Positions 1 to 64,000 of a stretch of DNA of 64,000 nt are shown here, in pieces. Origin of the DNA: Panorpa germanica (taxonomy: Eukaryota > Arthropoda > Insecta > Mecoptera > Panorpidae); NCBI GenBank assembly GCA_963678705.1, contig OY783209.1, positions 15,500,001 through 15,564,000 of the forward strand, in the 5' to 3' direction. The position numbers and the translations under genes were made by a program. Each line of letters opens with the position of its first letter. The first letter of the stretch is position 1. The notes under the pieces are model-generated. The model was not told the origin of the DNA, made no database searches, and saw only the letters and a list, made by a program, of their open reading frames with translations.

Positions 1-32
1 TCTAATGTCCTTTCTTTTTTAGACACAAGCAT

Positions 33-581
33 CTAACTAGATGTAAATGAAAAGTAATTTTCAGGCAAAGAATCCAGTATTTTACAAGTTAATAATAAAT
101 CTGGCAATTTTGAACTTCCATCCCTTGTAAGTTCAACATTCAAATCATTCCAGATGTTTTTTAATTTAGAGGTATGACTTGCAATGTCATCCAATTCATT
201 CCTCTTTGAACTTAAAAATTGTAGGCACAAATCAAAGGCTCGATCCTCAACAGACCCATCAAAGAGCCGATTCCGTTCACTCCAAACTTCAGCAGAACTC
301 ATAAATCTCATTACAAGCTTTAGAATGTCCTCAGTCACGTTTGTAGTCAGCACTAACAGAGCACAGCTATCAATTTTAAGAAAATCTTCAAATTTCTTAC
401 CATATTCTGATTTCTCAATTGTCGTTGCACCTAGCTCAGGCAGCTGAGGGGCTTTCATTTTACCTTCCACAATATCCAATGCTCCCTTTATGCTACGTAC
501 TAGAATTACAGCTTTATATTTCCATGTAGTCCATTTACTTTTACCTTCAAGTAAACCAATTTGCATTCTTAGGGAATCCAT
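33..581 (-). pseudogene. Ty1/copia Gag, N-terminal part, interrupted
   Basis: Reads leftward from an ATG at 579-581 for 182 codons, beginning MDSLRMQIGLLEGKSKWTTW. Order and motifs match the Gag of insect copia elements (UBN2/DUF4219-type): a WTTWKY-like N-terminus, then an alpha-helical region ending LPDLLLTCKILDSLPENY. Copia Gag packages element RNA. The frame stops at a TAG at 33-35 exactly where the related copia Gag at 52.8 kb has Trp after Ser-Ser. The frame then stays open to the window edge, so this is most simply a TGG-to-TAG nonsense change in a longer element. The zinc knuckle and pol would lie outside the window. Assignment to copia is firm; activity is excluded by the stop unless it is read through. 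Confidence 0.8.
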
Positions 582-1006
582 TTTTCACACACGTGATTAT
601 GTAGTTTTAGGTAACCAAAAATATAATACGACAGAACCGCAGAACAAATTTTTATTCTTTTTTAAAGAACTGGGTACCATAATCTTTTGTAATTTGAAGA
701 ACTGACAACAAATCTAACTATTGTATTTTATATATTTTTATTTATTTATAAAATAAAAAGAATAGCAAAAATACATGAAGGCAATTTAATTTATTCAATA
801 ATAACACAAAAACAAAAGCTAATTAAAAAGCAAAGCCAACTGAATATGACAAAATTCAATAAAAATAATATTTTTATTAATTAAAAACTTTTCGCGATAA
901 AAACAGTACGGGGGGTTATAACCTTGCGCCGCATAATAAATAGAGGATTAAATCCCTCCTACAGCAGTCTTCAATATATAAACTACAACAAAACTAATAT
1001 GTTACA
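582..1006. other. AT-rich stretch without a recognisable gene
   Basis: Lies upstream of the copia Gag (minus strand) and should hold that element's leader and 5' LTR. I could not find LTR ends because the partner LTR is outside the window, nor a primer-binding site as clear as that of the copia at 52.07 kb. No open frame of interest. Confidence 0.4.
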
Positions 1007-1135
1007 ATGACAAAAAATACTGATCAAAATAATATACGAACTGAACAAGTGGCACGCGTAACAGTGGACATTCCACATTTTTTAAGAAAAATGTAGGCCT
1101 GTGGTTCATGCAAATTGAATCTACGAGAGAAAAGC
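1007..1135 (+). pseudogene. Ty3/gypsy Gag N-terminal scrap
   Basis: An ATG at 1007 opens a short frame containing VARVTVDIPHFLRK. After a one-base shift the sequence continues as VGLWFMQIES. This resembles the 'PPFxRKxxxLWFxQxE' N-terminal Gag motif of arthropod gypsy elements. A TAG follows the first part directly, so it is broken. It is cut off abruptly and followed by LINE sequence at about 1160. It could belong to the same family as the gypsy pol at 9.2-15.7 kb, but nothing in the sequence proves that. Confidence 0.5.
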
Positions 1136-1159
1136 AAAAAAATTACTCGCTGAGCTTGC

Positions 1160-1306
1160 TTTTATCTTAGAATAAGATATAAGAAAATGTACTAGCTAAT
1201 GGGACGCAAGTCCACATTATCCATACACAACAAACTACTGCTGTATAAGCAAATATTCAAACCAGTTTGGGCATATGGAATTCAACTATGGGGCTGTACT
1301 ATACTC
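1160..1306 (+). pseudogene. Jockey-like LINE reverse transcriptase C-terminal fragment, left half
   Basis: One frame reads LMGRKSTLSIHNKLLLYKQI and then IFKPVWAYGIQLWG. The LINE at 9.8-14.1 kb has the equivalent GRKSKLSLENKILLYKAI / WTYGIQLWG in its reverse transcriptase C-terminal region. The fragment is 5'-truncated and is interrupted at 1307-1310 by the errantivirus. The right half resumes at 7944. One in-frame stop lies before the Gly-Arg-Lys motif. It is a dead fragment that served as an insertion target. Confidence 0.75.
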
Positions 1307-1310
1307 ATAT

Positions 1311-1603
1311 TGTTATAACTCACATTCCATACGACACAAACTAACAATGTCTCTTCAGTATCTTTGCTGACCATGCACTTTAGAGATAATAAAATAGTAT
1401 ATAAGTAATATGTTAATCTTAATCTAGTTAGTTCAAGTTCATGTATAATCTGCATCGCGCAGATAGTAATTGACTGGCTCACCATTTGAGACAAGGCATA
1501 AGCTGTTTCGCACAGTGATTATTAGTCCAAATAAATATTATTTAAGTAAAACTAAAATAAATTGTTTTTTTTTATTAAAGTCTAAATTACTCAAACTTTA
1601 ATT
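1311..1603 (+). repeat. Errantivirus 5' LTR
   Basis: Begins TGTTATAACTCAC and ends CTTTAATT. Pairs with 7648-7939. Contains an AATAAA-like signal in its second half. The primer site begins at its last base. Confidence 0.85.
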
Positions 1604-1613
1604 GGCGCAGTCG
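1603..1613 (+). other. Primer-binding site, tRNA-Ser type
   Basis: TGGCGCAGTCG directly abuts the LTR. It is complementary to the 3' end of insect tRNA-Ser (acceptor CGACTGCG plus CCA), the primer used by the 17.6/297 branch of errantiviruses. The tRNA match is from memory of the family. Confidence 0.75.
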
Positions 1614-1788
1614 TACGGATATTAAGGAATTACAATCGCTGTAAATTTTTCCATTTTCATGGTTAACTTAATATTTCGAAACCTACAAAAATAAAGTTAA
1701 AGAATAAAGTAAAGTTAATAAATAGTGGAGTGAAATAGAAACAGAAGTTGAAGTGCTCCGAGACTCATCGACCCACTAGCAGCAGCAT

Positions 1789-1832
1789 ATGGACATGAAG
1801 ATCTCGCAAGGCATCGCGGTGATAATCGTAAT
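1789..1832 (+). other. Candidate 5' leader exon for spliced env mRNA
   Basis: Two nearby in-frame ATGs (1789 and 1795) are followed by a short hydrophobic stretch and then a strong donor, GTGAGT, at 1833-1838. The exon is 44 nt, so it leaves two bases over. An acceptor (polypyrimidine-poor TTGTTGCAG, AG at 5922-5923) lies before env, and its phase fits: joining would keep the env frame open. Errantivirus env is known to be made from a spliced RNA. The inferred role of this exon is to supply the start codon and part of the signal peptide. It lies upstream of gag, inside the leader. Confidence 0.6.
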
Positions 1833-2280
1833 GTGAGTACTCATTCATATTTCCTTTCTATATTCACACTTCCCAAAAACAAAAATTATTATTATTTTTA
1901 CAATAATATTTCCTGTTTAAAAAGGAGTATAAATCGCTTATACAGGCCTAAAAACAGATATTAAATTTAACAAGGAGTATAAATGGCTTATACAGGCCTA
2001 CCAAATATTAAAAATAATATTAAAATAAAATATAAAACGTAATACACAATAATTAAATAATAAGTTTCTAAAAGGAATATAAATAGCATATATAGGCCTA
2101 ATGAAAATTAAAATAATATTAAACGTAATATTAAAATAAAATATTAATTACATAACGTTATAAATACTATAATGTAATATAATAAAATACTTGCAAATTA
2201 ACTATATAGTAATAATAATTTTTAAAATAAAATGTTTACAAAATAACTTTTCTTAAATAAAAGTTACACTATAAATCAAA

Positions 2281-3467
2281 ATGGAGACATTCCACATTTA
2301 TCTAAATTATGTAAAGGAATATAATGGAAACAATTCGCTGACGAATTTTATAGAAGATTGCGAAGTGATCATAGATAATTTTGCCATATTCCCCGGTAAA
2401 AATGAAGATAAAAAAGAAGCTTTTAGGAATAACGGTCTATTGCTGTCAGCTATAAAAAGCAAGATTATTGGAGACGCAGCAAGTTTAATAAAGAATAAAC
2501 ATATTAATACATGGGAGAAATTAAAAACTATTTTAATAAATAGTTATACTAAAAACCGCATCCATATCCCGCATACAACAACACTTAAACGAAAGCCTAA
2601 TGAGAAAGTTATTACTTATTACTTTAGATGTTTAGAATCACTTAACAACTTTAATGTTTTGAACTCACTTCACAATAAAACATCTTTAAATATGAGATCA
2701 CTGGCAAAACATCACGATTCCCTGATGGTGAGAGATTTCATAGAGGAGCTAAACGATCCCCTTGGATGTAAATTAAGACGCCAAAATCCTAACACAATGG
2801 ATGAGCTTCTAGAATTAATAATAGAAGATATGACGAACCACGAAATCCACACTAACGAGGAATATAACCACCCTCACCAACAACAAGTGAAGAACACAAA
2901 AGAAGATTTTCAAACAGAGCCGTCAACACAAAAACCGTGTGAAACAATAATCGAACAAACCATTGAGAATAAAGAAATAGACAATGTACGGACGGAACTA
3001 CAAGAAGTAATCATAAACGACGAGAGTACAGAAATCAAAGTACAAAACCAAAATTCAGAAGAAAAACGGGACACAGAAATAAATGAAAATAAAAACGATA
3101 TTAAATTACAAAAAGAAATGACGAACAATGTGTCCACAAATATTAAAATACAAAGCCAGAATAATTCAGAAGAAGTTCTGAATACAGATGAAAAGGAAAA
3201 AGAACTTGAGAACTTGAGAAAAATCAAAATTTTAAAATAAAAGAAAAAATTGAAAAGAAAAAAAGAAACAAAGCTAAATGCATACCAGAAAAACAAGAAG
3301 ATTTAGAAAACGAGGCACACACTTTGTGGATAAATGATCACAGAAAAGAAATAATTCGTGGACAGATGATTAGAAATTCGGCACAACTAAAGCAACTATA
3401 TGGGATTAAACGAAATAAAAATAATATCTGGATAAATAAATATATGACGAAATATCATGACGAATGA
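2281..3467 (+). pseudogene. gag: Errantivirus gag, frameshifted near its end
   Basis: ATG at 2281 begins METFHIYLNYVKEYNGNN and stays open for 319 codons to 3240. The N-terminal half has the alpha-helical capsid-like pattern of gypsy-type Gag, including an RFIEEL-like segment (VRDFIEELNDPLG). The second half is a Glu/Asn/Lys-rich low-complexity tail without a zinc knuckle, as in many errantivirus Gags. After 3235 a neighbouring frame continues with a basic stretch and then IWINKYMTKYHDE before a TGA at 3465-3467. A single frameshift therefore probably removed about 75 residues. Identity is inferred from position between the primer site and env as much as from sequence. Confidence 0.65.
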
Positions 3468-4159
3468 AAATAATAAAACATATATTGACTTAACTTGACA
3501 AAAAGTCTTCAATACTTTCCGAAAAATTTAAATTTCTACCCGAACTTTAACAATTAAAATACGCAACCGCAAGCAACCAAACCAACCTGACTATATAATA
3601 TATTTAACCCCGAAATTTAAAAACTAAAAATAATAAAACCCTAAAACGGATAACCACCTTAATAATGAAAATTGTATTAACTATTAAAATAATTATACAG
3701 AACAACCATTTAAATAAATTACTACAAATATTACAATGCCCAATACATTTACAAAACAAAACAGACAAAAAAATTATGAAACGAATTGAGAATCGGAAAC
3801 AACCACCTTAATGCAGAGAATCGCAAGAACACTGGTTATCACCAGCAGTAAAAACCTATAAACATACAACAAACATAAAAACATTCAAATTAAGCGACAT
3901 CAATTAATAATAAAATAACTATTTCGATACAAACACCAACGCAGTTAAAATTATTAAAATTAATAAAAAGAGCAAATTATTTAAATTAAAATAAAGAAAC
4001 GCGACCTATTAATATCTACATTAACAAAACTACATTTAAAAATAAAACTCATTAAACCCATTGTAATGATAACACATATTAAATGTACAATAATTCAAAA
4101 GATAAACACCATCAGCAAATATAAAAATGAGCATAAAATTAAAAAAAAATGATATAAGT
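3468..4159. other. Decayed interval where protease and reverse transcriptase should be
   Basis: About 700 bp of A-rich sequence with many stops in all frames. No protease DSG/DTG or reverse transcriptase YxDD motif could be read. Gag and integrase are separated by too little DNA to hold a full pol, so most of pol is deleted. Confidence 0.5.
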
Positions 4160-4700
4160 ATCATACATCAAGAAACAAACGCAACGCACAAAGTAATTTA
4201 CGAAAGATATACTCGTGTAATCTAATAAAATACGTGGAAACTCTCATTATCAATCACGACACATGCAAGCAATGGAAATACCATGATTTGAACGCCGCTA
4301 AATTACACACAAACAACTGTGATAGCAAAATATAAGCGCATTTCACAATACCAGAGTACACCGTATCATAAAACATAAACATGACCTATCCAAGTCAAAT
4401 GTGTTATTATAAGATGTAATGAAACCCCATACTCCAGTACCAACGATTATGCTACATTAACCAACTAAGTCAGCATTTCTAATTCAGCTACTATGATAAC
4501 CCATGGTCTAACACATTGAAAAACACAAAAATAAAATAGCAATGTTATGTGCATAAAGTTAAGGAAATAAATATAGACAGTACAAGTTATTATCATGATT
4601 AAAGCTACTGTTAAAAATCCAAATGTAACACAAGAAGACACAGTATACATGAACACTAACAAAAGAACATGGCAATAGCGGAATAAAAACATAGAACCAT
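4160..4700 (+). pseudogene. First, badly decayed copy of errantivirus integrase region
   Basis: Three segments match the second integrase copy downstream in the same order: 4193-4290 matches 4773-4870, 4362-4440 matches 5222-5310, and 4560-4690 matches 5455-5600. Conceptual translation shows the zinc-finger part (YERYTR, then TCKQWKY) and part of the C-terminal region. The intervals between matches are shorter than in the second copy, so the catalytic part is mostly lost. Together with the next feature this is a partial tandem duplication or the result of recombination between related elements. Confidence 0.5.
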
Positions 4701-4719
4701 TTTTTTAAGTAAAAGAACA

Positions 4720-5718
4720 ACCAGAGTAATAATCAGAATCAGCAAGTAATGAAGTAATAGACGCCACATATAAATTAATTTGCGAAAGATATACGTGGTG
4801 TAGTCTACGAAAAGATGTTGAAAATTTCATCAATAACTTCAGCACATGCAAAAAGTGCAAATATAACAGAAAATCAATTAGAGCACCGCTAAATAACACC
4901 GAAACACCTGATAGACCATTTGAGAAATTACATATAGATACGTTTGGTATAGACAATACTATAATAGATGTATTTTCAAAATACACACAGGCATACACAA
5001 TCGCCAATAGGTCATCCACAGAAATTGCCGATAAACTAATAACGTATTTCTCACACCACGGCATACCCAATCATATTACGATGGATGAAAGAACTTAATT
5101 CTCAAATAATCTCATCAAAAAATGGCTAGAATTACATAAAACTGAAATTCATATATTTACACCATTCAGACATGAAAGTAATTCCCCAATAGAACGAGCA
5201 CATTCCACGATACTAGAACTATATCGTATAGTGAAACATAAACATGATCTTACACCCAAATCAATCATGAAATATGCTATTATAGGATATAACGAAACCC
5301 CACATTTTAGTACAGCATACAAACCTTTTGAAATAATAAATGGACACTTACAAACCAAGTCAGTATTGCTTATGGATTATGACAAAACACTCATGGACTT
5401 ATACACCCAAAATCATAAAAATAAAATCTCACCCTATACTCAAAAATTAAAGAAATAAATGCAAATCGAAAAGAACAGGCCATTAATAAGAGAAATGCTA
5501 CTGTTAAAGACGCAAACGTAAAACAAGGAGATATCGTATACCTCAACACTAAATTAAAACAGGGTAAAAGCCGTATAATGAACACAGGACCCTTTAAAGT
5601 ACTAGAAGTATTCGATACTTATATAGCTAAAATAGAAGATCTAAAAAATAAAAAATTAAGAGAAACACATGTAGATAACGTAGTGAAAACCAAAATGAAA
5701 ATTCACCAACTAAATTAA
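4720..5718 (+). pseudogene. Errantivirus integrase, interrupted
   Basis: A frame starting about 4746 reads VIDATYKLICERYTWCSLRK and continues through a CKKC zinc-finger half to the catalytic core (LHIDTFG with the first Asp; HHGIPNHITMDE with the second). It is broken by a TAA at about 5097, continues with the segment SPIERAHSTILELYR carrying the third catalytic Glu, and after a frameshift near 5458 ends with a GPFKVLEVFD motif and THVDNVVK. That is the order of Ty3/gypsy integrases (HHCC, DDE, GPY/F). At least two breaks make it non-functional. Confidence 0.75.
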
Positions 5719-5923
5719 TAATACGAATGCCCCCTATAGCACAAGGACTTTTTAATAGAACAAAAGAAGAAGTCCTAGAAGTATTTAAACGACATGGGCC
5801 TACAAAGCACAAATACATCATGCACTCAAATCCCGAAATACAAATAAATTATTTATTTATTAATTAATTATAAATAAATATATTAAAATACGATCAAGTA
5901 CTAAGAAATCCTGATTGTTGCAG

Positions 5924-7626
5924 GATCATCACCGCAATCAACACCAGCGATATTAATAAATGCCGAATTATTAAAATCACTGATAACCCAGGATTATATC
6001 CTGTGCAACTAGGAACAGCCCAAAACATCAAGGAATATTGGACTTTAGTCAAGAAAATAGATTTGGACCCCTTAATAAAATATTATAACCACGTACACCT
6101 GACTAGAGAAGATATTAAAATGAAATTAGAAAAAAAGAAATTTACAACCTATGGGCACAGCACTGCTGTAATGGACATCCTGGATATGGAAATAAGTAGA
6201 AAATTTAAACAAATTCTCCCAACTCGAAGAGAAAAAAAAAGCTTCATAGATCGCTTAGGTACTGTTTGGAAAGCAATCGGTAGAAACCTAGACGCTAACG
6301 ACGGCGAGCGTATAAATTTAGCCCTGGAGACACTTGATAATAAACAAGAAACTCTAAATAAAGCTATATCTAAACAAATAAAATTAACAAACGATATACT
6401 CGATCAATTTAAATCGGCCCTACACACCATTGATTCTAATCAAGAAGAACTAGATAAACGTACCAAATTCCTAATGAACGATATCGATAAACTCCAACAC
6501 CAAGTATTTAACATCTTTATAACAGAATCGATCGGACTTGTCAGTCAATCAATGCAATTCCTTTTGCACCTACTAAGAACCATTGAAACAGACATAATAT
6601 TCGCTAAACTGAACACGCTTAGTGGTTCAATCCTGGAACCTGATCACCTATTAGCAGAATTACAAGCAATAAAGGAACATGTTGATACAACCAAACATAT
6701 CAAACTGCCTTACGATATTACATCAGAGAACATTCAACAATATGAAACTATTAGCAAAGTCAAAGCATGCACCAATAAAAACCTAATCGTTTTTGTAATA
6801 AATATACCACTAGTAAACCCTAATATATTTACGTATTATAAACTATATCCAATCCCCATACCTTATAACAATAAATTTCAAATGATTATTCCCAGAACCC
6901 AATACACCATTGTGAATGAGTATAAACATGTAGATTTTAATGCACCCTGCAAAGAAATATATAACAATCAATTCCTATGCAAGCTTAGCGAACCACTCAA
7001 CATCGAGGAAACCACCTGTGAGATAGAACTAATTCAAAACCAGCCAACCAGCAAATGTCAACCCTTAGTGATTTCTCTAACCGGCATCAAGATCCAGAAC
7101 ATCGAATTCAACACCTGGATGTTAATCACAAATGACGAAACCAGTGGCACCTTAACATGCAGCAGCCAGCGTGACATACGTCTACAAGGAACATATATAA
7201 TACACCTTGCACGCGATTGTCAATTTTCTGTTTCAGATAATACTCTTCAATACATAGATATAGAAGAGAAAGTCGAAGCTTGGAACACCATTTCCCTGCC
7301 AAAAATACCAGAGATCCAAAACAAACACCTAAACATCTCTACCGTGACCAACCTTAATCACCTGGACCTGGGCAACGTAGACAAGCTACAGACCACCCTA
7401 GCCCTACTACCTGAAGACTTCGATGACAGAAGAATCTCAGACCATGTTCACATATATAATTAATTATACATTATTACCTATATTATTCATAATAATTACT
7501 ATTGTAGTATATAAGTTAATCAAATATTTTAGAAAAATAACAATAATAAAAAATGAAAATGCACAAGAAATAAATAGCAAAAATATTGAAGAGTTGCAAA
7601 AACCTTTTGCTACATTTGAAGCATAA
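5924..7626 (+). pseudogene. env: Errantivirus Env (baculovirus F-like), frame broken before the membrane anchor
   Basis: Env is the envelope fusion glycoprotein of errantiviruses, related to baculovirus F proteins. The frame is open from the splice acceptor at 5922-5923 to a TAA at 7461-7463. A basic furin-like cluster (RREKK) about 80 residues downstream of 6003 is followed by a putative fusion-peptide region and a long helical stretch, then a Cys-bearing ectodomain. The hydrophobic anchor and basic cytoplasmic tail lie in the next frame (7423-7626: ITIVVYKLIKYFRK). One frameshift around 7430-7463 therefore separates ectodomain and anchor. There is no initiator ATG in a suitable place at the start, which fits the spliced leader exon at 1789-1832. 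Confidence 0.8.
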
Positions 7627-7635
7627 GATTTTATC

Positions 7636-7939
7636 TTAGAGGGGAGGTGTTATAACTCACATTCTATACGACACAAACTAACAATGTCTCTTCAGTATCT
7701 TTGCTGACCATGCACTTTAGAGATAATAAAATAGTATATAAGTAATATGCTAATCTTAATCTAGTTAGTTCAAGTTCATGTATAATCTGCATCGCGCAGA
7801 TAGTAATTTGCTGGCTCACCATTTGAGACTAGGCATAAGCTGTATCGCACAGTGATTATTAGTCCAAATAAATATTATTTAAGTAAAACTAAAATATTTT
7901 GTTTTTTTTATTAAAGTCTAAATTACTCAAACTTTAATT
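7636..7939 (+). repeat. Polypurine tract and 3' LTR of the errantivirus
   Basis: AGAGGGGAGG (7638-7647) is a purine tract directly before the LTR that starts TGTTATAACTCAC at 7648 and ends at 7939. ATAT follows, matching the left flank. Confidence 0.85.
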
Positions 7940-7943
7940 ATAT

Positions 7944-8182
7944 ATATTTAATGTTTCCAAAATAAAGTTCTGAAGAACATAGTGAATGCACCATGGTATT
8001 GTCCGCAATAGCGATATACATGGGGATCTCAAAGTAACTACAGTAGCTTAAGAAATTACGAAAATTGTAAGAAAGTACGAGCAACGTCTCCAGCTCCAGT
8101 CAATGTGGAAGCGTTTCAGCTGCTGCACACGGATGGACTGACAAGAAGATTAAAGAGAACTAAGCCATTTGAGCTAGTATGA
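7944..8182 (+). pseudogene. Jockey-like LINE reverse transcriptase C-terminal fragment, right half
   Basis: Continues the LINE fragment interrupted at 1306. It reads QNKVLKNIVNAPWY, then after a degraded stretch APVNVEAFQLLHTDGLTRRL and a TGA at 8180-8182. QNKVLR..V.A.WY is the conserved end of jockey-like ORF2 proteins; the LINE at 13.7 kb has FQNKVLRAIVDATYY. Contains at least one internal stop. About 100 bp of likely LINE 3' untranslated sequence follows. Confidence 0.7.
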
Positions 8183-8294
8183 TGACCTGTAATCCGCGGG
8201 ACTTCATTACGCTTATTTATTTTAATTTCTTTCAATGTGGTTTCTCACATTTAATAGTATTAGATATATAAAAATCTGCGAGGTTCATTATTTA

Positions 8295-8768
8295 AGTTAA
8301 CAAGTGGACACCCCTAACAACTTGCATAATGAACTCGTCGTTAACGTCGTTAAATTAGATTTTTAGAGAGAGTCTGATTTTGTTCATCAACCGATCTACA
8401 TCTGGAAGCTTGTCGATTATCAGGTACCGAACTCCTGATCGTCGCACGGCTTACCAACACGTTTTTATACAATATTGCGATAAATATACCAATAATATTA
8501 ATTCGCGACAGTTATACTATAAGTCTAGTTTTTTTTCAACCAATATAGAAGTTTGTCGATTATCAGGTACCGAATTCCTGAGTGTCGCGAGGTGTTACAT
8601 CACGTTTATCAACTACCGCGATTTTTCGTTAAACCATTACATCCGATTCGCGACTTTTACATAGTAGTGCCAGATCGCAACCTGTGATTATTATTCCTTT
8701 ATAAATTTGTGAATCAAGTACTGATACTGTTGTGTGTAGTGTAAATACTCTTCAAGTTTATATCGCTT

Positions 8769-8820
<52 letters not shown>

Positions 8821-8987
8821 TATTGTGTTTTCCTGTTATCTTTTGATCCGGTTGATTTAAATTTCCCATGGATTGCCCTTTGACTTAAACCGGTACCCTT
8901 TGGAGATCTGATTGTTTTAAGTGCTAAAATTACGATATAGATCTCTTTCCAACTAATTTAATTGACAATAGCCTAGCGCCGGTTACA
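8295..8987 (+). repeat. Solo BEL/Pao-type LTR
   Basis: Shares its start (GTTAACAAGTGGACACCCCT), its end (GCGCCGGTTACA) and internal blocks with 48841-49514, where the same sequence in inverted orientation directly follows a BEL pol. That identifies it as a BEL-family LTR. It contains an internal tandem repeat: TGTCGATTATCAGGTACCGA occurs at 8411-8430 and again at 8554-8573. No BEL coding sequence flanks it, so it is probably a solo LTR left by LTR-LTR recombination. No clear target duplication was seen; the left end is uncertain by several bases. Confidence 0.65.
8772..8823. repeat. (TA)n microsatellite
   Basis: About 25 TA units with a single TG interruption, inside the BEL-type LTR. Confidence 0.95.
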
Positions 8988-9179
8988 TTGAGTGACGGCG
9001 AGGGTTACAGACCGACAGAAAAATAGTATCAACAATGGTAAATACTCTGACTCAAAAATATTACCATTATTAAAATTAACTAGAAAAAATGTTATTATAT
9101 AGTTTATATAAATTAGTTATAATAATATAATAGGTATATTAAAAAAAAAAAAAAACTGAGCTTCAACTGGATGATAGAA
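8988..9179. other. AT-rich spacer between LTR and gypsy pol
   Basis: No gene is visible. It ends with an A15 run at about 9141-9155, which may mark the tail of a lost retroposed fragment. Confidence 0.3.
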
Positions 9180-9763
9180 AACCATCCGCATTATTTAGAG
9201 AGATGAAAAGTCTATTTTACCGACTTAGTTTTGGTCTACGTAATGATGCACAATCATTTCAGAGATTTATGCATCAAATTCTACAAGATCTACCATTTGC
9301 ATTCTCATATTTGGACGACATACTAATAGCGTCAGATCATGAAATGCAACAGAAAAATCATATTGACTCAGTGTAAAACGTATTAAACAAATATGAACTA
9401 AAAATTAATTTATCAAATCTATTTTTGGTGTTCAATGTGTCGATTTTTTGGGTTTTACCGTGAAAGCGGATGGCATCCAATCACAGCAAGATAAGGTGCA
9501 AGCAATGCAAAACTACCCTCAACCAACCACAGCAATGGAACTAAGAACTTTTCTTGGAATGATAAACTTTTACAGTCAAATTCTACCTAACTCTGCACAA
9601 AAACAACATATTTTATTCGCTACTATCAATGATAACAAAAAGAATGATAGGACGCCACTGAACTGGACAGCTGATCACATAAATATTTTTAACCAGTTAA
9701 AAAATGACTTAGCAGAGACAGTACGCCCCGCGCACCCACTTCCTGACGCACCACTAGCACTCA
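9180..9763 (+). pseudogene. Ty3/gypsy reverse transcriptase, 5' part of a split pol
   Basis: Translation shows the reverse transcriptase palm: SFGLRNDAQSFQRFMHQI, then SYLDDILIAS with the catalytic YLDD. A TAA (about 9374) and a frameshift lead into the frame at 9448, which reads GFTVKADGIQ and RTFLGMINFYSQILP (thumb and connection). It runs into the start of RNase H (APLALMENA), where a LINE is inserted; RNase H resumes at 14126. The N-terminal third of reverse transcriptase, the protease and gag are missing on the left. Dead copy. Confidence 0.85.
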
Positions 9764-10079
9764 TGGAGAACGCAGTTCTATTTGTGTTGTCGTCAAAAGC
9801 GGGCATAAAATACAACAGCTCTTCAAATAAGAAATAAAATTATTCTAAAATTATTTTAATTATCTTTATTAAAACATCTTTAAGTAATAGTATTCTATTC
9901 AAATATTTCTTTTGTTGTTAATAAAAAAACAATTCCTATTGATGAGTTAATAGCATTGTGAAAAGTGAATTCCATAATCTTTTGTCTTATGGCAAGATAA
10001 CTTAAGGTATTTAATAGAAAATCGGTAAAAACTACTAAAAAGAATAGAAATAGAATCATCTATAAGGGGCGAAGCCGTC

Positions 10080-11255
10080 ATGGCTAGCGTTGACACAATG
10101 CCCATAGTGGAACATCAACAACCTAACGTGCAAAATCAGGAAAATCACCATCAGATTCCATGGATAACCGTAGTGGATAAAAAACGGTTAAAAAGCCCAG
10201 AAGAAGACAAACCGCGGAAACAAACAAAGATGAGTGACTACTGGCTATAGAAACCAATAGAAACAAGTAACAGATTTGAAAATCTCAACGTAGAGGAAGA
10301 ATCTAGTCAAACAAATATTGAACGTAAGCCTCCACCAGTAACTATATACAAAGTAGGAATTATTGAACACATCCACAAACTGCTCCAAGATATAACAAAT
10401 GGACAATATGAGATAAAAAATGTAGCGTTTGAAACAGTAAAAGTACAGGTTCATGATGCGGAATCCTTCGGTAAACTGATAAAGGAACTAGATAGCAGGA
10501 ATACTGAATATCACACATTCAGGCCTAAAAGCGAGAAAACTTTTAGGTTTGTTATGAGAGGTCTACATCATGGAACAGACATAAACTCCATTAAAGAGGC
10601 TCTATTGGAATTAGGTCACGAAGCCGTAAACATACACAACATAAAAAACAGAACCACAAAAAATCCTCTTCCAATGTTTTACATAGACATTATGCCTAAA
10701 GAAAACAATAAGGAAGTGTACTCCATAATAAATCTAAACAATAACATCGTGCAATGTGAACCGCCTCATGCAAAAAGAATTATTCCGCAATGCACCAGAT
10801 GCCAATCCTTCGGTCACACAAAGACTTATTGCCGTAAGTCTTTCAGATGCATCAAATGCGCAGGTTACCACGAAGCTAAAGACTGTAGTCGCAAAACACG
10901 CGATAACCAGGTAAAATGTGTTAATTGCAACAACGCTCATCCAGCCAACTATAGAGGTTGCATAGTCCACCAGCAACTCCAACATCGACTATACCCAGCA
11001 TTACGAGAGAAGAAAAACCCACAACAGCTGCAATTTATATCTGACCACCAAATTCATCCGGGCATGACAATCGCGCAAGCTGTCAACAACAAAAATAGCG
11101 TACAAGAAACACAACATAATCCAATTATTTCAACATATAATCAACCTAATAACAACATGGCAAAACTTGAAGAAATGCTCAGCAAGCTAATGGAACATAT
11201 GGGAGTTATGCTCATTATATACTGGAGTTATACTGTCATTAGTAAACTGGCATAA
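10080..11255 (+). pseudogene. LINE ORF1 (zinc-knuckle nucleic-acid chaperone) with one internal stop
   Basis: ATG at 10080 follows GCCGTC. The frame runs to TAA at 11253-11255 with a single TAG at 10248-10250 after DYWL. Without it the protein would be about 391 residues. Jockey-type ORF1 proteins bind element RNA. The middle region (FRFVMRGLHHGTDINSIKEA and on) is the PRE_C2HC-type domain found before zinc knuckles. Three knuckles follow: CTRCQSFGHTKTYC, CIKCAGYHEAKDC and CVNCNNAHPANYRGC. The stop overlaps the ORF2 start as TAATG. Confidence 0.85.
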
Positions 11256-13942
11256 TGGCTGTACACAAAAAAGATAAATACAAAATTGCAATGTGGAATG
11301 CAAATGGTCTTCACCAGCACTCGCAGGAAATCAAAGCTTTTATACTCAACCAGGATTTAGACATCATGATGGTAGCAGAGACTCACTTCACAGAACGGAA
11401 CTATATAAACGTTCCTAACTATAAAGTTTACAATACGAATCACCCGGATGGAAAGGCACGTGGAGGAACAGCCATAATAATAAGAGATAACATTAAACAT
11501 CATGAACGAGATAAGTACACTAAGGATCATCTACAAGCAACGAGTGTCTCAATAGAAGACGTACACGGACCAATAATTATATCTGCTATATATTGTCCAC
11601 CGAAGCACAACAACAAACAGCTGCATTTTGAGGAGTTCTTTAAAACATTGGGAAATAGATTTATAGCAGGAGGTGACTATAACGCCAAACATCCAACATG
11701 GGGTTCCAGACTAACTACGTCTAAGGGCAGAGAATTGGTAAAAACCATGACAGCAAATAAGCTGCAACATATGTCAACATATCAGCCAACCTATTGGCCT
11801 TCTGACAAGGAAAAAGTTCCTGATGTGATTGACTTTTTTATTATGAAAGGTATTGATACCAAGAAATGTAAGGCAGAATCTTGTTTGGAATTATCGTCTG
11901 ACCATTCACCCGTAATACTCACTGTTTATAAAAAGATACTCAATAAAGAAACTGAGCCATATTTACATAATAAAAGAACGAACTGGGATCTATTTAGACA
12001 TAAGTTAGAAGACCTAACCTCACTAAAAATACCATTAAGATCAGAAATAGACATAGAAGTAGCTGTGGAAAGCATAACAAAAAACATACAAGAAGCAGCA
12101 TGGTTTGCTACCCCCAAACATAAAATATTTCCAAGGAAAAATGATGTGCCACTCATTATTATGGAAAAAATAATGCAAAAAAGACATCTGCGGAAACTAT
12201 AGCAACAAAGGAGTGATTCGGTGTACAAACGAAAACTGAACAGAGCAACAAAAGAGTTGAAAGACATGTTATTAGAATATAAAAACCTTAAAATTCAAAA
12301 TTACCTTGCAAATCTAACGCCGTCTGAGGCATCAGACTACTCGCCATGGAAAGCAACACGAAAACTGAAGAGTACTCAACTGCACAACCCACCTATTAAA
12401 GACGGTAAGAATAAATGGGCCAAAAATGATAAAGATAAGGCTCTGATGTTTGCTAATCACCTGCAAGGGGTTTTTAAACCATATTCTTCAGAAATATCTG
12501 CAGCTGAAGAAAACGAAATTTCTGAATATCTGGATGCTCCTCTCCAAATGGATCTGCCCCATTCAAAAATTAAATACACTGACCTATTAAATACAATTTC
12601 CAAAGAAGTAAACATTAAAAAGTCACCCGGATTTGATCTAATAACTGGTAGAATCATTCATGAGTTACCATGGAAATGCATAAAACTATTAACATTTATA
12701 ATTAATGCAATACTTCGAACAAACTATTTCCCAAATAGTTGGGCAGTTGCCCAAATTATTATGATCCCTAAACCCGGAAAAAAACCAGAAGAGGTAACTT
12801 CATACAGGCCTATAAGCTTATTACCAATATTGTGTCTAAGGTTTTTGAAAAAATATATGTCAAAAAATTGAAAGAGATAATCGATACAAGAAAGCTAATC
12901 CCTGAGCATCAATTTGGATTCAGGAATAGACACGGAACTATTGAACAAGTACATCGACTTGTTAACAAAATCAACAAAGATCTGAACGCAAAAGGATACT
13001 GCTCAGCTGCCTACCTGGACATATCGCAAGCCTTCGACAAAGTATGGCACAAAGAAATCTTATTTCTTACTTTCAGCTGTTAAAATCGTATTTGACAAAT
13101 AGGCACTTCCTAGTGAAACAAGGTAGCGAGTATACAGATCTGTATCTTATCCAATCAGGAGTGGAGGACAGGGAAGCGTGCTTGGACCTACTCTGTATCT
13201 TCTTTATACAGCAGATCTGCCAATTACAAGATTAACTACAGTAGCAACGTTTGCTGATGACACAGCAGTACTATCATCGCACACACACCCTCGTCTAGCA
13301 TCACAGTATCTTCAGAACAACCTCAACATGATCGAAGTATGGCTCAAGAAATGGCGGATAAAAGTCAACGCATCCAAATCCGTACATGTAACTTTTACCA
13401 TGCGCAGAGGAACCTGTACACCAGTGAAAATTAACAACTGCGAACTACCACAATCCGATGATGCTAAATATCTCAGTATTCATCTGGACAAGAAGCTTAC
13501 ATGGCGGAAGCATATCTTTACGAAACGTAAACAGCTTGGCCTCAAACTAAGCAAGCTGTACTGGATGATAGGTCGTAAATCGAAACTTTCATTAGAAAAT
13601 AAGATACTACTCTATAAAGCTATATTAAAACCGATCTGGACTTACGGAATTCAGCTCTGGGGGACGGCAAGCAAATCCAATATTTCCATACTGCAGCGTT
13701 TTCAAAATAAAGTTTTACGTGCCATCGTTGACGCCACATACTATATATCCAACGAGGTTATTCAGCGGGACATTCCACTAGAATCCATCAATGATGTAAT
13801 TTATCAGTACAGTGTTAATTATAGTGAGAGACTCTCTAATCACCCAAATGTGCTAGCAAACCAACTATACGAGAGTGATAACAGTGAAATCCGTAGGTTA
13901 AAGCGTTGTCAACCAGCTGACTTAGCTTTAGGCCTAAGATAA
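11255..13942 (+). pseudogene. LINE ORF2: endonuclease and reverse transcriptase, several breaks
   Basis: The ATG at 11255 overlaps the ORF1 stop. The first 200 residues form an APE-type endonuclease: MWNANGL (Asn), VAETHF (Glu), GGDYNAKH (Asp/Asn) and SSDHSPV (Asp-His). A TAG at 12200-12202 interrupts the frame. Reverse transcriptase then reads KKSPGFDLITGRIIHELP, SYRPISLLP, AYLDISQAFDKVWH and the catalytic FADDTAVLSS, but in three different frames, with shifts near 12840, 13070 and 13175. The C-terminal part (GIQLWG, QNKVLRAIV) is intact to the TAA at 13940-13942. The family normally has one uninterrupted ORF2 of about 900 residues. Confidence 0.88.
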
Positions 13943-14125
13943 GTGCTCAAATAAGCAGTGAATGAATATCTTGCAACATAGAATGTAATAATTACAGAGA
14001 TCAGTCATTGGATTGATTCTCTCACATGTCACTTTTATAATATGTCATATTATAAGCTTATTGCCTGCACTGGCAGATTGCTGTTAACTCATTGAGATAA
14101 TAAAAAAAAAAATTTAAAAAAAAAA

Positions 14126-15716
14126 ATGGAGAACGCCTCGGACACTTGCGTAGTTGCTTCACCAAGTAGTAAACAACTCACTACAACCTTTGACCTTCTT
14201 TGCAAAGAAACTTACATCAACTGAACAAAAATACAGCACCTATGACAGAGAATTATTGGCTATGCATATAAAGCAGTAATTTTTTTTCGATTTCTGCTGG
14301 AGGCTAGACATTTTACAATCTACACGGATCACAAGCCATTGACATTTGCATTTCGTCAAACACCGGAAAAAGCTTCACCACGACAGCTTCGTCATTTGGA
14401 TTTTATTGGTCAATTTACTACAGACATAAAATTCATTCCTGGTAAAGATAATGTAGCAGCAGATGCGTGTTCAAGAATTTCACTCATAGTACCAACAGCC
14501 ATCACTAAGGAAGAACTGGCTGAAGCTCAAAATTAGGATGAAGAGTGGAAAATACTTCTAGATAAACCAGTCATTAAAACTACGCAAAATAATATTACAA
14601 AATGATAAAGAACTGATTTGTGATACATCGACTGACGACCATCGCCCATACGTGCCACAAACGCCCAGGGAAAACATTTTCAATAGTTTTCACATAATTG
14701 TACATCCAGGCGTTAAAACTACAGTAAAATTAATTAAAAGAAGATACGTATGGCGCAGTCTCAACAGGGATGTCACACAGTGTCACGAACATGTATACCA
14801 TGCCAACGTGTAAAAGTCAACAAACACACCACCAGCCAACTAGCACCACACTCAGAGGTACAGCATCGGTTTCAGCATATTAAGCAGGACATTGTTGGCC
14901 CTCTACCACCATCGGAAGGATATACCCACCTCGTCACTATGATAGATCGATTTTCGAGATGCCCTGAAGCAGTTCCAGACAATGACACTACAGCAGAAAA
15001 TATTGCAAGAGTCGTTATGTCAACATGGATAAGTCGAGTTCCAACTCGTATTGCAACGGATAGAGGTCCACAATTCGAATCATCATTTTTCCAACATCTT
15101 ACTCACCTACTCGGTATTCATCACATTAAAAGTACGGCTTACCATCCCACAGGAAACCGAAAAATAAAGATATGGAACCGTGACCTGAAGTGTGCACCAA
15201 AAACACAGCTAACCAACAATTGGGTACCTCAACTACCATTGGTACTACTCAGACTTCGTTCCATGGTCGTTCCAGAATTTGACACGAGTCCAACTGAAGT
15301 GAAGTATGGAGCAAACATTCATTTACCAGGTGGTTTTTATTACCGAGCAGCAAAACATTGATACAACAGAACTACCTACTATTCTATTTAAACTACGTGA
15401 AGCAATGAGAATAATTAGACCCATGATCGCAAAACATCATGCAAAACCAAAAATATTCATCCACACAGATTTGCACACAACCACTCACGTTTTCGTTAGA
15501 CAATATGCAGTACGTGGAACCTTACAACCTACTTATGATGGCCCATTTAAAATAATCAGCAGAGCAGCTAGGTATGCGATACAAACTGTTCGTGGTTCGC
15601 ACACTATATCTATTGACAGACTAAAACCAGATTACATACTTGAACCTTCAGTTCAACATGACAACAGTTCACTTCACCTGCGCAACATGAAGGACCGGAG
15701 CCACAATCAAGATTAA
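14126..15716 (+). pseudogene. Ty3/gypsy RNase H and integrase, 3' part of the split pol
   Basis: Resumes the pol split at 9763. The RNase H start (ENASDTC) has a one-base break, then a frame with IYTDHKPLTFAFRQ and FIPGKDNVAADACSR. A TAG at 14534-14536 and further stops precede integrase: [12 protein letters not shown] (zinc finger), [10 protein letters not shown] (first Asp) and [12 protein letters not shown] (second Asp). The expected third catalytic Glu after YHPTGN is not present (the text reads [11 protein letters not shown]). A frame change near 15310-15360 leads to the C-terminal segment PTYDGPFKIISRAARYAIQT (GPF motif), ending at 15714-15716. Inactive. The RNase H linker and integrase style suggest the CsRn1/Kabuki-like branch, weakly. 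Confidence 0.82.
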
Positions 15717-15764
15717 GAGAAGAGCAGCAACAGTAACCTGAAAAGGAAAATAGAAAGAAAAATA

Positions 15765-16432
15765 GGAAATAGAAATGTTACAATTTCAATCAGATGGGTC
15801 ACATGGCAAATAAGTGTACGTTACCAAAAGAAGGCAAAAGATGTTTTAGATGTCATCAAATTGGACATCTAGCGAAAGACTGCAAAAATGGAGATCAAAA
15901 GGTGGATTGCCAGATGAGGAAAATGATGGAAACACCAGCGAAGACAACAGAACCTGACAGGGTGCAACTGGATGAATACCACATGGTAATCACATTAAAT
16001 GGACGGGAAGTTCAAGCATTCATCGACCTGAAAAGTGATTGTACTACAATTAAAAAGACTCAGATGACCGAATGGGAACTAGACTACAATCCACACGATG
16101 CAAGATTACGAGGATTTGGATCAGGCGAATGTCAAGTAGTTAGGAAGTTGAAAATAAAGATCAGCGTAGACGAAGTTTCAGAAGAAATCGAAGTACTGAT
16201 AGTACCAGATGATGTACAGGTGACAAGAGTGATTGTCGGAAGAAATTTATTAGACAAAGAAAACGTCACCAGACAGAAAATTAAGGGACAACTGAAAATA
16301 TTGAGCAACGAAACCCACGGGAATCAGCTGTTAGATAACATATTGAATAGGCCAGGAAGCCAAATAAAACATGTCGATGCTTTAAGTAGACAACCACACG
16401 AGAAGTCTCTAGAGGCAAATGTTGCAGATTAG
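15765..16432 (+). pseudogene. Second Ty3/gypsy: zinc knuckles and protease fused to an RNase H tail
   Basis: Begins with a broken first knuckle (QMGHMANKC), then CFRCHQIGHLAKDC, then an aspartic-protease-like region. At the active site the text reads FIDLKSDCTTI, where DTGSDCT is expected, so the catalytic loop is altered. The protease flap and VGRNLLD end follow. The frame then jumps directly to NILNRPGSQIKHVDALSRQP, the end of a gypsy RNase H. Reverse transcriptase and most of RNase H are deleted without loss of frame. It abuts the previous gypsy at about 15717-15765 with no visible LTR. Confidence 0.8.
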
Positions 16433-17204
16433 AACGTAAGAACCATGAGAATAACCAAAGACGAGTGGCTAATAACGATGCAACGCCAGGACGATAAGTT
16501 ATAACATATATACGACGTTTTGAAAAAGAAACCAATAAATCCGGAAGAAAATCAGATCCATAAGGATTGTAAAATAATCAAAGGACGAATACATCGAAAA
16601 TTGGGAGAACAAAACACCAAATGGGTAGTGCCAAGCATGGTACAATGGAGAGTGGTGAAACAGAGTCTTGGGGCACTTCGGAGAGCTACGAACGTTACTT
16701 GACATGCAATGATACTATTGGTTCCTAAGGATGAAGAGATTCGTAAAAGATTATATAGCATCCTGTGTAGAATGCGCGTACCATCGTTTAGCAGCAGGCA
16801 CAAAAGAAGGATTATTACACAGCATCAAAAAAGAACCAATACCATTCCATACTGTACCATCTAGTGCCATTCCCAAAGAGTTTGAAAGGGAATGAACACA
16901 TCATTGTAATGGTGGATGCTTTTTCAAAGTATATCGTCATGAAGCCCGTAAAGACAACGACGAGCAAGTTAGTTGGGATATTCTTAGACGAAGTGATAGG
17001 AATATTAGGAATACCCAGAAGACTAATTAGTGACAGAGGAATAGCCTTCACCGCCAAATGATTCGAAGAATACAGAAAATTGGATAATGCCTACAGCTAC
17101 TCCTCGAGCTAATGGACAAGTAGAAAGGTTCAATAGGATGATACTATCAGCTGTAACAAAACTAACCAAGAAAGAAGATGTTAAAGACTGGGACAGCCAT
17201 CTAA

Positions 17205-18418
17205 TGGACGGTACAGACTAGTGCGACATAAACATGCGACATCAAACATTTATATATTTTCATTCATAAGTAGACATTATTTAGACTTGAGTGTACTAAA
17301 TATGTTTAGTTTTAAGTTGTACTTACGTACAGACCAGTACGACTTAAACATACGACACTAATAAAACCCTCATTTTTGCTATTTTAAAAAATTCTAGGTA
17401 GTATTTTTATGAAACAAAAATGTTTCAAAACCAAGTCGTTCTTTGTCAAAGAGAATTTGAATATGGTCCCGAAAAAAAGGGTCGAATACCTACTCAGTCT
17501 TTACTATAATTTCAGTGTGAATAGACGTGAGTTGCTTTTAGAAAATAAATAAAAATATTTTAAAATGGAGTTTAAATGAACAAATGAAATTTGTATAAAT
17601 TTGAATGAAAATTATAGACAATATCCATGTCTTTGGAATGCAAAAGACATGAAGTATAAAAGCCGCGAAAGTAAACACGACGCTTAATAACATATTTGTA
17701 AAGCAATAAATTATAAAAATAAAAACGAAGTTATTACAAAAATTCGAAACCTACAAGCACAGTTTTTTAGAGAGCGTAGGAAATACAACACTATGAAGAA
17801 GTCTGGAACTGGTGCCAGCTTCATTTCCAAATGGTTTGGATAAGAAGTATTATTGTTTTTTCGCGATAAAAACAAAGTGCGTTCGTGTAAGGTAGGAGGG
17901 GCTGAGTTAGCTCATAAAACAATTTAATTACTCTTATAAATTTAATATCAGGTTTAAAGAAATACATATTTCATAAGAAATATTACAACTGTTTAATTGT
18001 GTTTAAATGAAAGGTAAAAAATTTAACAGAACATCTTCATTACCGCACATCGTATATGAAACTGAGCATTGCGACATGATAAGATTATATATTCAATGTC
18101 AATATCAAAACAATAAAATAAATAAAATATTATCTCTGTTTTGCAGTAAGTATTCACGCCAAGCATTGAATTTGTAAAAGGAGATACCGCTGCATACGAA
18201 TGCAAAGAATTGTCGGCTTACCCGAACTGAACAATAGACCCATTTCAACCCTCGTCAAGAAGGATCTATTGTTAAAGATTTTTTTCTAAAGCAGGTTAAA
18301 GGAATTCGTTCAAAATATCAAAGCTTCCGACGTATTAAGTTGCATGTCGCACAAGTGTGGACGTGTTGTACAACTTATTACAACAAATGTTTTATGTCGC
18401 ACTAGTCTGTACCGTCCA
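17205..18418. mobile_element. PIF/Harbinger-like DNA transposon, probably non-autonomous
   Basis: Perfect 28-bp terminal inverted repeats at 17205-17232 and 18391-18418, beginning TGGACGGTACAGACTAGTGC. The 3-bp target duplication TAA lies at 17202-17204 and 18419-18421, confirmed by the interrupted gypsy reading across it. A 3-bp TWA duplication is typical of PIF/Harbinger. A diverged direct copy of the terminal repeat lies inside at about 17328-17362, and another inverted one at about 18343-18375. No transposase DDE motif was found. A MADF-like coding remnant sits in the middle. Confidence 0.75.
17565..17843 (+). pseudogene. MADF-like DNA-binding domain remnant inside the DNA transposon
   Basis: From an ATG at 17565 one frame reads through three stops to a TAA at 17841. 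It contains ENYRQYPCLWNAKDMKYKSR and, later, KIRNLQAQFFRERRKYNT then KKSGTGASFISKWFG. This matches the layout of MADF domains (Y..xPxLWN..xxxYKxR, then a KxLRxxFxRExxK helix, then KSG.G and W). MADF/SANT-like proteins accompany transposase in PIF/Harbinger elements. A captured host exon is the alternative. Stops at codon 5 and a double stop after HDA make it non-coding now. Confidence 0.6.
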
Positions 18419-18710
18419 TAAGAGCAATACAATGGGGATTAAATAACATGCAGAGTAGGACGACGAAGAGGACCCCACATCTGCTATTATTTGATTATAA
18501 ACCTCAGAATGCATTACAGAATAAATTGTTTCTCACATTAGGTTGGGACTAAGACAACGATTATGACAATGTAGAAGATCTAACCGAACAACAATTAACA
18601 ATTTCAAAAACAATTAACAAAGTAACAATTTCTTCCAAGCTGGAGCAGTTGTCTTTACATTTTAGGCAAGAATTTACAGAAACATTATTCAGGATCACAT
18701 AACAAAAGAA

Positions 18711-20945
18711 TTTTTTTTAAAAAGTTAAGATTTGTAGCAACATTAGTGAAAAGACTGTCACACCGTGCAGATTTTATCGATTTTTTTAATTTTTAAAATA
18801 TTCAACTTTATATATTTTTCGGATAACTGTTATAACTTGGCCTATCTCCCACTTCCGGCTTGACGTCGATTTCTGGGACACCCTGTATAAGACAGTTAGA
18901 ACTCATATAATTTGTCAGAATTCGTTTCTCGTATTATGCATTCTCATACACCTCCAACGCCTGCACTAAATAGCTATTTAAGAAACAATTTCATATTATG
19001 AGTTCTAATGTAATTATATAACTCGATCTGTATATACGATAAGTATATCTACTTTTATCTATATTAGAACTTTGTTATCAACGCAGTGGTTATTTATTTC
19101 TCAAATATTAACCAAGAAAAGCATTAAATTTGACATAGTGTTGATAACAGCCAAAGGAATGTGATTTACTAAATTCTTTAAAATTCACGAAAATGTGACA
19201 CACATCTTATACTTACTATTATAATTTATATTTAATTAAAAAATAATAATAACATTAATTTCTAAGGAAAATTATTAATATTGCAGATATAATATCTGCT
19301 TTATTTACAGTTTACAAAAATTATAGTTACTATATATGTAGTTCACACAATTATAACCTATACTATTGTTGTAAGTACGCACAATATCGTACTTATCTTT
19401 TTATTTCTAATATAAATGTTATTTATTTTATAAGAATTGTATTATGTTAGCTTCAATTTTAATATTAAAATTGTAACAAATTATTATTTAAATTAAGCGC
19501 TTGTAAACATTGACGCTGGTCTGTGGACATTTTGTATTGTTTTAATCCTACGTAACTCTGAAGTGGTGTTATATGATGGTAATAAAAGCCAGCGGACGAG
19601 TGGTACAGCAGTGTGGTACTAGAGACAGAGTACCAGTTTGGTTCTAAACTCAGAAGTATCAGCAGCTCTCTGATAAGTGAGAACTGGTGTTCAATTGTTT
19701 TATTATATTTTGTTGAACACGTTTTGCTTTTAGTTAATTATTACACAAAGAAATTATATTAAGTTAAATATTTAGCATCCTTTCTAATTAAGTAAAATAC
19801 TACTGTAATTAAGTGTTTAGATGACTAAATAAAACTAATTGATTACTTATTTTAATAAAAAGTGTTATAATTAATAGTATAAAAAGATATTAATTCTTCG
19901 ACAAGGTACGTTGAATGCATGGCCATTTTAGCCGCTCGAAATAGTCTCTATTTCAACAATACTCTTCGAACAAGAAATCTATTAATCAACTTAAAAGAGC
20001 TTATTCTTATCCTGTGAATATTCTGTGATTATCTGGTGGATAATCGCCAACGGAAGAATCTACATTCAGAAGCTAGCAACCCGGCGGGATGTATTAGCCA
20101 AGCTGAGTAATCTCCTTCTAGAACGAGCAGCCGACCTCTTTTCACAACATTAATGACAGGTGTAACGTCCCGGCGATAATCTACCAATCTTATCACTACA
20201 CTATATATACTATATATTTCCTACATATATGTACTAATAAATTCAATATACAATATTAATCAATTGTGAATATAGATAAAAATACGTAAGTTAATTATTT
20301 ATATATATATATATAACAAAAATCACATCGTTAAATTTAAAAATACTTCGTTATTATTAAGTTTAGTCGTTTTTATATTGGGATGATGTTAAACGATATT
20401 GTATTATGCAACTTTGCTTTATAGACTTTTTATTCTGAACTAGGTATTTGTTTGCTTCGACATACATAAATGTAATAGATATATACAATGTTAATTTTTC
20501 GATACATTGAAGAAATAAACAAATATCCAGAATAATGATTTCGCACTGTATTTAACATACGCTATAATACCCATATAATATCTTTCAATATTTTTCAATA
20601 AAACAAGAAAAATGTGATAAAAGTCAAATCAAAAACACTATTTTGTGTTAAAAATGAAAGAAACGCTAGCAACATTTTTTCTCAATAGAAATAGATAACG
20701 AAGTTATGTTGATAAAATTGCTTTATTGAATAATTAAGAAATTATTATTACGTAACTAAACAACGAATAAAGTACATATCTGCCAACGTTCAGTAGAATG
20801 TCAAAACCATTATCAAATCTCATGGGTGATACCTTTGCGTTTGCATATATTTTATCAAGAAAGTCTAAATAAAATTTGAAAGAAATTTACTGTTTATATA
20901 CTTACGGTTGGTATTGTATTTATTCAATTCGTACCCATTGTAATA
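18711..20945. other. Mostly unassigned AT-rich DNA upstream of the zinc-finger gene
   Basis: No supported gene. At about 18855-18888 the text ends GGGACACCCTGTA, a common terminal-repeat end of insect Tc1/mariner elements (next to TA), but no matching left end was found. Around 19500-20180 the composition is less AT-rich, with AATAAA-like signals and a GGTGGATAATCGCC segment, which could be a decayed LTR-element leader; this is unproven. A short (AT)n run lies at 20300-20315. The last 150 bp, ending in ATTTTACAG at about 20948-20956, look like an intron end. Confidence 0.4.
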
Positions 20946-20956
20946 CTATTTTACAG

Positions 20957-21425
20957 TGAAAATGGAAAATACTGATGTCGATATAGAAGCAGACTTATTT
21001 TCTGACTCTAAGAATATCAATATTAAAAGAGAAAATGAAGTAATCTGGATCATATATGACGAAATCCATGTTAAAGCAGAAATTAAAGATGAAACAATAG
21101 TATCAGGAAGTCCGCAAGATGGACTATTTAATAACTGTATAACATATGAAGAGCCACGAATTCCAAAATATGTGTACTGCATGAGTACCTACATCTGCAT
21201 GAGTACCTACAAAGACATGGAGTTTTTGAATGAACATCTAGAAGCCTATCCTGATTGCAAACAATTTAGTAATGGGAATTGTAGTGTTAGTTGCAATAGT
21301 GTCTACAATAATGGCAGTAAAGTTGTCGAGCATCACCTAACTGGCCGAACTGTTGATAAACGTTTTACAGTCGCAAACTCTGGTGATGGCTATTGCGATT
21401 TTAAGCTGCCCGCCGTTGAATCGAC
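20957..21425 (+). pseudogene. C2H2 zinc-finger gene, N-terminal exon part (1 of 3)
   Basis: A splice acceptor (TTTTACAG) precedes the exon, and ATG at 20962 begins MENTDVDIEADLFSDSKN. The segment IHVKAEIKDE resembles the acidic N-terminal motif of insect zinc-finger transcription factors. No zinc-finger-associated domain is clear. The frame is open to 21425, where a gypsy LTR begins; read-through into the LTR adds only spurious residues. The coding sequence resumes in the same phase at 34187. Likely nuclear DNA-binding protein, identity unknown. This exon alone shows no break, but the gene as a whole is disrupted. Confidence 0.7.
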
Positions 21426-22859
21426 TGTAACCCTACCCCTTATATCTACTTCTATATATTGTGGTAGTTACTTATTTTATGAGAGCGATTCTACAATCCT
21501 CTCAAACGAGGGTCCTTTTAAGTGATCTGATTCACCTTGAGTCGGATGACCTGAGCTAATTGTGGATGTCTTATTTATCTATCAGGACTTAGTACTTCTT
21601 CTAATAATATTACATAAATATATTAGGTTTTACTTACTTTGTGTTCTCTGCAGGCTGCTTTCTCTGCTTTGAACAATCACTTTATTTTAACGCGACGCGA
21701 CCGTTAACTCTAAGTACTTTACAATTAAAACAATGTATTCATTTACACTTATTTTCTTCATTATTCAATCAATTATTTAATACAATTCTTAAATAATTCT
21801 TTTAGTAACTTTATAATCTTTATATTGGGGCGATTTGGCGACTGACTTAAACCGAACGACCGACTGACTGATCTGAATGGAATGATCTGATGGACTGATC
21901 CAGGAATCCCCTTTCTTTGGGGTTTATATAGCTTAAAAAGTCTTTGTTTGAATATGTGATCTCATTTGAACTCTAGCCATGTTTATCTTAAATCCAAATG
22001 CCATTTCGTCATCACTTCTCTGGATTTTGTATTTGGTTCTACTATAAACATTATTTGAAACTTTACGTGCTTATGAACAAAGGAAGTTAATTAATATTTC
22101 TTTTAAAAGTTATTATAAATACTACATCGTCAGTTTTGAATATAATAATAATATGCGTCTTTGTTATTGATAAAGCAATACTTAATCTAAATAATGAGCC
22201 CGACAGTTAGGCGACTTAAGGTAGTTGTATCGTGATAGTCATGCTCAAAAGTATAACTCAGCAACCTAAAATTATAATGTAGCTGAAACGTTAGTGTCAA
22301 ATATTCTCGTTAAAAACTTTTGTGAAAGTACAGTCTCACTGTTCTCACTACATGTAAATAGTATCTACACGTATATTCAGACATACAGTACACGTATACT
22401 CAGACACGTATATTCAGACATTTTCAATGTTTACAAAATTTTATTTCTGTAATGGCGTGGACAATAATTTCCATTTTTTTTTATGTGATTAATAACTACT
22501 GTTTCTATAATATATTAAATATTGAATTCCTTTGAATCGTTTTTATTTTATTCGATAAAAATAACATTGAAATTACTATTTCCCATAAGAGCCTGTGTTA
22601 AAATAATAAAACTTTAATATCGCTTTTCTCAATAATGGAGTGGTAAATTTTAATCGACCTGAGGTCAATATGTCTTATAATTAATTAAAGAGCAATTAAA
22701 TGAAGTTTTATTAAAATCCTTTGAAAAGTCATTCCACGATACAACTACCTTAAACTATTAAAAATCTACGTTTTAGTTTATATATGAATCTTTACACTGG
22801 TTCTTAAATAGTTAGTAATAATATATCAATAATTAATGAATCTATATGGGACCGTTACA
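21426..22859 (-). repeat. 3' LTR of the macro-domain gypsy, enlarged by an insertion
   Basis: Starts TGTAACCCTACCCCTTATAT on the plus strand and ends GGGACCGTTACA. Aligns with 33283-34182 except for 534 bp at 22220-22753 (insertion plus duplicated TTAA). Confidence 0.9.
22220..22749. mobile_element. 530-bp TTAA-flanked MITE
   Basis: Perfect 15-bp inverted ends GGTAGTTGTATCGTG (22220-22234) and CACGATACAACTACC (22735-22749). TTAA duplication at 22216-22219 and 22750-22753. The partner LTR has a single TTAA and no insert at the same position (GCGACTTAAACTATT), which is direct evidence of insertion. TTAA targeting fits piggyBac or Kolobok elements; there is no coding capacity. Confidence 0.88.
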
Positions 22860-22873
22860 TTGCTCCCCGTTTT
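22860..22873 (-). other. Polypurine tract of the macro-domain gypsy
   Basis: On the minus strand AAAACGGGGAGCAA lies directly before the 3' LTR, as needed to prime plus-strand DNA synthesis. Confidence 0.65.
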
Positions 22874-23026
22874 TAAATTAAAATCTATAATCCAATGATT
22901 ATAATTTTATTAGCCTTTCCCGTATTTTTAGATTCATTCATAATTGAAACCTTAATAAAATAAATGTAATTTAAAATTTAAATCAATAAATCAATCATAT
23001 ATAGTCGTTGATAATTAAAATAATTC

Positions 23027-23341
23027 GTGTAAGGAAAGTGTAGCAAGCGAAAGGAATATTGGCCAGCTAATAAAGGGAGGCAGTAAAGGAAAGAGGTGGA
23101 TGATGAAAATAGTAAGAAGGAAAGGAAAAACAGGAGAATAAATAAGCTGGTGGAGAATAATAGAGAGGGACAAAAGAAGAAGAAGCAGAAAGCACTTTTG
23201 GAAGTAGTAAAAGTCGAGAAGATTTTAAGTTTATTTTAAGTTTAGTTTTAAGTTTGGAATGTATATAGGAATGAAATGTATTAGAATTATAATACTGTAG
23301 ATTGTAAAGCCGAAAGGCATACACAATTAATATATAAATAA
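23027..23341 (+). mobile_element. 5'-truncated LINE (or SINE-like) 3' end
   Basis: Purine-rich fragment ending TAAAGCCGAAAGGCATACAC, then a TAAATAAA-type tail. Flanked by a 14-bp target duplication AATTAAAATAATTC at 23013-23026 and 23342-23355. The AGCCGAAAGGC hairpin before an A-rich tail is typical of insect non-LTR 3' ends. No coding sequence remains. Confidence 0.75.
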
Positions 23342-23355
23342 AATTAAAATAATTC

Positions 23356-25359
23356 TTCTTTATCTGCTTTGTTCTCATAATTCAATATGCGACCAACTTT
23401 GATAAATAATTATCATTTCATTTTATCATTATCATTTCAATATGCGACCAACTTTGATAAATAATTGAATACTTTTCTTCGTTTCGAATACGCTCTGCCT
23501 CGGTTGATGTTTTCGAATGCGTCCTTGTCCTACTGCTTTCGACTTTGCATTTGGTTTCATATATCGTAGGTCGTATAAACAATACTGATAGTTTTTAATG
23601 CTCCATAACATTTGTAAATTCTTGTTCTGTTTACAATACTTGTAGTTTACTACACACATGATATATGTTTTCTTCTTAAGTGATTACTGCTTCACTTAGA
23701 CCCTTAATTTCTTCTGGATTATTACGGACTTCGTCATTTTGTATTGTTTTTCTTCATCTTTCAATTTGCATCGATTTCCTCGGAATCTTCATCTAACTAA
23801 CGGATTGCATTCTGGTAGTTTCTCTCATTCATTCGATCATTGGCTTGTTCAAGTATTCACACTCATTACCTTAGTCTTACGCATTATGAAAATCAACTAC
23901 TTGTCTCATCCTTGAGTTCCTTGTTGTTGTAAATGCTGCAATTTGTAAGGCTACGAATAGGTACAAATTCGTAATTATCTTAATTATAAATTCATTTTCT
24001 GTCTTTTTTCTATAATTTCTTACAATTGACATAACAAATTTGGCTCTTGTATAGCTCTTTTACTAATAATTCGATTAACTTTACTTAGAAGTTATAGTCA
24101 TTACAAAATATAAATTTATTTCATAACATATCTTAATTTCTAGTTATTTTAATTGTATTTTAAACGTAACATGTAAATATCTTACGGCATGTGTTTTCTT
24201 TTTTAAATTTCATCAATCTCTTCGAATTTAATCTTATTACCTTTTTTCATTGATTGTTGTATATATGTTTTCCTATTTTGCAATATTTATGCCATAAATT
24301 ATTAACACATCTCTTACAAACTACTGTTAATTCTACAAAATAATGAAATTTAATGTAAACATATTTTTCTTTAATTAACATACAAATTGAACTTTTCTCT
24401 TAAATTTAGAATTAATATCCCAAACTTTAGTTTATACTTTTATTAACGAATATTTTAATGAACTTATTCTTATTTACTGTATTTTTTCATTTAACAAATT
24501 TATTATATTTATTTTTTCCAAATCAAAACATTATTCTAAACATGGTTATATCAAAAATTATTCTTAAATCTATTTATTATTTTTAACAACAAAATCTGAA
24601 CTCGATGGATGTATCTACTCAAATAATATAATCAAGGTAAACATAATTATTAAACTTCAACACTTGTTACTTGAATTCAAAACAACTTTTTATATTCGCA
24701 TGTAGTTTTATATACATGTGTTTCACAAAATAAAATTTCTTTTTCTCTATGTTGTACTATATCTCAATGTAAATTAACATTACAAGTGTTCAAATTTTCA
24801 ATGAATACCTCTTATCAGTTTTCAAATCTTCTTCTTTCCTTATTAAAGTTTCCAAAACAATCAGTGAACAGAAAAACATTTTAATTTATTCAATATTTAT
24901 GATATAAAATCTTCAATTAAGTCATCTCATTCTGTTTGCTGCATTCATCATGTATCTTGTCATCTGAAATTATATAGCATTAGTATATTTCAATAAAAAC
25001 ATAAAAATAATTATTCTTTAAAAGTTATTGTTACTCATGTTTCGTACATCTGTAACTTCTGGTCTAGTTTGTTTATTAAGTACCCTTATCTAATTTATGT
25101 TCTCAAACCCTATGTTAAAAATCAAATTTATGCTCACTTATATACTCAAGTGTTAATTTCTTCTATGACCTTTCTGACTCGAATTTCAATACATCTGTTT
25201 CAAATAACTTTAGTCCCTAATTATATGTTTATTTTCTTAACACATGACCTTTCTGTTTTTATGTTTCTTTTACTCGTAAAATAATAAAGTGCAATATTGG
25301 TTCCTTTTTCAAATTGACCTTAACTAATTTATATCCTATTAAAACTCTGACAGTTATAA
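23356..25359. other. 3' non-coding part of the gypsy, no recognisable gene
   Basis: About 2 kb of T-rich sequence between integrase and the 3' LTR. A 30-nt segment starting TCAATATGCGACCAACTTTG occurs twice, at about 23382 and 23437. Short minus-strand frames (for example 23432-23659) have no recognisable domain. It could hide a decayed third gene such as env, but I see no signal peptide, furin site or anchor. Confidence 0.35.
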
Positions 25360-26154
25360 TCCTATATTATAATGTTCCAACTGTATGTTTATATTCTTAT
25401 GATCTTATGTTCTTATATGTTTGGTACTGAATTTTGTATGGCAGCGCGAAAACGGCTCCATCAATGTTTTTAAAAATTTCCTATTTCGTAGAGAAAAAAA
25501 TTCTAAGACTTTTGGCGTCCCCGGATTTTTCCCTGAATTTCCTGGAAACCCGTAATTTTGGAAAAACTGGAAAAAAAGTGAACCCTTTTTTGCTGTATTA
25601 CTTTTAATTCGTAAAAGATAGAAAGTTGAAATTTTGCATGTGTATTAAGGTATTCAATGCTGACATTTCTCAAAAATTAGAAATTCAAGAAGTGAAAAAG
25701 GGGGGGTTGAAGAAATTCGGGGGCCCGGTAGGGAACTTTGAAGAAAGTTCATATTCTGGATTCTAGAATAATTAAGTATATTATTAATAAAAAAAAATTC
25801 AAAATTTTATTGGGGGGCACGGGGGCAGTATTTGTAAAGTTTAGTTTTGATCAGTATCAGTTTCTTTAAATTTTGTATATAGGCCTTGGTAACTTATTTA
25901 CGAATCGAAAAAAAAATCACAAATTTTGAAAAAAAGTTGTCCAAATATCGCATAAATTCAAAATATTTTTTATTTTGATATAAAAAATGTATTTTCTTAG
26001 TCAATTTGTATGAAAAATTAATTGTTATTAAATTTAAAATCAATATAGGACGAGTTTATTTATTACTTAAATTTAAAAATGGAATTAAATTTTAACATGA
26101 AATTCAAGCCACTCATAAAAAACAAACGTCGCTTGCGACGGGGGTAAAAGCTAG
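25360..26154 (+). mobile_element. Helitron 3' end (non-autonomous or truncated)
   Basis: Ends with the hairpin CGTCGCTTGCGACG (26127-26140), a short spacer and CTAG (26151-26154) followed by T, the hallmark of a Helitron 3' terminus. Blocks in it (TTATAATGTTCC, TTCGTAGAGAAAAAAA, GACTTTTGGCGTC, a GGGGGCACGGG stretch) recur in the same order on the minus strand at 54.2-55.1 kb next to a Helitron helicase. Its 5' end (TC) was not located. It lies just beyond the integrase stop of the gypsy. Confidence 0.7.
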
Positions 26155-26158
26155 TTAG

Positions 26159-29125
26159 TTATATTCTACTATTCGATATCCACGGTTGTTTTGGTGCAAC
26201 GCATCGGCTGCGCAAAGAGTTACTATGCCCAATTGTATCTTCAACTGGATTTTCTATCTCAATATCAATATTCTCTATATTGTCATTATTATCAATATTC
26301 GTGTCTATCTCGATTATTTCTTCTATCTCATCAGATATATCATTATTCGTATCACTAGTATAACCAAAATTACAACATAAATTACCGAAACCTGTATTTA
26401 GATTCGTGCCATTTGCTTCATCTTCAGATTCACTTTCTGAATGAACTTCATTATTTCCTAAAAACACTTCAGCTGTATTACCTTTAAATTTCTTGAGGCG
26501 ATTAACATGCACTCGTTCTTCTCGTTTTCCATAAATTTCCTTTATTAAAAAATTTACTTCGCTGGTTCTATCAATAATTCTATAAGGACCTCGCCATACT
26601 TTTCCAAGTTTTCTACTTAATCCCGGTGTGTGCGTCATATGTTTCAATAGCACATGATCACCTATTTTAAATTTGACCGGTTCCGACTTTTTATTATATT
26701 GTGTAGCTTGTCTATCTTTTGCGGTTTCTAACCTTTCTGTACATAACTTAAAAGCATGCTTTAATCTTAAAATTAATTCGGCGGCATAATTATCATCGAG
26801 GTCGTATCTAACTCTTTCAGGTTTTAATACTTCACCATATGGTAATACCATATCACGACCATGCATTAGAAAAAATGGTGTTTCTTGTGTCGAACTATGT
26901 ATAGCTGCATTGTATGCCATGACAGCGTAGTTTAAGCAGGAATCCCAATTCCTTTGATCAGAATCCACGAAATGTGACAAATAGTCTTTTAATATACGAT
27001 GACAACGTTCTAAACTTCCGTTTGTCGAAGGAGAATACGCTGATGTTGAAAGTTGCGTAATGTCTAGTCTTTTACAAACGTTTCTAAATAATTCGGACAA
27101 AAAGTTAGTTCCTCTGTCTGTCAATAAAGCTTTAGGAGTACCATAACGTGCTATGACTTGTTCACAAAATACCTTTGCTAATGTTTCTGCAGACTGATCA
27201 GGTATTGCAAACGCTTGCAAGTATTTTGAGAGTGCACATTGAACTGTTAAAATGTACTTCATTCCTGAATTACTGAGTACTAACGGTCCTACAATATCTA
27301 GTGAAATTCTTTCAAATGGATAAGTGAGTGGTTATAATTTCTGTAACGGTGCTCGTTTTAAATGAGGTGAAGTTTTTCTCATTTGACAGCTTAAACATTC
27401 TTCACAGTATCTTTTTATGTCTTGTCTCATTGCTGGCCATACAAAATATTTCTTTATTATCTGTAGTGTCCCTTTAAATGCCCTATGCTCTGCTGAAGGC
27501 GTATTGTGAAACATATACAATATATTCGGTACCATTCGTGTTGGTGCTACTACACAGTCATTTCTATCTGTTTTTTCATTACTTTTCTTATACAGTATAC
27601 CCCTGTCATCTAAATAATAATCATTTTTCTCCCCATACTTAGTTTGTGTTATTAATTGTTTAATATGGGAATCACTAGCTTGTTCATTTTTAATTTGACA
27701 CCAATCCCAATATGGAACTTCTTCAGCTGCTACGGCTGCAATACTTTCTGTTTCTATTCTACTAAATGCATCGACATTACCGTGTTTTACCCCTGGTCTA
27801 TAAATAATTTCAAAATCGTAATCTGCTAAAGTTAAAGCCCACTGTGCTAATCTACTCTTCATTGGATTTTTCATAGTCATTAACCAACTTAATGATCGGT
27901 GATCTGTTTGGATCTTAAATTTCTTACCATATAAATACGTAGGAAAATGTGATAAACTCCATAAAATCGCTAAACATTCCCTTTCTGTGGTTGAGTAATT
28001 TTTCTCACATTTATTTAATTTACGAGAAGCGTATGCGACAGGACGTTCTACTCCATCCTGAACTTGACTTAGGATTGCGCCTAATGCGATTCCTGATGCA
28101 TCTGTACCTAATATAAATTCTTGACTAAAATCTGGGTAAGCTAAGACTGGCTCAGAACATAACGCGTTTTTTAATGCTTCAAAACTTTTCTCTTGTTTAG
28201 GTCCCCAAATAAATGTCTCATTTTTGCAAGTTAGTTTTGTTAGGCTTGACGATAATTTTGAAAAATTCTTTATAAATCGTCTATAAAATGAAGCTAACCC
28301 TATAAAAGATCGGATTTGTTTAACTGTTTTCGGACGCGGATAGTTTCTAATTACTTCTGTTTTTTCTGGATCTGCCTTTACACCATCACTAGAAATAATA
28401 TGACCAAGATATTGCGTTTCTTTATTCATAAATTCACATTTGCTAGGCTTCAATGTCAACCTTGTTTCTCTCAAGCGATCGAAAACCTCTTTAATTCTCT
28501 GGATATGCGAATCTACATCATCGTTACTAAATATAATAATATCATCTAGGTAAACTAAACAATGTACTCCGGTTAAACCTGCTAACACTGCATACATAAG
28601 TCTCTGAAATGTAGCAGGAGCTGATACTAACCCAAACGGCATAACATTAAATTGAAGGTGTAAATCAGGTGTTGAAAATGCTGTTAATTCTTTAGATTTT
28701 TCGTCCATTTCAATTTGCCAAAATCCGGATGCTAAATCTAATTTGGTAAATAAACTTGCTTTGCCTAATTTATCAAGAGTGTCTACTAAGTGTGGTAATG
28801 GAAAGTAATCTCTTTTTGTTATTGCGTTAAGACCTCTGTAATCTATGCAAACTCTAACCTTGTTTTCCCCATTTGCTGCTTTCTTATTTACAAGAACAAC
28901 ATTACTGGACCACGGTGACATTGATGGTTCTACTATGCCATCTTCAAGCATTTGATCTATCTGTTCTCTCAGTACTTGTAACTGCGCGTGTGGAACTCTA
29001 TATGGTTGTTTAGTTATAGGAGGAACATCTTGAATTATTATCTTATGTTTAACTATCGAGGTAGTTTTCAATTCTTGACCCTCTGTTAAGAATATGTCGC
29101 GATATTCGTAAATTAGATATTCCAT
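26159..29125 (-). pseudogene. pol: Gypsy Pol: reverse transcriptase, RNase H, integrase; one stop
   Basis: One minus-strand frame of about 988 codons, broken only by a TAA at 27332-27334. Domains in order: reverse transcriptase (GLVSAPATFQRLMYAVL, then YLDDIIIF with the catalytic Asp pair); RNase H (FILGTDASGIALGAILSQ, YSTTERECLAILWSL, IQTDHRSLSWL); integrase zinc finger (HNTPSAEHRAF ... CEECLSCQ); then after the stop the integrase core (SLDIVGPL, LLTDRGTNF, TNGSLERCHRI giving D, D, E); and a GPY motif (VWRGPYRIIDR). These copy element RNA into DNA and insert it. The stop falls between zinc finger and core. The frame continues upstream into spacer and macro domain without a shift. Confidence 0.92.
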
Positions 29126-29230
29126 TTTACTTTGGTCTCTAGCACTTAGATGATTTAACTTTATTTTACTAAAAAGTTCCGTTATTCTCTGTGTTTTATT
29201 TATCTCTTCATTCTTATGACTTCCTTGCTT

Positions 29231-29893
29231 CTACTGATTTGTAACTTCATGTATAATTTTATCTTCTTTAGCTGTTAAATTATTATAACCTCTTTCATCA
29301 AATAATTGTATATTTTCAATCATTGTGTTTGCTTCTGCTGATCGTACAACACCAATTAAAATATTTTTATTACGTTGTCGGATGTGTTCTCTTAATAATT
29401 TAACTGTTTTAGTATATTCGTTATCATATGGCTCTATTATACCTATCTTAGTATTTATTGGTATATTTATATTCTTCTGCGTAACATTGGTTATTCTACA
29501 TATTAACCTGCCCTTACATATTGAATTTACACTTCTTGCTACTAATACTCCATCTACGGTCAATTCTGGGTTAAATATACCATGACCTTCCTTAATGTCT
29601 TTTTGAAATGCATGAACATTTATTGTACATCGGGGCGGAAGCGTTAATTGCTCTAATAACCTAACACTATACCGATTAGTACTACACGTTTGTGCGTCTG
29701 TTCGCTTTCGAGTGGTTTCAGGTATCTTACTCATATTTATGTTTATTTTTTCAACTCGCTCAGCTGTGTTTATTCTTTTTAACCACTTTGTTTGTAAATT
29801 CTTTCCTTTCTTTACCTGTTCTTGGGCTTTAATATTCTTTCCGTCAATGTAACCTTTTAAATCATTATCATTTTTATTTATTAAACAGTTCAC
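29231..29893 (-). pseudogene. Spacer domain between macro domain and reverse transcriptase
   Basis: In the same frame as reverse transcriptase, separated by a TAG at 29231-29233 and a TAA at 29945-29947. The first half is basic and rich in Lys/Asn. The second half has RLLEQLTLPPRCTINVHAF, GVLVARSVNSICKGRLICRI and NINIPINTKIGIIEP, the beta-rich 'PPR...VARS...R..N.....I..GT.IG' pattern that precedes reverse transcriptase in many gypsy elements. Its function is unknown; it has been treated as a protease-derived or dUTPase-like barrel, which I cannot confirm here. Confidence 0.65.
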
Positions 29894-29917
29894 ATACCAT
29901 TTTTCGTCTTTTTCCGA

Positions 29918-30346
29918 TTCGCCATCATAGAATGCTATCTTTATTTAGCATTCAGAAAATATATATTCAATCATTTTACTCACTATTTTAAAATCTAATT
30001 TATCTAGCCCACATGCTATGTATGGTAATGCAATAAATTTCTTTTTATTTTCTAACATATGATCCCTTAATTTAATTATTGACGAATATAAATCTGCGTT
30101 GAGAGGTTTCTCGTTACTCCTCTTTTTTGTTACTAAATAATATATAAAACGATTTTCATCTTTTAATATAGCTAATCCACCCTTTTTCTGTTTCTGTTTC
30201 AAAAGCTGCTCAACTCTACCAAATCTTTCTTTAAATTCAACTGCTATTCCTTGTGACATACGTAAATCTGAGGCTACACAATGACCCAATGCATACTTGC
30301 TAGATGCATTAAACAAATCTCCCTTATTAAAATTTATTTTACACAA
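29918..30346 (-). pseudogene. Macro domain, OARD1/TARG1-like ADP-ribosyl hydrolase, inside gypsy pol
   Basis: About 140 residues read INFNKGDLFNASSKYALGHC at the start, then RMSQGIAVEFKERFG, GGLAILKDENRFIYYLVTKK and IALPYIACGLDKLDF. This is the order of the OARD1/TARG1/Poa1 macro-domain group, which removes ADP-ribose from proteins or processes ADP-ribose-1''-phosphate. The Lys of TKKR and the Asp of CGLDKL sit where the TARG1 catalytic Lys and Asp sit (family knowledge, from memory). It is nearly complete: a TAA at 29945-29947 cuts only the last strand (IKIAFYDGE follows in frame). It lies immediately after the protease/pol frame change and before the spacer, like the dUTPases captured by some retroviruses. 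Inferred role: countering ADP-ribosylation in the host cell. Confidence 0.85.
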
Positions 30347-30513
30347 CGTCTCTATCGTTGGAAATCTACTAATTTTCCATTTTAGAAAATCATCAAAACT
30401 TCTATAATTGTGCCCTATCTTATCACTTCGCTGATTATTTATTTCTCTTTTTACGTCAATATTTTCCGATTCAGTACAACCTATATTTCTATCTTTTCTA
30501 TTCTTTTCTACGA

Positions 30514-30520
30514 TTTTCCC
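30514..30520 (-). promoter_or_regulatory. Candidate -1 frameshift site, protease to pol
   Basis: Minus-strand heptamer G GGA AAA, in phase with the protease codons, one codon before the protease stop TAG. Slipping back one base enters the pol frame (macro domain), which is open only after a TAA about 20 nt upstream, so the heptamer lies in the short overlap where a shift must occur. No strong downstream stem was visible. Confidence 0.6.
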
Positions 30521-31025
30521 TGACTTTGCGTATTATATATACGCTTTTGCTTTCTAATGATACCATTTACATTTTCTCTAATCATATTATTTATATTTAA
30601 GTTATCTCTCTGAAAATCATGTACAGTATTACGATTAATGTCGTAAATACCGTTTCTATATATTAAAATACCTTTTCCAAAATCTACAATTATCCCAAAT
30701 TTACGAAGAAAGTCTAACCCAATTATCCCTGTCCAATTTTGCATATTTTCTACAATTTCAAAATGAAAAGTCACATTATTCCCAAATAAATCTAACTTTA
30801 ATTTGCTTTTACCAAATGTATGTATTTTATTATTTTGTGCATCTCGCAAAATATTTTGCGATTCTGTAATTTTTTCTGTTTTTAAACATTCTCTAGTTAG
30901 TAGGCTGGCGCCTGCACCACTATCTATAAGAACGTTGCAATTTTGACCATTAATTACTAAATTAAGAAACCATTGATTATCATGAAATGCCGGTACATAC
31001 AGAGGTGTAAGATTACCCTTTTTAC

Positions 31026-32142
31026 TTATTGAATGGCTTCTACGTCTCGGGTAGTGAGTGAAGCCATCAATCCGTTTAAATTATCCTCATAATTATTGGA
31101 CGCGCGTAAATTTCTTTCTTCAACTTCGCTTGGCTTATTTTCGATGCTGCGAATATTTCTATTACTTTGGAAAGTAACTTGTCGCTGATTTCTCGCAGGA
31201 CTACGGCTATCATTATACTCTTGCAGGACTCTAACTCTCCCTAATCGGTCATTACTTTGATTACGGTTTTCATACCTATTTGAACTGCGATTTCTTTGAA
31301 ATCGATGTCTTACGTCCCTTATCTCCCGTTGAGGACGACTACGACAATCTCTCTGAAAATGTCCTACTCTGTTACAATTATAACACCTTGCTCCATCTCT
31401 TTGCCTATTATTTAACCTTCGGCTTTGTGAACCGCTACGCGAGTTGCTAGGTCGCATAGACGATTGATTATTTTGAGATGTGCGATTTATATAATAGTGG
31501 TCGGTTCTGTTTATTCGGTTTGTACCCCCTGTAGCAATCTCTGCTACGTAGCCTTGCTTCGATGAGATTAAATCATCGGTTTCTACCCTTTCCGCAATTT
31601 CAACGGCATTATTAAAACTCTTGCGATCCGCGGCCCAAATAAACTTAGAATATCTCGGCGATATCCCTTCTTTAAACCTTTTTAAAACGACTACTTGCAA
31701 CTCAACTGTAAGCTTCTTTGCTCTTTATCAATTGCTTCTGGTACACATTTGACCCTAATGCCCATAACCTTTGTGGAAATTCATAAACAATCTCGCCATG
31801 TCTTTGTTTACAACCCCCGAACTCAATTTCTGCTTGTCTCAGAGCAGATGGCCCTTTTCTGCTATATCTAGACAATAATGCATTACGAATACTCATATAA
31901 CTACGGTTCTCGCTTTGAACCTCCGAATTAGACAAAAGATATTCAGCTACATCAGGCGACACTTTCGCAAATACGGTAACTGATTGCACCTTGTCGGTCT
32001 AATCCAACAATTCTGCCATTTGATCCACCGCATTTAAAAATGTTGCTATGCTACCTGTACCGTCAAAGAATGGTATATAATTTAATCCTTTTAATTTAGG
32101 AATTTCTGGGGCAATATCTACGTTTGTTTCATTAGCCGTCAT
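31026..32142 (-). pseudogene. gag: Gypsy Gag, one stop and one frameshift
   Basis: ATG at 32140-32142 begins MTANETNVDIAPEIPKLKGL. A TAG follows at codon 50, after which the same frame continues (VTVFAKVSPDVAEYLLSN, RQAEIEFGGCKQRHGE), the capsid-like core of arthropod gypsy Gag. Near 31700 the frame changes by one base and continues to TAA at 31026-31028. That part has a basic, Arg/Asn-rich nucleocapsid with one zinc knuckle, CYNCNRVGHFQRDC. Gag assembles the particle. The two breaks are probably mutations; the frame change at the end (into protease) is probably programmed. Confidence 0.85.
31074..31080 (-). promoter_or_regulatory. Candidate -1 frameshift site, gag to protease
   Basis: Minus-strand heptamer T TTA AAC is in phase with the gag codons (AAT TTA AAC). 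Six nt after it, ATGGCTTC pairs with GAAGCCAT further down, extended by ATTG/CAAT across a one-base bulge, making a stem-loop of about 12 bp. Shifting -1 here opens the protease frame with no stop. Slippery heptamer, 6-nt spacer and stem are the standard layout of programmed -1 frameshifting. Confidence 0.75.
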
Positions 32143-33263
32143 TTTAACTATTTGGAATAAACTTTCAATCAAAATAAAAACCTTTAGTAAGCTTCAATAA
32201 ACTACTACAAATATTTTAAAATCTTGGACGTTAAAAGAAAGAGAGAAAAAAAAAACAAATCTATTTTTAAAAGTAAACAATACCTTACACGGCCTTAGTT
32301 ATTTTAACAAAACTGTACTCTTGTGATTTACTTTTTGAAACGAAATGGAACGTCTAGTTGTTTATATACATAAAAATAAACAAACAAATTATTTTTAAGT
32401 AGGTCAAAGAAAATGCTTGTGTATTTAATATAGACTGAGTTAGAACAATAAAAACTCAAATAAAAATTATAACAAACAATATTTATGACAAAAGTATATT
32501 AACGAATTGTAAATTGATAAAATTATTTTTAATTATTAGTTAAATAAAATAAAATAAACTATTTTATGTAATACTCAATATTTTCTCATATGAACTAAAA
32601 CAAATTCAAAGTAATTTCAAATAAGTTGTGCTACAAATTTTTTCATCGTTCCAATCACTTAATAAAATTACGATAAAACAAAACTATTTATTTGTTAATT
32701 CCTGTTAGAATAACTCTACACTTTATACTTTATAAAAACGTGCCACTTTACTTGTGAATTACAAAAACTATTTAAAAAAAATATCAATATTTATGTACAG
32801 TTAAAATAAAAATATTCAACTTTAACAAGTTATGGTTTAGAAAAATTATCTACTGTTTAGTTCCTTAAATTTATTCCCTTTTACAAACTTAAAATACCCC
32901 GTTCTTTGATTGTTTAAATTTCCCCTTTCTTTAATTATGCTGATATCTTTTCTTTTTCTAATTATTAATATGCAGTTGCTAGTTGCAATTAATAACCTAT
33001 ATTTCTTTTTCCCAGTTTATCCTTTTTTCTAAATTATTCAAATTTATCCTTTTTTTACCAATTTATCTTTTTCCCAGTTACTAAGATTTCCCTTTATTTT
33101 CAAAAATTAAATTTTCCACTTAATGCTCTTTTTTCCAATTAATCAAATTTCTGCCCTTTACCAACCTTTATAAAAACATCCCACAATTTTAAATATCTCT
33201 CTTTTTAAAACATATCCCACAATTTTTAATACCCCTTTTTAACGTATCTCCTTTTTAACACAT
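32143..33263 (-). other. Gypsy 5' leader, non-coding
   Basis: About 1.1 kb between primer site and gag start. The part nearest the primer site is purine-rich on the minus strand, with loosely repeated GTGGGAT and AAAAAGG blocks (32870-33260). It probably contains packaging signals. No gene is seen. Confidence 0.5.
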
Positions 33264-33279
33264 CCCACTTCTGACACCA
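33264..33279 (-). other. Primer-binding site, tRNA-Leu type
   Basis: Minus strand TGGTGTCAGAAGTGGG, three bases inside the 5' LTR. It is complementary to the 3' end of tRNA-Leu (CCCACTTCTGACACCA), tRNA sequence from memory. Confidence 0.75.
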
Positions 33280-33282
33280 AAA

Positions 33283-34182
33283 TGTAACCCTACCCCTTAT
33301 ATCTACTTCTATATATGGTGGTAGTTACTTATTTTATGAGAGCGATTCTACAATCCTCTTAAACGAGGGTCCTTTTAAGTGATCTGATTCACCTTGAGTC
33401 GGATGACCTGAGCTAATTGTGGATGTCTTATTTATCTATCAGGACTTAGTACTTCTTCTAATAATATTACATAAATATATTAGGTTTTACTTACTTTGTG
33501 TTCTCTGCAGGCTGCTTTCTCTGCTTTGAACAATCACTTTATTTTAACGCGACGCGACTGTTAACTCTAAGTACTTTACAATTAAAACAATGTATTCATT
33601 TACACATATTTTCTTTATTATTTAATCAATTATTTAATACAATTCTTAAATAATTCTTTTAGTAACTTTATAATCTTTATATTGAGGCGATTTGGCGACT
33701 GACTTAAACCGAACGACCGACTGACTGATCTGGATGGAATGATCTGATAGACTGATCCAGGAATCCCCTTTCTTTGGGGTTTATATAGCTTAAAAAGTCT
33801 TTGTTTGAATATGTGATCTCATTTGAACTCTAGCTATGTTTATCTTAAATCCAAATGCCATTTCGTCATCACTTCTCTGGATTTTGTATTTGGTTCTAGT
33901 ATAAACATTATTTGAAACTTTACGTGCTTATGAACAAAGGAAGTTAATTAATATTTCTTTTAAAAGTTATTATAAATACTACATCGTCAGTTTTGAATAT
34001 AATAATAATATGCGTCTTGCTTATTGATAAAGCAATACTTAATCTAAATAATGAGCCCGACAGTTAGGCGACTTAAACTATTAAAAATCTACGTTTTAGT
34101 TTATATATGAACCTTTACACTGGTTCTTAAATAGTTAGTAATAATATATCAATAATTAATGAATCTATATGGGACTGTTACA
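33283..34182 (-). repeat. 5' LTR of the macro-domain gypsy
   Basis: 900 bp, TGTAACCC...CTGTTACA on the plus strand, pairing with 21426-22859. CGAC follows at 34183-34186. Confidence 0.9.
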
Positions 34183-34186
34183 CGAC

Positions 34187-34315
34187 TAATATGAGATATA
34201 ATATTGAATCTGCCTTAGCAAAGAAACATCATATTTGCGACATTTGTGACAAGTCTTTTACTCAGAAGGGTAGCTCATTTATTCATAAACAAAAGCATAC
34301 GGGTATTAAGCCTTA
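34187..34315 (+). pseudogene. C2H2 zinc-finger gene, middle part (2 of 3)
   Basis: Continues the exon cut at 21425. With one CGAC removed, the phase is kept through the junction. It encodes the first zinc finger (CDICDKSFTQKGSSFIHKQK then H) and the linker HTGIKP. It is cut at 34315 by the I-type LINE and resumes at 40080. C2H2 fingers bind DNA; linker HTGxKPY is the canonical inter-finger spacer. Confidence 0.8.
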
Positions 34316-34520
34316 CAGTTTACATCGAGTCTTCTTGGTGAGCGCACGTATTTACAATAAACAAAACAATAAAATAAATAGTGATCTTTTTTTTTTGCAA
34401 ATTATAATATTTTTTTTTCGTGATTTATTTTCTTTTTAAATTATAATTTATATTATTATTAAGTGTTATTAATTAGAAGTGAAGTAACTTCTATTTAATT
34501 ATCACTGGTTAATTAACAAT

Positions 34521-35948
34521 ATGGATATGGAGGTTGAACCTCCCGATAAAAATCCGATCAATAAAAACAACTCTGTGACTAACAAATCAATTCCTACAGA
34601 TAAAACATCCAGTGATATAACAGAAAACTTAAATAACAATAGTGACAATGTTAAAAAAATATTTAATAATTTATACAATACAGAAACAAAATATGACTCG
34701 TATAAAGTAATGATAGTTAAAAATAATAGTGATGGAAATACATTTTTTAGTTCTCTTAAATTAGCAGAAATAATATGTAAAATTAGCAATAAATCTAATA
34801 TAATAGAAATTAAAAAAGTGGGAAGAAATAGAGTAATCGTTCAATGTGCTAATGCAGTACTAGCTAACGAAATTACCAAATCAACATTGCTGAAAAACAA
34901 TGGGTATGAAGCGTTTATCCCATTTTACTGGTGCACAAAAGTTGCTATTATAAAAGGTGTTGATATTGAATATTCGGAAGATACAATTTTAAATAATATA
35001 GAGTGTCCACCTTTTAAAGTAACGAGAGTGCAAAGGTTAAATCGAAAACTAAGAGTTGACGGAGCTATTAAATATGAACCCAGTACAACAGTGAAATTAT
35101 TCTTTGAAGGACTTGCTATTCCTGCTTATGTTTACATGTGGAGAGTGAGACGAGCATGTGAACCATTTGTACAACAGACGATACAATGTTATAATTGTTT
35201 TAAATTTGGACATGCAGCCACAAAATGTAGAGCAAAAGTAGCAAAATGTAAATTCTGCGGAAGTGAAGATCATTTACGTACTGCATGCACATCTCCTAAT
35301 CCGACATGCATAAATTGTAAACTTAACCACGAGGCTACAGACAATGAATGTCCTGAAAAAAAAAGACAAATCAAGATAAAAGATCTCATGGCCCAACACA
35401 ATCTCAGTTTTTATGAAGCAAAATTAGAATTAACAGAAAAAAATACAGACTATTTATACTCAGTAAGAACTCAAAACTCTTTTGAAGCTCTAAACTACAA
35501 TGAGACTTTTCCCAATATCACTAATAAATACAATAGTATCAACATAATTCCAACATACAAACCAAACCCTTTAACCAGAAGAACTAATACCAGAGTGAAT
35601 AAATCAAATACAGGTAACTCGTTACAAAGATCTTACAGTCAACCACAACCTACGACATCCACTAAAGAACCAATTCCAAAAAGAAGAAGAGAAGAAAAGA
35701 AACCTAACAATGAAGAAAGCGACACATACCTTAAGATAACTAATCAAGGAAAAAACAGAAAGCAAATCAACCAAGAGACACCTGATATTACAATGGAAAA
35801 CAATGACAATGATACCTGCTATACATCAATATATAATAAAAATAATGATGACAAAATTAAAAATACAAACAAAGACCCAAATATTACATCCCAATCCCTT
35901 AGAAGCTACAAGAAACAAATATCTAGTGTACAATGGCCAAACTCGTAA
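34521..35948 (+). CDS. I-type LINE ORF1 protein (zinc-knuckle RNA chaperone)
   Basis: 475 codons from ATG at 34521 to TAA at 35946-35948, uninterrupted. The N-terminal 70 residues are Asn/Asp-rich and likely disordered. The middle (about 70-210) forms an alpha/beta region of the kind seen before zinc knuckles in I/jockey ORF1 proteins. Three CCHC-like knuckles lie at about 220-275: CYNCFKFGHAATKC, CKFCGSEDHLRTAC and CINCKLNHEATDNEC. The C-terminal third is basic and low in complexity (KRRREEKKPNNEE). It binds LINE RNA and forms the RNP with ORF2 protein. Start supported by the position just after the 5' untranslated region and by the LINE 5' end 205 bp upstream. Confidence 0.9.
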   Translation: MDMEVEPPDKNPINKNNSVTNKSIPTDKTSSDITENLNNNSDNVKKIFNNLYNTETKYDSYKVMIVKNNSDGNTFFSSLKLAEIICKISNKSNIIEIKKVGRNRVIVQCANAVLANEITKSTLLKNNGYEAFIPFYWCTKVAIIKGVDIEYSEDTILNNIECPPFKVTRVQRLNRKLRVDGAIKYEPSTTVKLFFEGLAIPAYVYMWRVRRACEPFVQQTIQCYNCFKFGHAATKCRAKVAKCKFCGSEDHLRTACTSPNPTCINCKLNHEATDNECPEKKRQIKIKDLMAQHNLSFYEAKLELTEKNTDYLYSVRTQNSFEALNYNETFPNITNKYNSINIIPTYKPNPLTRRTNTRVNKSNTGNSLQRSYSQPQPTTSTKEPIPKRRREEKKPNNEESDTYLKITNQGKNRKQINQETPDITMENNDNDTCYTSIYNKNNDDKIKNTNKDPNITSQSLRSYKKQISSVQWPNS

Positions 35949-36153
35949 GAAAACATCGATATATAAATTAAGTTTATTTTTTAAAAATCTATTCACATCA
36001 CTAAACCTAATCGTTTAATAAATTTACTAAAATATTAAATCAACAATAATTATATAAACGGAGAGAAAATAAAATAAAATAAAATATATAAATAAATCTA
36101 ACAACAAGACCAAGGACAGATATAAAAATCAATTATTAATTAAAACAGTTAAA

Positions 36154-39100
36154 ATGATAAATTTTATTCAATGGAATTGCAGAGTCAGATATATTAAAGA
36201 GGAACTACAACATATGTTACAGAAGCATAACATACATATATGCATACTATCAGAAACGTTTTTAACAAAAAATATCAATTTCAACATCAAAGGTTATTTT
36301 ATTGAAAGAGAAGATAGGATACAGAATACAAACTATAATCCCCACGGGGGTGTTGCTATCTTGATTCATAAATCTATAAAATATAAACGAGTAATGCTAA
36401 ATAACCCATTTAATTCGGTCGAAATAGTTGGAATAATTTTAACACATAACGAAACTGATGTAATATGTATTTTATCAATCTATGCTAAACCGAATCATAA
36501 ACTATCTAATTCTAATTGGTCACAGATAAAACAACAAATAGATGTTCCTGTTATACTTGCTGGAGATTTTAACGCGACTAATCTTGCTTGGGATATAAAT
36601 TGTCCAGGTAGTCAGTATGAAGGTAACGAATTGTTAGATTTCATAGAAAACGAAAATCTAAATATTATCAACGATGATAAACCAACTAGAGTAAGCAATC
36701 TCAGTACAAGGGACAGTATATTGGATCTCACATTGGTATCAATGACGTTAACACAACAAATTACTTCGTGGCAAGTTCTTGCAGATAGCTTAGGTAGTGA
36801 TCACTACCCAATTTTTTTCTGTTTGAATGACTATAATAAAGACCGTTACCGTACATCTGAATATTTAACGAGGAGAAATTTCCGAAAAGCAGATTGGGAG
36901 AAATATAGCCTTGAAATAGAAAGCAGAATTTCAAACCTTAGCACAAATGGAATCACAAGTAATCCCCAAGATGTTGAAAACAAATACAACCAATTTAGAG
37001 ATGTTATTAATAATTCGGCAGACATACATATCCCATCTACCAGATTGTATAATATAACTCCTAATAAAATAAAACCGTCTTGGTGGGACACTGAGTGCAA
37101 TAAAATGATAGCTCAAAGAAAATTAGCACTAACTATTTTTAATAAAAACATGACAATGGCGAATTATTTAAATTATAAAAAACATCAAGCTAAAACCAGA
37201 CGATATTTTAGAGCCAGAAAAAAAATAGAATGGCAAAATTTCTGCGAGAATTTAAACCCAAACACAACAACCAACATTGTCTGGAATAATATAAGAAAAA
37301 TTAACAATAAAAGCTATAGTACTAAAAGGATAAGTGATAATGAAAATTTAATAGAAGAATTCATTAAAAAAAAATTTCCACAGAACAACAATTTAAATAT
37401 TACTACCACCACCATCGTAAAAGATAATTTTCTAGATAATAACATAAATAAAAATGAAGTAAAATTCGCGTTAAATCATAATAAAAACAGTAGCACAGGA
37501 TTTGATAGAATAAATTACAAAATGATACAAAACTTACCTGACAATGCAATAAATCATCTTACACAAATATACAATCTGTCATTAAACACTGCTGATATAC
37601 CATTAGACTGGAAAAAACATATCGTTGTTCCTATATTAAAAACAGGAAAAGATCCAAACAAAGAAGAATCATTCAGACCAATTACTTTACTATCATGTAT
37701 GGGCAAAACTATGGAATCCATCATCAAAAACAGACTGGAGTGGTATCTCGAACATCATAAAAGATTACCTGAGTTACAATTTGCGTTTAGAAAAACAAGA
37801 AGTACACAGCATAACTTAAACATATTGAATATCGATATTCAAAGAACATACAGTAAAAATCATTATATGATAGCTGCTTTCATTGACATTGAAGCTGCTT
37901 ATGACAATGTTAATCTAAAAATATTAAAAGAAAAAGTAGAAAACATAGGTATATCTTCCAAAATATCCAACTGGATTATAAACTATTTCCAAAATAGAGA
38001 AATAACAGTTAGATACAATAATAAGTTAACTGGTCCTATACTATGTAATCACGGAATTCCACAAGGCTCAATATTATCTCCCTTATTATTCAACATATAC
38101 ACAGAAAAGTTAACAACATTATCAGATAACAACACAACAGTACTGATGTATGCAGATGACATGGTTATTTATAGTATGGGTCATACACAAGATATAGCTC
38201 AAAACAGATTACAATCGAAATTAAGAAAACTAGATATTTTATTAAAGGAAATCAAATTAAATATATCGTCAGAAAAAAGTAAAATAGTTATATTTACAAG
38301 GCATAGAATAAACTGCAGTCCAAAAATAACCATCAGAAATAAAAATATAACTGTTACTTCAAATACCAAATTTCTGGGTATATTCTTTGATACGAAAAGC
38401 ACTTGGGCGAAAGAAATTGCACATATTATTAACAAATGTCAAAAAGGCTTAAATTTGATGCGATGTATAGCAGGATACAAATGGGGCGCACACCCAACAA
38501 CCTTAATAAAAATATATAAAGCTATTGTTAGACCGCATATTGACTATTCTAGTACTATGATCTGCACCGCAAATAACTCAAGATTAAAAAAAATTGAAAT
38601 TATACAAAACAAATGTTTAAGAATAATATTAGGTGCAATGGTTTCAACACCAATCCAAATCCTCAACTATCAAACTAATATTCCTCCGGTAAATATCAGA
38701 ATACAACAAATATCAGACAGTTTCTTTTGTAAAAACAGACATAACTCATGTGGCCCCTTAAATACAAGATTATCTAAACTATATGTTCTTTATAATAAAC
38801 CATATTGGACAACTCATAAAAAACCGGCACTTTTAACTAGTTTTGATAGATATAATAACTTGAACTTAGAGGTACACAACATTATACCTTTTTTCAAATT
38901 TCCATTAGAAATAAGCATGACAACAATACATACAGAAATAAATTTGTTCAAGAAGAATGACAGTAAGGAAATAACTTATCAAAAATATATGGAATATATA
39001 ACAAAAGATGATATAAACTGGAGTATATGGTTTACCGATGGTTCATTCGAAAAAAACTCTAAAACTGGAGGAATTGGCATTTTCAATTATAATACAGATC

Positions 39101-39879
39101 AACAGTACAAATACAAACTTAACAACATCACAAATTCTTATAATACAGAAATAACAGCAATTATGAAATTACTAGAAATAATACAAAAAACTGACAATAA
39201 AAATATATTAATCTTCACAGATTCTCGTAGTGTTTGTGTATCTTTAAATAACAATAAATTCAAAAACAATAATAATAACAAAATATGTTCAATTAAAGAA
39301 TATCTTTTAAAAATGGAAAAAAATGATATCAATGTTAAACTTATTTGGATTCCTGGACATGTAGGCATAAAAGGAAACGAAATGGCTGACAAACTGGCCA
39401 AAGAAGCTTGTGTAGATGGGGAAATAATCGAAATAAATTGGTCAATAAATGATTCCAAAAAAATAATTAAAGAAAATTGTATGGCAGAATGGCAGAATAT
39501 ATATAATGAGAAAAGTCAAAGTACTGGAAAAATTTTTTTTGCAGCGAATCAAAAAATTCCAACAACCACATGGTTTAATAAAAACCATTCACGAAGATAT
39601 ATTTCAACAAATTGTCGAATGAAATCTGGGCATTCTAGATGTCCTGCTCATCTATACAAAATAAATATAAAAGACACACCAAATTGTAGATGTGGAGAAG
39701 AAGGTTCTTTGGACCATATAATTCTAGGGTGTCATCTTTTAACATCAAAAATTGATAGACTTTTAAATGATTTATGTAATGTAACACAGTTCCCAGTCAA
39801 TATGTCCTGTTTAATGACAAGTGAAGCAACGGCGGAAATATTAACAAACTTTGTGATAGAAAATAATATAGAAGTGTAA
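36154..39879 (+). CDS. I-type LINE ORF2: endonuclease, reverse transcriptase, RNase H
   Basis: 1241 codons, uninterrupted. Domains: APE endonuclease, residues 1-230 (FIQWNCR, LSETFL, AGDFNATN, DSILDLTL, GSDHYPIF with the catalytic Asn, Glu, Asp and His); reverse transcriptase, about 440-720 (STGFDRINYKMIQNLP, SFRPITLLS, AAFIDIEAAYDNV, GIPQGSILSPLLFNIY, MYADDMVIY with the catalytic Asp pair); RNase H, about 955-1090 (IWFTDGSFEKNSKTGGIGIF, NTEITAI, IFTDSRSV, HVGIKGNEMADKLAKEA). The end carries CRMKSGHSRCPAHL and a CRCGEEGSLDHIILGC cysteine-histidine motif. It nicks target DNA and copies element RNA at the nick. All catalytic motifs look intact. Confidence 0.95.
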   Translation: MINFIQWNCRVRYIKEELQHMLQKHNIHICILSETFLTKNINFNIKGYFIEREDRIQNTNYNPHGGVAILIHKSIKYKRVMLNNPFNSVEIVGIILTHNETDVICILSIYAKPNHKLSNSNWSQIKQQIDVPVILAGDFNATNLAWDINCPGSQYEGNELLDFIENENLNIINDDKPTRVSNLSTRDSILDLTLVSMTLTQQITSWQVLADSLGSDHYPIFFCLNDYNKDRYRTSEYLTRRNFRKADWEKYSLEIESRISNLSTNGITSNPQDVENKYNQFRDVINNSADIHIPSTRLYNITPNKIKPSWWDTECNKMIAQRKLALTIFNKNMTMANYLNYKKHQAKTRRYFRARKKIEWQNFCENLNPNTTTNIVWNNIRKINNKSYSTKRISDNENLIEEFIKKKFPQNNNLNITTTTIVKDNFLDNNINKNEVKFALNHNKNSSTGFDRINYKMIQNLPDNAINHLTQIYNLSLNTADIPLDWKKHIVVPILKTGKDPNKEESFRPITLLSCMGKTMESIIKNRLEWYLEHHKRLPELQFAFRKTRSTQHNLNILNIDIQRTYSKNHYMIAAFIDIEAAYDNVNLKILKEKVENIGISSKISNWIINYFQNREITVRYNNKLTGPILCNHGIPQGSILSPLLFNIYTEKLTTLSDNNTTVLMYADDMVIYSMGHTQDIAQNRLQSKLRKLDILLKEIKLNISSEKSKIVIFTRHRINCSPKITIRNKNITVTSNTKFLGIFFDTKSTWAKEIAHIINKCQKGLNLMRCIAGYKWGAHPTTLIKIYKAIVRPHIDYSSTMICTANNSRLKKIEIIQNKCLRIILGAMVSTPIQILNYQTNIPPVNIRIQQISDSFFCKNRHNSCGPLNTRLSKLYVLYNKPYWTTHKKPALLTSFDRYNNLNLEVHNIIPFFKFPLEISMTTIHTEINLFKKNDSKEITYQKYMEYITKDDINWSIWFTDGSFEKNSKTGGIGIFNYNTDQQYKYKLNNITNSYNTEITAIMKLLEIIQKTDNKNILIFTDSRSVCVSLNNNKFKNNNNNKICSIKEYLLKMEKNDINVKLIWIPGHVGIKGNEMADKLAKEACVDGEIIEINWSINDSKKIIKENCMAEWQNIYNEKSQSTGKIFFAANQKIPTTTWFNKNHSRRYISTNCRMKSGHSRCPAHLYKINIKDTPNCRCGEEGSLDHIILGCHLLTSKIDRLLNDLCNVTQFPVNMSCLMTSEATAEILTNFVIENNIEV

Positions 39880-40079
39880 TTTAAGTTAAAATATTTTATT
39901 TAGTATGTATTTAATTTTAAGTTTAATTTTTTAAAAGAATCAATTTGTTTTGTATTTATTAGAACAATTATAATTTATATGTAAATTTTTATATAATTTT
40001 ACAAATAAAAGCAATGGCAAGAAGGCTGAATAAGCCAAAGCCTAAATAAATAAAAAAAAAAAAAAAAAATTAAGCCTTA

Positions 40080-40665
40080 TTTATGTGAATTTTGTAACCA
40101 GACTTTTACGGAGAAAAGTAATCTAAACAAACATAAACGACGGCATACTGGAGAAAAACCTTTTTCATGTAAGGTGTGTAAAAAGTCGTCCGGTAGAAAA
40201 GATAGCTTGAACATTCACAATCAAAAATTGCATTCAGGAGTAATGTCTTATAAACGTAATCTTTGTAACGAATATTTTTCTGATGAGGATAATTTACATG
40301 AACATGCAGAAAAGCATGTTAGGCCAATTACGTTTGTTTGTGACGTTTATAACCTTTGTTTTAATAGGAAAGATCACCTAAATATTCATAAACGAAAGCA
40401 TACAGGGATAAAACCATATTCGTGTGACATTTGTAACAAGTCCTTTATTTACAAGACCAGTTTAAATATTCACAAAGGCAAGCACACGGGGCTAAAACCT
40501 TTTACATGTGATGTTTGTTTTCAGTCTTTTACTCAAAAGGTCACTTAAAGAGACATAAACAAAAGCATACTGGTAGAATACCGTTTCCTTGTGACAATTG
40601 CAGCAAAACTTTTACTTATAAAAGTAGCCTAAATGTTCATAAACGAAAACATGCTGACCCTTAAC
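40080..40665 (+). pseudogene. C2H2 zinc-finger gene, C-terminal part (3 of 3), frameshifted
   Basis: Resumes the gene after the LINE in correct phase. Fingers: CEFCNQTFTEKSNLNKHKRR-H; then CKVCKK..., a degenerate finger with a loosened spacing; NLCNEYF and DVYNLCF, which have each lost the first Cys; CDICNKSFIYKTSLNIHKGK-H; and CDVCFQSFTQK. Near 40540 one base appears to be missing: the frame stops (VT, TAA), but the next frame continues as LKRHKQKHTGR and CDNCSKTFTYKSSLNVHKRK, ending near 40663. Apart from the two insertions the gene therefore has its own frameshift and eroded fingers, so it was probably a decaying duplicate. Confidence 0.8.
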
Positions 40666-40730
40666 CATTTGAATGTATTATTTATAAACAATCCCTTACG
40701 GTGAAAAGCACTTTATGGGCTTATGATGTT

Positions 40731-40913
40731 TTAAGTTTCGTTTTCATAAGAACTCATTTTATTCTGCATAGCTATTCGCCACGGCTCAGAACTTTCTAAA
40801 GATAAAGCTACCTTGATGGATATTGGCTCATCAGCATATTTAAGCATAAAACACTCATCTGCAAATGTTATATGTTTTGATAGCTTTGAACGATCTCTTA
40901 GCTTCATTATCAC
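40731..40913 (-). pseudogene. Ty1/copia pol scrap (integrase to reverse transcriptase junction)
   Basis: Minus frame contains ITFADECFMLKYADEPISIK and SSEPWRIAMQNKMSSYENET. The latter matches the 'W..AM..E..SL..N.TW' start of copia reverse transcriptase. Truncated at both sides. Confidence 0.65.
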
Positions 40914-40919
40914 AACTCA

Positions 40920-41723
40920 AATTTTTATCATAATTACACTCAACATTTTCGGAATTTTTGACAAGGATCTATAGTTCTTGTGTCTCTATCAGTAAACTCC
41001 ATATTTGAATTCAAAACAACTTGCTCTGGTTTAATTTTTTTTAACTTCGTAAGATTCAAACCAATATATTGTGTGATAGGTTGAATATACGATAAAATAA
41101 ATTTATAATGGTTTTAGATTCACTGGTTTTAATTTTAATTTAAGGTTTTAAACTTAAATGTAATTTTGAACTTAAATGAATCATAACATTATTTTGTAAT
41201 AATTACTATCTTTATTTAATATAAATTACTATATTTAATTTTTAATTAATTTTATTTCTTTATATTTCATAAGTTGAACTAATATTTTGGATTAAAACCT
41301 TAAATTAACACTAAAACTTAGTAAGTGCGAATGGGGCTTATTTTTGTATAACATTTAAGTTCGATTTTTACATATTTTCAAAACATAACAAGCGCCTTAA
41401 AACATACGAAACTACAATAGTTTTTTTTTGTAAGTTTCAAAACAAAGAATGGGCTTGTGTCCTCATTTTTTAGTGGTTAATTTTTCAATTGTTGATTGAA
41501 ATTGATGTTAATAAACTTTTAGCGCTAGAAATGGTCGGCCATATTTGTATGGCGTGAAATGCATTTTAACGTCAGTTATTTGTTGAATAGGTCAGTGCTG
41601 TGGTAATGTTTTGTAGCTCTTGGTAGTTGAAATAATCAAGTAAAGTCAAAGAATAATAATTTTTATTTTATTTAACCCTGCTAAGGCAGACATAATATTG
41701 GAATTTTATTCTTCCTTGAAATA
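40920..41723. other. AT-rich DNA without a recognisable gene
   Basis: No coding sequence is supported. Part of the left end may belong to the copia scrap. The last bases carry the GCTGT target site of the BEL element. Confidence 0.4.
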
Positions 41724-41728
41724 GCTGT

Positions 41729-42193
41729 TGTTCAGTTTTGCGTTGGTAGAAGCAAAACCTTTTTTACTCATTTTATATAATTTCATTTGAACATGGAATA
41801 TTTAATTTAACTCTGTTTACATCACATTCAATTATTTAAATATTTCATTGTCATATAGAACCTTCTCCGTTAAGAGAAAGGAATTTTTGTTATATTGTTA
41901 TATTCGTCCATTGTGCATTGTACATTGATTTTAAAGTTAGATTTATTGTTAGTTTTAGTGTTAAAATATAGTTCCTAGATAGTAGTTGTAATTATAAGTT
42001 CGTTCTTTAAAGTTTAAATATATGGTAAACAGCTTACATCCGTTATTTTATTCACTTATAAATCCCTACACCCCGATAGCGATTTATAGAATAAAATATA
42101 AATAATAAAATACATAATAAATTTCGCGCTCGATTAATTTCTTGCGCGAACGTCCCTTATAGAAAACCAAAGGGTTTTTTATAAAACTTAACA
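41729..42193 (+). repeat. BEL 5' LTR
   Basis: TGTTCAGTTTTGCG...AAACTTAACA; nearly identical to 46482-46946. Contains AATAAAAT-like signals in its last third. Confidence 0.92.
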
Positions 42194-42211
42194 TGGTCCT
42201 TCGAGCCGGAT
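42194..42211 (+). other. Primer-binding site, tRNA-Tyr type
   Basis: TGGTCCTTCGAGCCGGAT directly abuts the LTR and matches the 3' end of tRNA-Tyr (CCGGCTCGAAGGACCA; tRNA from memory). The same site is used by the BEL element at 55.6-62.2 kb. Confidence 0.75.
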
Positions 42212-42409
42212 GTGAGTAAGAGAACTATTTGCAATTAAAATCAAGCAGTATTGTGCCAAGTGTGTGTAGTGCATCAAGAACGTAACCCATTGTACTATTT
42301 CACATTCAAGAAAGCGTGGAGTGTAAAGCCGTGTAGCTCACAGTTACAGTCCAAGAGAGCCAAGTAGCATATAAACCCAACGATTAACTCAATCCATTAG
42401 CCATCCATC

Positions 42410-44479
42410 ATGGCTGAAGAAATTAAGAAACGCGTAAAAGTACTTGTCGCTCAACGCGGTCAAATCCAATCGAAAATCACACGATTTTCAAATTTATTAG
42501 AAGATGGTGGCGAGTACGTGGATACAGATTACGCGAAAGAGTGCGCAGACAAGGTTGATGCAGCTATAGACGGACTACAAATTATTCAGGATGAATTGCG
42601 GAAAATCGATGCAGCCATGGAGCATGAGGACGCCGGCGAAGAAATTCTCTATAAATATCACCGAGCCAAAGCCCTCTACAAGCGTTTCGCAGGTCCACCC
42701 CCGACGGCACACCTCAAAAATGAAACATCAAATACAAATTTGAGTGCATCCATGACCAAACTCCCAAAATTGGAGTTAAAAACATTTGACGGGACCCTGG
42801 AGAAATGGCGGGCATTTCGTGATTGGTTCCGCGAAAACATTCACAAAAGAGAAATAGCTGATTCAACTAAGCTTGAATACCTCCAAAATACATTAAAGGG
42901 CGAAGCCGCCCAAACCATTGAGGCATTTGAAGCAACAAACGACAATTACAGAGAGGCCTGGAGATTACTTCAAGAAACCTATGATGTCGAATATGTTTTG
43001 ATTTTCCGTCATCTGGATTTATTGTTAGAAACCCCACCGATGAGAAATAATTCAGCTGATGAAATAAGGAAATTATTAAATCAAGTCCAAACGCAACTAC
43101 TATCCATGAAAGCACTAGGCGAAAAAATAGAGCAATGGAATACCATCGTAGTCCATATCATTATTAAACGGTTGCACAAAGATACTGCAAGGGAATGGAA
43201 CCGCCGCATGAGAGACTCTAAAGTACCGAAAAGTGAGGACTTAATTGCTTTCTTAAGAGAAGAGGCGACTCGATTAATTGCCGTCACCCCATTCAGCAAC
43301 CAATCGGCCCCTTCTCATCATCAGAATAACAACCTAATCAACGGAAGCAAAGGTTCGAGCACTAAAACTAATCGATCTTCATTTATATCGAGCTCCGTGA
43401 TAAAATGTCCCAAATGTCAGAGCTCACATAGTCTTGCAAAATGCAATGACTTTTTGAAGCTGACAATACCGGATAGATTTAATTGCGCCAGAACATCATC
43501 CGTATGTTTACGATGCTTATTGCCCGGTCACAAAACTCAGCTATGTAATTCGTCGGTTTGCAAGATTTGTCAGAAAGGACATCACTCGCTGGTACATTTA
43601 ACCAACAATGATTGGAAGATAGTCAAGAACAATTCATGGCAATTAAAGAAAATAAACACCCAAGCGTCACCGGGAGAAATCACAACAATGTCTAAGGATC
43701 CTCCTCCTACTGTACTTGTTAGTAGTGGACCCGCAGTAGATCTCTTAACTACAGCAGTAGTTGAAATACTAAATAAAAATGGAGTACCTGTTCGATGTCG
43801 CGCTTTGTTAGACACGTGCTCCAGTTCAAATTTTATGACAACTAGATTCGCTGAAAAATTAGGACTTCAACTAAAGGAATGTGAAGTAAGTGTAAATGCT
43901 ATTGGCGATACATCCACAATTACAAAATCTTTATTAACCGCCAAATTTAAATCGTGTGTGAATGACTATACTCAATCATTGTCCTTTTTAACTGTGAATA
44001 CCATTGGAGGTTTACAACCACCGGAGCCAGTCGATACCTCACACTTCCGTATCCCGAAAGGAATAAAATTAGCCGATCCCGAATACTACAAGCCTCAAGA
44101 AGTGGATATAATAGTAAGTTCAGGACCTACTTTATCTATGCTTTCGGTCGGTCAGATACAAGGAATTCATCCTAAACACCCTAATGTAATTTTACAAAAG
44201 ACGAAATTAGGTTGGATTATTGGAGGAAGCGTTGCCGGGAATACTCCAGAAAATTCCACACTCTCGTGTAAGGCTACAAACACTAGATTTGAGCTAAATA
44301 AATTCTGGGAGATAGAGGAGGTATCTTCAAGCGTACCCGCATCTGCTGAAGATCTTGCCTGCGAGGAACATTTTTCCCGCACCTCCACTACGGATGAAGA
44401 TGGTCGCTACGTATTAGCGTTACCTTTCAAAGAAAATGCTCTCCCACCAGGCGACTCACGAGTGATGGCCGAGAAGTGA
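42410..44479 (+). CDS. BEL Gag-protease and start of Pol
   Basis: 689 codons from ATG at 42410. Gag (DUF1759-like): MAEEIKKRVKVLVAQRGQIQ, then KLPKLELKTFDGTLEKWRAF, capsid helices to about residue 290. Zinc knuckles CPKCQSSHSLAKC, CLRCLLPGHKTQLC and CKICQKGHHSLVHL follow. Protease (DUF1758/A17-like): RCRALLDTCSSSNFMTTRFA, where DTC replaces the usual DSG; related insect BEL proteins have DTC here too, so this may be normal for the lineage. Then IKLADPEYYKPQEVDIIVSS and the start of Pol (LNKFWEIEEV, DEDGRYVLALPFK). The frame ends at TGA 44477-44479 after VMAEK, where a CGA Arg codon is likely; the same frame goes on as pol. Confidence 0.88.
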   Translation: MAEEIKKRVKVLVAQRGQIQSKITRFSNLLEDGGEYVDTDYAKECADKVDAAIDGLQIIQDELRKIDAAMEHEDAGEEILYKYHRAKALYKRFAGPPPTAHLKNETSNTNLSASMTKLPKLELKTFDGTLEKWRAFRDWFRENIHKREIADSTKLEYLQNTLKGEAAQTIEAFEATNDNYREAWRLLQETYDVEYVLIFRHLDLLLETPPMRNNSADEIRKLLNQVQTQLLSMKALGEKIEQWNTIVVHIIIKRLHKDTAREWNRRMRDSKVPKSEDLIAFLREEATRLIAVTPFSNQSAPSHHQNNNLINGSKGSSTKTNRSSFISSSVIKCPKCQSSHSLAKCNDFLKLTIPDRFNCARTSSVCLRCLLPGHKTQLCNSSVCKICQKGHHSLVHLTNNDWKIVKNNSWQLKKINTQASPGEITTMSKDPPPTVLVSSGPAVDLLTTAVVEILNKNGVPVRCRALLDTCSSSNFMTTRFAEKLGLQLKECEVSVNAIGDTSTITKSLLTAKFKSCVNDYTQSLSFLTVNTIGGLQPPEPVDTSHFRIPKGIKLADPEYYKPQEVDIIVSSGPTLSMLSVGQIQGIHPKHPNVILQKTKLGWIIGGSVAGNTPENSTLSCKATNTRFELNKFWEIEEVSSSVPASAEDLACEEHFSRTSTTDEDGRYVLALPFKENALPPGDSRVMAEK

Positions 44480-46354
44480 CTTCGAGGTATTCTACGCAAA
44501 ATGCAACGAGATCCTGAGTTTAAGAAACAATATACAGCCTCTATGCAAGAATACATCGATCGTGGATACATGAACGAGCAGTTAATGACCGGTCCACTGT
44601 TGCAGGATAGTTTATTTACATTTCTCATTCGCTTCCGCACAGCCCTTCTTCAAAAAATGTACGTTGACAATTGCTTAAAAGGATCTGATACCATTGAAAG
44701 GGCTCTTGAAATTCGCGAACAACTTCGTAAACTGATGAAATGGAAATACGGACCGCGCTGGCTTAGTCTTTATGAAGAATCCAGGCCAATCTTAGAGATA
44801 ATAGCAGTCAAGGAGATTCCGGAAATGCGCAAACCGTCTTGTTTCGTGACTCCAAGCCCTATTGAATTCATGACCCGATTTTCAAATATGGCTAGACTGA
44901 GGAAAATATTTGCTTACGGATTCCGATTTAAGCGTGATAATCATCATAAGGGACCTCTAAATGTCATTGAATTGGCTGATGCTACTTTGCGTATCATAAA
45001 ACTGGTCCAAATGTCTTCCTTTTCGGAAGAACTTCATCGACTCAAAAATAATAAGGAAATTTACCAAGATAGTCCGATTAAATCCTTATCTCCTATCATT
45101 GACGGGGATGGATTACTACGCGTTGGCGGTCGCTTACGGCACGCTAATATCCCGGCATCTCAAAGACACCCTATACTATTGCCAAAAAATCATCACGTGA
45201 CTAACTTAATAATACAAGAAGAACATGCACGTAATTACCACTCTGGCCCACAATCTACATTATACGCTTTACGTAAAAAATACTGGATTATTCACGGTCG
45301 ATCTCAAGTACGACGAGAAATCTCTAAATGTACTACCTGCTTTAAATGCAAGCCTGTTTTAGCTCAGTTCCAAATGGGCGACCTACCTGAAGATCGAGTG
45401 ACTACACAGGACGTCTTTTACAATACAGGTGTAGATTACTGCGGACCTTTCTACTTTAAGCAAAGCAAACGCTGTAATCGAGTTACCGTAAAAATATACG
45501 TTGTAGTGTTTGTATGTTTATGGTCTAAAGCCATCCACTTAGAAATTTCGGAAGATTTAACTACTGATGGATTTATTGGTGCCCTTTCTCGATTTATCGA
45601 TCGGCGAGAAAGGTGTAGAAATCTATATTCCGACAACAGCACGAGTAAAATTCAGAACTCCTTATCTAAAGAAGGTATTAATTGGCATTTCATTCCCCCT
45701 CTCTCCCCACATTTTGGAGGATTATGGGAGGCGGGCGTGAAATCCATGAAACATCATATGCGACGAGTGGTAGGTGAAAAACTATGCACCATTATAGAAT
45801 TTCAGACATTCCTTACTAGAATCGAAGCAATTTTAAATTCTAGACCCATCTCCTACTTATCTTGTGATCCTTATGATCCTCTTCCTATTACTCCTGGTCA
45901 TTTCCTGATCGGAAAATCAATTATGAGTCTAGCAGAAGAAGATCACCGCGAAGTCCCGATCAACAGGCTTTCTAATTGGGAATATGTAACTCGTATGAAA
46001 CGTGACTTTTGGGATCGATGGCACAAAGAATACATAAGTGGTTTAAATGTACGTCATAAATGGAACACTGGGCAACATTCTATAGGCATTGGGAGTGTGG
46101 TGCTAATTAAGGATGACAACTTACCACCGTTACAATGGTCGTTAGGAAATGTAGTCAAGATCTACCCAGGCAAAGACGATGTAACCCGAGTCGTCGATGT
46201 CCGTATCGGCCAACGGATACATGCACGCAATGTTCGCAGCTTAGCTCCATTACCTAACATGCAAAATGACCGCAATAATACCCCTAATAGTGCAATAGTG
46301 CAGTGCTATCTACGGATTCAGTGCAAGACTCATTATTATAATTTATTTGTGTAA
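44480..46354 (+). pseudogene. BEL Pol: deleted reverse transcriptase, integrase
   Basis: Same frame as the preceding gene. LRGILRKMQRDPEFKKQYTA is the normal Pol start, but the reverse transcriptase is reduced to three short pieces: LMTGPLLQDSLFTFLIRFRT, QKMYVDNCLKGSDTIERALE (YVDN in place of the catalytic YVDD) and a jump near 44740 to a segment preceding integrase. RNase H is absent. Integrase is mostly present: zinc finger (HARNYHSGPQ...CTTCFKC), first Asp (NTGVDYCGPF), second Asp (NLYSDNSTSK, about 20 residues deleted after it) and third Glu (SPHFGGLWEAGVKSMKHHMR). The C-terminus ends with IKDDNLPPLQWSLGNVVKIY. All deletions keep the frame. Confidence 0.85.
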
Positions 46355-46481
46355 ACTGTCAATATGTGACAGTAATTTGGACAATAATTAATAGAATTTC
46401 AAACAAATGTATGTATTGAATGACTTATATCGCATGCCTACCTATTTAGTTGATCGTTTAATACTCTCAACGGGGGGAGTA

Positions 46482-46946
46482 TGTTCAGTTTTGCGTTGGT
46501 AGAAGCAAAACCTTTTTTACTCATTTTATATAATTTCATTTGAACATGGAATATTTAATTTAACTCTGTTTACATCACATTCAATTATTTAAATATTTCA
46601 TTGTCATATAGAACCTTCTCCGTTAAGAGAAAGGAATTTTTGTTATATTGTTATATTCGTCCATTGTGCATTGTACATTGATTTTAAAGTTAGATTTTTT
46701 GTTAGTTTTAGTGTTAAAATATAGTTCCTAGATAGTAGTTGTAATTATAAGTTCGTTCTTTAAAGTTTAAATATATGGTAAACAGCTTACATCCGTTATT
46801 TTATTCACTTATAAATCCCTACACCCCGATAGCGATTTATAGAATAAAATATAAATAATAAAATACATAATAAATTTCGCGCTCGATTAATTTCTTGCGC
46901 GAACGTCCCTTATAGAAAACCAAAGGGTTTTTTATAAAACTTAACA
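46482..46946 (+). repeat. BEL 3' LTR
   Basis: See 5' LTR. Preceded by the polypurine tract at 46471-46481 and followed by GCTGT. Confidence 0.92.
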
Positions 46947-46951
46947 GCTGT

Positions 46952-48840
46952 AAATAATGTTTGATATTTTGATATATAAATACATATAGCAGAGATTTAT
47001 GAGCTGTAAGGTTGGCAGCGGTTGTGATGTCACATGCATTTGGAATGTGTACAACGTTGAATCCCTTTAATAATTAAAGAGATAAAATGACTTTTATAAT
47101 TGTTAATATCTCTTAACAATTAAGGAGTTGTTAAAAAATAATTGAACATTTGCGGTTCTACTAACCGACTTTATCAATATATAGTACACTTTTATATAAA
47201 TTAAGACAGGACACAAGTCCATTGCTGTTTCTCTGGATAGTAAATGTGCGTAAAATAACGTAAATCACAAAGTAAATGAAAGAGATTGGATTCTCTTAAA
47301 AATTATCTAATGGAAATTATTAGAGCATTATATTAGCAACTTTATTAGATAAACACTTAGGTAAACATTATTATGAGTTCTAAAATTGTTATCTACAGCA
47401 ATAAGTGTTCATCCAAAGAAGATTTTAATAAAACATTTAGATAGTTGTCGTGTTATGCGCTTCATTGGTAGAATTTTCGTACTATTATATCCTGAAGTGG
47501 AATGATCGTTTCAGATCGAAGAAAATTTTGTCAAAATTGAAATCATTTGCACGAGGACTAATTAAGTGTATACTGTTATAATCAACTGTAATCACTGTCC
47601 TTATCTTTATAAATTTCACATAAATGTAATAAAATTGTTATGTATCATGTAAGCTTTAATTTTTATATTCTAAAGTTGAACAAATAAACTATTTAAAAAT
47701 AGTGATTAAAAACTCCATTAGTGTGAAGGCCTTATGAATCTGAAGTGACAATATCATGACTAGCACTAGTAACGCTGCGTACTATGCATAGTAACACAGA
47801 CGCTCAACGAGAGAGTACTTCTTAACAATAATCGTCGAACAATATGTACAATTTACATACAGAAACAATTCTCCATATTTCTTCGTTGATACATATTCTG
47901 ATTAGTTGAACTGGTGTAGTAATAAGTCATCTATTAAATCTAAATAAATATTTAACATCCTAATAATTAAGTATATTAATATTGCAAATTACTAAAATGG
48001 ATGTTCAAATAAACATGATTATGAATTTATTTTTAACTACACGTGTTTAATTAATAAATGATAGATATTTTTTTTCAACGAGGTAATGTTGTAGAATCTC
48101 TAATCTGATGAAAGAACATTCTTTTACCGCTCGTTGAAAACCATCACTGTATACGACGTACGCACTTTTTAATGCACTTAAACGTTAGATTTAAAATGGA
48201 CTGTGTAAGTTATTAAATTTAAAGAGAAATACAATATTTCTTGATATTACGAATAATTTGTTGTTGATTTATACCACAACGTTGGTTCTAATGTGGATTT
48301 ACGAAAGACGGAAAAGTTAAGAAGACTGGCTTCGTCAAATATTATACTATGTTCTTCTATTTCTATTGTAAATAAATTTACCATTCATAACTTATATAAA
48401 CAAACTATGTTGTAACGAAAGATTTCAGCTATGCACTAATGATACTATACTATGTTCTTAGACAACGATGGGTTTTTATAACTTATGTTTTGTTGTAGAT
48501 GTTTAATTTGAAAAAATGCTTTCGCTGTATTTTGTTGACTAGGATTTAGTAAGTGAAATAGCAGTGGTATTTATTTTTTAACACAGTTATATTACACGCA
48601 CAATTAATAATAGAATACATATATAATACAAAAGACGATTATTATTACCTTAATTTAGTTTGCCACTATTGCTGATTTGAGAGCTGTATGAAAAGTTATT
48701 TGAACCAGCAACAAAATGTTCAAACCTTGAATATGAAACAAAAAGAACAAATCGAAATAATATTTAATAACATGACATAGAAGAATGAACAAATGATCAA
48801 AAATAATATATTATTTAAACTAAAAATACAAAAAATATAT
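46952..48840. other. AT-rich DNA without a recognisable gene
   Basis: About 1.9 kb of low-GC sequence with no long open frame, no domain I recognise and no LTR or terminal repeat pair found by eye. May be unique host DNA. Confidence 0.4.
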
Positions 48841-49514
48841 TGTAACCGGCGCTCGGCTATTGTTGATTAATTGGAAAGAGAACTATATCGTAATTATAGA
48901 ACCTAGCACAATAAGATTTCAAAGAGGTAGCAGTTTAAGTCAAAAGGACATCCCACGGGAAATTTAAATCAAGAGTCGAAAGATATTAGGAAAACACACA
49001 CTTGGTTAATAACATATATATATTTAAATCCACACTAAAACTTGAAACTGTAACAACTCGATAAACTTAATTACACATATAAAACTATCAGATGTATAAA
49101 GAAATATTAATTACAGGTTGCGATCTGGAACTAACTATATAACTGTCTCGAATCGAAATTATTGGTCAAACTAATAATCGCAATATCGTATAAAGACGTA
49201 GTGTGAAACCGCGCGACGCTCAGGAATTCGATACCTGATAATCGACAAGCTTCTATATTGGTTGAAGAACAAAACTCTACTTATGGTATAACTGTCGCGA
49301 ATTGAAATTATTGGTCTAATTATCGCAATATTGTATAAAAATCTCTTGTGTCCTGTGCTCAAGAACCCCATATGTTGATTCTCAGAATTTGCGATGGTAT
49401 AATTATGCCTCTCACTCAAGCTTAAATAAAGTAGTGCCATCGCATTAATGCATGTATGGCTTAAGATTAGGTTGAGTTCATTATGCAAGTTGTTAGGGGT
49501 GTCCACTTGTTAAC
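48841..49514 (-). repeat. 3' LTR of an old BEL element, inverted copy of the LTR at 8.3-9.0 kb
   Basis: On the plus strand begins TGTAACCGGCGCTCGGCTAT and ends GGGGTGTCCACTTGTTAAC. The reverse complement matches 8295-8987 at both ends and in internal blocks. It follows the integrase end of the BEL remnant on the minus strand, so it is the 3' LTR of that copy. Confidence 0.7.
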
Positions 49515-49559
49515 CTAATTAACCGAGAAATATTAGTTCAATCATTCGACCGAGATCCA

Positions 49560-51300
49560 ATTAAATGGAGGAAAATTATCATCTTTTACTAGTACCAGAG
49601 AACAAATTGTCATTTCAGGTTCTGAAGATATCTTCCATTTAGTTCGCTGCTAAAGGTGATGAATGTAATCTGACGCCCATCTGCGCCAGTAGTGTTGGAT
49701 ACACTGTTGAATATAATTAAATCGAGGCAGCTTGTACATATTAGTAATATTTGAGGGATCTGGAGGTATAGCAAACGGGCGACCAATAAGGTGATCTTGC
49801 GACCAAATTGCCCTGGAGTTACGGGTAGGAAGTCAGAAGGATCATCGGACATCGTATACTCGTATAAAGGTCTAGAATTCAATATTGCTTCTATTTGACG
49901 AATATAGTGTAAGTGTCCTCGTATGTCAAATTGGAATTCTCCAAAATCTTTTTTAAATGAGATTTTGTACTTTTAACATTGGATTTTCAAAGGAGGTGAA
50001 ATAAATTTCCAAGAAACTGAGTTTGTAATTGCATTTTGATTTACCCAATTGCAAAAAAAACTTGGATTACAAATTCTTTGACCCAACGAACTATTCGTAC
50101 TATTTTCAGAGTATTTGACACATAAAACATTTAAGTGCTGAAAGAAAGTTCTGTGCAGTTCAATCCGTAACTAATTCAAGGAGTACTGCCTTTGTAGAAA
50201 AACAAATAAATAAGTATATATAGTATATATAATTTAATTAAACTGCACCCTCGACCTAATTTATTCTTTATCATTATGGGACCCTCATAATCAATTCACG
50301 TTGCCTCAAATGGAAATTCAAAAGTAACTCTGTCACTGGGTAAATCACCCATTATCGGGTAAGGTAATTTAGGACGGTATTTAATAGAGGTGACGCAATT
50401 GTGAACTATTTTCTTTGCCAAAGATATACCTGATAATGACCAAAAAATTTTGTGCAGAGGAAATAAAAGCGATTGAGCGATAAAAACATAAACATTCTTC
50501 TGTGTTCGTACGTGTTTACGTGTTGATTTTTAATCAAAGTTTCAAATTCTGATGCAAACGATTCCGACTGTGAGACTTTAATTGAAACGTTCATGGAAGT
50601 TTCTAGTTCAGATATAGTTAAAGGTTCAAACGTTTTATTTTTAGGATTTGAACAATTTTTTATGAAACGCATACAATATGTAGCGATTCTTTTTAGGGTC
50701 ATTAACAAGGAATACAAACTAAAAATATTAACCTGGCATGGGCGCTTATAATAATAGGTTCCTTTTTGTCAGGTAAAGTGTCGTCTATAAAGTTATTTAA
50801 CGGCCAGGTCTCATATGAATTAAGTATCCAGGAAGAGCCGGAAATTTTGGGGTTGTTTACCCCTCGATATTAGATCACCAGGCTTAGACTCAGAGTCAAT
50901 ATGACGTCATTGCAGTATAAACATCATATTACTCTGCATTTCAGAAATTCGATTTGTACAAAAGTTTTTATTGTGCTCGGAGTTAGTTTCAACCATGACA
51001 AAAATATAGTTGAATCGGACCAAAGATATATATTCGAAATGTTAATAAATAATGTGTTTATCACTTTGGATGTCATTCTATTTAATATAACAGCTGAACA
51101 CAGTTCAAGTCGACAAATTGTTATGGTTTTTAATGGTGCGACTTTAGATTTTAAACAGAGAAGTATTATATTACAATTATTGTAAGAGTCGATACTCTTT
51201 AAATACAAGTATGCACCGTACGCTTTCTCGGATGTGTCACAGACTCCATGAAGTTCGATTTTATGCAATTTTTTCTAAGGAGTGGCGTGGTATACTCAAA
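49560..51300 (-). pseudogene. Old BEL pol remnant: RNase H and integrase
   Basis: Fragments in minus-strand order: RNase H (IELHGVCDTSEKAYGAYLYL, then APLKTITICRLELCSAVI and LWSDSTIFLSWLKLTPSTIK), the region before integrase (FEPLTISELETSMNVSIKVS, FETLIKNQH), and the integrase C-terminal part (MNSRPLYEYTMSDDPSDFLP, LPVTPGQF). Frameshifts and stops separate them; the integrase core and everything upstream of RNase H are lost or unreadable. Confidence 0.78.
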
Positions 51301-52017
51301 GTGTTAAGTTTCCTCAGATTGACTATCTGTATGTACTTTAAGCGGAATTGGATCATCTCAGTTTAAATCACATGACCATAACATTTGAGTAGCATAGTTG
51401 CAAAACCCGATATCTAACAAAAAATAAATAATCGAGTTATTTTGGTATCGGTGGATTCAGTTCGTCAATTCTTACAAATATATGAGGTTTACGAGTGAAA
51501 AATCAAACAATAAATAATAGAAAATTTAAATTAAAAAATACAGTCGGTTGCAGAACCGGGCATCTCCATTACCTTCGGTCGGTTACAAAACCAGAAATAA
51601 AGAGGAACGGATGCAAAACCAGATATAGTTGGTTTAAATAGCATTGGCAATATAGCCGTCGTATATAGTAACAGGCTTGCACAGGCTATGCTACAGTAGC
51701 AAAACCTGCTATTAGGTTAATAATAAAAGTATTTTTGATTTATTCTAGTTTATTTTCTAATTTTATTAATAAAGTCAGTAATGCTTTGTTGACAGCACTA
51801 TTTTAAATCATCTGTCTCCCCTCCAGCCAGTATTTTAGTGAGGGATTAATTGTGTTTATTTATAGTGTTGCATACATCGGTTTTTGTTAATAAATCTTTT
51901 AGTGATTCTTTTACTGTTTTATTTTACTAGATGTAATGTTTTTACTTGATGTAATTTAGTAACAACAAAAGAACGTTACTAAAAACAATTTAATCAGAAT
52001 CTCTTACAAAACGGTAT
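51301..52017. other. Non-coding stretch with a dispersed 17-nt motif and the copia 5' LTR
   Basis: A motif close to GTTGCAAAACCAGATAT occurs five times at 51397, 51547, 51582, 51610 and 51696. The right part should be most of the copia 5' LTR, whose left end could not be fixed because the 3' LTR is truncated. Confidence 0.4.
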
Positions 52018-52064
52018 TGTTTATTCAAAATATTAATTATATTTATTCTCTGAAAAACATAAAA

Positions 52065-52080
52065 GGTTATGGACCCAGTT
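52065..52080 (+). other. Copia primer-binding site, internal initiator tRNA-Met type
   Basis: GGTTATGGACCCAGTT, five bases after the LTR end. Drosophila copia uses a very similar site complementary to an internal part of initiator tRNA-Met (from memory). Confidence 0.7.
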
Positions 52081-52228
52081 ACGTATTTGTATTAATAGTA
52101 AAGGTTGAGAATTAACAAATATCAAAGTTAGTGATATTAGTGTTTTTTTTAAAATTATTTTGATAAACAAACGGAAACTCATATTTTTAAATTGTATTAT
52201 CAGTCTGAATACAATAGTTAAAAAGAAA

Positions 52229-52860
52229 ATGGAGTTTTATAAACATATAAAACCATTAACAGGTGAGTTAGATTGGCCAATTTGGAAGCGCAAGATAAGA
52301 GATCTTTTGGATTATCATGAAGGTGCTCTAGATGTAATCTAGCTAATGTAAGCTTATAAAACCAAAAGAGCTCAAAGAAGGAGCTACAGAATCTGAAAAG
52401 CAAGAGCACAAGTCCAAATGTGATTTATTTAGAAAATCAAATAGCTACGCTAAATCAATGATCGCAAGCTCTGTTACGGATGCAGTGTACCAGAAAATAA
52501 TGGATCAGCAGACAGCATTTGATGCTTGGAATATGTTAAGACAGCAGTTTGAGGCATCGTCAAAAGACCAGTTATTTAAGATCTGTACGGATTTCTTTTC
52601 ATTTAACTGGATTGATGGTGACGACGTAGCAACACATATAGCTAAGCTTAAATCACTATGGAGTGAATTAAATAATGGTCTTAAAGCGAAAAATGAGAAT
52701 ACTTTACCAGACTTATTATTACTATGCAAGACGCTGCATATTTTGCCAAGTACATTTATTACTTTTAAATCAAGTTGGATGTTGTTAAAAGATGATACGA
52801 ATAAGAATTTGATGATTTGACCATTCAACTTTGTTCCTTTGAAAGGAACTTTATGACACA
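52229..52860 (+). pseudogene. gag: Copia Gag, frameshifted
   Basis: ATG at 52229 begins MEFYKHIKPLTGELDWPIWK and reaches a TAG at 52340-52342 after GALDVI. Another frame continues with LKEGATESEKQEHKS and MIASSVTDAVYQKIMDQQTA, to LPDLLLLCKTLHILP and a stop at 52818-52820. It has the same architecture as the Gag at 33-581. The zinc knuckle CNYCKQVGHWVIDC is found further on at about 52967-53010 in yet another piece. Confidence 0.8.
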
Positions 52861-52929
52861 AAAAAGTACAAGTTTAGTTTCTCCAGAGAGAAGAGGCATT
52901 AGTTGTAGGTAACACAAAGTTTAATAAGA

Positions 52930-54117
52930 GCAAAGGTAAGACGAAACAAAATAAGTTTACATGTAACTACTGCAAACAGGTTGGACATTGGGTTATAGAT
53001 TGCCAAAAGTGGATTTCTGATGGAAGATCAAAGAAAAACCTACAGGCTTCAACAGCTGTTACAGGACTTATGTTTTTTGAAGAAAAGGCTATGCCAGCAG
53101 AGTCGTCTACTCACTCTTCAAGATGGTGGATAGACAATAACGCAACAAGACATGTAACAAATAGTGATTTGTATTACATAGATTTTAAAGAATTCTAAGC
53201 TTCATCTGGTATAAGATCTGCACGAAAAGAAGTCCTTCCCGCCATAGGATCAGGAACTGTAAAAATAAGAATCTTGGAAACTGGAAAAGAATTTTTGTTG
53301 AAGGATGTCTGGTATGTACCAAATTTGTGCAGAAATTAGTTTTCTGTTTTAGCAGCACAAGACAAGAATCCAGAGAGTGTATTTAAGTCAATAGCGACAA
53401 AGTGCAGGCTCTCAAATCAGGGAAAGTTGATGCTAAATGGAACAAGGGAACTAGGAGGTACTTTATTCGAGGCAAAAATTAAACCAGTATTACCAGTAAG
53501 AATCCCTGAGGTAAATTTTGTTGAAAATAAATTACATCAATATAAAAGGCACGTACTAGCTAAAATGCAAAAAGAGTTGCATCTGAAAGTTCCAAAAGAG
53601 GAAAAGCAATTAGGTGAGCCTTGCATCTATGGCAAAGCACATAGGCTACCATTTGGTCATAGGGAAAAATCAACAAAACCAGGAGAATTATTTTCGGCCG
53701 ACGTATGTGGACCTTTTGAACAGTCATTCAATAAGAAAAAGTACTTAGTTATTTTTAAGGACAACTATACTAAGTTTCGATATGGTTACCTGATGTCTGA
53801 AAAATCAGAGGTAAAAGAAATGCTAAAAAAGGTACTTTCGCATACAAAGATGTTGGGCCATTCGATCAGAGAATTGATTAGTGACAATGGTGGTGAAATG
53901 GACAACAAAGAAATCAGGGAGATTCTTAGTGCAGCAGGGGTCACACAAAGGTTGACAGCTCCATACACGCCTCAGCAAAATACGATTTGTGAGAGACATT
54001 TTAGAACAATCATTGAAATGGCAAGAACATTTAAATATTCTAATGAGAATTTAATTTTCCCAAAAGCTATGTGGGCAGATCTTGAGGCAACGTCACTGTA
54101 CATCCTAAATAGAACTG
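52930..54117 (+). pseudogene. Copia protease and integrase, truncated
   Basis: Zinc knuckle (CNYCKQVGHWVIDC), then a protease-like site RWWIDNNATRHVTNSDLYYI in which DNN replaces the expected DSG/DNG, so activity is doubtful. After stops near 53199 and 53340, a 248-codon frame from 53427 gives the pre-integrase region and integrase core: GELFSADVCGPFE (Asp), RELISDNGGEMDNKEI (Asp), APYTPQQNTICERHFRTIIE (Glu). It breaks off after YILNRTGK at about 54117, where the deletion into the 3' LTR begins. Confidence 0.82.
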
Positions 54118-54196
54118 GGAAAGTTTTTATTGTTTATTGTTTATTTATAAAAACTGTTTATTCAAAATATTAATTATATTTATTCTCTGAAAAACA

Positions 54197-55177
54197 TAAC
54201 ATTGTAATTTCTACCATATATAAATTTTACATACAAAATCTAATAATTTTTTATATAAACTAACTAAAAAAATATATTTTTTTTAACAAAATAAAAAATA
54301 CTACTGTTTACTAGTGTTGTCTTTTATGTATAGATTGAATTTTATTTCAAATTTTAATTCTATTTTTAAATTGAAATAATATTATTTTACATATTTATTT
54401 TACATAAACAACAAATAATTTTTCATATAAACTGACTAATCTGAACAACTTTTTTTCCAAATTTGGGATCTTTTTTTCGATTTGTAAATTATATGCCAAA
54501 GTTAGTCCATATATAAAATTGCAACTTTCTAGCCCTATTTTTACCCTTAGCAAAAACCGACCCTAAATAAAATATTTGAATTTTGAATTCTTTTTCTTAA
54601 TAACATATTTCATTATTATGTTATCCAAAATTTGAGTTTTCTTTACAGTTTCCTGCCGCGCCCCTAATTTTTTCAACGCCCCCTTTTCCAATTTTTCAAT
54701 TTCTAATTTTCAAAAAATGTTAGCATTGAACACCGTAATACTCAAAATTACGGAAAATTCAGAAGACGCCAAAAGTCTTATTATTTTTTTCTCTACGAAA
54801 TAAACAATTTTCAACAAAATGCGCGAAGTCGTTTTCGAACCACCATACAAATCGCTGCCGCATATAAACATATAAATATACACCTGGAACATTATAACAC
54901 AGGACTTGAGTTTACACAGTCGCAAAGCGACTGCTTTTTGATGTGTATAATTTGAATCCAGTAAAATAGTTCGAATTTCATTTAAAAATTTAATTCTGTT
55001 TTTGAATTGAAATATTTAACTCGTTCAATAATAAAATAATTTTTCATATAAATTAAAAATAAATAAAATTTTTTCAACAAAATTTATAACCTCGGTAAAA
55101 ACTGCTCCCGTGACCCCAAATAACATTTTTGAATTTTTTTTTTTAATAAGGACAATAAAGGCAATAAGGAAGCGAAA
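54197..55177 (-). mobile_element. Helitron 3' ends, two in tandem
   Basis: On the minus strand the helicase stop (55178) is followed by an AT-rich tail and a hairpin, CAGTCGCTTTGCGACTG (54917-54933), then a CTCAAG-like end. Directly after it a second tail starts with the same landmarks as the copy at 25.36-26.15 kb (TTATAATGTTCC, TTCGTAGAGAAAAAAA, GACTTTTGGCGTC) and decays by about 54.2 kb near AACACTAGTAAAC. This suggests a non-autonomous copy inserted behind the first 3' end. Confidence 0.55.
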
Positions 55178-55640
55178 CTAAACAAAATTATTGTGATAAC
55201 AGAACTTTTTCATATAAACTACATTGGATGGAAATGCGCTGGTATTAGATTTTCGACCTTTTGGATCAGATACTTCTATTTTAAGATTACTCGATGATTT
55301 TACTCGCGAAAGGGCTACATATAATTGATTATGTGCAAACACTGGTTCTCTTAATAAAACGCCAACCTTTTCAAATGTTTGTCCCTGCGATTTGTGGAAC
55401 TGTATTCTTTTGATAGTAAATGAAAAATTTATATCGGAAGGAGCTAAAATAATGTTTGGTATAAAAGCGCGGTTACCTAAATGACTTTCACTAATTATTT
55501 CAGCAACTATAACCGAAAAATGAAATTCCTTTATTATTAGTCTCGATCCGTTACAAAGACCATTTTTAGGGCTCATGTTTCTCAAAAGCATTATTATTGC
55601 TCCGATTTTTAAATTAAGTTTATAAAAAGGCATGTCAGCT
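55178..55640 (-). pseudogene. Helitron Rep-helicase, C-terminal part
   Basis: Minus frame with LLRNMSPKNGLCNGSRLIIK, VIVAEIISESHLG and QFHKSQGQTFEKVGVLLREP, then FAHNQLYVALSRVKSSSNLK. These are the last helicase motifs (V and VI; SQGQT and VALSR) of the PIF1-like helicase of Helitrons, which unwinds DNA in rolling-circle transposition. A short gap before KSQGQT (the usual IRLAFAMTIN-like segment is missing) shows an internal deletion. The rest of the gene continues at 62224, beyond an inserted BEL element. Confidence 0.85.
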
Positions 55641-55956
55641 TGTTTGGGTTTGGGTGTCTATATTTTATACAATTAAGTAAACACCCAAAAAATTAATATG
55701 TATAAGTTTGCTGATGTTTCGCTTATAAAACTATTGGTAATTATTTAATCCTTTATTTGAAATATACTATTGCGCCTATTGCGAAAAATGAACATGCTTT
55801 TATAAATTATAAAAAATGAATGAATAACTGAAACAAATGATTCTAGTTAATGTGATTTACAAAATTACAGGGTGACTTAGATAATAAAACATTTTAATCA
55901 TAAAAGAAATTTATAAATATTTAATAGAAGGTAAATATTTAGTTGTTTCTTTAACA
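55641..55956 (-). repeat. 3' LTR of the BEL element at 55.6-62.2 kb
   Basis: 316 bp, TGTTTGGGTTTGGG...TTCTTTAACA on the plus strand, pairing with both parts of 60604-62223. It has the single undisturbed site GATTCTAGTTAATG where the partner carries the mariner. Confidence 0.9.
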
Positions 55957-56038
55957 TACTCCCCCCGTTGATGTATCGGCAGGTGCATCAAGATTGTCTA
56001 AGGGTAGTAAGGCAATTTTTCTTACGGCTCTAGTAGTT

Positions 56039-56900
56039 TCACCATATTGTGTGTTTTAATACTGCTACTCGTGCTTGTGAATCTGTGCCTGGTAAAGATT
56101 TTATTATTTGTCCTAACGCCCATTGGGTTGATGGCATATTGTCATCCTTTATTAGGACCAGAGATCCTATTTTAATGTCTGGACTAGTAGTTGTCTTCCA
56201 TTTACTTCTTTGTTGGCAGTGATTGATATAATCAGATGACCATCTTTTCCAGTAATGTTGAATACAATCTTGTATATGAGAGAAGCGTTGCATTTTATTT
56301 AAGCTAACTGGAGGTTGCGCTGCTGGTGTGATACTAGTAATAAGGCGACCGATAATTAAGTATCCAGGAGTGATAGGAGTTAAATAGTTAGGGTCAGAGG
56401 ACATTGCATATAATGATCGGGAATTTAAGATTGTTTCTACTTGTGTCAAAAGAGTATATAAATCTTTATAAGAAAGATAACTATTCATTAGAACTTTTTT
56501 CAAATGACTAAGTAGATTTTACATTCGTTTCCCACAGCCTACCAAAATGTGGAGGTCTGGGTGGTTTGAGTTTCCAAGTAATGGATAATTCAGAAGCAGA
56601 AACTGCAAGTTTAGAAGTCTTTTACTCATTAGCATGAAATTTTGCTAAAATATTGTTAGTTTTTACAAAGTTTGTTCCATTATCGGAGCATATAGTGTAA
56701 GGTTTTCCACTGCGAGATATAAACCGATTAAGTGCTGCGAGGAAACATTCGAGTCATTTCAGTAACAAATTCAAAATGATTTGCTTTAGTAGTAAAGTAT
56801 ATATATATAAAAAAGTATAAGCTGCTTTAATGAAAGCTCCTTAAAAGTCCTTACCGATTTTTAAATAATATCGGACCGGCATAATCAACATAATATTAAT
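56039..56900 (-). pseudogene. BEL integrase, decayed
   Basis: The minus frame at 56039-56503 reads VETILNSRSLYAMSSDPNYL, ITPGYLIIGRL and IKIGSLVLIKDDNMPSTQWA, the C-terminal part of BEL integrase. Upstream (56515-56690) scraps such as PPHFGRLWE with the catalytic Glu, and a DNGTNF-like second Asp site, can be read in other frames. The zinc finger and first Asp are not clear. Confidence 0.8.
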
Positions 56901-57440
56901 TAAGGTTTACATTTAAAAGGCCACAAATCCGAAGATTGTTTAATCCATAAAAGGTATGAACACCATAAATAATTATTTATGACTTGGTTAGCAATTGTAC
57001 CATGGGAAATATAATCAGCAGGGTTACTGTCTTTAGGTATGTGACTCCATTGAAACGGGTCCATCATAATTGATTGTATTTCAGAGATACGATTAGCTAT
57101 AAATACCTTTAAAGTATGTGGTGAAAGTTTTAACCAAGATAATACTATTGTCGAATCAGACCAAAGTATAACTTTATTAATCTTGATAGGTAGAGTGCTT
57201 ATTAATTTTTGAGTCATTCTACTCAATATTAAAGCTGAGCATAACTCTAAACAAGGAATGCTAAGTATTTTTAGTGGTGCAACCTTAGATTTAGAATGTA
57301 TTAACGATACTTGTGAATCGCCTTGAATGTTAAAAGATTTAAAATATACGCAGGCGCCATAAGCCTTTTCTGAGGCATCACAAAAATCGTGTAACTCTAT
57401 ATTAATGCAGTCTAAGATTATAACTTTCCTAAGTATTGAA
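56900..57440 (-). pseudogene. BEL RNase H
   Basis: Minus translation includes ELHDFCDASEKAYGA upstream of 57250, then MSRMTQKLISTLPIKINKVI, LWSDSTIVLSWLKLSPHTLK and HIPKDSNPADYISHG. These match the RNase H of Pao-type elements (the second copy at 51 kb is homologous). Interrupted by stops. Confidence 0.75.
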
Positions 57441-57580
57441 TAGTTATTTAATTCTGGTAAATTTTGTATTAATGTTCAAAATTCAACCAAATTTTGTGGT
57501 AATTCATCATCCCAATTCAATTTATGTAACCATAATGCTTGAATCATAATTTTAAATGGAATGATGCAAGGTGATAGTAA

Positions 57581-58411
57581 TCATAAGGAATTAAATATTT
57601 TGGAAATAAATAACAAAATATTGCGTTTAGTATATTTATTAGGTGGCTTTAAAGTAATATTATACTTAAAGGTGTCGGATTCAGAATCCCATTTTACTCC
57701 AAGAGTCTTAACATTTTCCGAATCATTAGAATCGATTATAAAATGTTTATCCGAGTTAGTACCTTTGATACCTGATAATAATATATGTGAATTTGATATC
57801 CAATTTCTTAATTTAAAACCAGTGCTGTACAAAATTAGATTAATTCTATGACAACGTTCAGCAAGTTGCTTCAGGTTTGGATTATTGAAATGTGGATATT
57901 CTAGTTTGATGTGTTTAGGAATCACAAAGTTTGAAATATTTATTTCAGAGTGCTGTATTTTATTAGTTATTTTGTCCATAACTAGACAATTATACTGTGC
58001 AGTTAAAGATTGTATATTTATATTTATTTTAGAAGTGATATTTGTAGATGCATTGCTAATTCCAGATATAACTACACTAGTATTCGTTAAGTTGTTACTT
58101 AATTTAAGAGCTGGATGCTTAGTTATAAATCTGGTTTGACTTCCATTATCAAGTAATGCCCTTGCTATAATCGATTTGCCTTTATCATCAATGTCTTCAA
58201 CTAATGCTGTTGAAAGCAAAGTTTGATTAGCATTTAGAGTTTGAGTTGTGAAAGTATCACTAAAGGTGGAGGGTATAGCTAAATCATTTTGATGTGGTTT
58301 AAAGGTCGAAGGAGATAAGTGCAACAAAGTATGATGCATCTTACCAAATACATTACATGAGTATTTTGAAGTGCATTTTTTAGTAAGGTGACCTTTTCTC
58401 ATACAGTTCAA
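57581..58411 (-). pseudogene. BEL zinc knuckle and protease joined to a late reverse transcriptase segment
   Basis: A 276-codon minus frame. CMRKGHLTKKC is a knuckle, ARALLDNGSQTRFITKHPAL is the protease active site with DNG in place of DSG, and FVIPKHIKLEYPHFNNPNLK is the protease end. The frame then jumps to LAERCHRINLILYSTGFKLR and WISNSHILLSGI, which belong near the end of reverse transcriptase. The body of reverse transcriptase is therefore deleted, again without loss of frame. Confidence 0.8.
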
Positions 58412-58543
58412 ACATAAATTATGTTTTCTGGCTTGTTTAATACGTGAACTTATTGTCCAATTAGAAAATGTCTTGCATTGGTAGACTGGGTGATTGCCAT
58501 TACAAAAATAGCATTTATTATTCTGAGAAACTACTACAGATTT

Positions 58544-59890
58544 CTAAGACTTGGGTTTCGCACTAACTTTTAAATATTCACGTTGCTCATCAATTTCATG
58601 GGCGCGTTCCAACATGCTTGATAGAAGTGAATCAATAGTTAGAAAATCATTTTTAGAGCTTTGAGACAAATGCCATTGAGCTCTAGTCGAAGAATCTAAC
58701 TTTTTGAGAATTAAAGCGGTAGTATATTGATCCTTATGTTTTTCAGATATATAAGGAATACTATTTTCCAAAGACTTTACATATTTTCTAATAAGGGATG
58801 CGGTGGTTCTCAAGTTATCACTAGATTCTAAATTTAAATTAGAGATATTTAAAATTGAATTAATGTGATGAGAAATTCTTTGCTCTGTATTGTCGTAAGT
58901 TTCAAGCAAAAGTTCCAGCATAAATTGTAGTTTCCCAGTAAACAATTTGGTGAAGTGTCCTATTTGGTGAAGTTCGAGTCACTCGTACAATTCTATTCTA
59001 ACGCTTTACAAGTTCTCTACCTGTCACAGATTTTGTGTTAGTTTTTCATAATAATATTCTTTCTTTTTCCAACATCATTCATTAAGTATTTCTGTTTCTT
59101 TCCCACATGGGTATATTTTTATTATCCGGTCATAAATCATAAACCTACTCCGCTTTTAATTCAGCAGTGAACCGTCGTTGCAATGTCTGTAGCTCATAAA
59201 AAGGACCTTTCCTATGAACGACTGAATAGAAAACGAACACGTTCCAGACAAAAAATTCATGATATGTAATAGAAATTAAGTAGAATTTACTCCAAAATGT
59301 TTACTGGGTTTGGCCATTAATTTCTACGTATGATATGTTATCAAGTGCTTCACCCTTTAAACAACTTCTAAGCAAATGAAGCTTTTTGAGATTAGAGAAA
59401 TTAACTTGACTGTGAATCAAGCTTATATAATTTGATTACAATAGGCATTCCAACTTGCAATATCACCGCAGAAACTAAGTACTGAGGTATGAGGTTTTTC
59501 AATATCGTTAATAGTATGAGTGCATGCATTACTTATATTTAGAGATGATTCCGGTTCAGAATCTAGGATTGCATTTAATACGGAGTCTACTTTTAAATGT
59601 TTATTGTTAAAATCAGCACGTATATCATGTATTCTTTTTATTTCAGAAGCATTATCAATAATTAGCTCCAGTATTGAAGTGCAAGTTTCTTGTAATTCAT
59701 CATACAGAGGTAAACATCTTTTTTTAAAAGATCTTATTTTATAAATATTATAAGTAGAAGGATCATCTACATTTATTTTATCAATTAATTTGATATGAAT
59801 ATCTAAAGTAGATTGAATGCAATGCAATTTAGCATTTAGTTTTCTTAATACTGCCATGATGATAATAAATATTAATAAATATTTAATCAA
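58544..59890 (-). pseudogene. gag: BEL Gag, interrupted
   Basis: Two minus frames. 59423-59890 holds the N-terminal coiled region (AVLRKLNAKLHCIQSTLDIH, then SVLSFCGDIASWNAY). 58544-58945 holds the capsid core (YDNTEQRISHHINSILNISN, ALILKKLDSSTRAQWHLSQS, MLERAHEIDEQREYLKVSAK). The 480 bp between them has stops and no readable Gag. DUF1759-like assignment rests on the second part. The knuckle and protease follow downstream. Confidence 0.72.
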
Positions 59891-59917
59891 AATAGTAAAT
59901 AAGTTATGTATATACCT

Positions 59918-60091
59918 AACAACTTTGTGGGGTTGAGGTGTAGATGATTAAAAATATACGTATAAAATCAACTTTGTGGGGTTGACGGATATTTAAATTT
60001 ATGTATATACCTTTGAAATCAACTTTGTGGGGTTGAGGTATACATAAATTATAGTATATACCTATAAAATCAACTTTGTGGGGTTGAGGTA
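59918..60091 (-). repeat. Four copies of a 22-nt motif in the BEL leader
   Basis: The core CAACTTTGTGGGGTTGA (plus strand) occurs at about 59919, 59969, 60020 and 60071, spaced about 50 bp, with flanking TATAC(C)T also repeated. It lies just upstream of gag in element orientation. Confidence 0.85.
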
Positions 60092-60353
60092 TAAGTGACC
60101 ATTTCTATGAGAACGAATGTAAAATATAATATTGAAAGCATTTATAAACAAGATGCAAATGGGGTTAGTAATTATTTATCGGTAACTATCGGGATCAATA
60201 ACTAAATCATATATGCAGTATTTTTATGCTCCAGATAATCAATTTCCAGCTATGTTGTAGTGTAATATGCAGAATTTCAATATTTTACCTCATAATCAAT
60301 TATCGAAGATGTTGTGGATTCACTTTGTTCAATTCATAATAACGGTTCAAAAA

Positions 60354-60603
60354 TGGTTGGTTGACAACATCCGTTGCTCAATGGAACAATGGTTGGTTGA
60401 AGACATCCGTTGCTATAAGCACCAATGGTTGGTTGACAACATCCGTTGCTCAATGGAACAATGGTTGGTTGACGACATCCGTTGCTATAAGCACCAATGG
60501 TTGGTTGACGACATCCGTTGCTCAATGGAACAATGGTTGGTTGACGACATCCGTTGCTATAAAGACCAATGGTTGGTTTACGATATCTGGCTCGAAGGAC
60601 CAA
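60354..60603 (-). repeat. 36-bp tandem array that includes the primer-binding site
   Basis: Seven units. Two variants alternate (ending CTCAATGGAACAA or CTATAAGCACCAA on the plus strand), so the higher-order period is 72 bp. The unit nearest the LTR contains the primer site TGGTCCTTCGAGCCAGAT (60585-60602, minus strand). Every other unit has a diverged match to it (TTGGTGCTTATAGC or TTGTTCCATTGAGC). The array seems to have grown by duplicating the primer-site segment. Confidence 0.85.
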
Positions 60604-60799
60604 TGTTTGGATTTGGGTGTTTATATTTTATACAATTAAGTAAACACCCAAAAAATTAATATGTATAGGTTTGCTGATGTTTCGTTTATAAAACTATTGG
60701 TAATTATTTAATCCTTTATTTGAAATATACTATTGCGAAAAATGAACATGCTTTTATAAACTATAAAAAATGAATGAATAACTGAAACAAATGATTCTA

Positions 60800-62110
60800 C
60801 ACGGTGTCCAGAAAGGGTATCGGGTATTTGTTTTCGCGCCATATTCGAAACGGGGCGTCTAAAGGGTGCGGGGAGGGGTTCGTGGCGTCCGCCATTCTGT
60901 GGAGTTTTAGTCACGATAGAACAGTACTCGGGGATGCATCGCGCATTTTGCGTACGAGCGTATTATCGTAATGGTGATTCAATAGTGACTGCTCAACGTC
61001 TCTATCGTGCGGAATATCGTACACGCCACGCGCCAAGTGACGATAGCATTAGGAAATGGATCAGGATGTTCGAGAATACAGGTGCGACAGTTAAAATTCA
61101 AAACTCTGGTCGTCCTCGTTCAGTTCGCGATGAAAAAACAATTGAAGAAGTTGAGGCGTCGGTTCGTCAAAATCCGTCTGTATCCATCCGAAAGCGAAGC
61201 CAAGCGTTGAACATCAAAAAATCGTCTTTACATCACATTTTAAAGAAAGACTTACATCTAAAAGCCTATAAAATTCAATTGGTTCAAGAATTGAAGGATA
61301 CGGACTATGCTAATCGACTGAATTTTGCGAACGAAGTGCTGCAGCGATTTGACAACTTTAACAACATACTGTTCAGTGACGAAGCAAATTTTCACCTGAA
61401 TGGTCATGTTAATAAGCAGAATTGTCGGTACTGGGCAGTGGAGAATCCGAGACGAAAGCATGAACGACCCCTGCATAGCCCGAAGGTCGTTGTTTGGGCC
61501 GCTATGTCTGCTAAAGGCATAATTGGTCCTTATTTTCATGAAGATCAACGAGGCCGAGCAATTAATGTGAATAGTTGCTAATGTGATAGTATTGCGATAT
61601 GTTGCGAAATTTTTTGGTCCCAGAGTTGCAGGAGTTTGCAGGTTTCAACTCAAGAACGTGGTTCCAGCAAGATGGGGCCACTTGCCATACCTCAAATAAC
61701 TCAATGGAAGTTGTTAACGAGTTATTCCCTAATAAAGTCATTTGGCGAAGGGGTAACATCAACTGGCCTCCCAGAAGCCCCGACCTTAGCCCGCTTGACT
61801 ATTTTGCATGGGGATACCTTAAAAGTAAGGTTTATCAAAACAATCCGATGAATCTAACCCAGTTAAAGCAAAACATCAGGTCAGAAATGGCAGCAATATC
61901 GATAGCTATGTGTCAACGTGTTATCGCCAATCTTCGTTTCCGTTTAGAAGAGTGCCAGCAACGTAACGGTCATCATTTGGATAACGTCATCTTTTCCAAA
62001 TAATTCTCCAATTCATATGCTAATAATAAACAATAAACTTTTTTATTGCATACAAATAATTTTTGTTTCATTGAACTTACAAATACCCGATACCCTTTCT
62101 GGACACCTTG
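60800..62110 (+). mobile_element. Mariner-type element with DD41D spacing
   Basis: Inverted ends of 31 bp with one mismatch (CAAGGTGTCCAGAAAGGGTA-type, left end CACGGTG). TA duplication at 60798-60799 and 62111-62112, proved by the undisturbed partner LTR. 1311 bp with one transposase gene in two frames. Confidence 0.93.
60934..62003 (+). pseudogene. Mariner transposase, DD41D, one frame break
   Basis: ATG at 60934 begins MHRAFCVRAYYRNGDSIVTA. The N-terminal helix-turn-helix region includes IRKWIRMFENTGATVKIQNS and GRPRSV. Catalytic residues: Asp in LFSDEANFHL, Asp in WFQQDGATCH, third Asp in SPDLSPLDYFAWGYLK, with 41 residues between the second and third, the spacing of the rosa/DD41D group. 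The first frame ends at TAA 61579-61581 after NVNSC. The second frame carries on (YCDM then LRNFLVPELQEF) to TAA at 62001-62003. The small frame break near 61570-61600 is the only defect seen. Confidence 0.93.
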
Positions 62111-62223
62111 TAGTTAATGTGATTTACAAAATTACAAGGTGACTTAGATAATAAAACATTTTAATCATAAAAGAAATTTATAAATATTTAATAGAAGGTA
62201 AATATTTAGTTGTTTCTTTAACA

Positions 62224-62970
62224 CAGCTGGCGTTAAACTGTTTAAAAGTTCTATTGGAAAATTATTGTGTTCAGCCTCCGAATCAGCTAAAACAGAATCA
62301 TTACTAAGATAACTAATAGTCTCGCCATTTAAAACATTTAAAATTTCTTCATTTATTTCTAACCTATGCTCATTTAATGGACATAAAATAACGCGCGATT
62401 TCTGATCAGTAGTGAAATTAAATTAATTTAATAATGAAAATAAATTAATATCTTCTTATATTTCGTTTACTAATGACTTATTAGCTATAAAATTTGATGG
62501 AATTTTAACCACCCTTATTCGCCAATCTTAAGTAGCCATGTTACTCATTTTCTTCTTCTGAAACCCTCAAATTGATTGTTAAATGTTGCACGCTAAAAAC
62601 AGAGCATAAACTACTATTTTGAATGCAAGATGCAAGTCTTGAACTGAACCGCGTTTTACTAGTAGATACACTCGAAAGTCTCCCCCTAAGTAACATAATT
62701 TTATTGCCAAATGGTTCGTTATTATTCATTAAATCGCGGAGGCATATATCGATTATATCTAAAGCAAAATAAGGTGCCATTGTAACCTCATCTTATATAA
62801 TTAATTTAGCTTCTTTCTGTAATTTGCAATCAACTGAATTGTGCCTTATTGATTAAGTTCAGTCTGCATTTAAAGGAACTGGTAATTTAAATAGCTAATG
62901 TATAGTACGCATTTCTTTTCATAATGTTGCGGCTATACCAGTTCATGCAATTGATACAGCTGTTATTCCT
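62224..62970 (-). pseudogene. Helitron Rep-helicase, upstream part
   Basis: Minus frames give GIAATL and LFKLPVPLN (near 62880-62940), QKEAKLII.DEVTMAPYFAL (Walker B-like, with a stop in place of Trp), IDICLRDLMNNNEPFGNKIM and CIQNSSLCSVFSVQHLTINL. This is the middle of the PIF1-like helicase. It joins the C-terminal part at 55640 once the BEL element is removed. Walker A was not found, nor the Rep nuclease, so the left part of the gene is lost or lies beyond decay. Confidence 0.78.
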
Positions 62971-63650
62971 TATAGACCAGGGTAGATAATTTTAGAAACG
63001 AAAGAAAATTGAAGTAGGATGAAACCTTTTGGAAAAGGAAGGGAATACCACTAAAATGAAAGGAAAAATTAATTACGGGCGATCTGAGGTTGGGAAGGGG
63101 TAGGGGGTGAGTTTTTAAGGGTAAAAGTCGGTAAATCTCGATTTCCGGCAAAACTACAAGTCCTATCGAAAAAAGTTAAATGGCAAAGTTGTAGATAATG
63201 AAAAGATCTACAACTTTTGTATCTATACTTTTTCTCCAAAACCTCAAAATTCATGTGAAAAATCAAGAAAAACACATTTTTGATCTTTTATTTTTATCTT
63301 TTACAAAATTTTTTTTTTTTTCATGATATTTGGTGAAAACCTACCTCTTTATGTCCCAAACACACTGGAATTTTGAAGATTTAAAATATTAATTTTTTCA
63401 CCCTATTTTGACTCGATATCGAAAAAGCACCCTAATTTTCAATCGAAAATTCTCACGTCAAAATATCTGATTTTTCAAAAAAGTCGGTGGGCTTTTTGTT
63501 CGTTGAAATCTCTATTTTCTGATGGTGTAAAAAAAAAATACATTGCAATGGAAAAATTTTTCAGAAAAACGAAAAATACTAAAATTCGAATTTTTTTTTT
63601 TAATCTTTATGTACAATTTTGAGGTATTCATTAAAATTTTTACTTTAATT
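62971..63650. other. Low-complexity, A/T-rich interval
   Basis: No gene is supported. It contains a TGTAGATNNTGAAAAGATCTACA inverted pair around 63192-63218 and several homopolymer runs. Resembles dispersed insect repeat DNA, family not recognised. Confidence 0.35.
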
Positions 63651-63652
63651 AC

Positions 63653-64000
63653 TCAAAAAACGTTAGGTTCGATCAGCTGTATAGTTTTTGATGGGTACCC
63701 TGAAAATGAAAAATCAATTACTGTGTCAACAGTACCAGCAGTTCATTCAACTAAAAAAGGAGAACGTAGTCGTAGAAAGACGTCAGACAATATTCCAGAG
63801 TTCAATTATCAAAACCATACAAAAATACCATTTTTGCAAGAAAATTTTTTATCTAATGAGAAAAACAAAGACAAAATAATAAAATCGTTAATGCAAGTAT
63901 TACAGTCAAAAGGATTTTCCTGTAAACAAGCTAAAGAAGATGCTTACATTATTAAGACCTCGATAGAAATTGCCAAAGATACTAATAAAACTGTCATTGT
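63653..64000 (+). CDS. Partial nuclease-like (PIN/FEN-fold?) protein of a repeated insect family
   Basis: A frame open to the window edge reads ISCIVFDGYPENEKSIT, then FLQENFLSNEKNKDKIIKSL, KGFSCKQAKEDAYIIKTSIE and KTVIV. It resembles a family repeated in insect genomes with FDGY near the start, FLSNxxNKxxFI, QAxxDADTLI and, next, TxVIVGEDVDLLxLL, which looks like a FEN1/PIN-type nuclease fold. Here the DAD acid is replaced in part (EDAY). The likely exon start is after TTAG at 63662-63665, but the frame is open a little upstream. The end lies outside the window. Family memory is approximate; function unknown. Confidence 0.45.

What the first reader, a model, noticed from the sequence alone, without database searches (positions are those of the whole stretch)
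29918..30346. Macro domain (OARD1/TARG1-like) built into a Ty3/gypsy pol
The region between protease and reverse transcriptase encodes a nearly complete macro domain with the GDLF, RM..GIA, TKKR and CGLDKL motifs of ADP-ribosyl hydrolases, in the same frame as reverse transcriptase. It cannot be a chance host fragment, because spacer, reverse transcriptase and integrase follow in the same frame. I know of dUTPase capture at this place in retroviruses but do not recall a macro domain in a gypsy element. An enzyme that removes ADP-ribose could blunt PARP-based host defence or DNA-damage signalling during integration.
Basis: partly seen in the sequence, partly recalled or inferred. Interest (0 to 1): 0.92.

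Follow-up and report, generated by a model that had tools for sequence, protein, structure and literature searches.

The report
TARG1-like macrodomain inside retrotransposon pol genes
Several families of gypsy-type jumping genes in what is probably an insect genome carry, inside their replication polyprotein and at different places in it, an enzyme-like domain that resembles the host's own ADP-ribose-removing enzyme, which hints that ADP-ribose tagging may be a barrier these elements have to overcome.

Summary
On the minus strand, between protease and reverse transcriptase of a Ty3/gypsy LTR element, lies a macro domain matching human OARD1/TARG1 (E=6e-34). The window copy is broken, but the domain is not private to it: of 150 scored genome matches (579 candidates), 8 lie in open pol frames of 1636-1638 aa.

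The finding is larger than reported. A recently active family B (18 rows with a 1389-aa pol frame; LTR pairs 100% identical in 7 of 11 loci) has the domain between RNase H and integrase; D, E and F have it just upstream of integrase; a database protein (P0040) has it behind integrase. A close relative (H) lacks it at the first two places. Catalytic Lys and Asp are kept in A, B, D, E and P0040, lost in C and F. In B the domain is constrained like integrase (N/S 0.23, p=1e-5); in A this is unproven.

The nearest macro domains found are in insect proteins. Number of captures: unresolved. Open-access searches found no report for Ty3/gypsy pol; fish retroviruses with macro ORFs are a precedent. Function (removing ADP-ribose during cDNA synthesis or integration) is inferred. 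Fold prediction never ran.

The parts
33283..34182 (-). 5' LTR, 900 bp, TG...CA
   Evidence: 98.4% identical over 794 bp and 98.2% over 111 bp to the 3' LTR; ends read
21426..22859 (-). 3' LTR, interrupted by a ~530-bp insertion at about 22220-22748
34183..34186 (.). 4-bp target site duplication (CGAC on +), partner at 21422-21425
33262..33279 (-). primer binding site-like stretch just inside the 5' LTR (tRNA-Leu by recall, not tested)
31026..32193 (-). broken gag, with CCHC zinc knuckle in 31026-31724
   Evidence: ORFs; zf-CCHC E=3.8e-6; eight open copies L032-L039 have one gag ORF of 373-380 aa
30508..31080 (-). aspartic protease, in another frame than macro-RT in this copy
   Evidence: Pfam gag-asp_proteas 1e-6, RVP 3.5e-5
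29945..30532 (-). macro-domain ORF (195 aa + stop); aligned macro part 29954-30340
   Evidence: human OARD1 4j5r E=6.1e-34; Pfam Macro 16.9 bits, below cut-off
29231..29944 (-). linker between macro and RT, between in-frame stops in this copy
   Evidence: no Pfam family at E 0.1
28394..28885 (-). reverse transcriptase core
   Evidence: RVT_1 E=3.7e-38
27818..28207 (-). RNase H
   Evidence: RT_RNaseH 2.6e-40, RT_RNaseH_2 1.1e-38
27368..27544 (-). integrase H2C2 zinc domain
   Evidence: 3.6e-17
27029..27319 (-). integrase core (rve)
   Evidence: 1.3e-11
26489..26590 (-). integrase p58 C-terminal domain
   Evidence: 3e-8

Best explanation
Several Ty3/gypsy families of this genome encode, as part of Pol, a TARG1/OARD1-like macro domain that most probably came from an insect-type host macro gene. 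SHOWN by sequence: the domain, its place in open pol frames, its spread over many copies and six families (A-F, my grouping by identity), Lys/Asp at the catalytic places in A, B, D and E, and purifying selection in family B. INFERRED: in active families the domain is a mono-ADP-ribosyl hydrolase delivered inside the virus-like particle; it stays with RT/integrase and strips ADP-ribose that host PARPs put on Glu/Asp of Gag/Pol or on the phosphorylated ends or gaps of cDNA during reverse transcription and integration. It would thus work as a 'clean-up' enzyme carried in Pol, comparable in logic to retroviral dUTPase (recalled). In families C and F the enzyme has degenerated.
For: OARD1 match in the five families compared with PDB sequences: window copy (family A) 6e-34, B 1.6e-43, E 9e-18, C 4e-15, F 5e-14; D by BLASTP to the human piece, 35%, E=2e-20. 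Family A: 8 of 150 scored rows in frames of 1636-1638 aa, domains by piece on L034. Family B: 18 of 150 rows with a 1389-aa frame, macro between RNase H and H2C2 on L041, LTR pairs at 100% in 7 of 11 loci (some pairs cut by locus ends): recently active with the domain open. Selection in B, 10 copies: 21 synonymous and 16 nonsynonymous distinct changes, N/S 0.23, p=1.2e-5; IN 0.22, RT 0.15. Catalytic signature: strict TARG1 pattern in B and D, A off by one Gly. Lys84 as nucleophile and Asp125 as resolver in TARG1: passages of PMC6397177. The only NCBIfam match of the window and B domains is DarG, a DNA ADP-ribosyl glycohydrolase (7.6e-7 and 2.7e-15, both far under its whole-protein cut-off of 250 bits).
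Against: No activity, expression or fold was measured; all 21 requests for a fold prediction did not complete. Family A: N/S 0.52 in 8 open copies (5 syn, 10 nonsyn, p=0.18) against 0.07-0.16 for PR, RT, RH and IN: weak constraint, relaxed or fast evolution. Pfam's Macro model is passed only by B (22.1 bits, cut-off 22); A, C and D score 17-18 and E and F give no Macro match. Families C and F have lost catalytic residues and E the glycines of the GxG loop (by eye), and H does without the domain at both places read, so it is not essential to this pol type. The PARP link is by analogy.
Confidence: 0.6

Rival explanations
1. The domain is an ADP-ribose reader, not an eraser: it tethers the particle or integrase to ADP-ribosylated chromatin or repair sites, or is a structural spacer between Pol parts. 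Loss of catalytic residues in C, E and F with the domain kept would then be no decay.
For: C, E and F keep a domain of full length without the full catalytic signature in open frames (C 1526 aa, E 1392 aa, F 1652 aa). In D and F the domain runs almost directly into the integrase zinc domain, where B and H have a further stretch (the B-H match of that stretch is only 34 residues, E=0.002).
Against: A, B, D, E and P0040 keep both the Lys and the Asp, and B is constrained as strongly as integrase, which a mere spacer would not need.
Confidence: 0.22
2. A tolerated passenger: one old capture of a host exon that is carried along and slowly decays.
For: A: N/S 0.52, not significantly under 1; C and F degenerate; absent in H at the places read.
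Against: B: N/S 0.23, p=1.2e-5; TKK in 30 of 30 and Asp in 29 of 30 A copies (macro-selected set); open in several pol architectures.
Confidence: 0.14
3. Chance similarity, a host gene fragment next to an element, or an assembly artefact.
For: The window copy is broken and its protease is in another frame.
Against: Dozens of dispersed copies with the domain in open pol frames; E=6e-34 to OARD1.
Confidence: 0.01

Closest known systems
Human OARD1/TARG1 (4j5r)
   Same: 129-aa alignment; catalytic Lys (TK) and Asp (GLD) positions; strict published TARG1 pattern in families B and D
   Different: Free-standing host enzyme; here inside Pol. Family A has Ala for the first Gly of GxG; C, E and F lack further signature residues
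Insect macro-domain proteins (among P0008-P0041: Gryllus, Blattella, Schistocerca, Tribolium, Leptinotarsa and others)
   Different: No element domains at E 0.001 in the 17 of these 24 that were scanned; the other 7 have no Pfam domain precomputed. A second macro-like domain follows in P0008 and P0041 (by eye)
DarG, DNA ADP-ribosyl glycohydrolase (NF048014)
   Same: Only NCBIfam match of the window and B domains, macro part
   Different: Bacterial antitoxin; scores far under the model's cut-off
Teleost epsilon-like endogenous retroviruses with macro ORFs (Basta et al. 2009; seen only as one sentence in PMC4977317)
   Same: Reverse-transcribing elements that carry a macro domain
   Different: Described there as additional open reading frames in fish retroviruses, not a domain inside Ty3/gypsy pol; the original paper was not held
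dUTPase in retroviruses (recalled)
   Same: A host-type enzyme built into Pol, at different places in different lineages
   Different: Other enzyme; acts on nucleotides
Macro domain of alphavirus nsP3 (PMC7468284, start of the abstract in the listing)
   Same: Viral macro domain that binds ADP-ribose and removes it from host proteins
   Different: RNA virus non-structural protein; sequence relation not tested here

Membership tests
Ty3/Gypsy (Metaviridae) LTR element | Domain order PR-RT-RNase H-integrase | tested here: met
   window pieces; L034 and L041; L052
Ty3/Gypsy (Metaviridae) LTR element | LTR pair TG...CA with 4-6 bp target duplication | tested here: met
   900-bp LTRs, TSD CGAC
Ty3/Gypsy (Metaviridae) LTR element | Gag with CCHC knuckle upstream of pol | tested here: met
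   gag 373-380 aa overlapping pol in L032-L039
Ty3/Gypsy (Metaviridae) LTR element | RT groups with named Ty3/gypsy elements in a tree | not tested
   no named reference elements were fetched
Insect errantivirus (env-bearing) | env ORF behind pol | tested here: inconclusive
   window copy: largest ORF on the element strand in 22860-26158 is 104 aa; the 3' part of open A copies could not be fetched. Family B: pol ends about 45 bp before the 3' LTR in L046, so no env there
TARG1/OARD1-type macro domain | Significant similarity to OARD1 | tested here: met
TARG1/OARD1-type macro domain | Published pattern TKx(30,35)Px[IL]GxGxD | tested here: not met
   Family A (window) and P0040: first Gly replaced, rest fits; B and D meet it; C, E, F fail. 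Hence A is called TARG1-like, not TARG1
TARG1/OARD1-type macro domain | Catalytic Lys84 and Asp125 equivalents | tested here: met
   A, B, D and P0040 by pattern; E by eye; lost in C (both) and F (Asp), by eye
TARG1/OARD1-type macro domain | Macro fold | not testable with these tools
   the structure machine was busy at all 21 requests (first, last)
TARG1/OARD1-type macro domain | ADP-ribosyl hydrolase activity | not testable with these tools
   needs the bench

The most novel reading that the evidence does not exclude
ADP-ribosylation is a standing barrier to LTR retroelements in insects, probably on cDNA ends or integration gaps, and gypsy elements have answered by taking the host's TARG1-like eraser into Pol several separate times and at separate places (PR|RT; between RNase H and the stretch before the integrase zinc domain; directly before the zinc domain; behind integrase), with later loss of catalysis when the pressure changed. 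Degenerate macro domains may then sit unrecognised in the RNase H-integrase stretch of other gypsy lineages.
Probability: 0.2. Interest if true: 0.92.

Novelty: new variant of a known kind. Interest (0 to 1): 0.75.

Why it matters
Enzymes built into Pol (dUTPase is the recalled textbook case) tell which host chemistry limits a retroelement. A TARG1-like eraser in active gypsy families points to ADP-ribose on proteins or DNA as such a limit. The isolated domains can be assayed at once, and the natural set (B and D with the full signature, A altered at one glycine, C, E and F degenerate, H without the domain at the places read) is a ready comparison.

Tried and rejected
Rejected: chance match or host fragment. 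Rejected: private insertion of this copy. Rejected: 'always between PR and RT'.

Number of captures: not settled. With 18 macros, A+C group (94/89) and all element macros are one side of a branch at 41/78. With 39 macros they are one side at 75/62; A+C does not group in the best tree, but holding them together is not rejected (AU p=0.34); P0040 joins D and E (97/84), while the program flags D with E as long branches that meet; the places of C, D, E and F are unsure. Holding D+F together is disfavoured in the smaller set (p=0.045); holding B, D, E and F together gives p=0.056 in the larger. The integrase tree (midpoint root) gives A+C 95/92, then B 93/99, then F, D, E. A and B are each more like human OARD1 (48%, 51-54%) than like each other (42-44%), which would fit separate captures, yet one capture followed by moves is not excluded.

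Selection: (the same 8 A copies, pairwise) macro 0.52, linker 0.60, PR 0.12, RT 0.13, RH 0.05, IN 0.03. In one search (30 copies, best macro matches, many broken) shared variants give macro 0.34, PR 0.33, linker 0.58, RT part 0.56; that set is biased towards conserved macros and its RT part holds frame noise. Changes of more than one base per codon were left out, and changes were counted without a tree.

Host gene: the second domain of the insect protein matches one place, C19:724405-724821 (33%); its macro exon was not seen among the scored matches, which elements fill, and the DNA could not be fetched.

Viral contigs: 69 IMG/VR loci encode relatives at 25-37%; their context was not examined. 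Papers: 10 searches (two were on mechanism). Listings were cut (25 of 465 papers; 10 of 30; 10 of 13). No listing showed a macro domain in a Ty3/gypsy pol. That is a statement about an open-access library only. Of PMC12440569 I saw outline, abstract and one section; of PMC12992720 and PMC12062965 only term searches, with no occurrence of 'macro'.

Full report
The element. On the minus strand of the window lies an LTR element from 34182 down to 21426: two LTRs (5' 900 bp, TG...CA; the 3' one holds a ~530-bp insertion), differing at 13 of 794 and 2 of 111 aligned bases, and a 4-bp target duplication CGAC. Inside are a broken gag with a CCHC knuckle, aspartic protease, the macro ORF, a linker without Pfam match, RT, RNase H, integrase zinc domain, integrase core and p58 C-terminal domain, in this order. 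The copy is dead: in-frame stops at 29945, 29231 and 27332, and protease in another frame.

The macro domain. The ORF 29945-30532(-) matches human OARD1/TARG1 over 129 residues at E=6.1e-34. Pfam's general Macro model scores only 16.9 bits, under its cut-off of 22.

Not private. The genome (464 Mb, unnamed) gives 579 candidate places, of which 150 were scored. Eight rows, at 92-94% identity to the window domain (family A), have an open frame of 1636-1638 aa through it; one of them, L034, taken in pieces, shows PR, macro, RT, RNase H, H2C2 and rve in order. Eight open copies (L032-L039) have a 373-380 aa gag ORF overlapping pol in another frame.

More families, other places. The families A-F are my grouping by identity. 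Eighteen of the same 150 rows, at 42-44% identity to the window, lie in frames of exactly 1389 aa (family B). There the domain stands between RNase H and integrase. LTR pairs are found in all 11 B loci fetched and are 100% identical in 7 of them (some pairs are cut by locus ends), so B moved recently. D, E and F (L053-L055) were fetched only from macro to integrase: in each the domain and integrase are in one frame. On the upstream side, F shows the tail of RNase H by eye, D has an RT match about 670 bp upstream, and for E nothing was read. In D and F the domain goes almost directly into the zinc domain, whereas B has a further stretch there that matches H weakly (34 residues, E=0.002). Family C (L052; RT 57% to A) has it between protease and RT like A. 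P0040, a database protein of unknown organism, has integrase core and p58 C-terminal domain followed by a macro domain. Element H (L125, L126), RT 59.5% to A over 210 residues, has no macro between PR and RT or between RNase H and integrase; its part behind integrase was not read. Against PDB sequences: window copy 6e-34, B 1.6e-43, E 9e-18, C 4e-15, F 5e-14, all to OARD1; D was compared by BLASTP only. Pfam Macro: B 22.1 bits (one other B copy 21.1), A 17.8, D 17.0, C 16.9, none in E and F.

Catalytic residues. PMC6397177 (passages seen) gives Lys84 as nucleophile and Asp125 as the residue that resolves the intermediate, and the pattern TKx(30,35)Px[IL]GxGxD. Applied: strict match in human, in 24 of 24 related proteins taken as host type (19 named insects, 5 unnamed), in B and D. 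A and P0040 miss only the first Gly. C, E and F fail; by eye E still has TK and the Asp but not the glycines, C lacks both residues, F lacks the Asp. In 30 A copies TKK is kept in 30 and the Asp in 29 (copies chosen by macro match).

Selection. Ten B copies: 21 synonymous, 16 nonsynonymous distinct changes in the macro domain, N/S 0.23, p=1.2e-5; IN 0.22, RT 0.15, RH 0.16, PR 0.43. Eight open A copies: 5 and 10, N/S 0.52, p=0.18, against PR 0.11, RT 0.16, RH 0.08, IN 0.07. So constraint is clear in B and unproven in A, where the domain and the linker change faster than the core enzymes.

Origin. The nearest macro domains found are in insect proteins: B to Gryllus 55%, A to Leptinotarsa 54%. 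Twenty database proteins, P0040 among them, were scanned with Pfam, and only P0040 shows element domains. In the tree of 39 macros human OARD1 with P0001-P0004 is split off at 94/94, and the element macros lie on the other side, with the insect proteins (and P0005 and P0007), together at 75/62 only. A and B are less like each other (42-44%) than like human OARD1. One capture with moves, or several captures: open. The integrase tree puts A+C next to B, with D, E and F outside; since A and C have the domain before RT and the others behind it, the place in pol has changed or the domain was taken more than once.

How it may work. A particle-borne eraser of mono-ADP-ribose, held in Pol near RT or integrase. 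Targets could be Glu/Asp-linked ADP-ribose on Gag/Pol, or ADP-ribose on DNA ends: PARP2 is activated by 5'-phosphorylated ends and modifies DNA (start of the abstract of PMC8190142 in the listing), and a role of TARG1 in reversing DNA ADP-ribosylation is suggested (passage of PMC9967889). All of this is inference. The kept-but-degenerate forms allow a reader or spacer role instead.

What is known. [quoted passage not shown] 2009, not held). No paper with a macro domain in Ty3/gypsy pol appeared in the listings of searches (25 of 465 listed; 10 of 13 listed). Subscription journals and repeat libraries were not searchable.

Limits. No fold model; no activity; one genome; the D, E and F loci do not reach RT; the lists are capped at about 150 scored rows; the 3' part of open A copies and the host macro exon were not read.

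Noticed in passing
window 20944-21425 and 34187-34439 (+): The element is inserted into an ORF with a C2H2-like zinc-finger motif; the two flanks read on in one frame across the empty site.
   Followed up: yes
window 22220-22748: About 530 bp of other sequence inserted in the 3' LTR of the element.
   Followed up: no
window 34488-35948 (+): 486-aa ORF with CCHC-like knuckles, by eye resembling the first ORF of a non-LTR element.
   Followed up: no
G000 C98, C189, C121 and C5:16555176-16568347: Macro matches in tandem: family A copies about 4.8-5.1 kb apart on C98, family B copies 6361 bp apart on C5, as if neighbours shared an LTR.
   Followed up: partly
G000 C7:181349, C108:10115, C5:12244823: Three family A copies share the same tally of stops in RT (4 TGA, 1 TAG), as if one damaged subfamily had been multiplied.
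   Followed up: no
P0008, P0041; G000 C19:724405-724821: The insect macro protein has a second, macro-like domain behind the first (by eye); one place in this genome matches it.
   Followed up: partly
P0003: Database protein with precomputed domains PF10686 and PF02481 (YAcAr- and DprA-type by recall) ahead of an OARD1-like macro domain.
   Followed up: no
L056-L124: 69 viral contigs (IMG/VR) encode OARD1-like macro domains at 25-37% identity; context not examined.
   Followed up: no
window 29231-29944; L034, L052, L125: The stretch between macro (or protease) and RT in A, C and H shares by eye a beta-rich looking motif block; the A linker has no PDB match better than E=0.11 and the highest N/S of the A pol parts counted (0.74).
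   Followed up: partly
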